From assembly GCF_001936595.1 (NCBI RefSeq), contig NZ_MLBG01000002.1, positions 62,001 to 126,000 on the forward strand: 64,000 bases of DNA. The letters are read 5' to 3'. This stretch comes from Desulfovibrio sp. DV. Its GTDB lineage: Bacteria; Desulfobacterota; Desulfovibrionia; Desulfovibrionales; Desulfovibrionaceae. The notes under the pieces were generated by a model, which was given only the letters and a program-made list of their open reading frames with translations, ran no database searches and was not told the DNA's origin. Numbering within the stretch: the stretch's first letter is position 1; each line of letters begins with the position of its first letter. Below are positions 1 through 64,000 of the stretch, piece by piece. Made by a program: the position numbers and the translations under genes.

Positions 1-462
1 GGCTACTATCCCGAAGGCGCGCTCATTGCCGACCAGTCCAAAAAGATTGGCCTCAACATCCCCAAAATGGGTGCTGACGGTTTTGACAACGCCGACTACG
101 TCAAGCTTGGCGGCGCGGCCGTGGAAAACACCTACCTGACCGCTCCCTTCCTGGTCGAGACTGCCGGCGCCGACGCCAAGAAGTTCATCGACGCCTTCAA
201 GGCCAAGTACAACCGCGATGTTGACTGGATGAGCGCCAACGCCTATGACGCCGCCGGCATCATGGCCGAAGCCATTGCCAAGGTCGGGGCCGATCGGACC
301 AAGATCCGCGATTATCTGGCCAGCCTTAGCAGCCCCGAAAAAGGCTACAAGGGCGTCACCGGCGTCAACTACTTTGACGCCAACGGCGATTGCTTGAAGC
401 CCGCCTATGTCAAGGTGGTCAAGGACGGCAAGTTCGTCCCCGCCCCCAAACAGATGAACTAG
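1..462 (+). CDS. livK: Branched-chain amino acid-type ABC transporter, periplasmic substrate-binding protein (C-terminal part)
   Basis: Only the C-terminal part (about 153 residues) is present; the gene begins before the window and the frame is open from base 1 to the TAG at 460-462. It resembles the second lobe of LivJ/LivK-type binding proteins, with the SANAYDAAGIMAEAI stretch and a late GVTGVNYFDANGDC segment. The family captures branched-chain amino acids or related small amides in the periplasm and delivers them to a LivHM permease. The livH, livM, livG and livF genes follow directly, which supports the call. The true substrate cannot be read from the sequence. Confidence 0.85.
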   Translation, partial: GYYPEGALIADQSKKIGLNIPKMGADGFDNADYVKLGGAAVENTYLTAPFLVETAGADAKKFIDAFKAKYNRDVDWMSANAYDAAGIMAEAIAKVGADRTKIRDYLASLSSPEKGYKGVTGVNYFDANGDCLKPAYVKVVKDGKFVPAPKQMN

Positions 463-485
463 GCGGCCGCTACCGGAAAACCGAA

Positions 486-520
486 CGCGAACAGGCTGGA
501 CACCCTCCAGCCTGTTCGCG
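486..520 (+). other. Perfect 15-bp stem-loop between livK and livH
   Basis: Positions 486-500 and 506-520 are perfect inverted complements separated by a 5-base loop (CACCC). No T-run follows, so it is unlikely to be a full intrinsic terminator. Its place between the binding-protein gene and the permease genes is typical of 3'-end stabilisers that let the binding protein be made in excess over the membrane parts. That role is inference. Confidence 0.7.
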
Positions 521-565
521 CTTGAAGGCCCAACCACTTCACGTCAAACCGCCTCGGAGCAGACG

Positions 566-1450
566 TTGCTCGAACAACAGCTCGTTAATGGGTTCACCCT
601 GGGCCTCATATACGCACTCATAGCCGTGGGTTACACCATGGTTTACGGCGTCATTGAGCTTATCAATTTCGCCCACGGCGAAATCTATATGCTCGGGGCT
701 TTTCTGACCCTGTCGTTTATTTCCCTGGGACTGCCGCTGCCTGTCGCCGTCTTGCTGGCCATGTTGGCTGCCGCCGCCATCGGCGTGCTGCTCGACATCG
801 TCGCCTACCGGCCTCTGCGCGAGGCCCCGCGGCTGGCTGCACTCATTACCGCCATCGGCATGTCCATTTTTCTGCAAAACCTGGCCATGATCATCTGGGG
901 CAGCCGGCCGCTGCCGTTTCCCAAACAGGCCATCCCCGCCTTTTTCAATGATCCGGCCCTAACCTTTTCCGACGTGACCATCTCCTGGATGCAGGTGATC
1001 ATCTACGCCGTGGCCGTGGCCCTCATGGTGGGCCTTAACCTGATCATCACCAAAACCCGCGTGGGCACGGCCATGCGCGCCCTGGCCCAGAACCAGACGG
1101 CAGCCGCGCTCATGGGCATCAACGTCAACCGGGTCATCACCTTCACCTTTGCCCTCGGCTCGGCCATGGGAGCCATGGCCGGCATCATGGTGTCCATGTA
1201 TTACAACACCATGTATCCCACCATGGGCTATCTGGCCGGGGTCAAGGCCTTTGCCGCCGCAGTGCTCGGCGGCATCGGCTCGGTGCCCGGGGCCATGCTC
1301 GGCGGCGTGGTGCTCGGCATCGCCGAGACCCTCGGCGCAGGCTATATCTCCTCGCCCTATCGCGACGGCGTGGCCTATGCGGTCATGATCCTGGTCATCA
1401 TCTTCCGTCCCTCGGGCCTGCTCGGCCGGGCCGTGACGGACAAGGCGTAG
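566..1450 (+). CDS. livH: Branched-chain amino acid ABC transporter permease LivH
   Basis: A 294-residue, strongly hydrophobic protein with multiple membrane segments. The N-terminal GLIYALIAVGYTMVYGVIEL and ELINFAHGEIYMLGAF motifs are characteristic of LivH. It forms the inner-membrane channel together with LivM. The start is a TTG at 566, chosen because a GGAG ribosome-binding site lies at 556-559 with a 6-base gap and the family's N-terminal motif follows directly. It is second in the liv operon, after the stem-loop at 486-520, and livM begins 47 bases downstream. Confidence 0.92.
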   Translation: MLEQQLVNGFTLGLIYALIAVGYTMVYGVIELINFAHGEIYMLGAFLTLSFISLGLPLPVAVLLAMLAAAAIGVLLDIVAYRPLREAPRLAALITAIGMSIFLQNLAMIIWGSRPLPFPKQAIPAFFNDPALTFSDVTISWMQVIIYAVAVALMVGLNLIITKTRVGTAMRALAQNQTAAALMGINVNRVITFTFALGSAMGAMAGIMVSMYYNTMYPTMGYLAGVKAFAAAVLGGIGSVPGAMLGGVVLGIAETLGAGYISSPYRDGVAYAVMILVIIFRPSGLLGRAVTDKA

Positions 1451-1497
1451 CAACCGGCGGCCGGTGCGACCGGCTCCCAGAACAGATCGGAATACAC

Positions 1498-2544
1498 ATG
1501 CGCGGCGCGGCAAATACACTGAAATACCTGCTTCTGGCGGCGATCCTGACCTACCCGTTGATGCCTTTTCGGGACACCTACGTCCTGCACGTCCTGGTCC
1601 TGATCATGGTCTACATGGTCCTGGCCATGGGCCTTAACATCCTGCCTGGATTTTGCGGCCTGCTCGACCTCGGGTTCGTCGGCTTCTACGGCATCGGGGC
1701 ATACACGGCCGGGCTGCTCACCATCCACTACAACATGTCGTTTTGGCTCATTGTCCCTCTGGCGGTCATCAACGGGGCGCTGTTCGGGATGCTCCTTGGC
1801 GCGCCCACCTTGCGGCTGGTGGGGGACTATTTTGCCATCGTCACCTTTGGCTTCTCCGAACTGGTGGTCCTTTTTCTCACCAACGAAATCTGGCTCACCC
1901 GGGGGCCGCTTGGCATCCCCGGCATCGCCCCCATTGCCTTCGACGTCACCTGGCTGGCCACGCTGCTTGGCATCAACGAACGCTGGCGCTACGCCTTCCG
2001 GGGCGAGATCCCGTATTACTATCTGGCCATGGTCATGGTGGCCCTGGTCTATCTGGTCATGCGCCGGGTGGAGGATTCGCGCCTGGGCCGGGCCTGGCTG
2101 GCCATCCGCGAGGATCCCATGGCCGCGGCCTCCTGCGGGGTGAACCTTTTCGCCTACAAGGTCATCGCCTTTGCCGTCTCCACCGGCATCGGTGCCCTGG
2201 CCGGAGCCTTTCTGGCCCGGTGGACGCTTTTTATTTCGCCGGACATGTTCAAATTCTGGGAATCCTTCCTGGTCTTGTGCATGGTGGTGCTCGGCGGGCT
2301 TGGCAACATCAAGGGCGCGCTCATCGGCTCGGTCATCCTGATTGCCCTGGGCGAGGTGCTGCGGGTGGTCCTGCCCAAGCTCGGACTGCCGGCCGAAACC
2401 CGGTTTCTGGTCTACGGCCTCATCATGGTGCTCATCATGCGGTTTCGTCCCAACGGCATTTTCACCCAGGTGGCGGAATCGACCATGCAAAGCCAACTGA
2501 TAAAGGATCTGCGCGCCCGGTTGGATGCGCGTCGGACGGCGTAA
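1498..2544 (+). CDS. livM: Branched-chain amino acid ABC transporter permease LivM
   Basis: A 348-residue polytopic membrane protein, the partner of LivH. It has the LivM signatures ILPGFCGLLDLGFVGFYGIGAY near the N-terminus and the VVLGGLGNIKGALIGSVIL permease loop near residue 265. Length and hydrophobic pattern are normal for LivM. It lies between livH and the ATPase gene livG, whose ATG comes one base after the livM stop, so translation is probably coupled. Confidence 0.92.
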   Translation: MRGAANTLKYLLLAAILTYPLMPFRDTYVLHVLVLIMVYMVLAMGLNILPGFCGLLDLGFVGFYGIGAYTAGLLTIHYNMSFWLIVPLAVINGALFGMLLGAPTLRLVGDYFAIVTFGFSELVVLFLTNEIWLTRGPLGIPGIAPIAFDVTWLATLLGINERWRYAFRGEIPYYYLAMVMVALVYLVMRRVEDSRLGRAWLAIREDPMAAASCGVNLFAYKVIAFAVSTGIGALAGAFLARWTLFISPDMFKFWESFLVLCMVVLGGLGNIKGALIGSVILIALGEVLRVVLPKLGLPAETRFLVYGLIMVLIMRFRPNGIFTQVAESTMQSQLIKDLRARLDARRTA

Positions 2545-2545
2545 T

Positions 2546-3324
2546 ATGGATGCGATACTTACTGTAGACGGTGTGAGCAAACGCTTCGGCGGGCTCATGG
2601 CCTTAAGCGACGTCTCGTTTGCCGTGGAGCGTGGGGCGATTACCGGCCTCATTGGCCCCAACGGCGCAGGCAAGACCACGATGTTTAACTGCGTGGCCGG
2701 CATTTACACCCCGACCGACGGCCGCATCCTCTTTGCCGACGGAGCCGAAGAGCGCAACGTGGCCGGCAACAAGCCCGAGCGCATGACCATCCTGGGCGTG
2801 GCCCGGACGTTTCAGAATATCCGGCTTTTCGGCACACTGACCGTGCTTGACAATGTGCGCATCGCCCGCCACTGCCGCACCTCGGCCAATTTCTTCGGCG
2901 CGGTGCTGCGGACCCGGTCCCAGCGGATCGAAGAGCAAGGCATCATTGACGCGGCCATGGACAACCTCGATTTCGTGGGCCTTGGGGAAACGGCCCTGTC
3001 CCCGGCCTCGAGCCTGTCCTATGGCGACCAGCGCCGCCTGGAAAATCGCCCGGGCCCTGGCCACCGACCCCAAACTGCTGCTGCTCGACGAGCCGGCCGC
3101 CGGCATGAACCCCAGGGAGACCGAAGCCCTGGTCGATCTTATCCACGCCATCCTCGGGCGCGGCGTGACTGTCGTGCTCATTGAACACGACATGAAGCTC
3201 GTCATGCGCATCTGCAAGCGCCTGGTGGTCCTGGACCACGGCGTCAAGATCGCCGACGGCTCCCCCCAGGACGTGCGGACCAACCCTGACGTTATCGAGG
3301 CCTACCTCGGCAAGGGTGCGGCAC

Positions 3325-3332
<8 letters not shown>
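2546..3332 (+). CDS. livG: Branched-chain amino acid ABC transporter ATP-binding protein LivG (frameshifted)
   Basis: An ABC ATPase that powers the LivHM channel. The Walker A motif GPNGAGKTT lies near residue 40, and the frame then runs to the signature [10 protein letters not shown]. There it breaks, and the rest ([23 protein letters not shown], switch His in [10 protein letters not shown]) continues in another frame to the TGA at 3330-3332. The break sits at the AAAA run 3042-3045: removing one A restores RRLEIARALA exactly as expected, giving about 261 residues, the normal LivG length. All motifs are otherwise intact, so a sequence error or a very recent mutation is likelier than decay. 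The ATG at 2546 is one base after livM. Confidence 0.85.
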
Positions 3333-5521
<2,189 letters not shown>

Positions 5522-5522
5522 T

Positions 5523-7073
5523 ATGCTCCAGCCAGACAAGGTCGTTATTCTCGACTTCGGCTCCCAGTACACCCAGCTTATCGCCCGCCGTGTGCGCGAG
5601 GCCGGCGTGTATTCGGAAATCCATCCCTGCACCGTCACCGCCGCCGAGGTGGCGGCCATGGCCCCCAAGGCCGTCATTCTCTCGGGCGGGCCGTCCAGCG
5701 TCACCGACGCCGACGCGCCGCCCTTTGACCCGGCCGTCTTTGCCCTGGGCCTGCCGACCCTTTGCATCTGCTACGGAATGCAGCTTCTGGCCCACCACCA
5801 GCCCGGCGGCACAGTGGCCGCCTCCACGGACCGCGAATATGGCCGGGCCGATCTGGAAGTGCTGGCCGATGTGCCGCTGTTTGCCGGTTTGCCGGAAAAA
5901 TCCAGCCACATCGTGTGGATGTCCCACGGCGACAAGGTCACTACGCCGCCGGCCGGCTTTGTGGTGGCGGCGCGCACCAAAAACGTGGACATCGCCGCTC
6001 TGGCCGACGTGTCCCGGCGCATCTACGCCCTGCAATTCCACCCCGAGGTGGCCCACACCGAGGATGGCGAGCGCATCCTGCACAACTTCCTCTTTGACAT
6101 CGCCGGCCTGACCACGGGCTGGACCATGTCGAGTTTCCTTGAGACCGAGCTTGCCGCCCTGACGGCCAAGGTCGGCGACGACGAGGTGGTCTGCGCCCTG
6201 TCCGGCGGCGTGGATTCCACCGTGGTTGCCGTCATGCTGCACAAGGCCATTGGCAAGAAGCTCCACTGCATCTTCGTCGACAACGGACTTTTGCGCATGG
6301 GCGAGGGCGAGGAAGTGGCCGCCTACCTGCGCGAACACTTCGACCTCAATCTCCACTATATCCAGGCGTCCAAGCTCTTCCTCGACAAGCTGGCCGGGGT
6401 GACCGACCCGGAGGAAAAGCGCAAGATCATCGGCCGCACCTTTATCGAGGTCTTTGAGGTCGAGGCGGCCAAGCTGCCCAAGGTCAAGTATCTGGCCCAG
6501 GGGACGCTTTATCCCGACGTCATCGAGTCCGTGTCCTTCAAGGGCCCCTCGGCCGTCATCAAAAGCCACCACAATGTGGGCGGCCTGCCCGAGATCATGA
6601 AACTTGAGCTGATCGAACCGCTGCGCGAACTGTTCAAGGACGAAGTGCGCAAGGTGGCCGTCGAACTCGGGATGCCCGATTTCATCATCTGGCGGCATCC
6701 GTTCCCCGGTCCGGGCCTGGCTATCCGCATCATTGGCGAGGTCACCGAGGAACGGCTTGAGATTTTACGGCGAACGGATAAGATCGTGCAGAGCGAGCTT
6801 ATTGCCTCCGGCTGGTACCGCAAGGTCTGGCAGGGGTTTGCTGTTTTGTTGCCGCTTAAAACCGTCGGGGTCATGGGCGATGGACGGACCTATGAAAACG
6901 TGGCCGCCATCCGGGTGGTGGACAGCCTCGACGCCATGACGGCGGACTGGAGCCGGGTGCCTTCGGAGATCCTGGCCGTGATGTCCAACCGCATCATCAA
7001 CGAGGTCAAGGGCGTCAACCGCGTGGTGTTTGACATTTCGTCCAAACCGCCAGCGACCATCGAGTGGGAATAG
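5523..7073 (+). CDS. guaA: GMP synthase (glutamine-hydrolysing)
   Basis: Converts XMP to GMP using glutamine and ATP. The 516-residue protein has both expected parts: an N-terminal class I glutamine amidotransferase with nucleophile Cys near residue 83 (CICYGMQ) and the HPEVAHT motif, and an ATP-pyrophosphatase domain with the P-loop SGGVDST near residue 227. The C-terminal dimerisation region ends in the typical [12 protein letters not shown]. It is coupled to guaB with a 1-base gap; a GTGGAG ribosome-binding site lies inside the guaB end. Confidence 0.97.
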
Positions 7074-7130
7074 TCACGGCGAACGCGTCACAATCCCGGA
7101 CCGCTTCGGCCCGGCCAAAAGAGTAGTGCT

Positions 7131-7430
7131 ATGTTCGGCATCGGTTCCACGGAGCTTCTGGTCATCTTAGTGGTGGCCCTGATCGTCATCGGCCCTTCCA
7201 AGCTGCCTGACCTCATGAAGACGCTTGGCAAGGGCATGGCCGAATTTCGGCGCATGAGCACCGACGTCAAATCCACCCTGGAAGCCGAGGTGGACCGGGC
7301 TGATCGGGAGCAGAAACAGGCCGAGGCCAAAAAACAGTTGTATCCCGAAACTGCCGAGACTCCTGACGCAGCCAAACCGGCCCAGGCCCAAGCCGCTGCG
7401 CCGGTTTCCAAGGAGGCCCCGGGCGCCTAG
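7131..7430 (+). CDS. tatB: Sec-independent protein translocase subunit TatA/TatB type
   Basis: A 99-residue protein with one N-terminal membrane helix ([15 protein letters not shown]), a conserved Pro hinge and an amphipathic helix [18 protein letters not shown], followed by a polar Ala/Glu/Lys-rich tail. This is the TatA/TatB design: TatB receives twin-arginine substrates and TatA forms the pore. The MFGIG start and IGPSKLPDL favour TatB, but separating the two without partners is uncertain; tatC is not in the window. It lies between guaA and hisB, 18 bases before hisB. Confidence 0.8.
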
Positions 7431-7448
7431 GCGTCCGGGGACACAACC

Positions 7449-8039
7449 ATGCCTGATCGTTTTGGAGCTTATTCCCGGGAAACCGGAGAAACCCGTGTGG
7501 CCGTCGAAATCACCATCGACGGCGACGGCACGGCAGTGGTGGACACCGGATACGGTTTCGCCGACCACATGCTCAATCTACTCACTTTTTGGGCTGGCTT
7601 TGATCTCAAGCTGACCTGCCGGGGCGATTTGGAAGTGGATGCCCACCATTCCCTGGAAGACGTGGCCATCTGTCTTGGCGAGGCTTTTCGCCAGGCCCTG
7701 GGGGACCGGGCCGGCATCGCCCGGGTGGGTGATGCCCGGGTCCCCATGGACGAGGCCCTGTGCGAGGTGGTGGTCGATCTGTCCGGCCGCCCCTATCTCG
7801 TCTATCGGGAAAACGTGCTGCCTCCGGTCATTGCCGGCGAGGAAAAGGACTTGTGGCGGGAGTTTTTCAAATCCCTGTCCATTTCCAGCCGCATGAACCT
7901 GCATATGCATTTCGTTTACGGTCAAAATGGCCACCATCTGGTGGAAGCGGCCTTTAAGGCGTTGGGACTGGCCCTGCGCCGGGCCACGGCCGCGCAAGGA
8001 TCGAGCAGGGTGCCGAGCACCAAAGGGAGCCTGGACTGA
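7449..8039 (+). CDS. hisB: Imidazoleglycerol-phosphate dehydratase
   Basis: Dehydrates imidazole glycerol phosphate to imidazole acetol phosphate in histidine synthesis. The 196-residue single-domain enzyme has the metal-binding [14 protein letters not shown] and [16 protein letters not shown] motifs and the second [16 protein letters not shown] motif. It is the monofunctional type without a fused phosphatase. Its TGA shares a base with the ATG of the following lipoprotein gene, so the two are translationally coupled. Confidence 0.95.
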
Positions 8040-8719
8040 TGCGAAGCAAATCAATGGCCTATCTTGGCGTGGCGCTGGTGGGCTTAAGCCTCATGGCCGG
8101 TTGCGTGCGTCATAACACGACCTCTGCCAGGCCCCCGGTGGCCACTGATGCCTCTACCTCGGCCGTGGCTTTTCTGGGCAAGACCTTTGCCGTGATTCCC
8201 TTCACCATCCCCGCCACGGACGCCGATTTGCTGGCCGGCTATTTGCCCGCCGCCCGGGTCGTGCCGGAAGTCGCCCCGGTGCATCTCGACGCCGCCCTGG
8301 ACCAGGCCCTGGCCGGCTCCAAACAGACCCTCGCCCCGGCCAATCTGGCGGCTTCCTGCGCCAAATCCGCTCCGCGCGGCGAGGAATCCGGCCGTCTGGC
8401 CACGCTTCGCTACTATCAAAACGTCGGCAAGTGTGCCGGTGTGGACTTTGTTGTCGTGCCCATGGTCATTGACTGGCGCGAGCGTGTCGGTTCGGAGATC
8501 GGATCGACCAATCCGGCCAGCGTCGATTTCGTGCTCTATCTCATTGACGTGCGCACCGGCGGCCTGATCAAGCAGTACCACTTCGATGAAACCCAGAAAT
8601 CCTTGTCCGCCAACATTCTGGACGCCCGGAAGTTCGTGGCCAGAAACGGCCGCTGGCTTTCGGCCATGGAACTGGCCCAGGAAGGCCTCAAACAGGGCCT
8701 CGCGGAGCTTGGGCTGTGA
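8039..8719 (+). CDS. Predicted lipoprotein of unknown function in the his operon
   Basis: A 226-residue protein with a lipoprotein signal: a short charged start, a hydrophobic stretch ([14 protein letters not shown]) and a lipobox LMAGC with Cys near residue 21. It should be lipid-anchored at the inner or outer membrane. The mature part has short alternating strands and helices and no motif I recognise. It is wedged between hisB (1-base overlap) and hisA (4-base overlap), so it is made with histidine enzymes although it is exported. Its function is unknown. Confidence 0.75.
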
Positions 8720-9459
8720 TCGTATTTCCGGCTGTCGACATCAAGGACGGACAATGTGTCCGGTTGCGCCAGGGCGTGGCCGATGCCGTTACCGTGTTTT
8801 CGCCCGATCCCGAGGCCATGGCCCGGCATTGGGCCGGCCTTGGGGCCGAGTGGCTGCATCTGATCGACCTGGACGGCGCCTTTAGCGGCAAGCCCCGCAA
8901 TTTCGATCTTATCGCCCGCATCTGCTCCGGCCTGGACATTCCGGTCCAGCTCGGCGGCGGCGTGCGGGATGCGGCCACGGCTGCCGCCTATCTTGAAGCC
9001 GGGGTGCGCCGGCTGATCATCGGCACCCTGGCCCTGGCCGATCCTGCGGCCTTTGCCGCCATTTGCGCCGCCCATCCCGGCCAGGTCGGGGTGTCGCTCG
9101 ATGCCGTGGACGGCCGGCTCAAGGTCAAGGGCTGGGTCGAGGACTCGGGCCAGACCGTCGAGGACGTGCTGCCCGGGCTGGCTGCGGCCGGTGCGGCCTT
9201 TGTGGTCTATACCGATATCAGCCGCGACGGGATGCAGTCCGGGGTCAATTTGCCGGCCTTGGCCCGCTTGCTGACCCTGACCGAGTTGCCGGTCATCGTC
9301 GCCGGCGGCGTGGCCACCCTTGCCGACGTCAAGGCGCTCTATCCGTATGGGAAAAAAGGTCTTCAGGGCCTCATTTCCGGCCGGGCCATCTACGAGGGCA
9401 GCCTCGATTTTCCGGCGGCCCTGGCCTACATTGCCGCAAAGACCAAGGAGGATGCATGA
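8716..9459 (+). CDS. hisA: 1-(5-phosphoribosyl)-5-[(5-phosphoribosylamino)methylideneamino]imidazole-4-carboxamide isomerase
   Basis: Catalyses the ProFAR to PRFAR isomerisation of histidine synthesis. The 247-residue TIM barrel has the HisA beginning [14 protein letters not shown], the catalytic Asp in DIKDG, the first phosphate loop QLGGGVRD and the second catalytic Asp in [13 protein letters not shown]. The start is GTG at 8716, inside the end of the lipoprotein gene (GTGA overlap). Its own stop overlaps the next ATG. Confidence 0.96.
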
Positions 9460-9656
9460 AAACCATTGAAGTCGGCGGAATGCACTGTGGCAACTGCGCC
9501 AATTCCGTGACCAAGACGTTGTCTGCTGTGCCGGGTCTGTCCAATGTTTCCGTGGATCTGGCCAAGGGACTGGTTTCCTTTGAAGGGGAAGCGCCCGAGG
9601 ACGTCATCAAGGCGGCCATCAACGCCATCGGTTTTGTGCCCGGAGCCATCAAGTAG
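9456..9656 (+). CDS. Small heavy-metal-associated (HMA/CopZ-like) protein
   Basis: A 66-residue protein beginning [18 protein letters not shown] and consisting only of an HMA fold with the metal-binding GMHCGNC motif. Such proteins carry copper or another soft metal, usually Cu(I), in the cytoplasm and hand it to a P-type ATPase or regulator. Its ATG overlaps the hisA stop (ATGA), with a strong AAGGAGG ribosome-binding site at 9445-9451. No copper ATPase lies nearby, so the partner is unknown. The operon ends in a terminator 28 bases after the stop. Confidence 0.85.
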
Positions 9657-9683
9657 CCAAGCGGTGTTCTATCGCTGCGGATA

Positions 9684-9718
9684 CGGCCGTCGCGGCAAAC
9701 GCGGCGGCCGCTTTTTTT
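9684..9718 (+). terminator. Intrinsic terminator after the his/HMA operon
   Basis: An 11-bp GC-rich stem (9684-9694 with 9700-9710, one G-U type pair) has a 5-base loop and is followed after one base by seven Ts. It should end transcription of the tatB-hisB-lipoprotein-hisA-HMA group. Confidence 0.88.
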
Positions 9719-9732
9719 GGGGAGGTGGAGCT

Positions 9733-10416
9733 ATGGGCTGTGAAACAGGTCGTAGGGCAGGGAGGCGCTGCGTTGCCGGGCTTTCCTTCTGTCTGGCCCT
9801 GGTATGGCTTTGCTTTACAGCGGCCCAGGCCGGGCCGGCCCCGGTGCGGGTGGCTGTAGTCTTTGACGGCGACACCTGCCAGCTGGCCGACGGCCGCCGG
9901 GTGCGTCTGGCCGGCATCGATGCCCCGGAAATGGCCCACGAGGGCCGGGCGGCCCAGTATTATGCTGCTGCGGCTGCTGCCTTGCTGCAACGGGTCACCC
10001 GGGGCGTGCCGTTGCGGTTCGTTGGAGTCGGGCCGGACAAGGACCGCTTCGGCCGCATGCTCGGCGACCTCCTGCTCCCGGACGGTGCTTCGGTCGCCGC
10101 ACTCCTGGTTGGCGAGGGGGCGGCCTTTTTCTTCTGGTTTGACGACGTGCCTGCTGAACTGGCCGAACGGCTGCTTTTGGCCCAGCGCCGGGCCATGGCG
10201 GCGGGCCGGGGCGCGTGGCCGCGTTTGCTCGCCCTGCCAAGGCCGGGTGCACCCTATGTCGGCAATACCGCTTCCCATCGCTTTCATGCGCCCGACTGCC
10301 CGGATGCGGCCCGTATCGGCCGGCGCAACCGGGTGCTTTTGCCGACCCTTGCTGAGGCCTTTGGCCGGGGATTTGCCCCGGCCAGGGGATGCACACCCTG
10401 GCCCGAGGCGCGATAA
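9733..10416 (+). CDS. Secreted thermonuclease-family (SNase) protein
   Basis: About 227 residues. A signal peptide (RRCVAGLSFCLALVWLCFTA, cleavage near AQA-G) precedes a staphylococcal nuclease domain with VVFDGDTCQLADGRRVRLAGIDAPE and the KDRFGRML catalytic Arg region. A short C-terminal module with FHAPDCPDA resembles the Cys/His metal-binding tail often attached to such nucleases. It probably cleaves nucleic acid outside the cytoplasm. The ATG at 9733 follows a GGAGGTGGAG ribosome-binding site; the upstream terminator separates it from the his operon. Confidence 0.85.
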   Translation: MGCETGRRAGRRCVAGLSFCLALVWLCFTAAQAGPAPVRVAVVFDGDTCQLADGRRVRLAGIDAPEMAHEGRAAQYYAAAAAALLQRVTRGVPLRFVGVGPDKDRFGRMLGDLLLPDGASVAALLVGEGAAFFFWFDDVPAELAERLLLAQRRAMAAGRGAWPRLLALPRPGAPYVGNTASHRFHAPDCPDAARIGRRNRVLLPTLAEAFGRGFAPARGCTPWPEAR

Positions 10417-10469
10417 TCCGGCCTTCCCGGCCGGCCCGAACGCAATTGAACCTTGACGTGACGGCTTTT

Positions 10470-10498
10470 TTGGACCATCCATTTTGGCGCGATAGACT
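10470..10498 (+). promoter_or_regulatory. Candidate sigma-70 promoter for yajC-secD
   Basis: TTGGAC (10470-10475) and TAGACT (10493-10498) are separated by exactly 17 bases, about 80 bases before the yajC ATG, in the only sizeable gap upstream of the gene. Prediction by eye. Confidence 0.5.
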
Positions 10499-10579
10499 CG
10501 TTCCGAGCCCTGCATCGTCTTGCGGATGTTGCCGCGAGACGGTCTTTCGGACGCTACCACCATCTCAACTGGAGGCATC

Positions 10580-10951
10580 ATGCTTTTTCCGAGCTTGGCG
10601 CACGCCATGGGCGCCGCTCCCGGCGGCGACGCTGCCGGGGGCAACCCCATCACCGCCTTTCTGCCGCTGATCCTTATGTTCGCCATCTTCTATTTTCTGC
10701 TTATCCGTCCCCAGCAGAAAAAGGCCAAGCAGCACCGGGAATACCTGGGCGGCCTCAAGCGCGGCGACTACATCCTGACCGGCGGCGGCATCTACGGCCG
10801 CATCATGGAAGTTCATGGCGACAAGCTGACCGTTGAAATTGCCAAAGACCTCAATATCGAGATCAATCGCAGTTTTGTGTCCGGTCCCGGCGACGCCGCG
10901 ACTCCGGCCGCCAAGGCCGAGCCCAAGGCCAAAGACAAGTCCAAAGACTAA
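10580..10951 (+). CDS. yajC: Preprotein translocase subunit YajC
   Basis: About 123 residues with one membrane helix (FLPLILMFAIFYFLLI) followed by the family motif RPQQKKAKQHREYLGGLKRGD and a cytoplasmic domain with TGGGIYGRI. YajC associates with SecDF in the Sec translocon. The start at 10580 is chosen for its GGAGG ribosome-binding site at 10571-10575. The C-terminal tail is Ala/Lys/Glu-rich low complexity. secD follows after a short gap containing a hairpin. Confidence 0.93.
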   Translation: MLFPSLAHAMGAAPGGDAAGGNPITAFLPLILMFAIFYFLLIRPQQKKAKQHREYLGGLKRGDYILTGGGIYGRIMEVHGDKLTVEIAKDLNIEINRSFVSGPGDAATPAAKAEPKAKDKSKD

Positions 10952-10991
10952 GGATATCCCACTTCGGGCCGCGTGACGCCCGAAGCGACGA

Positions 10992-11022
10992 CGAAGGGCT
11001 GCTCGCGCAGTCCCTTCGTTTT
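10992..11022 (+). terminator. Hairpin with T-run between yajC and secD
   Basis: CGAAGGG (10992-10998) pairs with CCCTTCG (11012-11018), with an inner CTG/CAG extension, and TTTT follows. It may act as a partial terminator or attenuator that lowers secD relative to yajC. The T-run is short. Confidence 0.5.
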
Positions 11023-11066
11023 GTCGTTGCACACGAAGTGTTAGCCTCCCAAGGAGAGCCTCGCCC

Positions 11067-12671
11067 ATGACTGGAACTCTGCGTTGGCGACTGGCCGTGA
11101 TCAGTCTCGTGGCCTTTCTGGGCCTCATCTACATGTTGCCCTCCCTGGGGTCGGTCAAGCAGACTTTTTTGGGCAAATTCCTGCCCGATGACGTCATCAA
11201 TCTGGGCCTTGACCTCAAAGGCGGCATCCACCTCACCCTCGGCGTTGATGTTGACAAGGCCCTGACCACCTCCCTGGCCCAGATGGGTCGCGATATCCGC
11301 GACCAGGCCAAGGAAGAGGGCATTGTCATCCAGCGTCCGGCGACCACGGCCGACGGCAAACAGCTGGAATTCGTCCTGGCCACCCCGGAAAAGCGCGATG
11401 CGCTGGGGAGCTTTCTGTCCAGCCATTTTTCAGTGCTTCACGTGGACAGCGTGAACAGCGCCGCCGAAGGCCGCTTCGTCTACAAGCTGTCGTTCACCCA
11501 GCGCTACAGGGACGACCAGGCCCGCATGACCGTGGATCAGGCCGTCAAGACCATCCGCAACCGCATTGACGAATTCGGCGTGACCGAACCCGACATCCGC
11601 AAGCAGACCGACAACCGCATCCAGATCCAGTTGCCGGGCCTACAGGACCCTGAACGGGCCATCAAGCTGATCGGCAAGACCGCCCACCTGGAGTTCAAGG
11701 TCGTGGATGACACGGCCGATCTGGAAAAAGCCCAGAAGGGCATCGTGCCCCCGGGTGATGAATTGTCCGTGCTGCGCCACAGAAATCCTGACGGCTCCTA
11801 TCTGGAACGGCCCATTGTGCTCAAGGCCGACGCCGTCATGACGGGTGAGAACATTGCCGATGCCCGGGCCAACTTCGATCCCAACAATCAGGCCTACGTG
11901 GCCCTGACCTTCACCCCCGGCGGCTCGCGCCAGTTCGAGCGGGTCACCGGCGAAAACGTCAAAAAGCAGCTGGCCATTGTCCTGGACGGCAAAGTCTATT
12001 CGGCCCCCACCATCCAGGAGAAAATCGGCGGCGGCCGGGCCAGCATCACCGGCCGGTTTTCCACCGAGGAAGCCCGCGATCTGGCCATTGTGCTGCGCGC
12101 CGGCGCGCTGCCGGCCCCGGTCAATATCTTGGAACAGCGCACGGTCGGCCCATCCCTTGGACAGGAATCCATTGAGAAGGGCGTCTATTCGGCTGTGGTC
12201 GGCGGCATCATCGTCATTGCCTTCATGATCATTTACTACGGCGTGGCCGGAGCCGTGGCCGACATGGCCCTGCTGTTCAACCTCGTTCTTATTGTGGCCG
12301 GTCTGGCCGGGTTCGGGGCCACCCTGACCCTGCCGGGCATCGCCGGCATCATCCTGACCATCGGCATGGCCGTTGACGCCAACGTCATCATCTTCGAACG
12401 CATTCGAGAAGAACTGCGCCGGGGCCTGACCGCCCGGTCAGCCGTGGACGTCGGCTACAGCCGCGCCACCCTGACCATCCTCGATGCCAACGTGACCACG
12501 GTCATTGCCGCCGTGGTCCTGTATCAGTTCGGCACCGGCCCCATTCGGGGCTTTGCCGTGACCCTGATCCTTGGCATCGTGGCTTCGATGTTCACGGCCA
12601 TTTTCTTCACCAGGTTCCTCTTCGATCTGTGGCTGTCTAAACGGCCGGCTGACGCGACAATTCACATCTAG
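11067..12671 (+). CDS. secD: Protein translocase subunit SecD
   Basis: A 534-residue SecD: an N-terminal membrane helix (LAVISLVAFLGLIYMLPSL), a large periplasmic region with GLDLKGGIHLTL and the RIDEFGVTEPDI motif, and five C-terminal membrane helices containing GMAVDANVIIFERIREEL. SecD uses the proton gradient to pull substrates through SecYEG. Its usual partner secF is not next to it: a terminator follows within 10 bases and the next gene is a peptidase. It is not a SecDF fusion, since the length fits SecD alone. An AAGGAGAG ribosome-binding site precedes the ATG. Confidence 0.95.
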   Translation: MTGTLRWRLAVISLVAFLGLIYMLPSLGSVKQTFLGKFLPDDVINLGLDLKGGIHLTLGVDVDKALTTSLAQMGRDIRDQAKEEGIVIQRPATTADGKQLEFVLATPEKRDALGSFLSSHFSVLHVDSVNSAAEGRFVYKLSFTQRYRDDQARMTVDQAVKTIRNRIDEFGVTEPDIRKQTDNRIQIQLPGLQDPERAIKLIGKTAHLEFKVVDDTADLEKAQKGIVPPGDELSVLRHRNPDGSYLERPIVLKADAVMTGENIADARANFDPNNQAYVALTFTPGGSRQFERVTGENVKKQLAIVLDGKVYSAPTIQEKIGGGRASITGRFSTEEARDLAIVLRAGALPAPVNILEQRTVGPSLGQESIEKGVYSAVVGGIIVIAFMIIYYGVAGAVADMALLFNLVLIVAGLAGFGATLTLPGIAGIILTIGMAVDANVIIFERIREELRRGLTARSAVDVGYSRATLTILDANVTTVIAAVVLYQFGTGPIRGFAVTLILGIVASMFTAIFFTRFLFDLWLSKRPADATIHI

Positions 12672-12678
12672 GTTCCAC

Positions 12679-12702
12679 GGCCCCCGCAAGGGGGCCTTTC
12701 TT
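12679..12702 (+). terminator. Intrinsic terminator after secD
   Basis: A 7-bp all-GC stem (12679-12685 with 12690-12696), a GCAA tetraloop, then TTTCTT. It cleanly ends the yajC-secD unit. Confidence 0.85.
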
Positions 12703-12711
12703 GTTGGGGAT

Positions 12712-12740
12712 TTGACCGCCAGGCCAACCGATCGTACAGT
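12712..12740 (+). promoter_or_regulatory. Candidate sigma-70 promoter for the S9 peptidase gene
   Basis: TTGACC (12712-12717), 17-base spacer, TACAGT (12735-12740), located 30 bases before the GTG start and directly after the secD terminator. Confidence 0.55.
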
Positions 12741-12769
12741 GGCGGCCACTGTTTGAAACGAGGTCCTTT

Positions 12770-14863
12770 GTGCCCCATTTTGCCGTCCGACGTCTGCTGA
12801 CCGGCCTTGTCGCCCTGGCGCTCCCTTGGTTTGCGACCTGGACTGCCGCGGCCGAGTCGGGGAAAGCCTTCGACATCGACGACATGTTGCGCGTGGCCAT
12901 GGTCAATGACGTGCGCGTGGCTCCCGATGGCCGGCGAGCCGCCTTTGTCGTCACCCGCAGCGCCATGCAGGGCGATGCCGGGGAACTCTCCTCGCGCATC
13001 TATCTGGCCGACCCGGCCAAAGGAACCGCCAAGCCCGTCACGCCGGAAAAAGAGACCTGCGACAAGCCGCGTTTTTCTCCGGACGGCTCAAAATTGGCCT
13101 ATACCGTTGCCGGCGAAAACACCCTTGACCTCTACATCCTTCAGACTGCCACGGGCCAGACCCGCCGCCTCGCCGGCAGCTACGAAGATATCCTGGACCT
13201 GGCTTTTTCCCCGGACGGCAAGTCCCTGGCCCTGTCTGTGACCACGGCCGGCAAGACGACCGAGGCGCGGCAATCCGGCTGCGATGCCGAGGTGGAGGTG
13301 TTCGACAGCGACGTCGGGGTGGCCAGTCTCGCCCTCCTGCCCCTGGGATCGGGCGGCCAGCCCCGTCCCCTGGTCACCAACCGTGATGTGGGGGCCTTCG
13401 CGTTCTCCCCAGACGGCCGGCACATTGTCTTTGAGACCACCGATCCGGCCACACCGCCCCGGGGGCGGCACAGCACCTCCCCGATCAGCCGTTCCGACCC
13501 GGTCGATGCCGCCAATACCGACATCGCAGTGGTTGATGTGGCCCGTGGAACGGTGCGCCTGCTGGCTGCCACCGAGGCCTCGGAAAATACCCCCTGTGTT
13601 TCCCCGGATGCCGCGACAGTGGCCTATGTCGCAACCGCGGCACCCGGTTTTTATTACAGCGCCGGCCGGGTCATGGTGGTGCCCCTGGCCGGAGGCCAGC
13701 CTCGGGCCTTGGCCCAGACCCCCAATGCCCGCCCGGAACTCCTGGGCTGGGCCAGTGACGGCCAAAGCCTTCTGGTTCGCGAGGCCGAGGGAACAACCTC
13801 CGTGCTCTACGCCCTGCCGGCAAGCGGCGAGGCCCCGCAGCGTTTTTCCGACACCCCCCATGTTGTCGCCCAGGCCGCGCTGTCCCCCGGCGGCCGCCAT
13901 CTTGGACTGGTTCTGACCGACACCGATCTGCCGCCCGAAGTCTTCCTGACCCCGGCCGACCGGTTTGCCCCCCGGGTGATTTCTTCGGTCAACAGCGCCT
14001 TTGCCACATTTCGGACTGCCCGTTCCGTCGTCGTGCACTGGCAGTCTGCCGACGGCACACCCATCGAAGGCCTGTACATCCCGCCGGTGGCAGCCGCCAA
14101 AGGCCCACCGCCGCTTTTGATCGAACTGCACGGCGGCCCGGCCCAGGCCGCGCAGCGGATCTACGTTGGTGCTCTGGACAGCTACCCCCTGGCTGTTTTT
14201 TCCGAGCGCGGCTACGCCATTTTCCAGCCCAATGTCCGTGGCTCCGATGGCTATGGGCCGCAGTTTCGCCGGGCCATCGTCAGCGATTGGGGGGGCAAGG
14301 ATTTCGAGGACCTGCAGACCGGGATTGATGCGCTCATTGCCCGCGGACTGGCCGACCCCAACCGCCTGGGCATCATGGGCTGGAGCTACGGCGGCTATCT
14401 GACCGCCTGGGCCATCGGCCATACCGACCGCTTCGCCGCGGCCTCCATCGGGGCAGGCATCACCAACCTGACCAGCCTGTGCGGCAGTATGGATCTGCCG
14501 GATTTCATTCCGCTGTATTTCGGCGGCGAGGCCTATGAGCGATTCGACTTCCTGTTTGACCGCTCACCGCTCAAATACGCCGCCTCGATCAAGACACCGA
14601 CTCTCTTCCAGCATGGCATAAGCGACGAGCGGGTCCCTTTTACCCAGGCCCTGGAACTCTATACCGCCTTGTCGCGGCGCGACGTCGTCACCCGTCTGGC
14701 CGCCTATCCCCGAAGCGGCCACGACATCACCGAACCGGGCCTGCTGCGGGACCTCATGGTGCGAAACCTTGACTGGTTCACCAAATTCGTGCCGGTTGGC
14801 GGCCAGGCCTCTCCCGGTGCCCCTGCCGCCGCACCGGCTGCCGGGCCACCGGGCAACGGCTAG
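12770..14863 (+). CDS. Exported S9-family (prolyl oligopeptidase-like) peptidase
   Basis: A 697-residue protein. A signal peptide (to about residue 27, AAA-ES) is followed by a TolB-like beta-propeller with repeated FSPDG motifs (about residues 40-400) and an alpha/beta-hydrolase domain with the nucleophile Ser in GWSYGGYL (near residue 539), an Asp in GISDERVPF and a His in SGHDI. The family cleaves short peptides, often as dipeptidyl or acylaminoacyl peptidases; here it should act in the periplasm. The start is GTG at 12770 behind a GAGG. The tail is Ala/Pro/Gly-rich. The following exported-protein gene starts 5 bases after its stop. Confidence 0.88.
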   Translation: MPHFAVRRLLTGLVALALPWFATWTAAAESGKAFDIDDMLRVAMVNDVRVAPDGRRAAFVVTRSAMQGDAGELSSRIYLADPAKGTAKPVTPEKETCDKPRFSPDGSKLAYTVAGENTLDLYILQTATGQTRRLAGSYEDILDLAFSPDGKSLALSVTTAGKTTEARQSGCDAEVEVFDSDVGVASLALLPLGSGGQPRPLVTNRDVGAFAFSPDGRHIVFETTDPATPPRGRHSTSPISRSDPVDAANTDIAVVDVARGTVRLLAATEASENTPCVSPDAATVAYVATAAPGFYYSAGRVMVVPLAGGQPRALAQTPNARPELLGWASDGQSLLVREAEGTTSVLYALPASGEAPQRFSDTPHVVAQAALSPGGRHLGLVLTDTDLPPEVFLTPADRFAPRVISSVNSAFATFRTARSVVVHWQSADGTPIEGLYIPPVAAAKGPPPLLIELHGGPAQAAQRIYVGALDSYPLAVFSERGYAIFQPNVRGSDGYGPQFRRAIVSDWGGKDFEDLQTGIDALIARGLADPNRLGIMGWSYGGYLTAWAIGHTDRFAAASIGAGITNLTSLCGSMDLPDFIPLYFGGEAYERFDFLFDRSPLKYAASIKTPTLFQHGISDERVPFTQALELYTALSRRDVVTRLAAYPRSGHDITEPGLLRDLMVRNLDWFTKFVPVGGQASPGAPAAAPAAGPPGNG

Positions 14864-14868
14864 CGGGC

Positions 14869-15735
14869 ATGGCCGTGCCTGGGCAGAGCCTGCCGCGCCG
14901 GACCGGGGGTCGCCTGTTGTGGCTGGCCTGTCTGCTGCTGCTCGTAAGCGGTGTGGCTGCGGCCGAGGACGGACCGTTTGAAATGTCGGCCACGGTGCGT
15001 TCCCTGGGCTACCGGGACATGCGTGAGCCGGTTTCCTTTACGCCTTCAGCCGCTTATGTGCCCCAGCACGGCGGCTGGACCCGTAGTTGGACCGAGCAAC
15101 GGGCCTACGCCGGCGTATTGTATCGGGTGCTCGACCGGCGGCATGTCGTGGTGTCGGTCGGTGGGCATCTTGGGACGGCGGCGGGCGTTTTTGAAGCCAA
15201 GAACGTCGGCCAGGGCTTTGCCGAGTTGTGGCAGACCCGGCCGGCGTTCCTGTGGGGACCTTGCGCCCGGGTGGTCGTTCGGGAGGGCCCGGGGGAGGGG
15301 GTGTTTGCCCGGCTGGACTATGCCTTTTTTTCCGCTGCCGCAGCCGAAACCCGGGAAGAGGTGTCCAGCCCTTCCGGCGTCGGGACACCCCCTGCGGCCC
15401 GGGACGCTTTTTTTGCCTGGACCAGCCATGAAGCGACCGCTGCCCTCGGCTACGACTTTGGCCGCGTCAGCGCCAGCGCCGGTCTGTCCCTGATCGCCTT
15501 TCGCCTGGACAAGCGGCTCACCCACCACGTCGATCCCACCGGGGCCACAGGCAATGCCCTGGCTGCCATCCTGGCGCTCAATGCCTTCCCCAGCCACTAC
15601 GTCTACCAACCCCGATGCCTTCTGGCTCCGGTCCTTGGCTTGGCCTTTCGTCCGACCGCCCGGCTGGCCCTGGAAGGGAGCATCCGGCCAACGGACCAGC
15701 CCGACGTGGCCCTGCGCCTGATGCTTGCCTTCTAG
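14869..15735 (+). CDS. Exported protein of unknown function, possible outer-membrane beta-barrel
   Basis: A 288-residue protein with an N-terminal signal peptide (LLWLACLLLLVSGVAAAED) and a mature part full of alternating aromatic/polar short strands (for example LYRVLDRRHVVVSVGGHLG and LAFRPTARLALEGSIRP). It ends in the aromatic residue Phe (RLMLAF), as many outer-membrane barrels do. I do not recognise a named family. It lies 5 bases after the exported S9 peptidase, so the two may act together at the cell envelope; that is inference. Confidence 0.6.
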   Translation: MAVPGQSLPRRTGGRLLWLACLLLLVSGVAAAEDGPFEMSATVRSLGYRDMREPVSFTPSAAYVPQHGGWTRSWTEQRAYAGVLYRVLDRRHVVVSVGGHLGTAAGVFEAKNVGQGFAELWQTRPAFLWGPCARVVVREGPGEGVFARLDYAFFSAAAAETREEVSSPSGVGTPPAARDAFFAWTSHEATAALGYDFGRVSASAGLSLIAFRLDKRLTHHVDPTGATGNALAAILALNAFPSHYVYQPRCLLAPVLGLAFRPTARLALEGSIRPTDQPDVALRLMLAF

Positions 15736-15879
15736 ATAGCGGGCATCTGCTTGTCGACGCGGGCTGGACTAAATTGTCATCTTTGCGTGTTACTATATTG
15801 AACATCGTCTGAATTTGGGGTACCTTTCTGGTGCGTCGTGCTGGATACTGACGCTAAAACATGGAAAGGAGACTGCATA

Positions 15880-16659
15880 ATGCGCCTATCCCGTCTTCCC
15901 CTGGCCCTGGCCGCCCTGGCCCTTTCCGCCAGCCCGGCCCTGGCCCACTTCGGCATGATCATCCCGTCGGCGGACGTGGTCAGCGACAAAAGCAAGGCCA
16001 AGGTGGAGCTTGCGATCTCCTTTTCCCACCCCATGGCAGGCAACGGCATGGACATGGCCAAGCCCAAGGCCTTTGGCGTCAAGGACGGCGACCAGAAAAC
16101 CGACCTGCTCCCCACGCTCAAGCCCGCCAAGATCATGGACCATGCCGCCTGGACCGGGGAGTTCACCTTCAAAAAGCCCGGTGTCGGCACCTTTTTCCTT
16201 GTTCCGGAACCGTATTTTGAGCCGGCCGAGGACAAGTTCATCGAGCACCTGACCAAGGTGGTGGTGCCGTCCTTTGGCGAGGAAGAGGGCTGGGATGCGC
16301 CGGTCGGGTTGGCCGCCGAGATCGTGCCGCTCACCCGTCCTTTCGGCAATTATGCCGGCAACGTCTTTACGGGCAAGGTGCTCATTGACGGCAAGCCGGC
16401 CGCCGATGTTGCGGTGGAAGTGGAATTTTACAACAAGGACAAGGCTTACGAGGCACCCAATGACTATCTGGTCACCCAGGTGGTCAAGACCGATGCCAAC
16501 GGCGTGTTCAACTACGCCGTGCCCTTTGCCGGCTGGTGGGGCTTTGCCGCCCTGACTGATGCCCCGGAAACCATGCAAAAGGACGGGGCCGACAAGAAGA
16601 TCGAGCGCGGAGCGGTTTTGTGGACCAAGTTCGTTGAACCCAAACGCAAGAAGAAGTAG
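15880..16659 (+). CDS. nikK: Nickel transporter periplasmic component NikK (DUF4198 family)
   Basis: About 259 residues, starting with a signal peptide (LALAALALSASPALAHFG). After cleavage the mature N-terminus exposes a His (AHFGMIIPS). The DUF4198 features include KPAADVAVEVEFYN and a late TDANGVFNYAVPFAGWWGFAAL. In delta-proteobacteria this protein is the NikK part of nickel-specific ECF transporters and is thought to deliver Ni2+ to the membrane core. The start at 15880 follows GGAAAGGAG; an upstream in-frame ATT/CTG region is ignored. First gene of nikKMLQO. Confidence 0.85.
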   Translation: MRLSRLPLALAALALSASPALAHFGMIIPSADVVSDKSKAKVELAISFSHPMAGNGMDMAKPKAFGVKDGDQKTDLLPTLKPAKIMDHAAWTGEFTFKKPGVGTFFLVPEPYFEPAEDKFIEHLTKVVVPSFGEEEGWDAPVGLAAEIVPLTRPFGNYAGNVFTGKVLIDGKPAADVAVEVEFYNKDKAYEAPNDYLVTQVVKTDANGVFNYAVPFAGWWGFAALTDAPETMQKDGADKKIERGAVLWTKFVEPKRKKK

Positions 16660-16734
16660 AACAAACCGCCTTGCCGGGGACAGCGGGACCGTACCTGTCC
16701 CCGGCTGCTCGGACCTTCTACCCCGGGACGACCA

Positions 16735-17343
16735 ATGCATATCTCCGAAGGCGTACTCTCCGGGCCGGTTCTGGCCGGCGGCTGGGCCCTGGCCGCTGTC
16801 GGCACGACCCTGGGGCTCAAACGCCTGGACTACGATCGCCTGATGACCGTGGCCATTTTGTCGGCCGCTTTTTTTGTGGGGTCGCTTATCCATGTGCCCA
16901 TCGGCCCGGTGAGCGCCCACCTGATCCTAAACGGTCTGCTCGGGGCCATCCTCGGACTTGCCGCTTTCCCGGCCATCTGCGTAGCCTTGCTGCTCCAGGC
17001 CGTGCTGTTTCAGTACGGCGGTCTTGTGGTCCTCGGTGTCAATACCTTTGACATGGCCTTTCCGGCCGTGGCTTGCTCCCTGATCTTTGGACCATGGTTG
17101 CGCAGCACCGGAACCATGCGCACGGTGGGCGCGTTTTGCTGCGGCTTTTTCGCCGTGCTCCTGGCCGCGCTGTTGACTGCCGGTGCGCTGGCCCTGTCCG
17201 GCGAGGCCTTCATGACCACGGCCACGGCCATTTTCCTGGCCCACCTGCCCATCATGGCCGTGGAAGGGGTCATCACCGCCATGGCCGTGGGCTTTTTAGC
17301 CAAAGTGCGGCCCGAGTTGCTGGCCATCCGTCTGGCCGGCTGA
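16735..17343 (+). CDS. nikM: Nickel/cobalt ECF transporter substrate-binding membrane protein NikM (CbiM family)
   Basis: A 202-residue polytopic protein starting MHISEGVLSGPVLAGGWA. The conserved N-terminal Met-His of CbiM/NikM proteins is itself a metal ligand. Further family motifs are HVPIGPVSAHLILNGLLGAILG and FQYGGLVVLGVNTF. It is the S-component that binds the metal ion within the membrane. CbiM and NikM cannot be separated by this sequence alone; NikK and NikL neighbours and no cobalamin genes favour nickel. Confidence 0.88.
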   Translation: MHISEGVLSGPVLAGGWALAAVGTTLGLKRLDYDRLMTVAILSAAFFVGSLIHVPIGPVSAHLILNGLLGAILGLAAFPAICVALLLQAVLFQYGGLVVLGVNTFDMAFPAVACSLIFGPWLRSTGTMRTVGAFCCGFFAVLLAALLTAGALALSGEAFMTTATAIFLAHLPIMAVEGVITAMAVGFLAKVRPELLAIRLAG

Positions 17344-17362
17344 GGACTGCCAAGGAGCCCTT

Positions 17363-18064
17363 ATGTCCCGTTTGTTTCCGCGTCTCCCGGCCTTTGTCTG
17401 GGCGGCGATCCTCTTCGTCGTCTCGGCCGGGCCGGCCCAGGCCCACCGGGTCAACGTGTTTGCCTATGTCGAAGGGGATGACGTGGTGGTGGAGTGCAGC
17501 TACAACCGCACCGACCGTGTGCGCTTTGGCGACATCGAGGTTGCCAACGCGGCCACGGGTGCGCTGTATCTGACCGGAAAAACCGACGAGAAGGGCTCTT
17601 TCCGTTTCCCGGTGCCGCTTGCAGCCCGGGCGGCCAAGGCTGACCTGCGCATCGTTTTGCGGGCCGGCGAGGGCCATCAAAACGAAGGGGTGGTCAAGGC
17701 TGCGGAATACCTGGCCGTAGCGCCGGTTGCAGTTGTGACGACGCCAGCCACGGTTGCGGCATCACCGGTCCCAACCACCAGCCCGGATGCGCCTACCGTT
17801 GCCGGGAAACCGGCCCAGACCCCGCCGGCCGCAGCGCCTGTCGCCCTCCAGGCCGGCCCGCCGGTGGTCGCCCTGGATCCGGCCGCCCTGGAAGCCATCG
17901 TCGAAGCGGCGGTCGAAAAAAAAATCGCGCCGCTTCGGGCCATCCTGGTGCGTGAAGAGGAGAAAGGACCTGGGCTGACGCAAATCATTGGCGGTATCGG
18001 CTGGCTGGTCGGTCTGGCCGGCATTGCCGCCTATTTCGGCAGCCGGAGACGTCCCGGCGCATGA
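17363..18064 (+). CDS. nikL: Nickel transporter accessory protein NikL
   Basis: A 233-residue protein with a signal peptide ending near AQA and a mature N-terminus HRVNVFAYVEGDDVVVECSY, typical of NikL; the His after cleavage may bind metal. A Pro/Ala/Thr-rich linker follows (about residues 115-165), then a C-terminal membrane helix (IIGGIGWLVGLAGIAAYFG). It takes the place that CbiN has in cobalt transporters. Its stop overlaps the nikQ ATG (ATGA). Confidence 0.8.
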   Translation: MSRLFPRLPAFVWAAILFVVSAGPAQAHRVNVFAYVEGDDVVVECSYNRTDRVRFGDIEVANAATGALYLTGKTDEKGSFRFPVPLAARAAKADLRIVLRAGEGHQNEGVVKAAEYLAVAPVAVVTTPATVAASPVPTTSPDAPTVAGKPAQTPPAAAPVALQAGPPVVALDPAALEAIVEAAVEKKIAPLRAILVREEEKGPGLTQIIGGIGWLVGLAGIAAYFGSRRRPGA

Positions 18065-18828
18065 TCGACGACCAACTTGCCACTGGAACCTCGCCCATCC
18101 ACGGGCTGGACGCCCGCTGCCGGCTGGCGGCCTGCCTGCTCCTGTCCGTTGTTGCCGCGCTGGCCCAAAACCAGCAGACCGCGCTGGTCATTCTCGCCGC
18201 CGGGCTGCTCCTGACCGCCCTGTCCGGGGCCTCGTTTGGGGCTGTGCTGCGCCGGGCGGCAGCCATCAATGTCTTCATCCTGTTTCTCTGGCTCTTTGTT
18301 CCGCTTTCCACCCCCGGGGTGCCGCTGTGGCAAGGGTTTGGCCTGACCATCAGCCGGCAGGGCGTCTCCCTGGCCTGGCTGGTGACGCTCAAGGCCAATG
18401 CGGTTTTTTTCTGCGTCCTGTCACTGTTGGCCACCATCCCGGCCCCGGCCCTGGGGCGGGCCATGACCGCCCTTGGGGTCCCGGCCAAATTTTCCTTTCT
18501 GTTTGTCTTTACCTACCGCTATCTCCACGTCATTGCAGAGGAATATGACCGGTTGGTGACTGCGGCCCGCTTGAGGGGCTTTGTCCCGGCAACGGACGGG
18601 CGCACCTATCGCACCTATGCCGCCCTGGTCGCCATGGTTCTGGTGCGCAGCTACGACCGGTCCCAGCGCGTCTATCAGGCCATGCTGCTGCGGGGGTTCA
18701 CCGGGCTTTTTCCGTGCCTCAACCGGTTTCGGGCCGGTCGCCGGGATATGCTCTTTCTTCTTGCCGCCGGGGCCGTGGCCGGGCTTGCGGCCTTTCTCGA
18801 AGTACGGGCCAGGAGTGGGAATGTCTGA
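18061..18828 (+). CDS. nikQ: Nickel ECF transporter transmembrane component NikQ (CbiQ family)
   Basis: A 255-residue membrane protein of the CbiQ/EcfT family. It starts with a characteristic DARCRLAACLLLSV stretch and carries the coupling-helix motifs ARLRGFV and LLRGFTGLFP, which contact the ATPase. It joins the substrate-binding NikM to NikO. It overlaps nikL by 4 bases and nikO by 8 bases, so production of the subunits is coupled. Confidence 0.9.
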   Translation: MIDDQLATGTSPIHGLDARCRLAACLLLSVVAALAQNQQTALVILAAGLLLTALSGASFGAVLRRAAAINVFILFLWLFVPLSTPGVPLWQGFGLTISRQGVSLAWLVTLKANAVFFCVLSLLATIPAPALGRAMTALGVPAKFSFLFVFTYRYLHVIAEEYDRLVTAARLRGFVPATDGRTYRTYAALVAMVLVRSYDRSQRVYQAMLLRGFTGLFPCLNRFRAGRRDMLFLLAAGAVAGLAAFLEVRARSGNV

Positions 18829-19546
18829 ACCGTTACTTGAACTGTCGCAGGTGTCTTTCACCTATCCGGGAGCGGCGGGCGCCGTGCTGGAAGCGTTGGA
18901 TTTGCGCTTCGAGGCCACGCAGCGCATCGGGCTTTTCGGACCAAACGGGTCGGGCAAGACCACGCTGCTCCATGTGATCATGGGGCTTTTGCGCCCCCAG
19001 TCCGGCATGGTGCGGCACAAAGGGCGGGAAGTGGCGACCGAGCGTGATTTCCGGGAGGTGCGGCGCAGCATCGGCATGTTGCTGCAAAACGCCGACGATC
19101 AGATTATTTACCCGACCGTCCTTGACGACGTGGCCTTCGGACCCCTCAACCGGGGCCTGCCCGGCGAGGCTGCCCGGGAATTGGCCGAACAGACCCTGGC
19201 CATGCTCGGCCTTGAGGGCTTCGGCGACCGGCTGGCCCATCGCCTGTCCGGCGGCGAAAAAAAACTGGTGTCCCTGGCCGGGGTCCTGGCCATGGAGCCT
19301 GATGCCCTGCTTCTGGACGAACCGACCGGGGGGCTTGATCCCGCCACCCGGGAACGGCTGGTCGAAATTCTGGAGCGTCTCGGCAAACCCATGATCATTA
19401 TTTCCCACGATTGGGATTTCCTGGCCCACGTGACCGACACCTACTATTCCATCGGAAACGGCCGCCTGATCCGCAACCCGGATCTCATCCTGCACCGCCA
19501 TGTCCACGGCCACCCCATGGGCGACCACGAGCATCATCATCACTAG
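18821..19546 (+). CDS. nikO: Nickel ECF transporter ATP-binding protein NikO (CbiO family), His-rich tail
   Basis: A 241-residue ABC ATPase: Walker A GPNGSGKTT, Q-loop LLQNADDQIIYPTVLDDVAFGP (typical of ECF ATPases), signature LSGGEKKLVSLAGVLAM, Walker B ALLLDEPTGGLDP and switch ISHDWDF. The last 20 residues are His-rich and end in HEHHHH, a likely metal-binding or storage tail that fits nickel. The ATG at 18821 lies within the end of nikQ. Last gene of the operon; no clear terminator follows. Confidence 0.92.
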   Translation: MSEPLLELSQVSFTYPGAAGAVLEALDLRFEATQRIGLFGPNGSGKTTLLHVIMGLLRPQSGMVRHKGREVATERDFREVRRSIGMLLQNADDQIIYPTVLDDVAFGPLNRGLPGEAARELAEQTLAMLGLEGFGDRLAHRLSGGEKKLVSLAGVLAMEPDALLLDEPTGGLDPATRERLVEILERLGKPMIIISHDWDFLAHVTDTYYSIGNGRLIRNPDLILHRHVHGHPMGDHEHHHH

Positions 19547-19721
19547 AGCGATCTGTTTTCCCGGTTTCGTCTTCGCCGGCCATGTCCCCTCTGCCGCGGC
19601 CAGCGGCAGGGCAGGGGGAAAGATACCAAAACGGTCCTGTGCTTGGCTTGGCGCCTGAAGCGGGAGCAAAGCGCGAGGCAGGCACCGGATGGGACATTCC
19701 GGACGCAGGGATACCAACGCA

Positions 19722-19761
19722 AAGGGCGCGCTGCCGGGAAAAGCCACGGCAGCGCGCCCTT
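19722..19761. terminator. Perfect 15-bp GC-rich hairpin downstream of cheZ
   Basis: Positions 19722-19736 and 19747-19761 are perfect inverted complements with a 10-base loop, 34 bases beyond the cheZ stop. On the minus strand no strong T-run follows, so it may be a weak terminator or an RNA 3'-end stabiliser. The rest of the 19547-19794 gap shows only a second, short 7-bp hairpin (19591-19609). Confidence 0.55.
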
Positions 19762-19794
19762 GAGGCACGGGGTCAGGGTTGCCGGACCGCTGCG

Positions 19795-20529
19795 CTAGTC
19801 CAGGCCGAGCTGGGCCAGCAGATCGTCCACCGAGCCCTGCTGGGTGTCCATTTGCGGTCCCTTGAGGTCGGAGACCTTCTGCCTGGCTTCGGCCTTGAGG
19901 TCTTCGATGTCGCGATCAGGCGCTTCGGCTTGGGCCCGGATTTGCAAGCCGGTGGAGAGATAGAGCTCAAGAACGATCTGTTCGACCTTCTTGATGGCCG
20001 AAATGATGCGCTTGATACGCTGTCCGGTCAGGTCCTGGAAGCTCAGCGTGGTCATGATGCGCATCAGGTCTTCACCCAGGGCATCGTTGGCCGCCTGCAG
20101 CTTGGCCACATCTTTGGGGCCGGCATAACCGCCGGGGAGTCCGGCCAGCACCGAGGCCGATTCGGCTTGCAGGTCCATGTGCTTCTCGACGATGTCCATG
20201 ATCTCGGTGGTGGCCGATTCCGTGGTCTGCAGAATGTTGTCGAGTTGCTGGGCGGCTTCCTGAAAGAGCTGGTCAGCCTGCTGCCTGTCTCCGGCGCTCG
20301 GTTCGCTGTCGTGCTTGGCCGCCTGCATGATTTCTTTGTAGATATCCTGCAGGCCGGTGCGCATTTCATCGTTTAAGCGTTTGTGAAACTCGCTTTCCAG
20401 AAGGGCCCGGGAGAGTGTCCGGGCCACTTCCCGTTCGATGGTGGCACCGATGCTTTCCCGCAGGTCGGGCACCACTTCCTGGACGATTTTTTCAAGCAGC
20501 CGGTCGAGCAGTTCGTCGTCATTAACCAT
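19795..20529 (-). CDS. cheZ: Protein phosphatase CheZ
   Basis: A 244-residue helical protein. It contains SFQDLTGQRIKRI (about residues 163-175), the CheZ active-site motif; the Gln of FQDLTGQ matches the catalytic Gln that dephosphorylates CheY-P. It ends in VDDLLAQLGLD, the C-terminal peptide by which CheZ grips CheY. The long helices in between fit the CheZ four-helix bundle. No other chemotaxis genes lie here; it is last in a minus-strand run, 6 bases after a PilZ gene. Confidence 0.85.
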   Translation of the reverse strand: MVNDDELLDRLLEKIVQEVVPDLRESIGATIEREVARTLSRALLESEFHKRLNDEMRTGLQDIYKEIMQAAKHDSEPSAGDRQQADQLFQEAAQQLDNILQTTESATTEIMDIVEKHMDLQAESASVLAGLPGGYAGPKDVAKLQAANDALGEDLMRIMTTLSFQDLTGQRIKRIISAIKKVEQIVLELYLSTGLQIRAQAEAPDRDIEDLKAEARQKVSDLKGPQMDTQQGSVDDLLAQLGLD

Positions 20530-20535
20530 ACGGCA

Positions 20536-21069
20536 TCAGTCCCACTTTTTTCCGCGAAGATCGTCGCGTTGGCTTTGGAAGACGAATTGCACGATGCTTT
20601 CCAGGTCGCGTTCCCGGATGCGCGTGAAATCAAGAGCGTAAATGGCCGTGCCGTCAACCTCGTCGCAGCGGATGATCCGCCCCATGGCCCCGGACAGACG
20701 CATGGGAAAGCGCGACAGTACAATAACGGCTTCCACCGGCTGATCCAGGGGCAACTCGTTTGGAGTCGAAAACCGCACTCCGGCTCCGCTTATCTCCACG
20801 ATATCCATGAGGACTGGAAAGTCAGCTTCGAGCAGATCGCGGTTTTGTATGGACAGCAGCATGTCGAGCTTGGAATTGATGGTGCTCAGCATCGCATAGA
20901 GCGGTTCGCTCATGCCGGTGTCGCGTGGGTCCACACTGCAAATCGTCGACCCCATAGGTGGCGAATCCCGATAGAGCGGTACTTCTTCGGTGTCTGGCAA
21001 GAGTCGCAGATGGCCGCGAAGGCGCGTGGGGATGCGCATGTAGGAGCGTTTTTCTTCCACGGCAGACAC
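20536..21069 (-). CDS. PilZ-domain protein (possible c-di-GMP receptor) with internal insertion
   Basis: A 177-residue protein with the two PilZ landmarks: an RxxxR motif (RSYMR, residues 8-12) and a VEISGAGVRF motif near residues 91-100, followed by strands with LSGAMGRIIRC and IYALDF. PilZ domains bind cyclic di-GMP. Usually the two motifs lie 20-30 residues apart; here about 80 residues separate them, including a helical stretch (EPLYAMLSTINSKLDMLLSI). It sits between a ferredoxin-like gene and cheZ, with 6-7 base gaps. Confidence 0.75.
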   Translation of the reverse strand: MSAVEEKRSYMRIPTRLRGHLRLLPDTEEVPLYRDSPPMGSTICSVDPRDTGMSEPLYAMLSTINSKLDMLLSIQNRDLLEADFPVLMDIVEISGAGVRFSTPNELPLDQPVEAVIVLSRFPMRLSGAMGRIIRCDEVDGTAIYALDFTRIRERDLESIVQFVFQSQRDDLRGKKWD

Positions 21070-21076
21070 CTCGTTG

Positions 21077-21520
21077 TTACATGACGCCGTTTTCGAGCAA
21101 CATCTCCATGGCCTTTACCGGACAGACCTTGGTGCACATGCCGCAGGCCGAACAGGTTTCGCTGTCAAACTCCACCAGTCGGGTTTCGATGTTAAGCGAC
21201 AGGGCTCTGGTCGGGCAAAGGGCCGTGCACATGCCGCAATGAAAGCAGCTGTCTTCATCGCGGGAGATGCGTTGGGCCACCGGGGCCACGCCGATGCCGT
21301 GCTCCTTGAGGTAGTCGACGCCGCGCTGGTAGGCATCCCTGGGACCGGTGATCTCAATGGTCATCTGTCCTTCCTGGCGCGGCGTGATCTGGGCGCGCAG
21401 GATGCTGAAACCCAGGCCGTGCAGCCGGGCCAGATCGCAGACCAGCGGCTTGCCCGAGGCTTCGGGAGGAAAGGTCAGATAGACAACCTTGCGGTATTGC
21501 TTGTCTTGTGTCGTATCCAT
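21077..21520 (-). CDS. NIL-domain 4Fe-4S ferredoxin
   Basis: A 147-residue protein: an N-terminal NIL domain (about residues 8-80), a small regulatory fold first seen in MetN-type transporters, and a C-terminal pair of 4Fe-4S motifs, CFHCGMCTALCP and CSACGMCTKVCP. This pairing is common in anaerobes and has been linked to sulfur or homocysteine metabolism, but the role here is not established. It lies 24 bases after ybgF and 7 bases before the PilZ gene. Confidence 0.85.
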   Translation of the reverse strand: MDTTQDKQYRKVVYLTFPPEASGKPLVCDLARLHGLGFSILRAQITPRQEGQMTIEITGPRDAYQRGVDYLKEHGIGVAPVAQRISRDEDSCFHCGMCTALCPTRALSLNIETRLVEFDSETCSACGMCTKVCPVKAMEMLLENGVM

Positions 21521-21544
21521 GAAAACGGTCGCTCCTGGCCGGCG

Positions 21545-22504
21545 CTACTTGGGCATCATGGTTTTGGCCCGGGCAGCGAAGGCGGAATCCGGGTATTTGT
21601 CGATGACTTCCTTAAACGACAACTTGGCCGCGCCGGCATTGCCGAGCTTGGAGAAGGCCACGCCGCGTTTGAACAGGGCGTCGGCATGTTTGGCGCTCTT
21701 GGGATATTTCTCGATGACTTCCTGGTAGGCCAGGGCGGCATTGGCGAAATCCCCGAGCTGGAAATAACATTCCCCGGTCCAGAACATGGCATTGGGCATC
21801 AGCGGGCTGGTCTTGAAGTTGCGGGCGAACTCCTGAAAAATTCCCAGCGCCTGCTGGTACTGGCGGGCATTGAAGCTGGTGAGGCCCTTGGCATAGACCG
21901 CGTCGGCCGGGCTTTGCGCTTCAGACACGGCCGGCGGGGCGATGTTGCCGCTTGGAGCCGGCGGCGGGACCTGGGCCGGAGCCTGGGGGGCTGCGGCATA
22001 GCCCGAGGGATTGTACGGCGGAATGGGTTCATCCGCATCGTCGCCGCCCTGGGCGGCTTGGCCGCCGTAACCGGCTTGGGGCTGGCCGTATCCGGGCTGG
22101 GGAGCGGCGGCGTACCCGGTCTGCGGTGCCTGGGCTCCATAGCCGGCCTGGGGGGCCATGGCCCCTTGGCCGTAGCCGGGCTGGGCCGCCGGGGCGGCTG
22201 CGCGGGCACCCCCGGCGTCAATGTCAATGGCCAGCTGGGAGGCCATGCGGCTGACCTGGCCTTCCAGGCGGGAGACGCGGCCGGACAGTTCCGGGTCCTG
22301 CCGGTTGTGCTCCACCTGCTGGGTCAGCTCCTCGATCTTGGCATTTAAGCGACGAACTTCACCCTTGGTATTTTCCAGTTCGGCCCACATGTCGGCCGGG
22401 GTATTGAGCGGTGACGGGGCCTTGGGAGCCGGCGCGCAACCGCCGATCAGCGCTGCGAGCAGGGCGGCGGCCAGGGCCGCGGGTTTGGCGTGACAGGGCT
22501 TCAT
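21545..22504 (-). CDS. ybgF: Cell division coordinator CpoB / Tol-Pal system protein YbgF
   Basis: About 319 residues. A lipoprotein signal with lipobox LIGGC is followed by a coiled-coil trimerisation segment (WAELENTKGEVRRLNAKIEELTQQVEHN), a long linker rich in Gly, Tyr, Gln and Pro, and C-terminal TPR repeats (about residues 195-319) with CYFQLGDFANAALAYQEVIEKYP. The E. coli protein links peptidoglycan synthesis to outer-membrane constriction; it is periplasmic there, whereas a lipobox predicts anchoring here. No tol-pal genes are nearby. The start at 22504 overlaps the upstream gene's stop (ATGA). Confidence 0.85.
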   Translation of the reverse strand: MKPCHAKPAALAAALLAALIGGCAPAPKAPSPLNTPADMWAELENTKGEVRRLNAKIEELTQQVEHNRQDPELSGRVSRLEGQVSRMASQLAIDIDAGGARAAAPAAQPGYGQGAMAPQAGYGAQAPQTGYAAAPQPGYGQPQAGYGGQAAQGGDDADEPIPPYNPSGYAAAPQAPAQVPPPAPSGNIAPPAVSEAQSPADAVYAKGLTSFNARQYQQALGIFQEFARNFKTSPLMPNAMFWTGECYFQLGDFANAALAYQEVIEKYPKSAKHADALFKRGVAFSKLGNAGAAKLSFKEVIDKYPDSAFAARAKTMMPK

Positions 22505-22731
22505 GACAGCTTGCGACCTCGCTTGCGTCCCCAGATAAAGTAGATAACCCCTCCCAGCACGGGCACGAAAATGGCCAGGAGGAACCAGAACATCTTCTCC
22601 AGGTGAGTGGGAAACTCCCTGTGGAAGCTGTGCCATATCGCAATGAAATTGGGAAGGATAGGCAGGGCCAAAAGTCCGAAGAGAAGAGCCAGCTGACCCG
22701 GCGTCATGGCCGGCAATTCAGGCAGAATCAT
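22501..22731 (-). CDS. Small membrane protein, PLDc_N (phospholipase D N-terminal-like) type
   Basis: A 76-residue protein with two membrane helices (LALLFGLLALPILPNFIAIW and FLLAIFVPVLGGVIYFIWGR) and a basic end (GRKRGRKLS). The pattern matches the short PLDc_N family found in many bacteria, whose function is unknown. It lies between lspA (16-base gap) and ybgF (4-base overlap). Confidence 0.7.
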   Translation of the reverse strand: MILPELPAMTPGQLALLFGLLALPILPNFIAIWHSFHREFPTHLEKMFWFLLAIFVPVLGGVIYFIWGRKRGRKLS

Positions 22732-22747
22732 GTGCGTCCTCGCGAAG

Positions 22748-23239
22748 TTAGGAGCCGGCCATCGGGCGGCGCAGGCGATAAAAAGCCACCAGAAGACCAA
22801 GCGACCCCAGGAATATGGCAATGTCGGCCACGTTAAAGGCCGGCCAGTGGTAACTTTTCCAGTAGAAGTCCAGGAAATCGACCACCTCGCCGGTCTTGAT
22901 GCGGTCAATGAGGTTGCCGATGGCCCCGCCGAGGATAAGCCCAAGGCCGATGATAAGCAGCTTGTCGTCGTCCCGGGCCATGCGCAGCAGATGCATGATG
23001 ATAAGCACGGCCAGGGCCGTGGCCGCGAAGAAGAAGTAGGTCTGCCACTGGATGTCCGAGCGGTTGAGAAAGCCAAAGGCCGCACCGCGGTTGAGCACAT
23101 GGACAATGTTGAAAAAGCCCGGAATGACCGTTCTGGTCGTATAAAGCACCAGATGGTCCTGTATCCAGAGCTTGGTGACCTGATCGAGCAGGATGATGGC
23201 AGCGGCCACAGGCAGCGCCAGTTTATAGCTCAAACGCAT
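22748..23239 (-). CDS. lspA: Lipoprotein signal peptidase (signal peptidase II)
   Basis: A 163-residue, four-helix inner-membrane aspartyl protease that removes signal peptides from prolipoproteins. Both catalytic motifs are present: GNLIDRI and FNVADIAIF. It starts 4 bases after the ileS stop, the ileS-lspA order seen in many bacteria. Lipoproteins in this same window (the his-operon lipoprotein and YbgF) are plausible substrates. Confidence 0.95.
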   Translation of the reverse strand: MRLSYKLALPVAAAIILLDQVTKLWIQDHLVLYTTRTVIPGFFNIVHVLNRGAAFGFLNRSDIQWQTYFFFAATALAVLIIMHLLRMARDDDKLLIIGLGLILGGAIGNLIDRIKTGEVVDFLDFYWKSYHWPAFNVADIAIFLGSLGLLVAFYRLRRPMAGS

Positions 23240-23242
23240 GGT

Positions 23243-26065
23243 CTACATACCCTCTGCGGCCAAAACCGCGGCGCAACGCGGACACAGGTCGGGTGACTGC
23301 GGTCCGGCCATTTCTTCACTGTACAACCAACACCGGGCGCACTTTTCCCCAGCGGCCCGGGATACCCCGACAAAGGCCTTGGCAATGGTTTCGCAGGCCA
23401 CGGCATCGGCCGGGGCAGCCGCAGCCGGCATAAGCGTCACCTTGGACACAATGAACACTTCGCGCAGATCCATGCCGAGGCTTGAAACGGCCTCCAGCAC
23501 GTCGTCCGGCAGATACAGGACCACGGTCGTCTCCAGCGAATGGCCCACCTCGCCGGCCTTGCGCCGGGGTTCGATGGCCCGGGTGACCTCGCCGCGAAGG
23601 GCCAGGACCATCTCCAGCCGTTCCCGGCTGGCCTCGTCCAGGAGCCAGGAACCGGCATCGACCGGAGGCAGGGTGAAGACCGAATCCCCATCGCCGCGCT
23701 GGCACACCGGGGTGTGGCGGAACACCTCTTCCGCGGTAAACGACAGGATCGGGGCCATGTCCCGCAACAACAGCAGCAAAATACGCCACAGGGCCGACTG
23801 GGCCGAGCGGCGTTCCAGCGAGTTCGTCGCTGAAACGTAGAGGCGGTCCTTTAAGATGTCGAGATAAAAGGCGGACAAATCCGTGACGCACTGGTTGTGC
23901 AGCGTATGGAAGACCTTGTGGAACTCATAGAGGCCATAGGCTTCGGCCATACGGGCATGGCCCCGGGCCACGATGTCCAGGGCAAAGCGGTCAAGGGGCA
24001 GCATGGCCTCGGGCGCGATGGCGTTTGCCGCCGGATCGAAGTCGGCCAGATTGCCGAGGATGAACCGGCAGGTGTTGCGGATGCGGCGATAGGCCTCGAC
24101 CAGACGGGCCAGGATCTCGTCGGAAATGCGGATATCGTCGCGGTAATCCACCGCCGACGTCCACAGGCGAAGGACCTCAGCCCCATGCTTGTCGATGATT
24201 TCCTGGGGTTCCATGCCGTTGCCAAGGGACTTGGACATCTTGCGGCCATCGCCGTCGACCACGTAGCCGTGGGTCAGAACCTGGCGGTAGGGGGCCTGTC
24301 CGCGTGTGCCCATGGCAGCCAAAAGCGAGCTGTGAAACCAGCCCCGGTGCTGATCCGAGCCTTCCAGGTACATGTCGGCCGGAAATCCCAGTTCCGGCCG
24401 TTTTTCCAGCACAGCGGCAAAGCTCGTACCGGAATCGAACCACACGTCCAGGATGTCGGTTTCCTTGCGAAAATGGCTGCCGCCGCACTGGGGGCAGGTC
24501 AGCCCGGCCGGCACGATGTCGGCCAGTTCGGCCTCGAACCAGTAATCGCAGCCGCGCTCGTGGTCGGCGAACTTCCCGGCCACCGAATGCATCCAGGCTG
24601 CGTCGTTGTAGGCCGCGTCGCAGGACTCGCAGATAAGGGCCAAAATCGGCACGCCCCAGGTCCGCTGGCGCGAGATGCACCAGTCCGGGCGAAAAGCGAT
24701 CATGTTGTGGATGCGTTCCTTGCCCCAGGCCGGAATCCACTCCACATCGTTTTCAATGGCGGCAAGGGCCTTCTGGCGCAGTTCGCCGGCGTCCATGGAA
24801 ATGAACCACTGGGTGGTGGCCCGGAAAATCACCGGTTCCTTGCAGCGCCAGCAGTGGGGATAGGAGTGCTTGAGTTTTTTTAATGCCAGCAGATGCCCGA
24901 CTTCGGTGAGCTTCTCGATCACTTTCGGATTGGCTTCCCAGACCGTGAGCCCGGCGAAATAGGGCACCACGTCAAGAAAGCGGCCGGCGTCGTCCATGGG
25001 CGAGAGGATGTCCAGGCCATAGCGCAGGCCGGTGTCGTAGTCCTCGCGGCCGTGGCCCGGGGCGGTGTGGACCAGGCCCGTGCCGGTGTCCAGGGTGACA
25101 TAGTCGGCGGTGACGATGGGAGACGGGCGGTCGTAAAAGGGATGGCGGGCAGCCAGGCCTTCCAGGGACGCACCCGGAGCCTCGCCCAGGATGGCGGCAT
25201 CGGTCCAGCCGAACAGTTCGCGAACATTTTCAAGGAGCTCCCGGGCCAGGATATACTGCCCGTCGCCGGCCGCAACCAGGACGTAGTCGAACTCCGGGTG
25301 CACGGCCACGGCCATGTTGTCCGGCAGCGTCCAGGGCGTGGTGGTCCAGATGACGGCATAGGTTTTGGCCGGGTCGGCCATGGGGAAAACGTCTTTCACC
25401 TTGGGATCGGGCAGGGGAAAACGGACAAAGACCGATGGCGAGGTTTCGTCGGCGTATTCCACCTCGGCCTCGGCCAGGGCGGTCTGGCAGGACAGGCACC
25501 AGTGGATGGGCTTTTTGCCCCGGTAGACCGAACCGCGCTCCACGAAATCGCAAAGGGCTGTGGCCGTGGCCGCCTCATAGGAGGGGCGCATGGTCAGATA
25601 GGGATCGTCCCAGTCGCCAAAGACCCCCAGGCGTTTGAATTCCTTGCGCTGGATATCGACGAATTTCGTCGCGTAGTCCCGGCACAGCCGGCGCACGGTG
25701 ACGGCCGGCAGGTTGGTCTTGCCCTTGGCCTTGAGCTCCTGGGACACCTTGTGCTCGATGGGCAGCCCATGGCAGTCCCAGCCGGGCACGTAGGGGGCTT
25801 GAAAGCCGGCCATATGGCGCGACTTGACGATGATGTCCTTTAAAATCTTGTTGAGCGCATGGCCCATGTGCAGGTGGCCGTTGGCATAGGGCGGGCCGTC
25901 GTGCAGGATGTAGCGGGGGGCGCTTTCCCGGTCGGCGACCATGCGGCGGTAAATGTCGCTTTCGGCCCAGAATTTGAGGGTTTCCGGCTCCTTTTCCTTG
26001 AGATTGGCCTTCATGGGAAAGGAGGTCTGGGGAAGCTTGAGGGTCTTTTTATAATCGCTGCTCAT
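23243..26065 (-). CDS. ileS: Isoleucyl-tRNA synthetase
   Basis: Charges tRNA-Ile. The 940-residue protein has the class I motifs HMGH (residues 66-69, in [12 protein letters not shown]) and KMSKS (near 608), the editing domain between them ([27 protein letters not shown]) and a C-terminal zinc finger CARCW...CPRC. The ATG at 26065 is chosen for its AAGGA site and the typical start [19 protein letters not shown]; the frame stays open upstream but is not family-like. First gene of the ileS-lspA operon. Confidence 0.97.
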
Positions 26066-26299
26066 GGAGTGTCCTTGCGCTATTTCCGGCTTCCGAACGA
26101 CGCCGGAGAAACAGGCTTTTTGAAACAAGGCGGGCGGGAAGTCAAGAAAGGGAGCCGGCCTGGCTCCTGCAGCTGGCCTGTCCGAAACCGGCGGCTGCCC
26201 GGTCTCGGTGCAAAACCCTTGCCCAATGGGGCGAAGTGGCATATCCCTGTGCGGTTCCGCTTACATCGTTTCACCCTCTAAAAAAACACACCCACGCCC

Positions 26300-29536
<3,237 letters not shown>

Positions 29537-29552
29537 CCCCGGGCGACGCACC

Positions 29553-30971
29553 ATGAAAAAGGAATACTGCGGACTGTTCGGCATCTACGGCCACCCCGAG
29601 GCGGCCCGGATGACCTACTTCGGACTGTATGCCCTGCAGCATCGCGGGCAGGAGTCGGCCGGCATCGTCACCTGGGACGGCACCCGTATCCGCGAACAGC
29701 GCGGCATGGGGCTGGTGGCCGACGTGTTCAGCGAACGCCACCTGGGCAAGGAACTCAAGGGCACGGTGGCGGTGGGGCATATCCGCTATTCCACCACCGG
29801 CGCTTCGCTTTTGCGCAACTGCCAGCCGTTTCTGGTGCGCTTTGGCGACTACCATTTGGCCATCGCCCATAACGGCAACCTGGTCAACACCATGGAACTG
29901 CGTCAGGAACTGGAAGCCTCCGGCTCCATCTTCCAGACCACCATCGACTCCGAGGTGTTCGTCCACCTCATTGCCAAGTACTTAAACGGCCATTCCCTGG
30001 AGGAAGCCGTCATCATGGCCTGCAACAAGGTCAAGGGCGCGTACTCCATCCTGCTTCTGGCCAATGACAAGATCATAGCCGTGCGCGATCCCCACGGCAT
30101 CCGGCCGCTCATGCTCGGCCGCATGGGCGACGCCTACGTGCTGGCCTCCGAGACCTGCGCCTTTGACCTCATGGAGGCCGAGGCCATCCGGTCGGTGGCC
30201 CCGGGCGAGATGCTCGTCATCCAGGACCGCCGGCTCCAGTCCTATCGCATCTGCGATCCCCAGCCCGTTCGCCAGTGCATTTTCGAGCTGGTTTACTTTG
30301 CCCGGCCCGATTCGGAAGTCTTTGGCGAGGTGGTCTACGAACGGCGCAAGCATATGGGCTCCATCCTGGCCCAGGAAGCGCCGGTCGACGCCGACTACGT
30401 CATGCCGTTCCCGGACTCCGGGTTCTATGCCGCCATCGGCTATTCCCAGGCCTCGGGCCTGCCCTTTGAAATGAGCATGGTGCGCAACCATTACGTGGGC
30501 CGCACCTTCATCCAGCCCTCCCAGGACATGCGCGATTTCAGCGTGCGGGTGAAGCTCAATCCGGTCAAGAGCATGATCAAGGGCAAGCGCATCCTCATTG
30601 TCGAGGATTCCATCGTGCGCGGCACCACGATCCGCACCCGGGTCAAGCGTCTGCGCGAACTCGGCGCCCGCGAGATCCACATGCGCGTCTCCTGCCCGCC
30701 CATTCGCTTCCCGTGTTTTTACGGCATTGATTTCTCCTCCAAGGGAGAACTCATCGCCGCCCACCAGTCCGTGGACGATATCGCCCGCTTCATCGGCCTT
30801 GATTCGCTCCATTACCTGAGCATCGAGGGCCTGCTTGAAGCCGTGCATTGCAAAAGCGGCCAGGAGCCGCCGTACTGTCTGGCCTGTTTCGACGGCCAGT
30901 ACATTATCCCGCCGTGCGGCGAGGGCCTGAAGACGTGCCTCGACGATGTGTCGGTGGCCCTTTCCTGGTAG
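29553..30971 (+). CDS. purF: Amidophosphoribosyltransferase (Fe-S type)
   Basis: Catalyses the first committed step of purine synthesis, PRPP plus glutamine to phosphoribosylamine. The 472-residue protein has an N-terminal nucleophile Cys after a short propeptide (MKKEY-CGLFGI), the glutaminase motif YALQHRGQESAGI and the PRPP loop LIVEDSIVRGTT. Cysteines in RQCIFE, FPCFYGID and the late CLAC match the four ligands of the Bacillus-type 4Fe-4S enzyme, which is oxygen-sensitive. It follows carB by 16 bases, bringing purine and pyrimidine precursor enzymes together. Confidence 0.96.
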   Translation: MKKEYCGLFGIYGHPEAARMTYFGLYALQHRGQESAGIVTWDGTRIREQRGMGLVADVFSERHLGKELKGTVAVGHIRYSTTGASLLRNCQPFLVRFGDYHLAIAHNGNLVNTMELRQELEASGSIFQTTIDSEVFVHLIAKYLNGHSLEEAVIMACNKVKGAYSILLLANDKIIAVRDPHGIRPLMLGRMGDAYVLASETCAFDLMEAEAIRSVAPGEMLVIQDRRLQSYRICDPQPVRQCIFELVYFARPDSEVFGEVVYERRKHMGSILAQEAPVDADYVMPFPDSGFYAAIGYSQASGLPFEMSMVRNHYVGRTFIQPSQDMRDFSVRVKLNPVKSMIKGKRILIVEDSIVRGTTIRTRVKRLRELGAREIHMRVSCPPIRFPCFYGIDFSSKGELIAAHQSVDDIARFIGLDSLHYLSIEGLLEAVHCKSGQEPPYCLACFDGQYIIPPCGEGLKTCLDDVSVALSW

Positions 30972-30978
30972 ATCGCCC

Positions 30979-31338
30979 ATGGCTTTTGACATCAACAATA
31001 CCCTGGCGTCGGCCAAAGACAAGTCGCTGTCCAAGCTGCTCTTGTCCGCTGCCAAGCCGTTTCTGCGCGAATACGGCGAAGTGGTGGCCCTTTGTATCGA
31101 CAGCAGCGCCCGGACGCTCACAATGGAAGTGCTCCCTGTGGGCGAGCGCGAGACCATTGGGGTGGAGTTGACCGGCTACAAGCTTGTCACCGACGAGACC
31201 GGACGCGGCTGGCTCACCTTTGAGCGGTTTTCCACCACCCGCCAGTGGCTGACCCTTGTGGCCGAAAAAGCCTTGCCCGAACGGCGGCTCAAGCTGCCTT
31301 CGGCCACGCCCATGGCCTTGCTCCAGACTATGTTGTAG
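30979..31338 (+). CDS. Conserved-looking protein of unknown function downstream of purF
   Basis: About 119 residues, soluble, with no signal or membrane segment. It begins MAFDINNTLASAKDKSLSKL and has an alternating strand/helix pattern (YGEVVALCIDSSARTLTMEVLP, then TIGVELTGYKLV). I do not recognise a family. The ATG at 30979 lies 7 bases after the purF stop with no clear ribosome-binding site, so translation may depend on coupling to purF. A strong terminator follows its stop. Confidence 0.7.
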   Translation: MAFDINNTLASAKDKSLSKLLLSAAKPFLREYGEVVALCIDSSARTLTMEVLPVGERETIGVELTGYKLVTDETGRGWLTFERFSTTRQWLTLVAEKALPERRLKLPSATPMALLQTML

Positions 31339-31368
31339 ACGGTTGGGGAGCATTGCGGAAAAAATGCC

Positions 31369-31401
31369 AAGGCGCATCGGGATACCCGGTGCGCCTTTTT
31401 T
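31369..31401 (+). terminator. Intrinsic terminator after carB-purF
   Basis: A 13-bp stem (31369-31381 with 31385-31397, one G-U pair) has a 3-base loop and runs into six Ts (31396-31401). It ends the carB-purF-unknown unit. Confidence 0.9.
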
Positions 31402-31744
31402 GTCGCCGTCTCGGCCGGACGCAACCGGTCACGAAGTGGCCAACGGGCGTGTCTGCCGGGAGCACTCTGCCGGCCGGCGCAGGCGCGTATTTTTATTTCC
31501 CCCATTTTCTTCCGTAAATTCAATCCGATTGCCCTTGTCCAGCCAAAGGGGCTGTCAATTGGCAATTTTAATTTAGTTTCCCGTATGTTAAGAATCCGTA
31601 TCGGCGGATGTCAAGACCTGGAAAGAGACGTTCCGACACTGCTTTCCTCACGAAACCATTGGTGGCAGCAGACATCGGCCGACCCGGTCCTGGTGTCACT
31701 CTTTTTGCCGTCCCGGCCCGCAACGCCCAAGGAGACCGTCTGCC
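31402..31744. other. Intergenic region upstream of the HdrD/HdrA genes
   Basis: No convincing gene lies here. The part around 31490-31590 is clearly AT-richer than its surroundings. It holds an 11-base palindrome AATTGGCAATT (31557-31567) and a weak promoter-like pair TTGGCA (31559-31564) and TATGTT (31584-31589) with a long 19-base spacer. It probably contains the promoter for the downstream pair; the AAGGAG ribosome-binding site sits just before 31745. Confidence 0.4.
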
Positions 31745-33073
31745 ATGGAGCCTTTGGAACTCGCCGTCGCCTCGCCGGAGCCTAGAGACCGGCTGCAGGC
31801 CCTCGACGTCCGGTCGTGTCTCGGCTGCGGGGCCTGCGCCAGCGGCTGTCCCATTCCCGGCACGCCCGGCATGGAGGGCTTTGACCCCCGGGTGGCGGTG
31901 CGGCTTATAGCCATGGGCCGCGAGGCGGAAGTGGCGGCCTCGCCGTTTCCCTGGGTCTGCACCAGCTGCGGCCGGTGTTCCCATGTCTGTCCCATGGGCA
32001 TCGACCTCACGGCTGTTTTCAGCCTGCTGCGCGGGCTGGTTCCCCGGTCCAAGGTCCCGGGGACGCTTGAGAAGGGCGTGGCCTCGGTGCTGGAGACCGG
32101 CAACACCCTGGCGATCCCCCTGGAAGACTTCCTCGATACCTTAAGCGACATCGGCGGCGAATTGGCCGAAGAGGAATGTCCCGGCTTTTACGTGCCCGTG
32201 GACAGCCCCGGAGCCGATCTGCTCGTGTTTCTCAATTCCAAGGAAGTGTTCGGCGATTTCGATGACCTCAAATGGTGGTGGCGCATCTTTTACAATGCCC
32301 GGGAGCGCTGGACCGTGCCGTCGCGTAACTGGGAGGCCGAGGACTGGGGACTTTTCACCGGCAATCCCGACGTCTCCCTGGTGCTGGCCCGGCGCAAGCT
32401 CGATCTCATGCGCAGCCTCGGGGCGGCCAGGCTGCTCATCCCCGACTGCGGCGGCGGTTCCTACGGCTGCCGCATGGGCCTGAAAACCTGCGCCCTGGAA
32501 GACCCTTCGCGCCAGGTCGATTCCCTGTATTTCTACGACTATCTGCTGGGACTGATCGATTCGGGCCGCATCCGTCTCGATCCGGCCCGCAATGCCGGGC
32601 GCACCTACGTCTGGCACGACGCCTGCAAACACGGCCGCGAACTGGAACGCCATTTCGGCAAAGGCTATTACGACGAGCCGCGCGCCATCCTCACGGCCTG
32701 CGTCGGACCGGACAATGTCGTGGCCATGGCTCCCGACCGGGCCAACAACTACTGCTGCGGGGCCGGCGGCGGCAACTGGCCCATGCCCTTTGAAAAGGAA
32801 TCGGCTGCCCACGGCCGGTTCAAAGTGGCCCAGCTTGAAGCCTGCCGGGCCGATGTGGTGGTGGTCGGCTGCGCCAACTGCCGCGACCAGCTGCAAAAAC
32901 GCCTGCCCCGGTTCTTTCCCGGCCGCTGTAACTACGAGGTCAAATACCTCTGGCAGCTCGTGGCCGAAACCATGATCGCCACTCCCTGGACCCCGGCCGA
33001 AATTGCCGCGGCCAAGGAACGCAGCCGGTTGCAAAACCAGCATTTTGAAGCCGAACTGGACGGAGGCTTTTGA
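31745..33073 (+). CDS. HdrD-like Fe-S protein (heterodisulfide reductase HdrB/HdrC-type)
   Basis: A 442-residue protein. Two 4Fe-4S motifs lie at the N-terminus (Cys 25, 28, 31, 35 and Cys 72, 75, 78, 82), like HdrC. A C-terminal CCG domain like HdrB follows: Cys 294 (HDACKHGRE), the pair Cys 337/338 (CCGAGGGN) and CANC at 376-379. A more degenerate first half (PDCGGGSYGC) lies near 234-242. The HdrD family passes electrons between ferredoxin-type clusters and disulfide or quinone-linked partners; DsrK and TmcB are relatives. Substrate unknown. The next flavoprotein gene starts within its stop codon, so the two probably form a complex. Confidence 0.8.
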   Translation: MEPLELAVASPEPRDRLQALDVRSCLGCGACASGCPIPGTPGMEGFDPRVAVRLIAMGREAEVAASPFPWVCTSCGRCSHVCPMGIDLTAVFSLLRGLVPRSKVPGTLEKGVASVLETGNTLAIPLEDFLDTLSDIGGELAEEECPGFYVPVDSPGADLLVFLNSKEVFGDFDDLKWWWRIFYNARERWTVPSRNWEAEDWGLFTGNPDVSLVLARRKLDLMRSLGAARLLIPDCGGGSYGCRMGLKTCALEDPSRQVDSLYFYDYLLGLIDSGRIRLDPARNAGRTYVWHDACKHGRELERHFGKGYYDEPRAILTACVGPDNVVAMAPDRANNYCCGAGGGNWPMPFEKESAAHGRFKVAQLEACRADVVVVGCANCRDQLQKRLPRFFPGRCNYEVKYLWQLVAETMIATPWTPAEIAAAKERSRLQNQHFEAELDGGF

Positions 33074-35133
33074 TGGACGCCAGCCAGCCTCTCCCCATCC
33101 TTGTGGCCGGCGGCGGCATGGCCGGCCTGCGGGCGGCCCTTGATCTGGCCGCGGCCGGCGGCAGCGTCGTTCTTGTTGAGGCCGGCACACGCCTGGGCGG
33201 CAGCCTGTCCCATGTCGCCACCCTGGCCCAGACCGGCCGGCCCATCCGGGATGAGCTCGACGCCCTGGTCGCAGACGTGCTGGAGAATCCGGGCATCACG
33301 GTCCGGCTGGGCCAGCGCCTGGAGTCCTTTGCCGGCCAGCCAGGGGAATTTCGCGCCGTGCTTGGCCGGCCAGGGGAGCAGGGCAGGGAGGAGGTCGCGG
33401 CCTCGTGCCTCATCCTGGCCATGGGCAGTGTTCCGTTTCATCCCGGCGGGCTCGATTTTCTGGGCCATGGCCTTATACCCGACGTGGTCACGAGCCTTGA
33501 CGTGGAAGCCATGGCGGCTGGGGCAGGCGGCATCGTGCGTCCCTCCGACGGGGGGAGACCGCTGTCGGTTGCCTTCATCCAGTGCGTGGGGTCGCGAATG
33601 CTTGCGCCGGTCGAACGTCCGGTCTGCTGTGCGGCCTGCTGCGCCGTGAGCGTGCGCCAGGCCCTGGCCATGCCCCAGGCCCGGCGCACCATTTGCGCCA
33701 TTGATCTGCGCACCCATGTGCCCGGCACCCAGGAGGCGCTCAATCAGGCCGAATCCGAGGGGCTGGCCGTGCGCTACGTCCGACCCCACACCCTGGAATC
33801 GGGTCCGGACGGTCGCGGGGTCAGCTTCCGTTTTGTCGATACGCAGGGCCTGGAATGCCGGGAGACCGTCGATCTGGTCGTCCTGGCTGTTGGCGTCGGG
33901 CTTTCCGCCGCAACTCGGGCCATGCTTGAGGCCTCGGGAGTGGCCACGGGGCGGCATGGCTTTGTGGCGACGCAACCGTTTGCTCCGGTGGCCACCAGCC
34001 GGCCCGGCGTGTTTGCGGCCGGCACGCTGCGCGGCCCGGCCGAGGCCTCCCTGGCTGTTGTCCAGGGATCGGCCGCCGCCCGGGAAGCCCTGGCTGCGGC
34101 TGGCCCCAAGACGGGGCAGGCCGGGGTGAAAACTGCCTTGGTTGTTGGCGGCGGAACAGCCGGTCTGGCCTGCGCCCTGAGTCTGGCCCGGTGCGGCCTG
34201 CCCGTGGCCCTGGTCGAGGCCACCGACCGCCTGGGCGGCAATCCGCGCAAGCATCCGACGGTCTGGAAGGGCCAGGAAACCCGGCAGGCCGTTGCCGCCA
34301 TGGCCCAGGCAGCCCTGGATCACGCAAGCATCACGGTGTTGACCGGGACGCGGCTGGTTGGCCTGTCCGGCCAACCGGGCCTTTGGACCGGGAGCCTCGA
34401 CACGCCGCAAGGCCGTTGCGACCTGGCCTTTGGCGCGGCCGTATTGGCTCTGGGCGGCAACGAAGCCAGGCCCGACGAGTATCTTCTCGGACGCGATCCC
34501 CGGGTCATGACCCAGCTTGAATTCGAGAACTGGCGGCGCTCCCATCCTGCGCCCGAAGACGCGCCGCAGTCCGTGGTTTTCATCCAGTGCGTCGGGTCGC
34601 GGCAACGCCACGGCTACACCGCCTGCGCCCGGGTGTGCTGCTCCCAGGCCCTGTGCGCCGCCGTGGACGTCAAGAAAAGCCGCCCCGACGCCCAGGTGGC
34701 TGTTTTCTACCGCGACATCACCGCCTACGGCGAGGCCGAGGACATCTACACCGAGGCCAGACGCCTGGGCGTGCTCTTTTTCCGCTATGATCCCCTTTGT
34801 CCTCCTCGGGTTGAGCGCTTGGGCACTGATCTGGCGGTGACCGGCGAGGACAGCCTCCTTGGGCGAGCGGTGCGGCTTCGTCCGGACCGGGTTGTCCTGG
34901 CTGTGCCGCTTGTGCCCACCGGCGTGGCTGAAATGGCGGCCCTGTTTGCCCTGCCGACCGATGGACTGGGATTTCTGTCGCCGGTCCATCCGGTGCTGTA
35001 TCCGGTCGATCTGCCCCGGCCCGGCCTGTTTGCCGCCGGCCTGTGTCTTGGTCCCAAGCCCTTGGACGAGTCCGTGGCCGAAGCCCAGGCTGCAGCCATG
35101 CGGGCGGCGGTGTTTCTGGCCGGACGCACCTGA
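33073..35133 (+). CDS. HdrA-like FAD-dependent oxidoreductase with two fused HdrA modules
   Basis: About 686 residues made of two similar halves. Each begins with a Rossmann FAD motif (GGGMAGLRAALDLAAAG near residue 13; GGGTAGLACALSLARCG near 360), carries an HdrA motif FIQCVGSR followed by a Cys cluster (CCAACC in the first half, CARVCC in the second), and ends with PGVFAAGTLRGP or PGLFAAGLCLGP. HdrA is the flavin subunit of heterodisulfide reductase and can bifurcate electrons. The ATG at 33073 overlaps the HdrD-like stop (TGATG) behind a GGAGG; a TTG at 33070 is less likely. No MvhD-like domain is present. Confidence 0.8.
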   Translation: MDASQPLPILVAGGGMAGLRAALDLAAAGGSVVLVEAGTRLGGSLSHVATLAQTGRPIRDELDALVADVLENPGITVRLGQRLESFAGQPGEFRAVLGRPGEQGREEVAASCLILAMGSVPFHPGGLDFLGHGLIPDVVTSLDVEAMAAGAGGIVRPSDGGRPLSVAFIQCVGSRMLAPVERPVCCAACCAVSVRQALAMPQARRTICAIDLRTHVPGTQEALNQAESEGLAVRYVRPHTLESGPDGRGVSFRFVDTQGLECRETVDLVVLAVGVGLSAATRAMLEASGVATGRHGFVATQPFAPVATSRPGVFAAGTLRGPAEASLAVVQGSAAAREALAAAGPKTGQAGVKTALVVGGGTAGLACALSLARCGLPVALVEATDRLGGNPRKHPTVWKGQETRQAVAAMAQAALDHASITVLTGTRLVGLSGQPGLWTGSLDTPQGRCDLAFGAAVLALGGNEARPDEYLLGRDPRVMTQLEFENWRRSHPAPEDAPQSVVFIQCVGSRQRHGYTACARVCCSQALCAAVDVKKSRPDAQVAVFYRDITAYGEAEDIYTEARRLGVLFFRYDPLCPPRVERLGTDLAVTGEDSLLGRAVRLRPDRVVLAVPLVPTGVAEMAALFALPTDGLGFLSPVHPVLYPVDLPRPGLFAAGLCLGPKPLDESVAEAQAAAMRAAVFLAGRT

Positions 35134-35215
35134 GGTCTGTCTGGGCAGGGGGGGGAATCCGTGCTAGAGCGGGGGAGAAGCGCGTCTCAAAACTGCAACG
35201 CACGGAATCCCGCCC

Positions 35216-37041
35216 ATGAATCGCCCCAAGACTTTTGCCAAGGCCATTGTCCTTGGCATCGACGGACTCGATCCGGTGCTGTGCCGCCGGCTCATGGCCG
35301 CCGGCCGGCTGCCCCATCTGGCCCGGCTGGCCGCAACCGGCCGGTTCGCCGCCCTGGCCACGGCCAACCCGGCCCAGAGCCCGGTGGCCTGGACCTGCCT
35401 GGCCACCGGAGCCAACCCCGGCCAGCACGGCATTTTTGATTTTATCGTGCGCGCTCCGGGAACCTATCTGCCCCGATTGTCGCTCACCCGCCCCGGTCCG
35501 GGCGGCCAGCCCCAGCCGGCCTATACCTGCGAAACCTTTTTTGAAGTCGTTGCCAAGGCCGGACTGCCGGTGACCGCCGTCCGCTGGCCGGTCACCTATC
35601 CGCCGGCCTTTGCCGGGGTGACGACCCTGGCCGGCCTTGGCGCGCCCGACGTCAAGGGACGCCTGGGCAATTACGTGCACTATGCCGAGGAGGCCGGGGC
35701 TGCCGGGGGGGGCGCGGCAAGTTCGTGCCGGTGCGCTTGGCCGACGGTCGGGCCGTGGTGACCGTGGAAGGCCCCCTGGCTGTGGTGGCCGGCCAGAAGA
35801 CGCCGGCCGTCGTGCCCTTGGAATTATTCGTGGACGAGGGCCGGCTGGCCTATGCTGTGTGCGGCCAGTCCGGCAGCCTTGAACCGGGAAGCTGGTCGCC
35901 GTATCTGACGCTCGATTTCGACGCCGGGGAGGGCCGCCGGGTGCGCGGGCTCACCCGGCTGTGGCTGGGAAGGCTCAGGCCGCTTGAACTCTACCTCGGC
36001 CCGGTCCAGGTCGATCCCGGCGCGCCCAACCTGCCCATTGCCGCGCCGGCCGGGTATGCGGCCGAACTGGCTGCCGCCCTGGGCGGGCCGTTTTCCACGC
36101 TCGGGATGCCCGAGGAAACCAAGGGGCTCACCGATGGGGTCATGACCGATGAGGCCTTTTTGGCCATGTGCGAGGATGTGACGCGTGAGCGCGAGGCCAT
36201 GCTGGATTTTGAACTGGGCCGGTTCCGGGAAGGGCTGTTGTCTGTGGTTTTCGACACCTCCGACCGCATCCAGCACTGTTTCTGGCGGCTGGCCGATCCC
36301 GGCCACCCGCTCTATGACCCGGTCGAGGCCGCCCGCCTGGGGCCGGTTATCGACGACCACATGGTCCGCATGGACGCGGTGGTCGGCCGGACCATGGCCG
36401 CAGCCGGCGACGATACAGCCCTTTTTGTCTGCTCGGACCATGGTTTTTGTTCCTACACCCGGTCCTTGAATCTCAATGCCTGGCTGGTCAGCGAAGGCTA
36501 CATGAAGCTCTCACCCCACGATCCGGCTGACAGCGGCGAACTCTTTCGCCATGTGGACTGGACAGGCACCCGGGCCTTTGCCCTGGGCTTTGGTTCGATC
36601 TGCCTCAATATCGCCGGCCGGGACCGGCAGGGCGTGGTGCCGCCGGAGAGGGCCGACGCCCTGGCCGGGGAGATCGCCAGCCGCCTGGAAGCGCTCAGCG
36701 ATGGCGGGAACTCCCCGGTGGCCGCCGTCCATCGCAAGGCCGGCCTCTACCATGGGCCCCTGGCCGGGCAGGCTCCGGAGTTGGTCGTCGGCTGCCGCCC
36801 GCCCTACCGCGTGGCCTGGACATCGGCCATTGGCGGCACAGGGGGCGAGATTTTTACGGACAATCGCCAGAAATGGTCGGGCGATCACTGCGTGGACGCC
36901 TCGTTTGTGCCGGGTTCGTTGTTTGCAAACCTGCCCCTGGCCGCATCCGACGGGGTGGCCCAGACCCGGCTGGCGGCTACTGTCTGCCGCTCCCTTGGCC
37001 TGACGCCGGCGGCGCATATGGATGACGACTTGCTTGGGTAA
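35216..37041 (+). CDS. Type I phosphodiesterase/nucleotide pyrophosphatase-like protein (frameshifted)
   Basis: An alkaline-phosphatase-superfamily hydrolase of about 608 residues if the frame is repaired. The first part (from 35216) has the metal-site start VLGIDGLDP and SPVAWTCLATGANPGQHGIFDFI, where the nucleophile Thr is expected. The second part has DTSDRIQHCFWRL and SDHGFCSYTRSLNLNAWL. The two lie in different frames; the switch falls in a run of eight Gs (35705-35712), and nine or six Gs would rejoin them. Substrate unknown; relatives act on nucleotides or phosphonates. No signal peptide. Error, mutation or phase variation are all possible. Confidence 0.78.
35705..35712 (+). repeat. 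G8 homopolymer at the frame break
   Basis: Eight consecutive Gs inside the phosphodiesterase coding region, at the exact point where the reading frame changes. Such tracts are prone to slippage during replication and to miscounting in sequencing. Confidence 0.9.
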
Positions 37042-37054
37042 TGCAGCCATGCCC

Positions 37055-37083
37055 TTGACGCGACGCTTTTCCAGCCCTACTGT
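37055..37083 (+). promoter_or_regulatory. Candidate sigma-70 promoter for the MarR-MFS pair
   Basis: TTGACG (37055-37060), 17-base spacer, TACTGT (37078-37083), 36 bases before the marR-type ATG. Confidence 0.6.
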
Positions 37084-37102
37084 TTCGAAAACTAACTATT
37101 AG
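37084..37102 (+). promoter_or_regulatory. Possible MarR operator just downstream of the -10 box
   Basis: Two small inverted repeats lie between the promoter and the start codon: TTTCGAAA (37083-37090) and CTAA-CTA-TTAG (37092-37102). MarR proteins often bind such short AT-rich palindromes at their own promoters. CTAACTAT recurs at 37577-37584 just before the MFS gene, though that copy overlaps the regulator's stop codon. Confidence 0.35.
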
Positions 37103-37118
37103 CGGTAAGGGTACTGCC

Positions 37119-37580
37119 ATGGCCGACTCCCTAGACATCTGCGCCCGCGAATTGCTCGACGTCATGCCGCTGGTCATGCAGGATTTACGACGTACCATGC
37201 GCAGCCAGAGTGCGCCCGATCTGCGGGTGCCGGAACTGCGTAGTCTGGCCTTTTTGCGGCACAATCCCGGCTCCAATCTGACGGATCTGGCAGAGTACAT
37301 CGGCGTTTCCCTGCCCTCCATGTCCAAACTGGTCGATACCCTGACCTTTCGCGGCTTTATCGAGCGCACCCCGGACGCCCAGGATCGGCGGCGGGTGCGC
37401 CTGGGGCTCACCGAGTCCGGGCTGGCCATATTGGCCAAGGCCCGGGAAGCGGTCAAAGCCTCCTTTGTCGCCAAATTGGCCAAGCTTGAGCCGCAGGATG
37501 TCGAACGCATCACGACCGGCATGAAACTGCTGCATTCCCTCTTTGCCCTTGCCCCGGACACCGACGTGGCAAACGGCTAA
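37119..37580 (+). CDS. MarR-family transcriptional regulator
   Basis: A 153-residue winged-helix regulator. The DNA-binding region shows helix-turn-helix NLTDLAEYIGVSLPSMSKLVDTLTFRGF and the wing DAQDRRRVRLGLTESG, both classic MarR features. MarR proteins usually repress a neighbouring transporter and let go when a small molecule binds. The next gene, 60 bases downstream, is an MFS transporter, its likely target. The ligand is unknown. Confidence 0.9.
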   Translation: MADSLDICARELLDVMPLVMQDLRRTMRSQSAPDLRVPELRSLAFLRHNPGSNLTDLAEYIGVSLPSMSKLVDTLTFRGFIERTPDAQDRRRVRLGLTESGLAILAKAREAVKASFVAKLAKLEPQDVERITTGMKLLHSLFALAPDTDVANG

Positions 37581-37640
37581 CTATCCCCGACCAACCATAC
37601 CGCCGCGGCAGCCCCCTGGCTGCCGCAGGTTTTACGAGCC

Positions 37641-38879
37641 ATGGCCATCTCCCCGAACCCGACCGGCAGTCTGCTTTTACGGTCTTTTCGCCACCGCAAC
37701 TTCCGGCTGTTTTTTGCCGGCCAGTTTATCTCGCTCACCGGCACCTGGATGCAGTCGGTGGCCGTGTCCTGGCTGGTCTACCGCCTGACCGGATCGAGCA
37801 TGGCTCTGGGGCTGGTGGGCTTTGCCAGCCATATTCCGGTCTTCCTGTTCGGTCTTTTCGGCGGCTGTCTGGCCGATCGCGGCAACAAACGGGCCATTCT
37901 CATTGCAGCCCAGGCTGCGGCCATGCTGCAAGCCCTGGCCCTGGCCGCCCTGACCCTGTCCGGAACCGCCAACGTCTGGCTGGTTGTCTCGCTGGCCACG
38001 TTTCTGGGGCTGGTCAATGCCGTGGACATGCCCACCCGCCAGGCCTTTGTGGTGGATATGGTGGGACGCGAGGATCTGCACAACGCCATTGCGCTGAATT
38101 CCTCCATGTTCAACAGCGCCCGGGTCGTCGGCCCGGCCCTGGCCGGAGTGCTGGTAGCCGCCATTGGCGAGGGCTGGTGCTTTCTGGTCAACGGCCTCAG
38201 TTATCTGGCCGTCATCGCCGCCCTGGCCGCCATGCGCCTGCCCCCCTCCCAACCATCCTGCGGGTCCGGCTCGGTCTCGGGCCATGTCCGCCAGGGGCTG
38301 GCCTATGCCTGGGGCGACCGCAGCGTGCGTTCGATCCTGGGCAGCCTTATCATCACGAGCCTTTTCGCCTCGTCCTACATGGTGTTGTTGCCTGTGGTCG
38401 TTAATACGGTGCTCGGCCATGGGGCTCAGGCTCTCGGGTTTCTTATGGCTGCAACCGGGGTTGGCAGCGTGGCGGCCGCCTTGCTGCTGGCCCTTCGCCA
38501 GAAAAGCCGGGGGCTTTCGCGGTGGCGGATCGTTTCCGGCCTGGGCGTGGGACTGGTCATGGTGGCTTTCGCCTTTTCGCAGACGTTCTGGCTCTCGGTG
38601 TGCCTGTCAATGATCATGGGGTTCTGCCTGATCTTTTTCTTCGCCGCCTCCAACACGATGCTGCAACTGCGAAGCCCCGACGCCATGCGGGGCCGCATCA
38701 TGTCCCTGTATTCCGTCACCCTGGTCGGCATGGCCCCCTTCGGTTCGCTGCTGGCCGGGGCCGCTGCCAGTCTTTTGGACGCGCCGACCACCATTGCCCT
38801 GGCCGGCGGCTTGTGCGTGGCCGGGGTGGCGCTTTCCACCATCCTGGACCGAGAGCCGGGGCAGGAGCGCCCGGCCTGA
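37641..38879 (+). CDS. Major facilitator superfamily transporter (EntS/MFS_3-like)
   Basis: A 412-residue protein with about 12 membrane segments. It starts FRHRNFRLFFAGQFISLTGTWMQSVAVSWLVYRLTGS, a hallmark of the EntS/MFS_3 group, and has the FGLFGGCLADRGNKR loop motif A. Members export siderophores, drugs or other small molecules. It lies directly after a MarR regulator, suggesting inducible efflux. The substrate cannot be read from the sequence. Confidence 0.88.
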   Translation: MAISPNPTGSLLLRSFRHRNFRLFFAGQFISLTGTWMQSVAVSWLVYRLTGSSMALGLVGFASHIPVFLFGLFGGCLADRGNKRAILIAAQAAAMLQALALAALTLSGTANVWLVVSLATFLGLVNAVDMPTRQAFVVDMVGREDLHNAIALNSSMFNSARVVGPALAGVLVAAIGEGWCFLVNGLSYLAVIAALAAMRLPPSQPSCGSGSVSGHVRQGLAYAWGDRSVRSILGSLIITSLFASSYMVLLPVVVNTVLGHGAQALGFLMAATGVGSVAAALLLALRQKSRGLSRWRIVSGLGVGLVMVAFAFSQTFWLSVCLSMIMGFCLIFFFAASNTMLQLRSPDAMRGRIMSLYSVTLVGMAPFGSLLAGAAASLLDAPTTIALAGGLCVAGVALSTILDREPGQERPA

Positions 38880-38962
38880 CGCCCTGTTGACAACCACGCC
38901 ATAGTGCGGCCAGACAACGGCTGGCACGCACAGCCGCTTCCACGCGGCAAAGGAGACGGACA

Positions 38963-39988
38963 ATGCAGACGCGGACCCTGGGAAACACCGGCCTTGCCAC
39001 CTCGGCCGTCGGCTTTGGCGGCATCCCCATCATCCGGCTGGGGCGCGACGAGGCAGCCGCCTTGCTGCGCCATGCCGTGGAGCGGGGCATCACCTTTTTC
39101 GATACCGCCAATCGGTACATGGACAGCGAAGAGAAGATGGGGCAGGCCTTTGCCGGCATCCGCGACAAGGTGGTCATTGCCACCAAGACCGGGATGCGCG
39201 GGGCCAAGGAAGCCCTTGAAGAGTTGGAACTGAGCCTTACGCGCCTCAAAACCGACTACATCGACCTGTACCAGCCGCATCAGGTCTCCAACCCCGAGGA
39301 ATTTGCCACCTTGATGGGCCCTGGCGGAGCCATGGATGCCCTGGTCAAGGCCCGGGAACAGGGGAAGATCCGCCATATCGGCATCACCTCCCACAGCCTG
39401 GAAATGGCCCGCAAACTCGTGGCCACGGGTCTTTTCGCCACCATCCAGTTTCCCTACAACATCGTTGAGACCGAAGCGGCGGCGGAACTGTTTCCCGAGG
39501 CCCTGGCCAGGGACATGGGCATCCTGGTCATGAAGCCCTTTGCCGGCGGGATGCTCGACGACGGCGATCTGGCCCTGCGCTTTTTGCGCCGCCACCCCGA
39601 CCTGCTCGTGCTGGCTGGTTGCGACACGGCGGAACAGGTGGATCAGGCTGTGGACGTCTTTTCCGGCGACTCGGTCTGGACCGAAGCGGATGCGGCCAAA
39701 GCCGAGGGCTATCGCCAGGAGTTGGGATCGCGGTTTTGCCGGCGTTGTGAATACTGCCAGCCCTGTCCCCAGGGCGTGCGCATCACCTACGCCATGATGT
39801 ACCGGGTGGTGGCCAAGCGGATGTCTCCGGCCAAGGCCGTGAATTTTGCCGGCGCGACCATGGAGACGGTGCGCGAGTGCGTGGACTGCGGCGAATGCGC
39901 CACGCGCTGTCCCTACAATCTGCCCATCCCGGAGATGTTGCGGGAGTATCTGGCCCTGTACGACAGCCATCGGCAGGAGGCTCAGTGA
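38963..39988 (+). CDS. Aldo/keto reductase with C-terminal 4Fe-4S domain
   Basis: A 341-residue protein. The N-terminal TIM barrel is AKR-like: TSAVGFGGIPI, the catalytic-tetrad region ITFFDTANRYMDSEEKMGQAF with Asp and Tyr, and the ATKTG Lys. The C-terminus carries a cluster motif CRRCEYCQPCPQG and a second CVDCGECATRCPYNLPIPEML, giving 4Fe-4S sites. This fused type is common in anaerobes; electrons may come from ferredoxin rather than NADPH. An AAAGGAG site precedes the ATG. The stop overlaps the next gene. Confidence 0.9.
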   Translation: MQTRTLGNTGLATSAVGFGGIPIIRLGRDEAAALLRHAVERGITFFDTANRYMDSEEKMGQAFAGIRDKVVIATKTGMRGAKEALEELELSLTRLKTDYIDLYQPHQVSNPEEFATLMGPGGAMDALVKAREQGKIRHIGITSHSLEMARKLVATGLFATIQFPYNIVETEAAAELFPEALARDMGILVMKPFAGGMLDDGDLALRFLRRHPDLLVLAGCDTAEQVDQAVDVFSGDSVWTEADAAKAEGYRQELGSRFCRRCEYCQPCPQGVRITYAMMYRVVAKRMSPAKAVNFAGATMETVRECVDCGECATRCPYNLPIPEMLREYLALYDSHRQEAQ

Positions 39989-40587
39989 CCCCGGCCGGGC
40001 CGGCGCTGGCCGAACGTCTCTGGCAGGCCGGGGCGGTCACCGTCTCGGCCGAACCCATCACGCTCAAATCCGGGCGGGTGAGCCATGTCTATGTCTCACT
40101 GCGCCATTTCGTGTGCAATCCTGGCAATCTGAAGGGGCTTGGCGATGTGTTCGGGACGTGGCTTGGAGAGCGGCGACTGGCCCTTGGCAGTGTGTCGAGC
40201 CTGCTCTCGCCGGTCCTTTGCGGGGCCTTTGCGGCCCGCTTCGGCCTGCCGCTGGCCCTTTTCAGACCGGACACAGCAGAGAAAGGGCTGGCCGGGCAGG
40301 TGTTTGGCGGCGAGGCCGGGCTGCCGGTCGTGTTGCTCGACGACGTGCTCACTTCCGGCGGCACGGCCCTGGCTGCGGCCCGGGCCTTTGCCGGCCAGGG
40401 CCTGGGCGAGGTCTCGCTGTATGTCTTCGTGGACAAGCGGCCAACCGGAATGCGGGCGGCATTTACCCTGCCTGTGGCCGGGCTGCTGACGCTGACGGAA
40501 CTGCTCGGCCACGGTCTGGCCGCCGGCCATATCACTGGTCCGGCCGTGGCCTGGGCTGAAGAGGAATTGGCTTTTTTGGAAGGGTGA
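39985..40587 (+). CDS. Orotate-phosphoribosyltransferase-like protein
   Basis: About 200 residues from a GTG at 39985, chosen because it overlaps the upstream stop (GTGA) and follows AGGAGG with a 4-base gap. It has the PRPP-binding signature VVLLDDVLTSGGTA. The general layout (AGAVTVSAEPITLKSGRVSHVYVSLR near the N-terminus) resembles PyrE, which makes OMP from orotate and PRPP. The match is looser than for a standard PyrE, so a related phosphoribosyltransferase is possible. Confidence 0.75.
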   Translation: MTPAGPALAERLWQAGAVTVSAEPITLKSGRVSHVYVSLRHFVCNPGNLKGLGDVFGTWLGERRLALGSVSSLLSPVLCGAFAARFGLPLALFRPDTAEKGLAGQVFGGEAGLPVVLLDDVLTSGGTALAAARAFAGQGLGEVSLYVFVDKRPTGMRAAFTLPVAGLLTLTELLGHGLAAGHITGPAVAWAEEELAFLEG

Positions 40588-40689
40588 GCGTGCCTTCGCA
40601 AGACTATTTCAGTGTTGCGAAGGGTTGCTTAATGCAGTGCCTTGCCTTTTGCAAATCCAAGGAAATGCCGCCAAAGGCCGCATACGGGC

Positions 40690-40725
40690 AGGAAAAATAA
40701 AAAAGCGCGAGTTGCCTCGCGCTTT
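40690..40725 (-). terminator. Intrinsic terminator of the tRNA-Ser/SRP RNA unit
   Basis: On the minus strand, a 10-bp stem (40725-40716 with 40711-40702, perfect) with a 4-base loop is followed by a T-rich stretch. It lies directly after the SRP RNA 3' end. Confidence 0.9.
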
Positions 40726-40726
40726 C

Positions 40727-40816
40727 AAGGGAAGCCGGACACCCGGCTCCAACCGTTACCGCTGCTTCCTTTCGGACCTGACGGGGTTGGCGGCGAAACC
40801 GCCATCCGACTTCCCC
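40727..40816 (-). ncRNA. ffs: Signal recognition particle RNA (4.5S type)
   Basis: The minus strand contains the universally conserved SRP core, GTCAGGTCCGAAAGGAAGCA, at about 40784-40764, where the Ffh M-domain and FtsY contact the RNA. The 5' GGGGAAGTCGG pairs with the 3' CCGGCTTCCC, closing a roughly 90-base hairpin typical of the small bacterial form. It binds Ffh and targets membrane proteins to the translocon. It lies 8 bases downstream of tRNA-Ser and probably shares its transcript. Ends are estimated from the pairing to within a few bases. Confidence 0.92.
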
Positions 40817-40824
40817 AAAAATCG

Positions 40825-40914
40825 TGGCGGAGAGGGAGGGATTTGAACCCTCGGTACCCGTTAAGGTACATACGATTTCCAATCGTACTCCTTCGGCCGC
40901 TCGGACACCTCTCC
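40825..40914 (-). tRNA. tRNA-Ser (anticodon GGA)
   Basis: A 90-base tRNA with a 7-bp acceptor stem (GGAGAGG with CCTCTCC), anticodon loop ATTGGAAAT with anticodon GGA reading UCC and UCU serine codons, a long variable arm typical of tRNA-Ser, the T-arm GGTTCAAATCC, and an encoded CCA end (40827-40825). Confidence 0.96.
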
Positions 40915-40926
40915 GCGAAGCACTGC

Positions 40927-40955
40927 TATCTAGCCAAGACCCTTGACCTTGGCAA
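40927..40955 (-). promoter_or_regulatory. Promoter for tRNA-Ser and SRP RNA
   Basis: On the minus strand, TTGCCA (40955-40950), 17-base spacer, TAGATA (40932-40927), placed 12 bases before the tRNA 5' end. Confidence 0.7.
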
Positions 40956-40969
40956 GTGAAAAATGCTGC

Positions 40970-41863
40970 CTAGGCCAATTTTTTTCCGGTCAGCACTTCG
41001 TAGGCCGTCAGATACTTTTCCTGGGTCCGGGTCATGACGTCCTCAGGCAGGCGCGGCGCCGGCGGCTGCTTGGAAAAACCGACAGAGGTCAGCCAGTCGC
41101 GCAGATACTGCTTGTCGTAGCTCGGCTGGGACTTGCCGGCCACGTAGCCCTCGGCCGGCCAGAAGCGCGAGGAGTCCGGGGTAAGGACCTCGTCGATCAG
41201 AATCAGCTCGTCGCCGAGCAGGCCGAATTCAAACTTGGTGTCGGCGATGATGATGCCGCGCTCCCGGGCAAAGTCCCGGGCCTTGGCGTACATGGCCAGA
41301 CTGACTGCTTCAACCTTGTCGAAAAGAGCGGTTCCCAGGAGCTTCCTGGCCGCGTCCCGGGTGATGTTCTCGTCATGGGACCCGAGTTCGGCTTTGGTCG
41401 ACGGCGTGAAAATGGGTTCGGGCAGGATCTGTGATTCCACCAGCCCGGCCGGCAGGGCGTGGCCGCAGACGGTGCCGGTGGCCTGATAGTCCTTAAGCCC
41501 CGAGCCGGTGATAAAGCCGCGCACGATGCACTCGATGGGCAGCGGCTTGGCCTTTTTGGCCACAACCGCCCGCCCGGCCAGATCGTCGGCATAGGGGGCA
41601 AGCGGGGCTGGAAATTCGGCCGTGGTCGTGGCCAGCAAATGGTTCGGGATCAGGTCCTTGAACATTTCCATCCAAAAAAGGGTGATCTGGTTGAGGATCA
41701 CGCCCTTAAGCGGGATGGGGTCGGGCATGATGACGTCGTAGGCCGAGATGCGGTCGGTGGTGACGATTAAAAGGCTTTCCGGGGACAGCTCGTAGATGTC
41801 GCGGACCTTGCCGCGCGAGAGCAGGGGATAGGCCTTGATGTCGGTTTCAATGACGGCGTGCAT
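40970..41863 (-). CDS. purC: Phosphoribosylaminoimidazole-succinocarboxamide synthase
   Basis: Joins CAIR and aspartate to make SAICAR in purine synthesis. About 297 residues of the longer, yeast-like PurC type, with LLSRGKVRDIYEL (ATP-binding start), TTDRISAYDVIMPDPIPLKG, and the late ELILIDEVLTPDSSRFWPAE. The ATG at 41863 is chosen for its GAGGAAG ribosome-binding site; an upstream in-frame start would run into hisD. It follows hisD by 14 bases on the same strand. Confidence 0.96.
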   Translation of the reverse strand: MHAVIETDIKAYPLLSRGKVRDIYELSPESLLIVTTDRISAYDVIMPDPIPLKGVILNQITLFWMEMFKDLIPNHLLATTTAEFPAPLAPYADDLAGRAVVAKKAKPLPIECIVRGFITGSGLKDYQATGTVCGHALPAGLVESQILPEPIFTPSTKAELGSHDENITRDAARKLLGTALFDKVEAVSLAMYAKARDFARERGIIIADTKFEFGLLGDELILIDEVLTPDSSRFWPAEGYVAGKSQPSYDKQYLRDWLTSVGFSKQPPAPRLPEDVMTRTQEKYLTAYEVLTGKKLA

Positions 41864-41877
41864 GATGACTTCCTCGC

Positions 41878-43185
41878 TTAGGCTTTGAAGCGGCATTCCA
41901 CGCTGCGGGCGTGGGCTTCGAGATTTTCAAGCCGGGCCAGCCGGGCGATCTTGGCGCCATGGGCGGCGACATAGCCCGGCGCGGCGGCAATGAGGCTGGT
42001 TTTCTTGGTAAAGGTCGCGACCGACAGGGCCGAGGAGAACCGGGCCGTGCCCATGGTCGGCAGCACATGGTTGGGGCCGGCAAAGTAATCTCCAACCGGT
42101 TCCGGGCAGTGGTGGCCCATAAAGACCGCCCCGGCGTGGCGTATCTGGCCCACATGCGCCCAGGGATCGGCCACGCACAGCTCGAAGTGTTCCGGCGCGA
42201 TGGCGTTGATCAAGTCCATGCCGACGGTCATGTCCGGCACGGCCACCAACGCCCCGAAGTGGCGAAGCGAGGCTGCGGCAATGTCGTTACGCGGCAGATC
42301 GGCCAACTGGCGGGAAAGGGCCGCGCACACGGCGTCGAGCAGGGCCGTATCGTCGCTCAGGCACACGGCCGCAGCCATGGGGTCGTGCTCGGCCTGGGAG
42401 AGCATGTCGGCAGCCAGCCAGTCCGGGTTGGCCGTGGCATCGGCCAGGATGGCGATTTCACTTGGCCCGGCAATCATATCGATGCCGATGCGGCCGATCA
42501 ACAGCCGCTTGGCCGTGGTGACGTAGATGTTGCCCGGCCCGACCACCACGTCCACCGGAGCGATGGAGGCCGTGCCGTAGGCCAGGGCGGCAATGGCCCA
42601 GGCGCTGCCCACCCTGTAGACTTCGGTGACGCCGCACACAGCGGCCGCGGCCAGGATGTACGGATTGAGCGTGCCGTCGGCCCGGGGCGGGGAGACGACC
42701 ACAATGCGCGGCACGCCGGCCACCCGGGCCGGGATGGTATTCATGAGCAGGCTGGAAATAAGCGGGGTTTCGCCGCCGCGCCCGCCCGGGACGTAGCAGC
42801 CGGCCGCATCCACCGGGGTGACGATCTGGCCGAGCATGGTGCCGTCGGCAGAGGGCACCCACCAGGATTGTTCCTTCTGGCGTTCGTGGAAGGACCGGAT
42901 ATTGGCGGCGGCTTCCTCGATAATGGCCAGATCTGCGGCCGGGATGGCCTCGCGGCCGGCCAGGATGTCGGCCTCGGCCACGCGCAGGCAGTCGGTGGCA
43001 AAGCCTTTGCAGTCGAAATCGCGGGTCAGGTCCACCAGGGCGTCATCACCGCGGGCGGCCACGTCGGCCAGGATGCGCTCGACTTTCTGGGCAGCGTCGC
43101 CGGCAGCTTCCTCGCGTGTGGCGAGCAGGGAGCGAAGGGGTCCGAAGTCGCCAGGACCCGTGACGGTAAAACGGGGGCAGGGCAT
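41878..43185 (-). CDS. hisD: Histidinol dehydrogenase
   Basis: Performs the last two oxidations of histidine synthesis, histidinol to histidine, with NAD+ and zinc. The 435-residue protein has the family motifs CYVPGGRGGETPLISSLLMNTIPA, YVTTAKRLLIGRIGIDMIAGPSEI and the zinc-ligand region SQAEHDP, plus NHVLPTMGTARFSSALSV. It is separated from hisB and hisA by over 30 kb and paired instead with purC. Confidence 0.97.
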   Translation of the reverse strand: MPCPRFTVTGPGDFGPLRSLLATREEAAGDAAQKVERILADVAARGDDALVDLTRDFDCKGFATDCLRVAEADILAGREAIPAADLAIIEEAAANIRSFHERQKEQSWWVPSADGTMLGQIVTPVDAAGCYVPGGRGGETPLISSLLMNTIPARVAGVPRIVVVSPPRADGTLNPYILAAAAVCGVTEVYRVGSAWAIAALAYGTASIAPVDVVVGPGNIYVTTAKRLLIGRIGIDMIAGPSEIAILADATANPDWLAADMLSQAEHDPMAAAVCLSDDTALLDAVCAALSRQLADLPRNDIAAASLRHFGALVAVPDMTVGMDLINAIAPEHFELCVADPWAHVGQIRHAGAVFMGHHCPEPVGDYFAGPNHVLPTMGTARFSSALSVATFTKKTSLIAAAPGYVAAHGAKIARLARLENLEAHARSVECRFKA

Positions 43186-43309
43186 GGGAGTATCCTTGGA
43201 CTTGGCATTGATTGAAGGTGACGGGTGAAGCGACCCAATTTAGGCCCAAGCGCAGCAAATGTCGAGACACGTCCCGGCCGGGGAAGTGCAAGAAGAGAAG
43301 ACAGAAGAT

Positions 43310-43354
43310 GCCTCCGGCGGCCGGGGCCTGAGGCCCCCGGACCCCCCAACGGGA
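43310..43354 (-). repeat. Dispersed GC-rich palindromic element, copy A
   Basis: A 45-base segment with an internal palindrome (CCGGGGCCTGAGGCCCCCGG region) shares its frame with copy B at 57746-57791 in the opposite plus-strand orientation. It lies about 110 bases beyond the 3' end of the DHH-nucleotidyltransferase gene. Given in the orientation of that gene, it reads ...GGTCCGGGGGCCTCAGGCC... The rest of the 43186-43463 gap shows nothing else I can name. Confidence 0.75.
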
Positions 43355-43463
43355 AAAGTTTTTAGGGGGTTTGGGCGCTGGGCGGCAATCCGGTCGGCCG
43401 TTGGCAGGGACAGCCGAAGCACGCGCTTGGCGGGAACCACCGTTGTTCAGGCTGCTTTCATGA

Positions 43464-46206
43464 TCAACTCCCGGAGGACGCAGGTTCCTCGGGCAACTGA
43501 CAGCGCTCCCCGCCCGCAGGACGCTCCAGGATGGGAGCGATCGGTTCGCCCCGGGCCAGACGCCTGGCCAGTTCGAGTTGCTCGGCCCGGCACACGGCCT
43601 GGCCGTCAATGGCCGCCCCAAGCACCCGGTGCAGGATGTCGGCATAGCGGGGGCCGGCTTCGACGCCGAGCTTCTTGAGGTCGTTGCCCGTCACCTCCAC
43701 CCGCTTGTGGCGCAGCGTGGTCAGGTGCATGGACACATATTTCTGGAGCGGCTCCCGGGGATTTCGGGCCATGAGATAGAGCGCGCCCTCCAGGGGCAGC
43801 GGCTCGAGCAGGAAATAGAGCTCGGACAACGGCCCCTTGTGGTATTCCCAGTTGAAAATACCCTGGGCCGTGTCGCGAATCTGCTGGCGCAGGGCTGCGA
43901 TGTCGCCGGCCACGCGCTTGGAGAAGTTGAGCCGCCGGGCAATAATGGCGAACTGTTCCGGGTCAAGGCCGGTGCAAAGGGCCAGGAAATAGAGCAGCCA
44001 GACTTGCGGCTGGGGCTCGATATAAAGCAGGCGGTACCAGTTGACCACGTTTTCCACTTCCAGGAGCACGGCTTCCTTGGACGGGGTCAGCGCCAGCAGC
44101 GGATGGACGGCGGCCAAGAGCTTGTAGTCCTGCATCCGGCGCAGGCAGGACAGCGGGGTCTTCTCTTCGAAAATAATCCGCAATTCATGCATGACCCGGG
44201 AACCGGACAGCTTGTGGAAGAAGCTGTGGCGCACGGCGTTTTTGATCAGCCGGTCGGTCTGGCCGCCGATACGGAAGCCGAAGCGCTCGCTGAAGCGGAT
44301 GGCCCGCACGATGCGGGTCGGGTCTTCGACAAAGCTCAGGGAATGGAGCACCCGCAGCACCCGGTCCTTGATGTCGCGCTGGGCACCGAAGAAATCCACC
44401 AGATCGCCGAAAACGGTCCGGGGACAGATGCACGGCCAGGGCATTGACCGTGAAGTCCCGGCGGTAGAGGTCCATCTTGATCGAGGAAAGCTCGACCGTG
44501 GGCAACGCGGCCGGGTATTCGTAGTATTCGAGCCGGGCCGTGGCCACGTCCACGCGCTGGCCGTCGGGCAGGATGATGACAGCGGTCTTGAACTTGGGAT
44601 GGGCCTTGTAGCGGCCGCCGTAGACCCGGGCCATTTCGGCGGCAAAGGCGATGCCGTCACCCTCGACCACCAGATCCACGTCGAAATTGGGGAGCTTGAG
44701 CAGCAGGTCCCGGACAAAGCCGCCGACGACATAGACGGCCTGGCCGCGCTCGTGCCCCAGGGCACCGGCCTTCTGGAGGAGTTCCAGAAGTTTTTTGGGC
44801 AGCCGTTCGCGCAAAATACCGCCGATATTGCGCTCTTTTTTGCGCTCGGGCAGCAGGGCCTCGGGGATGCGGGCCGGCTCCTTGACCAGGGTGTTGACCA
44901 GATCCGTGCGGGTGACGACGCCGGTCAGCTTGCCGTCTTCCACCACCGGGGCCAGGCGCTGGCGGCGGCCGAGGATGATCTCCATGACGGCGTAGAGATC
45001 GGTGTCCGGGGTGATCACGGCCGGGTCGCGGATCATGTAGTCGCCGACCGGCACCTCGCCGAGGCCATGGTTGATGGCCTTGTCCATGATGTCATGCTCG
45101 ATGACCCCGACACAGCGCCGGCTGCCCTTGGCTACCACGGGCAGGGCTTTTAGGCCGTAGCGGGTCATGATCTCCTCGGCCCGGCGCATGGTGGCGGTAT
45201 CCTCGATGGACACGGCCGGCTTGCTCATGAGCTGTCTGGCGTGGACCTGCGGATTGATCTGGGAATAGAGCAGGCCGAAGAGTTCCTCGCGCACCTGGGT
45301 CAGGGTCATATTCTTGATGGAGGCCGAGGCGGCGTAGGGATGGCCGCCGCCGCCGAGCGAGGCGCAAATCTTGCCCACGTCCACGTCCGGGGTGCGCGAG
45401 CGGGCGACAAGATGCACCCGGTCGTTCATAAGCCCGATGGCGAAAAGGACGCGCAGGTTTTCCATGTCCAGGAACTTGTGCACGAGCAGGGCGAAATCGC
45501 CGATGTACTGATCAGACGTGGCCTCGGCAATGACCACTTCCACGCCGTTTATGTCGTGGGTCTGGGCCGTCTCGATGAGCTGGCTCATGATGGTGATCTG
45601 CTCCGAGGACAATTCCCGGGTCATGAGGTCGGCAATGACCCCGACGTCCATGCCCCGGGCCCGCAACCAGGCGGCGGCAGCCAGATCGTGCTCGGTGGTG
45701 GAGGCGAAGGTGAACGAGCCCGTGTCCTCATACATGCCAAGGCCGAGGATGGTGGCCTCATCCGGGGTGAGCGTCAGGTCGCGCTCCATGATCTCGGCCA
45801 TGAGGATGGCCGTGGTGGAGCCCCAGTTCTTGACCACGGAGGTTTCGGCGGCCACGTCCTCGTCGGTGTCGGGATGGTGGTCGTAGCAGTGGATGACAAG
45901 CCCCGGGGTGTCAAAGACCGGTTCGATATGGGGCACCCGGGAACGCTGGCGGGTGTCGACCATGACGAGCGTGCGCACACTGTCCGGATCGATTTCCTTG
46001 AAGTTCTTGAAATTGAACATGTAGGTGGCGCTTTGGATGAAAAAGTGCCGGAGATTTTTTTCCTGGCTGCCCGGGAAAATCAGGGTCGCGCCGGGGTAGA
46101 GCTTGCCGGCGGCGATGATGGCGGCCAGACAGTCGAAATCGGCGTTGGCGTGGCCGGTAATGATCGTGGGCGCAACGAGCAGGTCGGGTTTGGACGGGGA
46201 ACTCAT
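43464..46206 (-). CDS. DHH-phosphoesterase / CBS / poly(A) polymerase-like nucleotidyltransferase fusion (frameshifted)
   Basis: About 913 residues if repaired. Domains in order: DHH phosphoesterase (GHANADFDCLAAI, YDHHPDT), DHHA1 (SLGGGGHPYAASAS), two CBS repeats (about residues 315-440), then a class II nucleotidyltransferase with VYVVGGFVRDLLL and NFDVDLVVEG and the RNA-binding region EDPTRIVRAIRFSERFGF. Such proteins add A or CCA ends to RNA. The frame breaks at a T4 run on the minus strand (AAAA at 44410-44413 on plus); removing one T gives LSPDRFGDLVDFFGA. It follows xerD by 15 bases. Confidence 0.85.
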
Positions 46207-46209
46207 AGA

Positions 46210-46224
46210 TAAAGTATCGCTTTA
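46210..46224 (-). repeat. 15-base palindrome TAAAGCGATACTTTA
   Basis: On the minus strand the xerD stop codon is the first base triplet of TAAAGCGATACTTTA, which ends 3 bases before the DHH gene ATG. It differs by one base from the element at 56532-56546. Function unknown. Confidence 0.45.
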
Positions 46225-47157
46225 ACCTTTGTCCCGTTCACGGGACCTGGGGTGATGGGCGCGGTGGACGGCGAGCAGACGGCCGGCCTGGACATGGGTA
46301 TAGATTTCCGTGGCGCTGATGTCGGCATGGCCAAGGAGCATCTGCACGGTGCGCAGGTCGGCCCCGCCGTCAAGCAGATGGGTGGCAAAGGAATGGCGCA
46401 GGCTGTGGGGCGAAATGCGGGTGGAGACGTTTGAGGCCAGGGCGTAGCGTTTGATGCCCTTCCAGACCGCCTGCCGGGTCAGGCCCCGGCCGGAGCGGTT
46501 GAGGAATACATGCTGGTCCTTGGGGGAAAACGCGCCGCGCACCGTGGCTATATAGGTGGAAAGAAACTCCATGGCCAGGGCGTGGATGGGGGTCAGGCGT
46601 TCCTTGGCCCCCTTGCCGAAGACTCGAAGCAACCCGGCCTGGGCGTCAAAATCGCCCAGGGTCAGGCCAACCAGCTCCGAGACGCGAAGCCCGGCGGCAT
46701 AGAGCAGCTCAAGCATGGTCCGGTCGCGGTAGCCAAGGGGTGTGGTCGTGTCCGGTGCATCGAGCAGGCGCGCCACTTCCTCGCGGGACAGCACGTCAGG
46801 GAGCAGGCGCGGCAGCTTGGGATTCTCGATAAGCGCCGCCGGGGAGCCGGGCAGCCAGGACTCGTCTGCGGCAAAGGCGAAAAAGCCGCGCAGGGCCGAA
46901 AGATGCCGGGCCAGGGAACGACTGGCCAGCCCCCGGGACCGCAGATGCATGAGATAGAGCAGCACGGTCTCGTCGCTGGTGCCCTCCAGCGTTCCGGCGT
47001 GGTCGTTTAAAAAAGTTAAAAAACCTGTAATGTCGGTTGAATAGGCGAGTATGGAATGTTCGGACAGTCCCTTGGACACCACCAGATGTTCCAGGTAGCG
47101 GTCGACCCAGGGATGGGCCGGCCGGGGTGGGACAGGGGGCGTGTCGTGGGTGGTCAT
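46222..47157 (-). CDS. xerD: Tyrosine recombinase XerD
   Basis: A site-specific recombinase that resolves chromosome dimers at dif with XerC. About 311 residues, with an N-terminal SAM-like domain (HLVVSKGLSEHSILAYSTDI) and the catalytic set: Arg in LYAAGLRVSEL, HSLRHSFATHLL (His and Arg), LLGHADISATEIYTHV (His and the nucleophile Tyr). The ATG at 47157 is preferred over an upstream TTG because it gives the family's length. No clear ribosome-binding site. A 9-bp hairpin lies upstream (47189-47213). Confidence 0.92.
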   Translation of the reverse strand: MTTHDTPPVPPRPAHPWVDRYLEHLVVSKGLSEHSILAYSTDITGFLTFLNDHAGTLEGTSDETVLLYLMHLRSRGLASRSLARHLSALRGFFAFAADESWLPGSPAALIENPKLPRLLPDVLSREEVARLLDAPDTTTPLGYRDRTMLELLYAAGLRVSELVGLTLGDFDAQAGLLRVFGKGAKERLTPIHALAMEFLSTYIATVRGAFSPKDQHVFLNRSGRGLTRQAVWKGIKRYALASNVSTRISPHSLRHSFATHLLDGGADLRTVQMLLGHADISATEIYTHVQAGRLLAVHRAHHPRSRERDKG

Positions 47158-47226
47158 GGGAGCGATTAAATACCTTGGCACGGTTTTGCCCGGCCGCAAA
47201 CGGGCGGCCGGGCCGGGTCAGACGGC

Positions 47227-47256
47227 TTGACACGGGCTTTTGCTCTTCATTACTGT
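47227..47256 (+). promoter_or_regulatory. Candidate sigma-70 promoter for dapL
   Basis: A perfect TTGACA -35 box (47227-47232), 18-base spacer and TACTGT (47251-47256), 48 bases before the dapL ATG. Confidence 0.65.
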
Positions 47257-47304
47257 AACCGGCCTGCCGCCGCAAGGCGGGGACACACGCCCAAAGGAGC
47301 CGTC

Positions 47305-48471
47305 ATGATCGAATTTCCCATGGCCGACCGCGTGGCCGCGCTGCCTCCGTATCTGTTTGCCGAGATCGACCGCGTCAAGGCCGAAGTCAGGTCCCGTGGC
47401 GTGGATATCATTTCCCTTGGCATCGGCGATCCGGATCTGCCCACCCCGGAATTTATCGTCGAGGCCCTGTGCGCCGGGGCTAAAAAGCCCGAAAACCACC
47501 AGTATCCCGACTACGTCGGCCTGCTCGCCTTCCGGGCGGCCGTGGCCGACTGGTACAAGGCCCGCTTTGGCGTGACCCTTGACCCGGCCCGCGAAGTGGT
47601 GAGCCTCATTGGTTCCAAGGAAGGCATTGCCCATTTCCCGCTGGCCTTTGTCAACCCCGGCGATCTGGTCATCGTCTGCTCGCCCAACTACCCGGTGTAC
47701 CCGGTCGCCACCGGCTTTTGCGGCGGCGAGGTCAAGGTGCTGCCGCTGACCGACGCCAACGACTACCTGCCGGATCTCGACAGCCTGACCGAGGCCGAAT
47801 GGGCCCGGGCCAAGATGATCTTCGTCAACTATCCCAATAATCCCACCTCGGCCGTAGCCCCGCGCGCCTTCTATGAAAAGCTCGTGGCCAAGGCCAGGGC
47901 CACCAAGACCATCGTCGTTTCCGATGCCGCCTACACCGAGATGTACTACGACCCGGCGGAAAAGCCCATGTCGATCCTGGAGATCGAGGGCGCGCGCGAG
48001 GTGGCCATCGAATTCCACTCCCTGTCCAAGACCTACAACATGACCGGCTGGCGCATCGGCATGGCCGTTGGCAACGAACAACTGGTCAAGGGCTTGGGCA
48101 AGATCAAGGAAAACGTGGACTCCGGCATCTTCCAGGCCGTGCAGGAAGCCGGCATCGCCGCCCTGGCCAAGGGCGAACCCTTTGCCGAGCAGTTTCGGGG
48201 CATCTACAAGGAGCGCCGGGATGTGGCCGTGGCTGCCCTGGCCAAGATGGGCATTGCCTGCCGCACGCCCAAGGCCTCGTTTTACCTGTGGTGCAAGACT
48301 CCGGCCGGCCACACCTCGGCCGCCTTTGTCACCAAGGTCCTCCAGGAGACCGGCGTGGTCCTGACCCCGGGCAACGGCTTCGGCGTGCCCGGCGAAGGCT
48401 TTTTCCGCATCGCCATGACGGTCCCGGTGGCCCGTCTGGAGGAGGCCCTGTCACGCATCGCCAAACTGTAG
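47305..48471 (+). CDS. dapL: LL-diaminopimelate aminotransferase
   Basis: Converts tetrahydrodipicolinate directly to LL-diaminopimelate with glutamate and PLP, a short route to lysine and peptidoglycan. The 388-residue fold-type I aminotransferase has ISLGIGDPDLPTP, YPNNPTSAVA and the PLP-Lys in HSLSKTYNMTGWRIG. The start MIEFPMADRVAALPPYLFAEID is typical of DapL. The ATG at 47305 has an AAAGGAG site and follows the promoter at 47227-47256. folK overlaps its end. Confidence 0.92.
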   Translation: MIEFPMADRVAALPPYLFAEIDRVKAEVRSRGVDIISLGIGDPDLPTPEFIVEALCAGAKKPENHQYPDYVGLLAFRAAVADWYKARFGVTLDPAREVVSLIGSKEGIAHFPLAFVNPGDLVIVCSPNYPVYPVATGFCGGEVKVLPLTDANDYLPDLDSLTEAEWARAKMIFVNYPNNPTSAVAPRAFYEKLVAKARATKTIVVSDAAYTEMYYDPAEKPMSILEIEGAREVAIEFHSLSKTYNMTGWRIGMAVGNEQLVKGLGKIKENVDSGIFQAVQEAGIAALAKGEPFAEQFRGIYKERRDVAVAALAKMGIACRTPKASFYLWCKTPAGHTSAAFVTKVLQETGVVLTPGNGFGVPGEGFFRIAMTVPVARLEEALSRIAKL

Positions 48472-48974
48472 TCGCCCATATCGGTCTCGGCTCCAACCTC
48501 GGAGACCGGCTGGCCACTCTTCAAACGGCCCGGGAGCGTCTTGCTGCGCTCCCGGACGCCGTGCTCACGGCCGTAAGCCCCGTCTACGAGACCCCCCCCT
48601 GGGGAGATGCCGCCCAGCCGGCCTATTACAATCAAGCCGTGGCCCTGGCTTTGGGGCCGTCCTGGTCGCCACGCCAGCTCCTTTCGGCGCTTTTGGCCAT
48701 CGAAAGCAGCCTTGGCCGGGTGCGTGACCCGAAACGCCCGTTTGGACCCCGCACGCTCGATCTCGACATCCTGCTTTTCGGCCAACTGCGTCTGGATGAA
48801 CCGGATCTGGTCATCCCGCATCCCAGGCTGCGCCAGCGCGCCTTTGTGCTGGTCCCTCTGGCCGACATCGGGGCCTTGTTGCCCATCCCGGACGGGCAGG
48901 GGGGAAGCGTGGCTGCGGCCCTGGCGGAAATTTCTTCCAAAGAAGCCGGGAAAATTGTAAGAGCAACCGAGTGA
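48450..48974 (+). CDS. folK: 2-amino-4-hydroxy-6-hydroxymethyldihydropteridine pyrophosphokinase (start unclear)
   Basis: Transfers pyrophosphate from ATP to the folate precursor. The family core is complete: HIGLGSNLGDRLATL, SPVYETPPWG, YNQAVAL, then RPFGPRTLDLDILLFG and PHPRLRQRAFVLVPLADI. About 174 residues. No ATG, GTG or TTG lies in frame near the start of the conserved region; the nearest GTG is at 48288-48291, deep inside dapL. A strong GGAGGAGG (48438-48445) points to a start near 48450, where the codon is GTC. Either a rare start codon or a sequence error. It overlaps dapL. Confidence 0.82.
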   Translation, partial: VTHRQTVVAHIGLGSNLGDRLATLQTARERLAALPDAVLTAVSPVYETPPWGDAAQPAYYNQAVALALGPSWSPRQLLSALLAIESSLGRVRDPKRPFGPRTLDLDILLFGQLRLDEPDLVIPHPRLRQRAFVLVPLADIGALLPIPDGQGGSVAAALAEISSKEAGKIVRATE

Positions 48975-49007
48975 CCGTTCCCGAATGAGGGACAGGCAAG
49001 GAGTGTT

Positions 49008-49325
49008 ATGTACCGTTGGCTCATACTGATCGTGGCCGCGTTTATTCTCTATAAGCTTTTTATTGGCGATCGGGGTCGAAAAAAAGACCAGGAAGCCGAA
49101 ACCAAAAAGCGTATGGCTGCCACGGGCGAGATGGTCAAAGACCCGGTCTGCGGCACGTATGTTCCGGCCGACGCCGATATCCGTGCCCGGGACGGCAAAA
49201 ACGTCTACGCCTTTTGCAGCTATGAATGCCGCGACACCTTCGTCAAGCGCCTGGAGGCCAGCCGCACCCAGTCCATGGAGCAGGGCCGGCCGGCCGAGCA
49301 CGTCAAGGACGGCCGCGCCGACTAA
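49008..49325 (+). CDS. Small membrane-anchored YHS-like / PP0621-type protein
   Basis: A 105-residue protein: one N-terminal membrane helix (YRWLILIVAAFILYKLFIG), a charged linker and a C-terminal segment MVKDPVCGTYVPADADIRA with FCSYECRDTFVKRL. The Cys pairs (DPVC and CSYEC) suggest metal binding, as in YHS-type modules. The role is unknown. A GGCAAGGAGTG ribosome-binding site precedes the ATG. Confidence 0.7.
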   Translation: MYRWLILIVAAFILYKLFIGDRGRKKDQEAETKKRMAATGEMVKDPVCGTYVPADADIRARDGKNVYAFCSYECRDTFVKRLEASRTQSMEQGRPAEHVKDGRAD

Positions 49326-49471
49326 ACGCCGCAACCGGCCACATCCCCGGACAGCGCGTCTTGCCGAAGGCCTGACAGGTGCAGTCGCCCCGACGCCTAC
49401 CCGGTCGTCTGGCGGCGGCATCCTGGCTCTTGCCGACCGTTGCGTCTGCTCCGGGTCCGGCATGAGACACC

Positions 49472-51799
49472 ATGGCCAAGCATCACAATCTGCCCGCGTC
49501 AGGCCGGGCCTCTTCCCACGACGCCGCCTGGACATGGCGGCTGGCTCTGGGCTGTATTCTCCTCGTGGCAGCGGCTCTGCGGCTGTACCATCTGGAGACC
49601 CCGTCCCAGTGGTGGGACGAAATCCTGGTCCCGCTGACAGCCGCCTTTCCTGTGGCCTATATTCTCGATTTCTCCCGCCACTGCGAGATGCATCCGCCCC
49701 TGTACCATCTGTTTATCAAGCTGGTGGAAGGAATGGGGGTGTCGGATTTCGCCTTGCGCCTGCCCTCGGCCGCCTTTGGGCTGGCGACGATCTACGTGGT
49801 CTGGCGGCTTTTCAGCCGGCTCTACGATCGGCCGGTGGGCCTTGTGGCTGCCGGGTTTCTGGCCGGCAGCGCCATGCAGGTCTGGCATGTGCGCCAGGTC
49901 CGGCCGTATGCCATCCTGATCTTCCTCTTCAGCCTGTCCCTGTTTCATTTCCTGCGCTTCCTGCGGGAACGCAGAAACGCCGACCTGCTGGTCGTTTTGG
50001 CCATAAACATCCCGCTTTTTCTCCTGCACTATTTCACGTTCCAGATTGCCCTGGCCGAGGGCGTCATCCTGGCCTTGTGCTGGCGTCCGCACGGCCAGGG
50101 GGTCAGCCTGCGCCAACTCGTCGTTTTCAGCCTGGGCACGGCGGTCGTGGCTTTGCCTGTGCTGTTTTTTTTCTTTCTGCCGAGCCAGACAACGCTGTCG
50201 ATTTTCAGCTTCAAGGCGGGATGGGGCGAAATCGGGCAGCTTATCGTTGCCTACAGCGCCCATGTGCTGTGGAGCCACGACGACTGGCCCATGCGCCTGG
50301 GGATCGGGGCGCTTTTGCTGGCCGGCGGGGCAGCCATGGGGAAAAAGACCCCGCGTGAACTGGCCGCCTGCCTGCTGTTGGCCGTCATTCCGGCCTTCAT
50401 CCTTTTTTGTATGCGCAAAACAGCCTATTTTTCGCCGCGCCATTTCCTGTACATGACCGTGCCGGCAGCCGTGCTCATCGGCCATGTCGGACGCCTGCTG
50501 CCGCGTCCGGCCTGGGCCATCCCCCTGGCCCTGATCCTGGCCGCAGGCCAGGCCGGGGTGCTCTATTTCGGACACAGGGCGGCCTATTACGACGAAACGA
50601 GCTACCATCATCCGGTCTTTATCACCGATTTCAAGCCCATGGCCAAGGAATTGGCCCAGCGGCTCCATCCCGGAGATATTCTCGTTGCCTCGGACCAGGG
50701 AACGGTCAATGCCGTGTCCTGGTATCTCGACCAGTACGTGGCGGCCAATCCCTTTCGCAACCAGTCCCTGGAAGCGGGAAGGGGGGCGTACAGCGTGACT
50801 TTTTTTGCACCGTTTATGACCTGGGGCCACCTCGGCCGGACCGAGGAGGCCTTTCGTGAGGCTGTCGGCGCCATCGATTCGGCCGAACCGGTCTTAAACG
50901 CCACCCTCTACCAGGTGCCCATTCAACGGGAAGCGCCGCCCAGCTTTGCTTCCGTGCCGTACCATCTGCGCCGGCGCGCGGAATTTCCGGCGTTCTACCG
51001 GCAGGTGGAGTCCTTTACGGACATAACGGTGAGCCCGTACTGGGGCGGCGAGGCCATCGCCACCGGCAACAACCGACCGGCCCGGCTGTCCTACCGTCTG
51101 GACAATGCGGCCGGTCCCGGTGCCCAGCACCTGCAGTTCGTTTTCGAGTATAAAAACCAGGGGCAGGGCAGCACCATGGCCTTTGCCGCGCGGTTTGACG
51201 ACGAGCCGTCAGTGCCGCTTTTCACCTCAACCGGTCCGGACCCGGCCGAAGCAAAAACAGTCTCCATCGGACGCGAGGCTCCCTACAAGACCCTGACCCT
51301 GACCCTGGAAACGGTCTGCGCCGACCAGACCGCCCGGTATCCCGGCGGCAATCTGGAAACGGCTGCGTTTCGGGGATTCGATCTGGAGATTGTGCCGGCT
51401 GGGCGTTTTGACGCCGCGCCGGTGGTTGCCGACCTGCAGGAAATAAATCTCGGCAAGATCGAACACAATGAGGCCAATATCTGGCGCTGGGGCCTTGGCC
51501 CCAGCAGCACCCTGACCTTTGCCCTGGCTCAGGCCATGCCGCTTTGGCTGGAGTTCGATTTTGACAACGTCCTTCCCGGGCAAAACGTCGTTGTTGCAGC
51601 CAACGGCGCGATCATCACCACCTTAAACGGCCTGGATGCCGGCAGCCAACACAGCCTCAGATTGCCCATCGCCGGCCGGGCCGGCAAAAACGACGTCATC
51701 ATTGCCTATACCCACTGGAACCATGGCACGGACACCTTTGCCCAGACCGACATCCGGCCCATGAGTCTTTTTATCCGCAAGCTGCGTTTGGTCCCTTAA
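49472..51799 (+). CDS. GT39-family membrane glycosyltransferase, first of a tandem pair
   Basis: A 775-residue protein. The N-terminal 400 residues form many membrane helices. The catalytic loop holds the WWDE motif (residues 47-50, Asp-Glu as expected for GT-C enzymes) and the HPP motif in EMHPPLYHLFIKLVEG. GT39/ArnT-type enzymes move a sugar from a polyprenyl-phosphate carrier to protein or lipid on the periplasmic side. The C-terminal 330 residues are predicted beta-rich and soluble, with LEFDFDNVLPGQNVVVAANG. Acceptor unknown. The next gene is a paralogue. Confidence 0.83.
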   Translation: MAKHHNLPASGRASSHDAAWTWRLALGCILLVAAALRLYHLETPSQWWDEILVPLTAAFPVAYILDFSRHCEMHPPLYHLFIKLVEGMGVSDFALRLPSAAFGLATIYVVWRLFSRLYDRPVGLVAAGFLAGSAMQVWHVRQVRPYAILIFLFSLSLFHFLRFLRERRNADLLVVLAINIPLFLLHYFTFQIALAEGVILALCWRPHGQGVSLRQLVVFSLGTAVVALPVLFFFFLPSQTTLSIFSFKAGWGEIGQLIVAYSAHVLWSHDDWPMRLGIGALLLAGGAAMGKKTPRELAACLLLAVIPAFILFCMRKTAYFSPRHFLYMTVPAAVLIGHVGRLLPRPAWAIPLALILAAGQAGVLYFGHRAAYYDETSYHHPVFITDFKPMAKELAQRLHPGDILVASDQGTVNAVSWYLDQYVAANPFRNQSLEAGRGAYSVTFFAPFMTWGHLGRTEEAFREAVGAIDSAEPVLNATLYQVPIQREAPPSFASVPYHLRRRAEFPAFYRQVESFTDITVSPYWGGEAIATGNNRPARLSYRLDNAAGPGAQHLQFVFEYKNQGQGSTMAFAARFDDEPSVPLFTSTGPDPAEAKTVSIGREAPYKTLTLTLETVCADQTARYPGGNLETAAFRGFDLEIVPAGRFDAAPVVADLQEINLGKIEHNEANIWRWGLGPSSTLTFALAQAMPLWLEFDFDNVLPGQNVVVAANGAIITTLNGLDAGSQHSLRLPIAGRAGKNDVIIAYTHWNHGTDTFAQTDIRPMSLFIRKLRLVP

Positions 51800-51845
51800 C
51801 ACGCGAACACTGCCGTCAGACAGACCCAGCCGATCGAAGGAAAGC

Positions 51846-54185
51846 ATGATGCAGTTGCCGCAACATCCTCCAGCACAAGGCCCACCAGGGCCTCGCGGAG
51901 GATGGGCATTGACCCTCTTGACCCTGGTCGCCGCTGTGCTTCGTTTATACCAGCTGGAAACCCCTTCCATGTGGTGGGACGAAATACTGGTGCCGCTCAA
52001 TGCAGCCACACCGATCAGCGACATTCTGGCCAGGGCCGCCATGGAAGACTTTCATCCACCGGCTTTCTACCTGCTGATCAAGCTGGTGATGGAAGCAGGG
52101 GATTCGGATTTCGCCTTGCGCCTTCCGTCGGCCTTGGCCGGAATCGCGACGGTCCCACTCCTGTATGCCATGGCTGCTCCACGGGTCGGGCGAACGACCG
52201 CCCTCTTTGCCGCCGCCATCCTGGCCGTTGACGGCCCAATGATCCTGTTCGCGCGACAGGTCAGACCCTATGCCCTGATCATCTTTTTTTCGCTCCTTTC
52301 CGCCCATTTGCTGCTCCGTTGGTGTGAGCGACCCAAAACAGGTACGGCGGTGGCCCTGACAGCCGCCACGTGCAGCTCTGTTTTTCTGCATTATTTGAGC
52401 CTGTTGATCCTGGCGGTGCAGGGCCTTTTCGCCGTCATCGTTTTCGTGCGGCGTCGAGGCGGGCGTCCCTGGGGCCAGTTGGCTGTCTACGTCCTGGGCA
52501 GTGCCGGAGCCGTGGCCGCGACCTGGAGCTTTTTCCATTCCAACCCGGACACCCTGACCAAGGGAACTGTGGCCGCCACGGCACTCTCGGGCTTGGACAG
52601 GCTGGCCTGGGTATTTTTTGGCAATGGTTCGAGTCTGATCGCCCAAGCGGGCATCGTGCTCCTGGCTCTGGTCGGAACCCTGCTTCTGGCCAGACGCAAT
52701 CGCCCTCTGGCCATATTGGGCCTGGGCACCGTGGCCGGACCAGTGATCCTGCTCGCCCTGGCCCGCTACAATTCCTATTTCAACGCCTGGCATCTCAGTT
52801 TTGCCGTACCGTATCTGTGTCTCATGGCCGGGGCCTGCCTGACCGTCCTGGTCAGGCCGAAGCGTATCGCACCGGTCGTGGCTGTCGTGCTCGGCATGAC
52901 AGCGGGCGGGGCTGTGTTGTGGTTTGGCCAGACGCGGTATTATGAACCTCAAAGCCACACCGGCAACTATAAGCAGCAGGCCAGGCAACTGTCAGGCCTG
53001 CTGCGCCCCGGGGCGCTTATCACCTACAGCGAACTGTCCGAGCTTGATGGCGCCGACTGGTATGCCTCGCGCTATGCCAGCCCCGATCCCTTGCGCCGCC
53101 GGACCGTGTCCATCGGCCAGGAGGTCGCCGAGGATTTTGTGTCCTTTGGCAATTTCGGGCATCTGGGCCGAACTGCCGAAGAGTTTTTGGTACATTTCGA
53201 CACGATCCAGGGAAATACGCCCTTGGCCGGGGGAGCCGTCTACCATGCTGTCATGAAACACGCCCCGCCCCATATGGGACCATCTTTGCCCTGGCGCGAC
53301 ACCCTGGAGATGACCCCCTGGGATGTTGCCAGACAGTGTGATGCCATTGCCGGGGCCAACCTCGTAAATTTGTTCGGGGGCAGTCTGGTTCCTGAAACGG
53401 GCGACGGGCCCGGAATCCTGCGCTATGGCATCGAATCCTCACCATCCGACCCTCGTCCCTTGTTTGTGCGTCTGACTGTTCCCTATTGCAATCCTGTGGC
53501 CGGCAATATCGTGCGCATGACCTACGCCTTTGATGGAGAACCGCCCATGGTCGCCTTCGAAAGCCAGGGCAACGAGCCCGAAGCCGTGCGTACCGTGATT
53601 CTGCGGCCCGATAAGCCCTTTTCCCGTCTGGAATGCCAATTTACCCTTGAACCCCACAGTTCCTGGCCGAATATGACCGGCAATTCGGGCATATTTGTCC
53701 GCCTCAAAGCCGTGAGTCTCTATGCCAACGCCATTGCCGCCGAAAGCCTGGGTTCCTCCAGCCTGGACGTGCAGGAAGAAGGGATCGGGCCGGTGGAGCA
53801 GGGGGATGCAGGGCAGTGGCGCTGGGCTTTGGGAGCCGAAAGCACGCTGCGCTTCACACTCCCCGAAGCCGACGCCGTGACCGCTGATCTTGCCATCAAC
53901 AACCCGATTCCCGGCCAGGCAATAACCCTTCTGTTTAACGGCCTGCCTTTGGCTGACATCCGCGATCTGGCCGCAGACAAGTGGCTGTCGCCAACGGTGG
54001 AGCGACATCTGCGCCTGGAGGGACGCCAAGGGGAAAACACGGTGACCGTCCGGTTTGCAGCCTGGAACGGCAAGCCGGATGTGCCTAGCGCCACATTTGC
54101 GCCGGGTGACGGGCGGCTCCTGGCCGGAGCGTTCACCAGATTGCGTCTGGAACGCGAAAACAAGGCGGCGCGTCTGGTTTATTGA
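51846..54185 (+). CDS. GT39-family membrane glycosyltransferase, second of a tandem pair
   Basis: A 779-residue paralogue of the preceding gene with the same layout: WWDE near residues 43-46, DFHPPAFYLLIKLVME, about ten membrane segments, then a C-terminal soluble region with LAINNPIPGQAITLLFNG matching the neighbour's VLPGQNVVV stretch. An AAGGA site precedes the ATG at 51846 (a second ATG follows at once). The 46-base gap and shared strand suggest one operon, and divergence suggests different substrates. Confidence 0.83.
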   Translation: MMQLPQHPPAQGPPGPRGGWALTLLTLVAAVLRLYQLETPSMWWDEILVPLNAATPISDILARAAMEDFHPPAFYLLIKLVMEAGDSDFALRLPSALAGIATVPLLYAMAAPRVGRTTALFAAAILAVDGPMILFARQVRPYALIIFFSLLSAHLLLRWCERPKTGTAVALTAATCSSVFLHYLSLLILAVQGLFAVIVFVRRRGGRPWGQLAVYVLGSAGAVAATWSFFHSNPDTLTKGTVAATALSGLDRLAWVFFGNGSSLIAQAGIVLLALVGTLLLARRNRPLAILGLGTVAGPVILLALARYNSYFNAWHLSFAVPYLCLMAGACLTVLVRPKRIAPVVAVVLGMTAGGAVLWFGQTRYYEPQSHTGNYKQQARQLSGLLRPGALITYSELSELDGADWYASRYASPDPLRRRTVSIGQEVAEDFVSFGNFGHLGRTAEEFLVHFDTIQGNTPLAGGAVYHAVMKHAPPHMGPSLPWRDTLEMTPWDVARQCDAIAGANLVNLFGGSLVPETGDGPGILRYGIESSPSDPRPLFVRLTVPYCNPVAGNIVRMTYAFDGEPPMVAFESQGNEPEAVRTVILRPDKPFSRLECQFTLEPHSSWPNMTGNSGIFVRLKAVSLYANAIAAESLGSSSLDVQEEGIGPVEQGDAGQWRWALGAESTLRFTLPEADAVTADLAINNPIPGQAITLLFNGLPLADIRDLAADKWLSPTVERHLRLEGRQGENTVTVRFAAWNGKPDVPSATFAPGDGRLLAGAFTRLRLERENKAARLVY

Positions 54186-54384
54186 TCATTCCCGCCGGGC
54201 CGTGGAAATTTTACCGGGCTATAGTCCTGCTTTGGTCTTGTGGTGTGACCGTAGCCCAAGTTGCACGAAAGAGATGGGGACGGTTCGTGTGGCGGGTCGG
54301 TTTGGATGGGCGGGAAGAGCCTGCACAGAGCAAAGGCATTCGAGGGCGAAGACCAGGAGATGGGCAGGATTTGCCGTGTTCTTT

Positions 54385-54413
54385 TTGCTCTTCCGTATCA
54401 AAGTTAACATAAT
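54385..54413 (+). promoter_or_regulatory. Candidate promoter in the gene-free region
   Basis: TTGCTC (54385-54390), 17-base spacer, CATAAT (54408-54413; five of six consensus bases), within the AT-rich part of the gap. Confidence 0.45.
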
Positions 54414-54419
54414 TTACAT

Positions 54420-54522
54420 TATGAGACAAAGAAAGAAAGGCTTTGAAAGGGGGCCTTCGCTCCGCATGGCTCCAAAACGAAACGCCGACGACCCTCTTCT
54501 CAGGCGTGTCGGCGTTTCGTTT
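54420..54522 (+). ncRNA. Candidate small RNA between glycosyltransferase and adeC genes
   Basis: If the promoter at 54385-54413 works, transcription would begin near 54420 and run into the hairpin ending at 54522, giving an RNA of about 100 bases. No open frame of note lies inside. This rests only on promoter and terminator placement. Confidence 0.3.
54475..54522. terminator. Perfect 15-bp hairpin, likely terminator
   Basis: Positions 54475-54489 and 54508-54522 are perfect inverted complements with an 18-base loop; the right arm ends in TTTCGTTT followed by CT. It may end the glycosyltransferase operon, the candidate small RNA, or both, and could also act on the other strand, where AAAA/TTTT flanks it. 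Confidence 0.65.
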
Positions 54523-54781
54523 CTGATAGAGATGACAGATTGTATTACGGATCGTGGACTATTCCGTTCTGTGCCCCTGGCCAGCCTTCGAGTCTGCCGG
54601 CTGCCAACCGACCCAGCCAACAGTGTGCACAGTCTGCGCTGACCTGCATAAGCCTGACACGCCTGACAGGAAAAACAGCCGGTTGCCTTTGCCAGGCCTG
54701 GCTGCAACGACCTGCAGCGACTGCGCCCTGGCATCCGGCCACCGGCCCAGTGTCGTCCCCTTTAATTTGTATCCAGCCGCA

Positions 54782-56515
54782 TCAGACAAACAATGGCACC
54801 GGCGCAAAGGCCGTCACGTCCACCAGCCCCTTGTCCGTGAGTTTGAGGCTCGGGATGACCTCCAGGGACAAAAACGACATGGACATGAACGGATGGGCCT
54901 CGGCCTGCGGCGACAGGCCGGCAAGCTCGCGGTAGGCCGCGCCAAGGGCTTCAAGGCCCGAAAGCACGACTTCCAGGGGCGCATCGCTCATCAGGCCGGC
55001 TACGGCCAGCCGCACCTGCGCCAAGACTTGCCCGTCCCGCACCACGGCAAAGCCGCCGCCGGACACCATGAGCGTTCGGGCAGCCAGGGCCATGTCCGCG
55101 TCGTTGACGCCGGCCACAATGATGTTGTGGGCGTCGTGGGCCACCGTGCCGGCAATGGCCCCGGCTTTCAGGCCAAGGCCGTGCACGAAGCCCAGTCCCA
55201 GGTTGCCGGTGCCCTTGTGCCGTTCGATGACGGCCAGTTTGGCCAGATCCCGCGACGGATCGGCCACGGCCAGTCCATCGCGCACACTCGGCTCCAGGAC
55301 CAGGGTTTCGGTGACGATCTGGCCCGGCACGATGCCGATGACCCGCATCCGCCCAGACGTTGCCGGCACGGCCAGACGCGCTTCGGACAGCTCGCCCCCG
55401 ACCCGCATGGCCCGGGGCGGGGTCAGGCAGGAGCGGTCGGCAAATTCCCAGTCGGCCAGTTTGCGCCCGGCCAACACCACCTCGCAGACACGAAAGGAGG
55501 CCAGATCCTCAACCAGCACGGCGTCGGCCCGGTAGCCCGGGGCCACCGCTCCCCGGCGGCGAAGGCCGAAGAAGCGGGCTGGGTTGATGGAGGCCATGGC
55601 CACAGCCCGGACCGGCGGCAGGCCGCAGGCCACAGCCTGGCGCACCAGGGCGTTTAAGTGCCCTTCCCGGCTCAAATCCGTGGGATCCCGATCGTCGCTG
55701 ACCAGGGAAAACTGGCCGGCATTGTCCGGCGTCACCAGACCAATGAGGGATTCCAGATTTTTTTCGGTGCTGCCCTGGCGGATCATGACGTGCAGGCCCC
55801 GGCGCAGTTTTTCCCGGGCCTCATCTGGTTCCGTGCATTCATGGTCCGACTCCGGGCCGGCCGTGACATAGGCGTCGAGCGCCCGGCCCGACAGTCCCGG
55901 CGCATGGCCGTCGATGACCCGGCCCCGGGCAGCGATGAGCTTTCGCAGCATCCCCTCGTCCCCGGCCACGACCCCGGGGAAATTCATGACTTCGGCCAGC
56001 CCCAGGATGCGGTCGGGATGCCGGGCCAGCATGGCGGCCACGTCCATGGCCCCAAGGCGCGCCCCGGAGGTGGCCATGTCGGTGGCCGGCACGCACGACG
56101 GCATCATGAAATAGCAGGTGACGGGCAGATCCTGGCTGCAGGCCAGCATGTATTCGATGCCGGGCAGACCCAGGACGTTGGCGATTTCGTGGGGATCGGT
56201 CACCACGGCACAGGTGCCGTGCGGGGCCACGGCCCGGGCAAAGACCGGGGGCGAAAGCAAGGTTGATTCAATATGGATGTGGCCGTCAATAAACCCCGGA
56301 CACAGATAGCGGCCGGCGGCATCGATGGTTTCGGCGGCCTCGCCGCCGGAAAAACCGACAAAAACGCCATCGGCCACGGCCACGTCGGCTTCGTGTATTT
56401 CGCCGGAAAGCACATTCACCACCCGGGCGTTTTTGATGACCAGATCGGCCGGGACATCGCCGCGGGCCGCAGCCAGACGGTGTTTGAGGCTGTCGAGACG
56501 GTCTGAAGCGGACAT
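54782..56515 (-). CDS. adeC: Adenine deaminase
   Basis: Deaminates adenine to hypoxanthine for purine salvage. The 577-residue amidohydrolase has the metal-binding GFIDGHIHIESTLL motif, VTDPHEIANVLG, and the later VSDDRDPTDLSREGHL. The C-terminal adenine-deaminase domain includes AHDAHNIIVAGVND and a late PFMSMSFLSLEVIPSLKLTD. A GAAAGAGG site precedes the ATG at 56515. It is divergent from tgt, with 77 bases between the starts. Confidence 0.95.
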   Translation of the reverse strand: MSASDRLDSLKHRLAAARGDVPADLVIKNARVVNVLSGEIHEADVAVADGVFVGFSGGEAAETIDAAGRYLCPGFIDGHIHIESTLLSPPVFARAVAPHGTCAVVTDPHEIANVLGLPGIEYMLACSQDLPVTCYFMMPSCVPATDMATSGARLGAMDVAAMLARHPDRILGLAEVMNFPGVVAGDEGMLRKLIAARGRVIDGHAPGLSGRALDAYVTAGPESDHECTEPDEAREKLRRGLHVMIRQGSTEKNLESLIGLVTPDNAGQFSLVSDDRDPTDLSREGHLNALVRQAVACGLPPVRAVAMASINPARFFGLRRRGAVAPGYRADAVLVEDLASFRVCEVVLAGRKLADWEFADRSCLTPPRAMRVGGELSEARLAVPATSGRMRVIGIVPGQIVTETLVLEPSVRDGLAVADPSRDLAKLAVIERHKGTGNLGLGFVHGLGLKAGAIAGTVAHDAHNIIVAGVNDADMALAARTLMVSGGGFAVVRDGQVLAQVRLAVAGLMSDAPLEVVLSGLEALGAAYRELAGLSPQAEAHPFMSMSFLSLEVIPSLKLTDKGLVDVTAFAPVPLFV

Positions 56516-56531
56516 GGTCGACCTCTTTCCT

Positions 56532-56546
56532 TAAAGCGTTACTTTA
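56532..56546 (+). repeat. 15-base palindrome TAAAGCGTTACTTTA
   Basis: Lies between the divergent adeC and tgt starts and differs by one base from the element at 46210-46224. An operator role is possible but unproven. Confidence 0.45.
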
Positions 56547-56556
56547 AAAAATGGGA

Positions 56557-56585
56557 TTGAATCACCGGACGTTTTTCTCTATAGC
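56557..56585 (+). promoter_or_regulatory. Candidate promoter for tgt
   Basis: TTGAAT (56557-56562), 17-base spacer, TATAGC (56580-56585). The -10 box ends 7 bases before the ATG at 56593, so transcription would begin at or next to the start codon. Confidence 0.5.
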
Positions 56586-56592
56586 ACGGCCC

Positions 56593-57726
56593 ATGAATGC
56601 ACCAGGAACATTTACCCTCGGTCCCGCCGACGGCCGTGCCCGCACCGGACGCCTGAGTACCGCCCACGGCGACGTCGAAACCCCGATATTCATGCCCGTC
56701 GGCACCCTGGGCACGGTCAAAAGCCTGTGCCCCACCGACCTGCGCGACCTCAAGGCCCAGATTATCCTGGGTAATACCTACCACCTCTACCTGCGTCCGG
56801 GCGACGATCTGATCGCCAGACTGGGCGGCCTGCACAAATTCATGGCCTGGGACGGCCCCATCCTGACCGATTCCGGCGGGTTCCAGGTGTTCAGCCTGTC
56901 CGGGCTGCGCCAGATCGCCGAGGAAGGCGTGACGTTTGCCTCCCACATAGACGGCTCGCGCCACCTGTTTTCGCCGGAAAAAGTCATCTCCATCCAACGA
57001 AACCTGGGGTCGGACATCATGATGGTTCTGGATGAATGCGTCCCCTACGGCGCGGACCGGGCCTATACCGAAAAATCACTCGGTCTGACCACCCGTTGGG
57101 CCAGACGTTGTCGGGAGGCCCATCCGGCCGGCGACCGGGGCCAACTGCTGTTCGGCATTGTCCAGGGCGGTTTTTTCAAGGATTTGCGGGCCAAAAGCGC
57201 CGAAGAGATCATCGGCGTCGGCTTTGACGGTTACGCCCTGGGTGGTCTGTCCGTGGGCGAAAGCCGCAACGAAATGTATGACATATTGGATGACGCGGCC
57301 CCCCTGCTCCCGGCTGAGCGGCCCCGCTACCTCATGGGCGTTGGCGCACCGCGCGATCTGCTCGCCGGCATGGCCGCCGGCATCGACATGTTCGACTGTG
57401 TGCTGCCCACGCGAAATGCCCGAAACGGCACGCTTTTTACGAGCCTTGGCCGGGTCAACATCAAGCGGGCCGAGTACCGTGACGACGACACGCCCCTTGA
57501 CCCCAACTGCCCCTGCTACGCCTGCCGGACCTTTTCCAAGGCCTATCTGCGCCATCTCTACATCGCCAAGGAGCTCCTGTCCTACCGGCTCAACACACTG
57601 CACAACCTGACCTTTTTCTCGGTCATGATGGAGCGTGCCAGAGAGGCCATCCGCGAAGGCCGCTTCGCCGTCTTCCGGGCCGAAATGGAAGCCCTCTACC
57701 CCGAAACCGACGAAGGCAAGGCGTAA
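56593..57726 (+). CDS. tgt: tRNA-guanine transglycosylase
   Basis: Swaps guanine for a queuosine precursor at the wobble position of certain tRNAs. About 377 residues: [16 protein letters not shown], the catalytic Asp in [12 protein letters not shown], the second Asp in [17 protein letters not shown], and the zinc site [17 protein letters not shown] with a distal His. The ATG at 56593 is preferred over 56551 because it gives the usual length and fits the promoter; no ribosome-binding site is visible at either. Confidence 0.95.
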
Positions 57727-57745
57727 TCCTTCGTTTTGTTATTTC

Positions 57746-57791
57746 TCCCATTGAGGGGTCCGGGGGGATCATCCCCCCGGCCGCCGGAGGC
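57746..57791 (+). repeat. Dispersed GC-rich palindromic element, copy B
   Basis: A 46-base segment with a perfect inner palindrome (57760-57780, 10-bp arms around one base) flanked by a GCCGCCGGAGGC arm shared with copy A (43310-43354). It lies 20 bases after the tgt stop, between convergent tgt and YyaL-type genes. Relative to the upstream gene it has the same orientation as copy A. The inner arm differs from copy A but still pairs. Confidence 0.75.
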
Positions 57792-57816
57792 GTTCTTCCT
57801 CTTCCCGTACCAGCCT

Positions 57817-59904
57817 TTACACCCCCAAGAGTTCCAGCATCCTCACCACATCCGCTGTCGGCGGCTGGCAGGAGCCGCCCCGGCAGACATGGGCCGCGGC
57901 CCGGCCGTCCAGGGGCAGTTGGTAGCGGGTAAACGGGGCAAGTTCCACGATGTCCGGCTCGGCTTCGTCCGGGCGCAGCACCACCGCCGTTTCCGGCAGA
58001 TAGCGCGAGAAGACGGCCCGGGCCAGGGCGTGGGTGTCCGGGCTGTCCGGGTCGCCGGCAATGGTCACTTCCGAGGCCTTGGCCAGCATCTGGGACAGGC
58101 CGCACAGGAAAAAGGCATGGCCCGAGGCATGGTCGGCCAGACGCGGGGCCATGGCCCGGGCCAGGGCGGCGGCGCTTTCCGTAAAGGCCGTGTGGCCGGT
58201 CAGGCGATAGAGCGTGGTCAGGACAAAAAAGGCCACGCTGTTGCCTGAGGGAATGGCGGCGTCGTAAAAGATTTTCTGGCGCAGGAGCAGCGCCTCGCCG
58301 TCGTCGGGCGTCAGGAAAAAGCCCCCTTCCCCGGCATCGGCAAAATGATCGAGCAGCGTCCGGGCCAGGATGACGGCCTGCCGCAGATAGGCCGTATCAA
58401 AGACCGTCTGATAGAGTTCGGTCAGTCCCCAGGCCAGGAAGGCGTAGTCGTCGAGCATCCCGGGGATGGCGGCCTCGCCGTCGCGCAGGCGGTGGAGCAG
58501 CCGCCCTTGCGGCAACCCGAGACGGGCCAGGATGCCGTCGGCGGCCCGGCGTGCCCGGCCGGCCAGTTCCTCGTCGTCAAAAGCCCGGGCCGCCTTGGCC
58601 AGGGCGGCGATCATCAGGCCGTTTATGTCGGTGAGCACCTTGTCGTCGCAAAGGGGGCGCACCCGTTTTTCCCGGGCGGCCAGCAGGACCAGCCGGCAAC
58701 GTTCCAGCCGTTCGGCCAGGGGGGCGGCATCCAGGCCGGCCTTGGCCGCTGTCGATCCGAGGGCAGCCGGCTGAAAGAGGATGTTGCCGCCGGTTTGTTC
58801 GCCCGTGGCCTCGTCATGGCTGTTGCCGTCTTCGGTAGCCCCATAGGCGGCCATGAAAAGGGCCGCGTCTTCGCCCAGCAGTTCGCGAAGTTCGGCAGCG
58901 CTCCAAAGATAGAATTTCCCCTCGACTCCTTCGCTGTCGGCATCCTCGGCACTGTAAAAAAGACCGTCCGGGCTGGTCAGGTCGCGGCGGACATACTCGA
59001 AAATCTCCAGGGCGGTCTCTTTGAAGGACGCCTCACCCGTGGCCAGAAACGCCTCGGTGTAGGCCATGGCGGCCAGGGCCTGGTCGTAGAGCATCTTCTC
59101 AAAATGCGGCAGAAACCAGCGGGCGTCGGTGGCGTAGCGGTGCAGCCCAAAGCCCACCTGATCGTAGACTCCGCCCTGGCGCATGGCCTTGAGGCTGGCC
59201 CGGACCATGGCCAGACAATCGGGTGCGCCGGTACGGCGGTACTCGCGCAGCAAAAAGAGCAGATTGTGCGGCGAGGGAAATTTCGGCGCCCCGCCAAAGC
59301 CGCCGTTTTCGACGTCAAAAATAGCCGTCAACTGGGCTTTGCCCGACTCCAGGTCGCTTTCGGTCGGTTCGGCCGAAGCGCTGCCGGCCCCTGTCATCTG
59401 GTCGCGCACGGCCTCGAGAATCTGGGTGGCGTTGCCGATGACCGCCTGCCGGTTGCTCTTCCAGGCCATGTGCACCCGCTGCAGCAACTCCCGCAGCCCG
59501 GTGCGGCCGTAGCCAGATTCCTTGGGGAAATAGGTGCCGGCGAAAAAGGGCTGGCCGTCCGGGGTCAGAAATACGGTCAGCGGCCAGCCGCCCCGGCCGG
59601 TCAGGGCCTGGCAAAAGGCCATATAGAGCGAGTCGAGGTCCGGGCGCTCCTCGCGGTCCACCTTGACGGCCACCACCGTGGCCCGAAGGAGCGCGGCGAT
59701 GTCCTCGTCCTCAAAGGATTCACGCTCCATCACATGGCACCAGTGGCAGGTGGAATAGCCGATGGAGAGAAAGATCGGCTTGTCTTCGCTGCGGGCCAGG
59801 GCAAAAGCCTCTTCCCCCCACGGATGCCAGTCCACCGGGTTATGGGCGTGCTGCTCAAGATAGGGGCTTTTCTCGTGGATAAGGCGGTTTGGCGTACGGT
59901 CCAT
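57817..59904 (-). CDS. YyaL-type thioredoxin-domain protein (DUF255)
   Basis: A 695-residue protein with an N-terminal thioredoxin-like domain containing [16 protein letters not shown] (CxxC near residues 54-57) and a large alpha/alpha-toroid domain resembling N-acylglucosamine 2-epimerase, with [12 protein letters not shown], the [13 protein letters not shown] motif and [18 protein letters not shown]. Substrate and role are unknown in general. The ATG at 59904 follows GGAGG; the frame is open further upstream but not family-like. Confidence 0.88.
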
Positions 59905-60057
59905 GGCGTCCTCCGGGTTTCTGTGTACCAGCAGGCGAGGGTTTTGCAACCTGTTCGGCAATTGTTCCTCCCCGGTTGCCATCAGCTGCCATCTGGTGCA
60001 TAGCCTTGGGCAGCCTCAGACACTTGTGTCAACCGTATCAGACCCCAGGAGAAGCCC

Positions 60058-60576
60058 ATGCAAGCCAAAAAAGCCCTCATCATATCTGCCGACGACTTTG
60101 AGGACAGCGAACTGCTCTACCCGCTCTATCGGTTGCGCGAAGCGGGATTTGTCGTGGACATCGCCGCTCCGGCCGCCGGCCCCATCACCGGTAAACACGG
60201 CTACGCCGTGACCGCCAATCTGGCCGTGGACGCCGTGGAATCAGCCGGTTCCTGCGGCTACACCCTGCTTGTCCTGCCCGGCGGCAAGGCCCCGGCCACC
60301 CTGCGCACCCTGCCCAAGGTCATCGACATCGTGACGGATTTTGCCTCCTCCGGCATCCCCACCGCCGCCATCTGCCATGGTCCGCAGCTCCTGGTCACGG
60401 CCCGGCTGCTTCGCGGCAAGCACGCCACCTGCTACAAAACCGTGGCCGACGAACTCAAGGAAGCCGGTGCACTCTATGAAGACGCCCCTGTGGTGGTGGA
60501 CGGACCGCTTGTCACCTCGCGCATTCCGGACGATCTGCCCGATTTCATGCGCGAAGTCATGAAAATGGTCGGCTAG
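60058..60576 (+). CDS. DJ-1/PfpI-family protein
   Basis: A 172-residue protein of the class I glutamine-amidotransferase-like fold, with the nucleophile elbow AAICHGPQLL (Cys near residue 104), the Glu in DDFEDSELLYPLYRL and ATCYKTVADEL. Relatives are reported as proteases, glyoxalases or deglycases; which applies here cannot be told. A CAGGAGAAG ribosome-binding site precedes the ATG. No membrane segment. Confidence 0.9.
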   Translation: MQAKKALIISADDFEDSELLYPLYRLREAGFVVDIAAPAAGPITGKHGYAVTANLAVDAVESAGSCGYTLLVLPGGKAPATLRTLPKVIDIVTDFASSGIPTAAICHGPQLLVTARLLRGKHATCYKTVADELKEAGALYEDAPVVVDGPLVTSRIPDDLPDFMREVMKMVG

Positions 60577-60653
60577 ACGCCCTCCCCGGTTGCTTCCGGC
60601 CTCCGGGCACGGTACTGGCTGCCGTGTCCCGGATGCCGGAGGTAGGCCTCGCC

Positions 60654-61583
60654 ATGTCCCACAGTGTTTTCCTTTCCCGCCTTGACCACTACGACGATCC
60701 CGGCCTTGACGCCGCCGTGGCTGCCCTGCTGGACCGGGCCGGCTGCCCGGCCGGTCGCGGCAGCCGGGTGCTGGTCAAACCCAATCTGGTCGCTCCGCGC
60801 AATACCGCCCTGTCCTGCACCAGCCCGGCCGTGGTGCGGGCCATCTGCCTCTTTCTGCTGGACAAAGGGGCGCAGGTGACCGTGGCCGACTCGCCGGCTT
60901 TTGGCACCGGACGCATCATGGCCCGGCTGGCCGGCCTCACCGACGCCCTGGCCGATCTGCCCGTGGCCGTGTGCAACCTGGACAATCCCCGGGCCATCGC
61001 ATTGGCCGGCGGCGGCAGCATCGGTGTGTCCCGGCTGGCCCTTGAGGCCGACCACATCGTCAACGCCGCCCGGCTCAAATGCCATGACCAGATGGGCCTG
61101 ACCCTGGCGGTCAAAAACTGTTTCGGCTGTGTCTGCGGTTTTCGCAAATCCGTAGCCCACCAGACCCTTGGCAAGGACGATAGGCGTTTTGCCGGCATGA
61201 TCCTCGACGTGCTGGCCGCCCTGCCGCCGTCCACCTCCCTTCTGGACGGGGTGGTGGCCATGCACAAGGCCGGCCCGGTCGGCGGCGACTCTTTTGTCCT
61301 GGGCCTTCTCGGCGCAGCGGCCAATCCCGTGGCCCTGGACACGGCCATCTACACCCGCCTGGGGCTTGCCCCGGACCGGATTCCCTTGTGGCAGGCGGCC
61401 CGGGAGCGCGGCCTGCCCGGGAGCGATGCCGCTACTATCGATTATCCGCTGTGTGCGCCGGGCGATTTTGCAACCGAGGGCTTTGTGGTCAACCCGCGGC
61501 TTGCCCCCCTGGCTTTTGAAACCGGCCGGTTTCTCCGGGGACGGTGGCGAAGCCTGTTGGTCACCCTTGGCCGGGGGCGTTGA
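60654..61583 (+). CDS. DUF362-family protein
   Basis: About 309 residues. Family features include VLVKPNLVAP near the N-terminus, ADSPAFGTGRIM, and LKCHDQMGLTLAVKNCFGCVCG. DUF362 proteins are widespread in anaerobes and often sit with ferredoxins, but this one lacks a 4Fe-4S domain. Function unknown. The ATG at 60654 is chosen for its GGAGGTAGG site; an earlier in-frame start at 60624 is weaker. hypF follows 31 bases downstream. Confidence 0.82.
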   Translation: MSHSVFLSRLDHYDDPGLDAAVAALLDRAGCPAGRGSRVLVKPNLVAPRNTALSCTSPAVVRAICLFLLDKGAQVTVADSPAFGTGRIMARLAGLTDALADLPVAVCNLDNPRAIALAGGGSIGVSRLALEADHIVNAARLKCHDQMGLTLAVKNCFGCVCGFRKSVAHQTLGKDDRRFAGMILDVLAALPPSTSLLDGVVAMHKAGPVGGDSFVLGLLGAAANPVALDTAIYTRLGLAPDRIPLWQAARERGLPGSDAATIDYPLCAPGDFATEGFVVNPRLAPLAFETGRFLRGRWRSLLVTLGRGR

Positions 61584-61614
61584 CACGGCGGCAAAGCCCG
61601 ATACCCTGCCGGAC

Positions 61615-63945
61615 ATGCCAAATGTCATGCGATGGCGTCATGTGGTGGCCGGCCAGGTTCAGGGGGTGGGCTTTCGCCCCTTTTGTCTATCGTCTCGCCC
61701 GGGAACTGTGTTTGTCCGGCTGGGTGCAAAACGCGCCCGAGGGCGTGGTCATCGAAGTGGAAGGGCCGGCCGGGGCCGTGACGGCTTTCGGACAGCGCCT
61801 GCCGGCCGAGATTCCCCCCCTGGCCAGACTCCTCTCGCATTCGGCGATCGAGACGCCGGCTATCGGGGATGCCGGCTTTCATATCCTAAAGAGCGCTCCG
61901 GGTGCCGGCCACGAAGTGCTGATCAGCCCGGACACGGCCACCTGCCCGGATTGTCTGGCCGACATGGCTGATCCGCTTGGCCGCCGCTACCGCTACCCGT
62001 TCACCAACTGCACCAACTGCGGCCCGCGCTACACCATTACCCGCCGCGTTCCCTACGACCGGGCAACCACCTCCATGGCCTGCTTCCCCCTGTGTCCGGC
62101 CTGCGCCGCCGAATACGGCGACCCGGCCGATCGGCGCTTTCATGCCCAGCCCAACGCCTGTGTGGCTTGCGGACCGGCTTTGTGGCTGGTCGACCGGCAA
62201 GGCGAGGTCCTGGCCCGGGGTGAGGCGGCCATAACGGCCCTGGCCGGGGCCCTGGCCTGGGGGAAGATTGCCGCGGTCAAGGGCCTGGGCGGCTTTCATC
62301 TGGTCGCGAGCGCCACTGACAGCGCCGCCGTGGCCGAACTGCGCCGCCGCAAGCATCGCCCCACCAAGGCCCTGGCCGTCATGGTGGCGGATCTGGCCGG
62401 TGCCGCGCGCCTGGGGCGGGTGGAGGCTGCGGCCGGGGAGCTGCTCACCGGGGCGGTGCGGCCCATCTGCCTGCTGCCGGCCCATCCGGACAACGGCCTG
62501 GCTCCGGAAATTGCTCCGGATGTCGGGGAAATCGGGGTCATGCTGCCCTATACGCCGCTTCACCATCTTTTACTGGCCGATTATGCCGCAGCCCTTGGCC
62601 CGGGCACCCTGCCGGCCCTGGTCATGACCTCGGGTAACCTCGGCGGCGACCCCATTTGCCTGGGCAACCGCGAGGCGCTTTCCCGCTTGGCCGGCATAGC
62701 CGATGTCTGGCTGCTCCATACCCGGGACATTTTGGTGCGCACCGACGACTCGGTGGTGCGGCCCTTGGAGGCGGCGGCAGCGGAGCATGTGGGCGCGCCG
62801 GCCATGTTCCTTCGCCGGGCGCGGGGCTATGTCCCCTCACCGGTGGCCCTGGCCCGGTCCGGTCCGCCGGTGGTCGGCCTTGGGCCGATGCTCAAGGCCA
62901 CCGTCTGCCTGACCAAGGGCGACCAGGCCTTTGTCAGCCAGCATATCGGCGACCTGGAAAACCTCAAGACCATGGAGTTTTACCGGGAGACTCTGGAGCA
63001 TCTCCTCGGCGTGCTTGGCGTCTCGCCCGAGCTTTGCGTGGCCGATCTCCATCCGGATTATCCGAGTACCCAATTCGCCCTGGAGCAGGACCGTTGGCCG
63101 GTTGTGCGCCTGCAGCACCATGTCGCCCACATCCACGCCGTCCTGGCCGAGCACCGGATGCACGAACCGGTTCTCGGCCTGGCCCTGGACGGCACCGGCC
63201 TTGGGGACGACGGAACGCTGTGGGGCGGCGAATGCCTGCTGGTCGATCCGAGGCAGGGCACCCATCGGCGACTGGCCCATTTTGCGCCCATGGCCTTACC
63301 CGGCGGGGATGCGGCTGTACGGGAACCCTGGCGGATCGCCCAGGCCTGTCTGTTCGCCCTGGGCCGCGACACAGAGTCCGGTGCAAACTGGCCGTGGCTT
63401 GCGGTGTACGGCAACGCCTCGAAACTGGTCGGACAAATGTTGCGCCAGGGCCTCAACTGCCCGACGACCACCAGTTGCGGCCGGCTCTTTGACGCCGTGG
63501 CCGCCGTCATCGGCCTGTGCCCGGCCATCGACTACGAGGGCCAGGCGGCCATCCGGCTGGAGCGCGTCCAGGATCTGGCCGAAACCCGGCCCTATGCCTG
63601 CCCGGTCGATTTGACGGCCGATCCGGCCAGGCTGGATACCCTGACCCTGTTTGCCCAGGCGGCCGAAGATGCCGGACGCGGCGTTGCGGCCGGGCGCATT
63701 GCCCGCCGCTTCCATCTGGGACTCATTTCCGGCCTTGCGGCCCTGGCCCGGGCCATGGCCAAGGCCACGGGCTGCGCACGGTGGCCCTGAGCGGCGGGGT
63801 GTTGCAAAACCGCACCCTGGCTGTTTCCCTGCCACAGGCCCTGCGGGAGAATGGGTTGCATCCGCTCTCCCACCTCCGGCTGCCGTCCAATGACGGCTGT
63901 ATCAGCCTGGGGCAGGCGGCCTACGGTTCCATTAATATTCGATAG
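61615..63945 (+). CDS. hypF: Hydrogenase maturation protein HypF, carbamoyltransferase (two frame breaks)
   Basis: Makes the carbamoyl group for the CN ligands of NiFe hydrogenases. About 776 residues if repaired: acylphosphatase domain (GQVQGVGFRPFVYRLA), two zinc-finger repeats (CPDC-CTNC and CPAC-CVAC), a YrdC-like domain (KGLGGFHLVA) and a C-terminal Kae1-like domain (LQHHVAHIHAVLAEH, GLALDGTGLGDDGTLWGGE). One base too many at C4T4 (61677-61684) and one too few near 63769-63772 break the frame. Repaired, the end reads ALSGGVLQNRTLAVSL. The ATG at 61615 is the likely start. Confidence 0.88.
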
Positions 63946-64000
63946 AAAATTTCTATAGAATTCTTGATTTGTAGGGAATATTAAATTCTATTAAAATAGT
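63946..64000. other. AT-rich stretch at the window edge
   Basis: The last 55 bases are strikingly AT-rich compared with the rest of the window and contain short inverted repeats. They may be a promoter region or the edge of an AT-rich insertion; the window ends before this can be judged. Confidence 0.5.

Follow-up and report, generated by a model that had tools for sequence, protein, structure and literature searches.

A stripped HdrA-HdrD gene pair in Solidesulfovibrio joins an HdrD-like protein to a double HdrA-like flavoprotein without ferredoxin domains

The window analysed here is a stretch of 64,000 nucleotides of Desulfovibrio sp. DV DNA, in which an HdrD-like iron-sulfur protein and a flavoprotein with two HdrA-like modules are encoded by adjacent genes. 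An earlier note on this DNA had placed such a pair at 31745-35133, and both genes are found there. On the upstream side are genes for the large chain of carbamoyl-phosphate synthase and for a glutamine-amidotransferase protein that we take to be PurF, together with an ORF of 130 aa that matches no family; downstream follow a phosphodiesterase, MarR, an MFS protein and an aldo/keto reductase. A profile scan of these neighbours revealed neither MvhD nor a subunit of a hydrogenase or of a membrane-bound Hdr next to the pair, as the earlier note had stated. The pair comprises the following features:

31729..31747, + strand: AAGGAG of Shine-Dalgarno type and the start codon (ATG) of the HdrD-like gene (pattern match, sequence)
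31745..33073, + strand: HdrD-like gene, 442 aa; ATG at 31745, stop ending at 33073 (ORF, Pfam Fer4_8 and CCG)
31808..32002, + strand: HdrC-like 4Fe-4S dicluster domain (Fer4_8), residues 22-86 (Pfam)
32606..32893, + strand: HdrB-like CCG domain, residues 288-383, presumed non-cubane 4Fe-4S site (Pfam CCG)
33073..35133, + strand: stripped type II HdrA-like flavoprotein gene, 686 aa (ORF, sequence, AlphaFold2)
33088..34110, + strand: module 1, residues 6-346, TrxR-like (structure matches; the tree relates it to N-terminal type II HdrA modules)
33109..33126, + strand: FAD motif GGGMAG of module 1 (sequence)
33583..33642, + strand: module 1 cluster site, Cys171, Cys185, Cys189 and Cys190, with an extra Cys186 (aligned to the four HdrA cluster Cys)
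33655..33657, + strand: Arg195 at the HdrA Lys409 position, module 1 (alignment)
34123..35130, + strand: module 2, residues 351-686, TrxR-like (identity to locus L035, structure matches; the tree relates it to C-terminal type II HdrA modules)
34147..34164, + strand: FAD motif GGGTAG of module 2 (sequence)
34588..34641, + strand: module 2 cluster site, Cys506, Cys518, Cys522 and Cys523 (alignment; invariant in 33 rows)
34654..34656, + strand: Cys528 at the HdrA Lys409 position, module 2 (alignment)

The AAGGAG stands ten bases 5′ of the HdrD-like ATG, and the pattern matches three times in the window against 0.36 expected by chance. For the flavoprotein, the ORF listing begins at a TTG at 33070, with an alternative ATG at 33073. 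We place the start at this ATG because it follows a GGAGG by six bases, overlaps the HdrD stop by one base (TGATG) and has Met at its position in five complete orthologues.

The HdrD-like protein carries the HdrC-like 4Fe-4S sites and the HdrB-like CCG domain that the earlier note had read in it. All eight dicluster cysteines (25, 28, 31, 35 and 72, 75, 78, 82) and all five CCG-domain cysteines (Cys294, 337, 338, 376 and 379) are retained in 32 of 32 aligned rows, each with at least 330 aligned residues; two of these rows are the window's own sequence and 30 are orthologues. The cysteines for two cubane sites and a CCG cluster that characterise an HdrD-type CCG disulfide reductase are therefore present, with one CCG domain and no second CCG half recognised by Pfam. 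NCBIfam scores of 142 bits for HmcF, 116 for TmcB and 99 for DsrK all miss the equivalog cut-offs (750, 735 and 400, respectively). In the HdrD tree the HdrDs of the pair form one clade; its sister group is not settled by the tree, which was accordingly dropped as a pointer to origin. Among the matches listed, HdrD orthologues are partnered by [NiFe] hydrogenase, Flx-like genes or large Hdr clusters, or have no Hdr partner in the stretch around them that was examined.

In the flavoprotein, Pfam finds FAD/Pyr_redox matches in both halves and no Fer4 domain. Each half has its own GxGxxG, FIQCVGSR and C-X3-CC cluster, in agreement with the earlier reading. The AlphaFold2 model built on a 33-row alignment (pLDDT 88.3, pTM 0.90), which superseded a mediocre first model from 7 sequences (pLDDT 69), supports the predicted arrangement of two TrxR/FAD-type modules in one chain that defines type II HdrA. 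Module 1 matches HdrA 5odh (Z 29.4) and HdrA-like 6tjr (Z 28.6) in structure, and module 2 is 42% identical over 335 aa to the C-terminal module of L035. Across 33 rows, Cys171, 185 and 190 of module 1 are invariant and Cys189 nearly so, and Gly359, 361 and 364 of the module 2 FAD motif are invariant; in the orthologue G133, Gly replaces one module 1 cluster Cys. Across the seven orthologues the HdrA cluster Cys align in 13 of 14 modules and Glu356 in all 14; Lys409 aligns in none. At the Lys409 position module 1 has Arg in 7/7 orthologues, compared with Lys in 23/23 module-1 rows of other two-module proteins, and module 2 has Cys in three orthologues and Gln in four. The Arg of module 1 preserves the positive charge at this position.

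What sets the flavoprotein apart is what it is missing. Cx2Cx2Cx3C ferredoxin motifs are absent from all seven orthologues (one of them incomplete at a contig end), compared with three or four per protein in 10 two-module relatives, and the spacing between module motifs is 335 in 7/7 orthologues as against 487-521 in 20 two-module relatives that have an extra middle stretch; the two-module counts omit the large HdrAs of G072, G149, G164 and G186, in which only the first module matched the motif. All three ferredoxin-type domains are missing, and with them the usual ferredoxin/4Fe-4S complement of a type II HdrA; the Cys197/Sec ligand of HdrA is likewise absent. The residue pair Lys409 and Glu356 has been proposed to tell bifurcating from non-bifurcating HdrA proteins; Lys409 is no absolute mark, being absent from 61 of 401 archaeal core sequences (15.2%), according to the accessible part of PMC12054007. 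Both modules here keep Glu356 and have lost Lys409. Because the ferredoxin motif is absent in 7/7 orthologues, we file the flavoprotein as a type II-derived variant and not as an ordinary member, while ferredoxin-domain number differs between HdrA classes and so is not strictly defining (PMC12054007, accessible part). Against the NCBIfam HdrA2 model NF040770 the flavoprotein scores 283 bits, under the cut-off of 1100. The full-domain HdrA of L035 (847 bits) and the genome's Flx-type HdrA (809 bits) also miss that cut-off.

The earlier note had described the HdrA unit as repeated twice; two TrxR-like modules are indeed there, but they are not a repeat. In the module tree, from which one L046 module row of <200 aa was omitted, module 2 groups with the C-terminal modules that belong to the type II HdrAs of G069, G016 and G071 (support 97/97) and module 1 with the N-terminal modules of a wider group containing the same HdrAs (93/87), the exact sister being less certain than these values suggest because both modules sit on long branches (1.25 and 0.93). 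An origin of the two modules by tandem duplication is rejected, the two falling in separate clades and a common clade having p 8.5e-5. Identity between the halves is 34% over 336 aa, and by this measure alone module 1 is no closer to its L035 counterpart (33% over 204 aa). Judged by the tree, the modules are two separate old modules that descend from two distinct type II HdrA lines.

The stripped pair is present in 7 of the 14 genomes of the genus Solidesulfovibrio, recurring in a similar neighbourhood in the six besides the genome of the window. The search in relatives that the earlier note had called for recovered the form in no other genus among 348 genomes of the class, with the best 3 candidates per genome considered; a second search took the best 2 candidates per genome at E <= 1e-85, and distant stripped forms could escape both. 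Reading frames are open without internal stops in 7/7 orthologues (one ends at a contig end), and dN/dS is below 1 in all 15 pairs compared, at 0.03-0.13 for HdrD and 0.17-0.53 for the modules, module 1 evolving faster. Recurrence in six other genomes together with purifying selection argues that the pair is not due to chance. Simple insertion of the pair was considered and set aside: in G080 and G121, purF and the phosphodiesterase gene share a contig at a distance of ~87 kb and ~459 kb, respectively, so that neither genome offers a clean empty site, and in the other pair-less genomes the two are on different contigs or purF has no match. The neighbours were also dropped as functional hints, since the phosphodiesterase and MarR genes stay adjacent in the three pair-less genomes inspected (G080, G121 and G152) and are not specific to the pair.

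Taken together, we think it moderately probable, from domain content and residue conservation, that the pair is a non-bifurcating soluble flavo-FeS thiol/disulfide oxidoreductase made of HdrD and a reduced type II HdrA with two flavin/4Fe-4S modules. The HdrD protein, with its two cubane 4Fe-4S sites and CCG cluster site, would bind the reduced HdrA in a soluble complex that would not bifurcate to ferredoxin. The electron path would comprise FAD, the 4Fe-4S cluster belonging to the module, both HdrD cubanes and the CCG cluster; the last of these would reduce a disulfide or oxidise a dithiol, most likely that of DsrC or a similar small thiol. DsrC as substrate is a guess by analogy from the resemblance of the HdrD-like protein to HmcF, TmcB and DsrK, all scoring below cut-off; the same genome has one DsrC match. 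The C-terminal ferredoxin domain of HdrA is the usual point of electron entry from MvhD. With this entry gone, another partner must meet a flavin or a module cluster directly. By domain content the HdrBC leg alone is retained.

The earlier note had also raised a bifurcating enzyme, an idea now weakened because the ferredoxin domains are gone and Lys409 is replaced in both modules throughout the seven orthologues; the enzyme is probably not an electron-bifurcating machine but a simple soluble disulfide reductase. Bifurcation could nevertheless persist at one flavin if a free or unlinked ferredoxin-type protein replaced the lost domains, and another protein could indeed supply them. The flavoprotein has kept both FAD-type modules with their cluster sites, and Glu356 in every module; the module 1 Arg retains the charge, and in ANME tandem HdrAs are considered to make up for parts that the other lacks (PMC9012536, in its accessible text), yet the motif loss and the Lys409 replacement extend to 7/7 orthologues and 14/14 modules, and the scanned neighbours include no ferredoxin-type partner, so that we regard this reading as unlikely. 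Somewhat more doubtful is an ordinary electron shuttle module that joins an existing complex (Flx-Hdr or others) in place of HdrABC; the varied partners of HdrD orthologues among the matches listed speak for it, and loss of the C-terminal ferredoxin domain that accepts electrons from MvhD-type partners speaks against it.

A soluble Qmo-like or sHdr-like unit, with the modules as QmoA plus QmoB or as sHdrA and HdrD as QmoC or HdrCB, would account for several resemblances: each half is similar to QmoA and QmoB in sequence, the match to 6tjr is one of sequence for half 2 and one of fold for module 1, and the flavoprotein shares with 6tjr the absence of ferredoxin domains and of Lys409. The comparison of the halves with QmoA and QmoB proposed in the earlier note nevertheless largely refutes Qmo descent at the level of sequence, AU tests rejecting a clade with Qmo for module 1 (p = 0.021) and for module 2 (p = 0.001). 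The cluster Cys retained in both modules of the pair are gone from QmoB, and the genome already has its own Qmo genes (QmoC passes the cut-off; QmoA and QmoB are named by order); we hold this explanation to be very improbable. With Qmo rejected and the form seen so far in part of one genus alone, the suggestion of a distinct soluble HdrA-HdrD unit holds. Least credible of all is a type II HdrA complex in decay, a remnant without present function, to which patchy occurrence in half of the genus genomes, faster module 1 evolution and the cluster Cys lost in G133 would point, against which stand the open frames, the dN/dS values and the recurring neighbourhood.

The pair amounts to a natural deletion experiment on HdrA: it retains both flavin modules and the HdrD leg, but has neither the legs to ferredoxin and hydrogenase nor the cross-subunit ligand and the lysine at the flavin. 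If the disulfide is still reduced and ferredoxin no longer is, this would show which parts of HdrA permit bifurcation, and the pair may constitute an extra soluble electron route to the disulfide pool of sulfate reducers. More tentatively, and as a speculation that we would not bet on, a bifurcating HdrA-HdrD complex that was linked to hydrogen and dependent on selenocysteine might have become, in some Solidesulfovibrio, a minimal enzyme with two flavins and no ferredoxin. Such an enzyme would carry electrons directly from a soluble donor to a protein disulfide, for example that of DsrC, or in the opposite direction, and would bypass the bifurcating and membrane routes without energy coupling, its second flavin module being the new entry port.

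Known systems provide partial precedents. A double HdrA is no novelty as such: type II HdrA is described in archaea in the accessible parts of PMC12054007 and PMC9012536, and two-module HdrAs occur in most other loci examined from the class. The earlier note's view of the HdrA-HdrD pair as unusual stands for this form, seen so far in Solidesulfovibrio alone, and is qualified by the openly accessible text of three articles, which report hdrA4 followed by hdrD2 without MvhD inside a larger locus of Desulfobacterium autotrophicum (PMC2702500), an HdrA of HotSeep-1 accompanied by a CCG protein that binds haem (PMC10553843) and HdrD-like genes in ANME HdrA clusters (PMC9012536); the openly accessible literature holds no name that we found for the stripped form. 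HmcF, TmcB and DsrK have the HdrD-like architecture in common with the window's protein, which differs in its scores far under their cut-offs and in having no membrane Hdr partner adjoining its gene.

QmoA and QmoB are likewise a pair of HdrA-like flavoproteins, but are encoded by separate genes and do not form a clade with the window's modules. The best Foldseek match of the flavoprotein, sHdrA of Hyphomicrobium denitrificans (6tjr; HdrA class A0), similarly consists of a TrxR core and cluster without ferredoxin domains and has Asn in place of Lys409, but possesses one module only; the tree puts it outside both module clades, on a long branch. HdrAs of family f5 (822-829 aa; L105, L106 and L107) also lack the middle 4Fe-4S domain, with a module spacing of 314-318; unlike the window's flavoprotein they keep the inserted and C-terminal ferredoxin domains, and their modules group elsewhere in the tree. 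In L105 and L107 the HdrA is followed by an HdrD-like gene in two pieces.

The nearest modules to those of the window's flavoprotein belong to three loci of other Desulfovibrionaceae (L035, L080 and L034). Each of these seems to encode an HdrA of the selenocysteine type next to a [NiFe] hydrogenase, and two of the loci have an orthologous HdrD as well (57% identity to the window's HdrD in L035 and 56% in L080; L034 has no HdrD). Their hydrogenase subunits were recognised by Pfam in L035 and by similarity to L035 in L080, and are presumed from our reading in L034. Besides these subunits the three carry an in-frame TGA and ferredoxin domains, and the window's pair has none of these features; their module 2 already carries Glu at the Lys409 position. 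With type II HdrA (HdrA3/A4 of ANME; PMC12054007 and PMC9012536, as far as their accessible text goes) the flavoprotein shares the order of two different TrxR/FAD modules, each with its own cluster, but it is without the middle N-terminal-type 4Fe-4S domain, the inserted or C-terminal ferredoxin domain, Cys197/Sec and Lys409. As read from its sequence, the stripped form is a variant of this known type.

The earlier note placed an HdrD-like protein and a flavoprotein with two HdrA modules at 31745-35133, and open reading frames and Pfam domains agree with this description:

31745-33073, + strand, ORF, HdrD-like gene
33073-35133, + strand, ORF, flavoprotein gene

The window comes from a draft genome of 219 contigs. 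In the sequence TGATG the stop of the HdrD-like gene and the start of the flavoprotein gene have one base in common. Five complete orthologues have Met at the same flavoprotein start and, by their coordinates, the genes of the pair there either overlap or are separated by about 1 base. The flavoprotein is 62-72% identical in named records from Solidesulfovibrio aerotolerans and two S. magneticus MAGs. Downstream of the pair, a Type I phosphodiesterase gene (35216-37041) is split over two frames; its frame shifts relative to genomes G133 and G097 at a G run near 35704-35712, which may reflect either a genuine frameshift or a sequencing error in the draft. Inside this coding region, on the opposite strand, ARAGORN calls a tRNA-Gln (35317-35414, -) that is likely a false positive.

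The HdrD-like protein has one 4Fe-4S dicluster domain and one CCG domain (Pfam). Its NCBIfam matches are all far under the cut-offs: HmcF 142 bits (cut-off 750), TmcB 116 (735) and DsrK 99 (400). Eight cubane Cys and Cys294, 337, 338, 376 and 379 are invariant in 32 aligned rows, namely the window, its own copy from its genome and 30 others. At E <= 1e-40, 70 of the 199 family genomes sampled have relatives, which divide into a close group, with identities of about 51-60% for members outside the pair, and a distant one near 30%. The distant group recurs in the family, for example at G016:C2:64948-66087, and many members have one in-frame TGA, perhaps making them selenocysteine HdrDs.

Each half of the flavoprotein matches FAD and pyridine-nucleotide oxidoreductase families in Pfam, with no Fer4 domain. 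The AlphaFold2 model (33 rows) has a pLDDT of 88.3 and a pTM of 0.90, and its top Foldseek matches are 6tjr (an sHdrA) and HdrA chains. By VIA-align, module 1 (residues 6-346) fits HdrA 5odh with Z 29.4 and rmsd 2.2 over 340 residues, and 6tjr with Z 28.6 and rmsd 1.6 over 329 residues. For module 2 (351-686), the matches listed are thioredoxin reductases and related proteins, with Z values of about 22-24 and a larger rmsd of about 4-8 A. These matches give both halves a predicted TrxR-like FAD-module fold, in support of two FAD-type modules in one chain.

The Cx2Cx2Cx3C motif is absent from all seven flavoprotein orthologues (one of them cut short by a contig end) and present three or four times in each of 10 two-module relatives compared. 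The module motifs are 335 residues apart in all seven orthologues; this distance is 487-521 for 20 two-module relatives, and for three proteins of family f5 it is 314-318. The type II HdrAs of 822-829 aa in that family (L105:4549-7017, L106:7084-9573, L107:2512-4983) have inserted and C-terminal ferredoxin motifs without the middle 4Fe-4S domain; they are followed at L105 and L107 by an HdrD-like gene broken into two pieces. Nothing in either half of the window flavoprotein corresponds to the Cys197 region. The four HdrA cluster Cys align in 13 of 14 modules, the exception being module 1 of G133 (L028 6429-8492), where Gly replaces one Cys, an extra Cys lies close by, and the cluster may be altered or absent. 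Residues are numbered as in the papers and by our own counting along 5odc, with columns fixed by motifs of the genome's Flx-type HdrA. Glu356 is present in 14/14 modules and Lys409 in 0/14 (Arg in all seven module-1 rows; Cys in three and Gln in four module-2 rows), while other two-module proteins have Lys there in 23/23 first and 17/23 second modules (Glu 3, Arg 2, Thr 1). Since Lys409 is absent from 61 of 401 archaeal core sequences in PMC12054007, its loss is not strong evidence.

The earlier note described the same HdrA unit repeated twice; two modules in one chain stand, but they are not a repeat. A tree was built from 79 modules, each trimmed to the contiguous core that surrounds its cluster motif; all seven module-1 rows fall in a clade of their own, as do all seven module-2 rows, both with 100/100 support. 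Tandem duplication, which would put all 14 rows in one clade, is 72 log-likelihood units worse (p 8.5e-5). Module 2 groups at 97/97 with C-terminal modules of the L034 (G069), L035 (G016) and L080 (G071) proteins, and module 1 at 93/87 with N-terminal modules of a six-protein group including these three. Because long branches lead to both clades, their exact sisters are less certain than the separation of the two. The suggested comparison with QmoA and QmoB shows that the flavoprotein is not a Qmo variant, placement with Qmo being rejected for module 1 (p 0.021) and module 2 (p 0.001).

Searches for the flavoprotein elsewhere succeeded within the genus but gave no whole-chain match in other genera among 348 class genomes. 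Whole-chain flavoprotein matches occur in 7 of 14 Solidesulfovibrio genomes (6 of 11 of good quality) and in the same 7 of 348 class genomes (best three candidates per genome scored); among 395 sampled phylum genomes (best two) only the window's own is a whole-chain match at E <= 1e-85. Matches at E <= 1e-60 extend to 97 more class genomes, mostly in rows confined to module 2 and lying inside longer open frames; in G241, G234 and G233 the match starts at residue 100 or 109 and spans both modules. HdrD is found at E <= 1e-100 in eight of 14 genus genomes: six of these have the pair, and the other two, G058 and G181, have a 1162-aa HdrA in the HdrD neighbourhood; in the seventh pair genome, G160, the contig ends inside the flavoprotein gene. 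Within the genus, the HdrD orthologue is therefore either in the pair, in the vicinity of a large HdrA, or not detected. Both genes are maintained, HdrD most strictly: pairwise dN/dS from our own counting script (15 pairs, six orthologues) is 0.03-0.13 for HdrD, 0.18-0.53 for module 1 and 0.17-0.38 for module 2. In large Hdr clusters (L084, L085, L089, L090, L093, L096) an HdrA of about 1140-1210 aa is accompanied by the HdrD orthologue as last gene, HdrC- or HdrB-like genes in most, and a gene that, in our reading, encodes a universal stress protein-like product of about 300 aa. At L031 11628-13001 (G025), an ORF upstream of HdrD is, by our own reading only, group II intron reverse transcriptase-like.

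In HdrA, according to PMC9012536, the C-terminal ferredoxin domain takes electrons in; the TrxR-domain cluster passes them on to HdrBC, and the N-terminal cluster and inserted ferredoxin domain pass them on to ferredoxin. The retained FAD module and TrxR-domain cluster would correspond to the leg to HdrC/HdrB, the HdrC and HdrB parts would come from the partner HdrD, and the pair would thus probably be a non-bifurcating thiol/disulfide oxidoreductase. The putative acceptor is DsrC, because of the role that CCG proteins generally play in sulfate reducers and the one DsrC match in the genome. Excerpts of PMC10553843 likewise state that general role, and a soluble donor reacting directly with flavin is suggested in part of PMC12054007 for F420-using HdrA fused to MvhD.

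The unit had been called unusual, and this holds in a narrower form. Double HdrA is already described in PMC12054007 and PMC9012536, and HdrA accompanied by HdrD or a different CCG protein is partly anticipated in PMC2702500, PMC10553843 and PMC9012536; no description of a type II HdrA (two different TrxR/FAD modules in one chain) without ferredoxin domains together with HdrD was found in the literature searched.

The three nearest relatives by module ancestry appear to lie beside hydrogenase genes. L035 has the order HdrD, HdrA, hydrogenase small subunit, hydrogenase large subunit, the last with VhuA as best NCBIfam match, under its cut-off; L080 has the same gene set by similarity to L035. 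L034 has HdrA and genes that we read as hydrogenase, and its genome has no close-group HdrD orthologue among the matches listed at E <= 1e-40. In the type II HdrAs of L035 (upstream of 5290), L034, L080, L079 and L077, an in-frame TGA falls at the Cys197 position by our count along 5odc. Part of PMC9012536 describes Cys197 as a ligand crossing between subunits, and the TGA is probably read as selenocysteine at this cross-subunit cluster ligand. The L034, L035 and L080 HdrAs have an inserted ferredoxin motif, a middle 4Fe-4S domain motif and two C-terminal ferredoxin motifs (in L035 also by Pfam). Unlike the window flavoprotein, which has neither, these hydrogenase-linked HdrAs combine the in-frame TGA with ferredoxin motifs.
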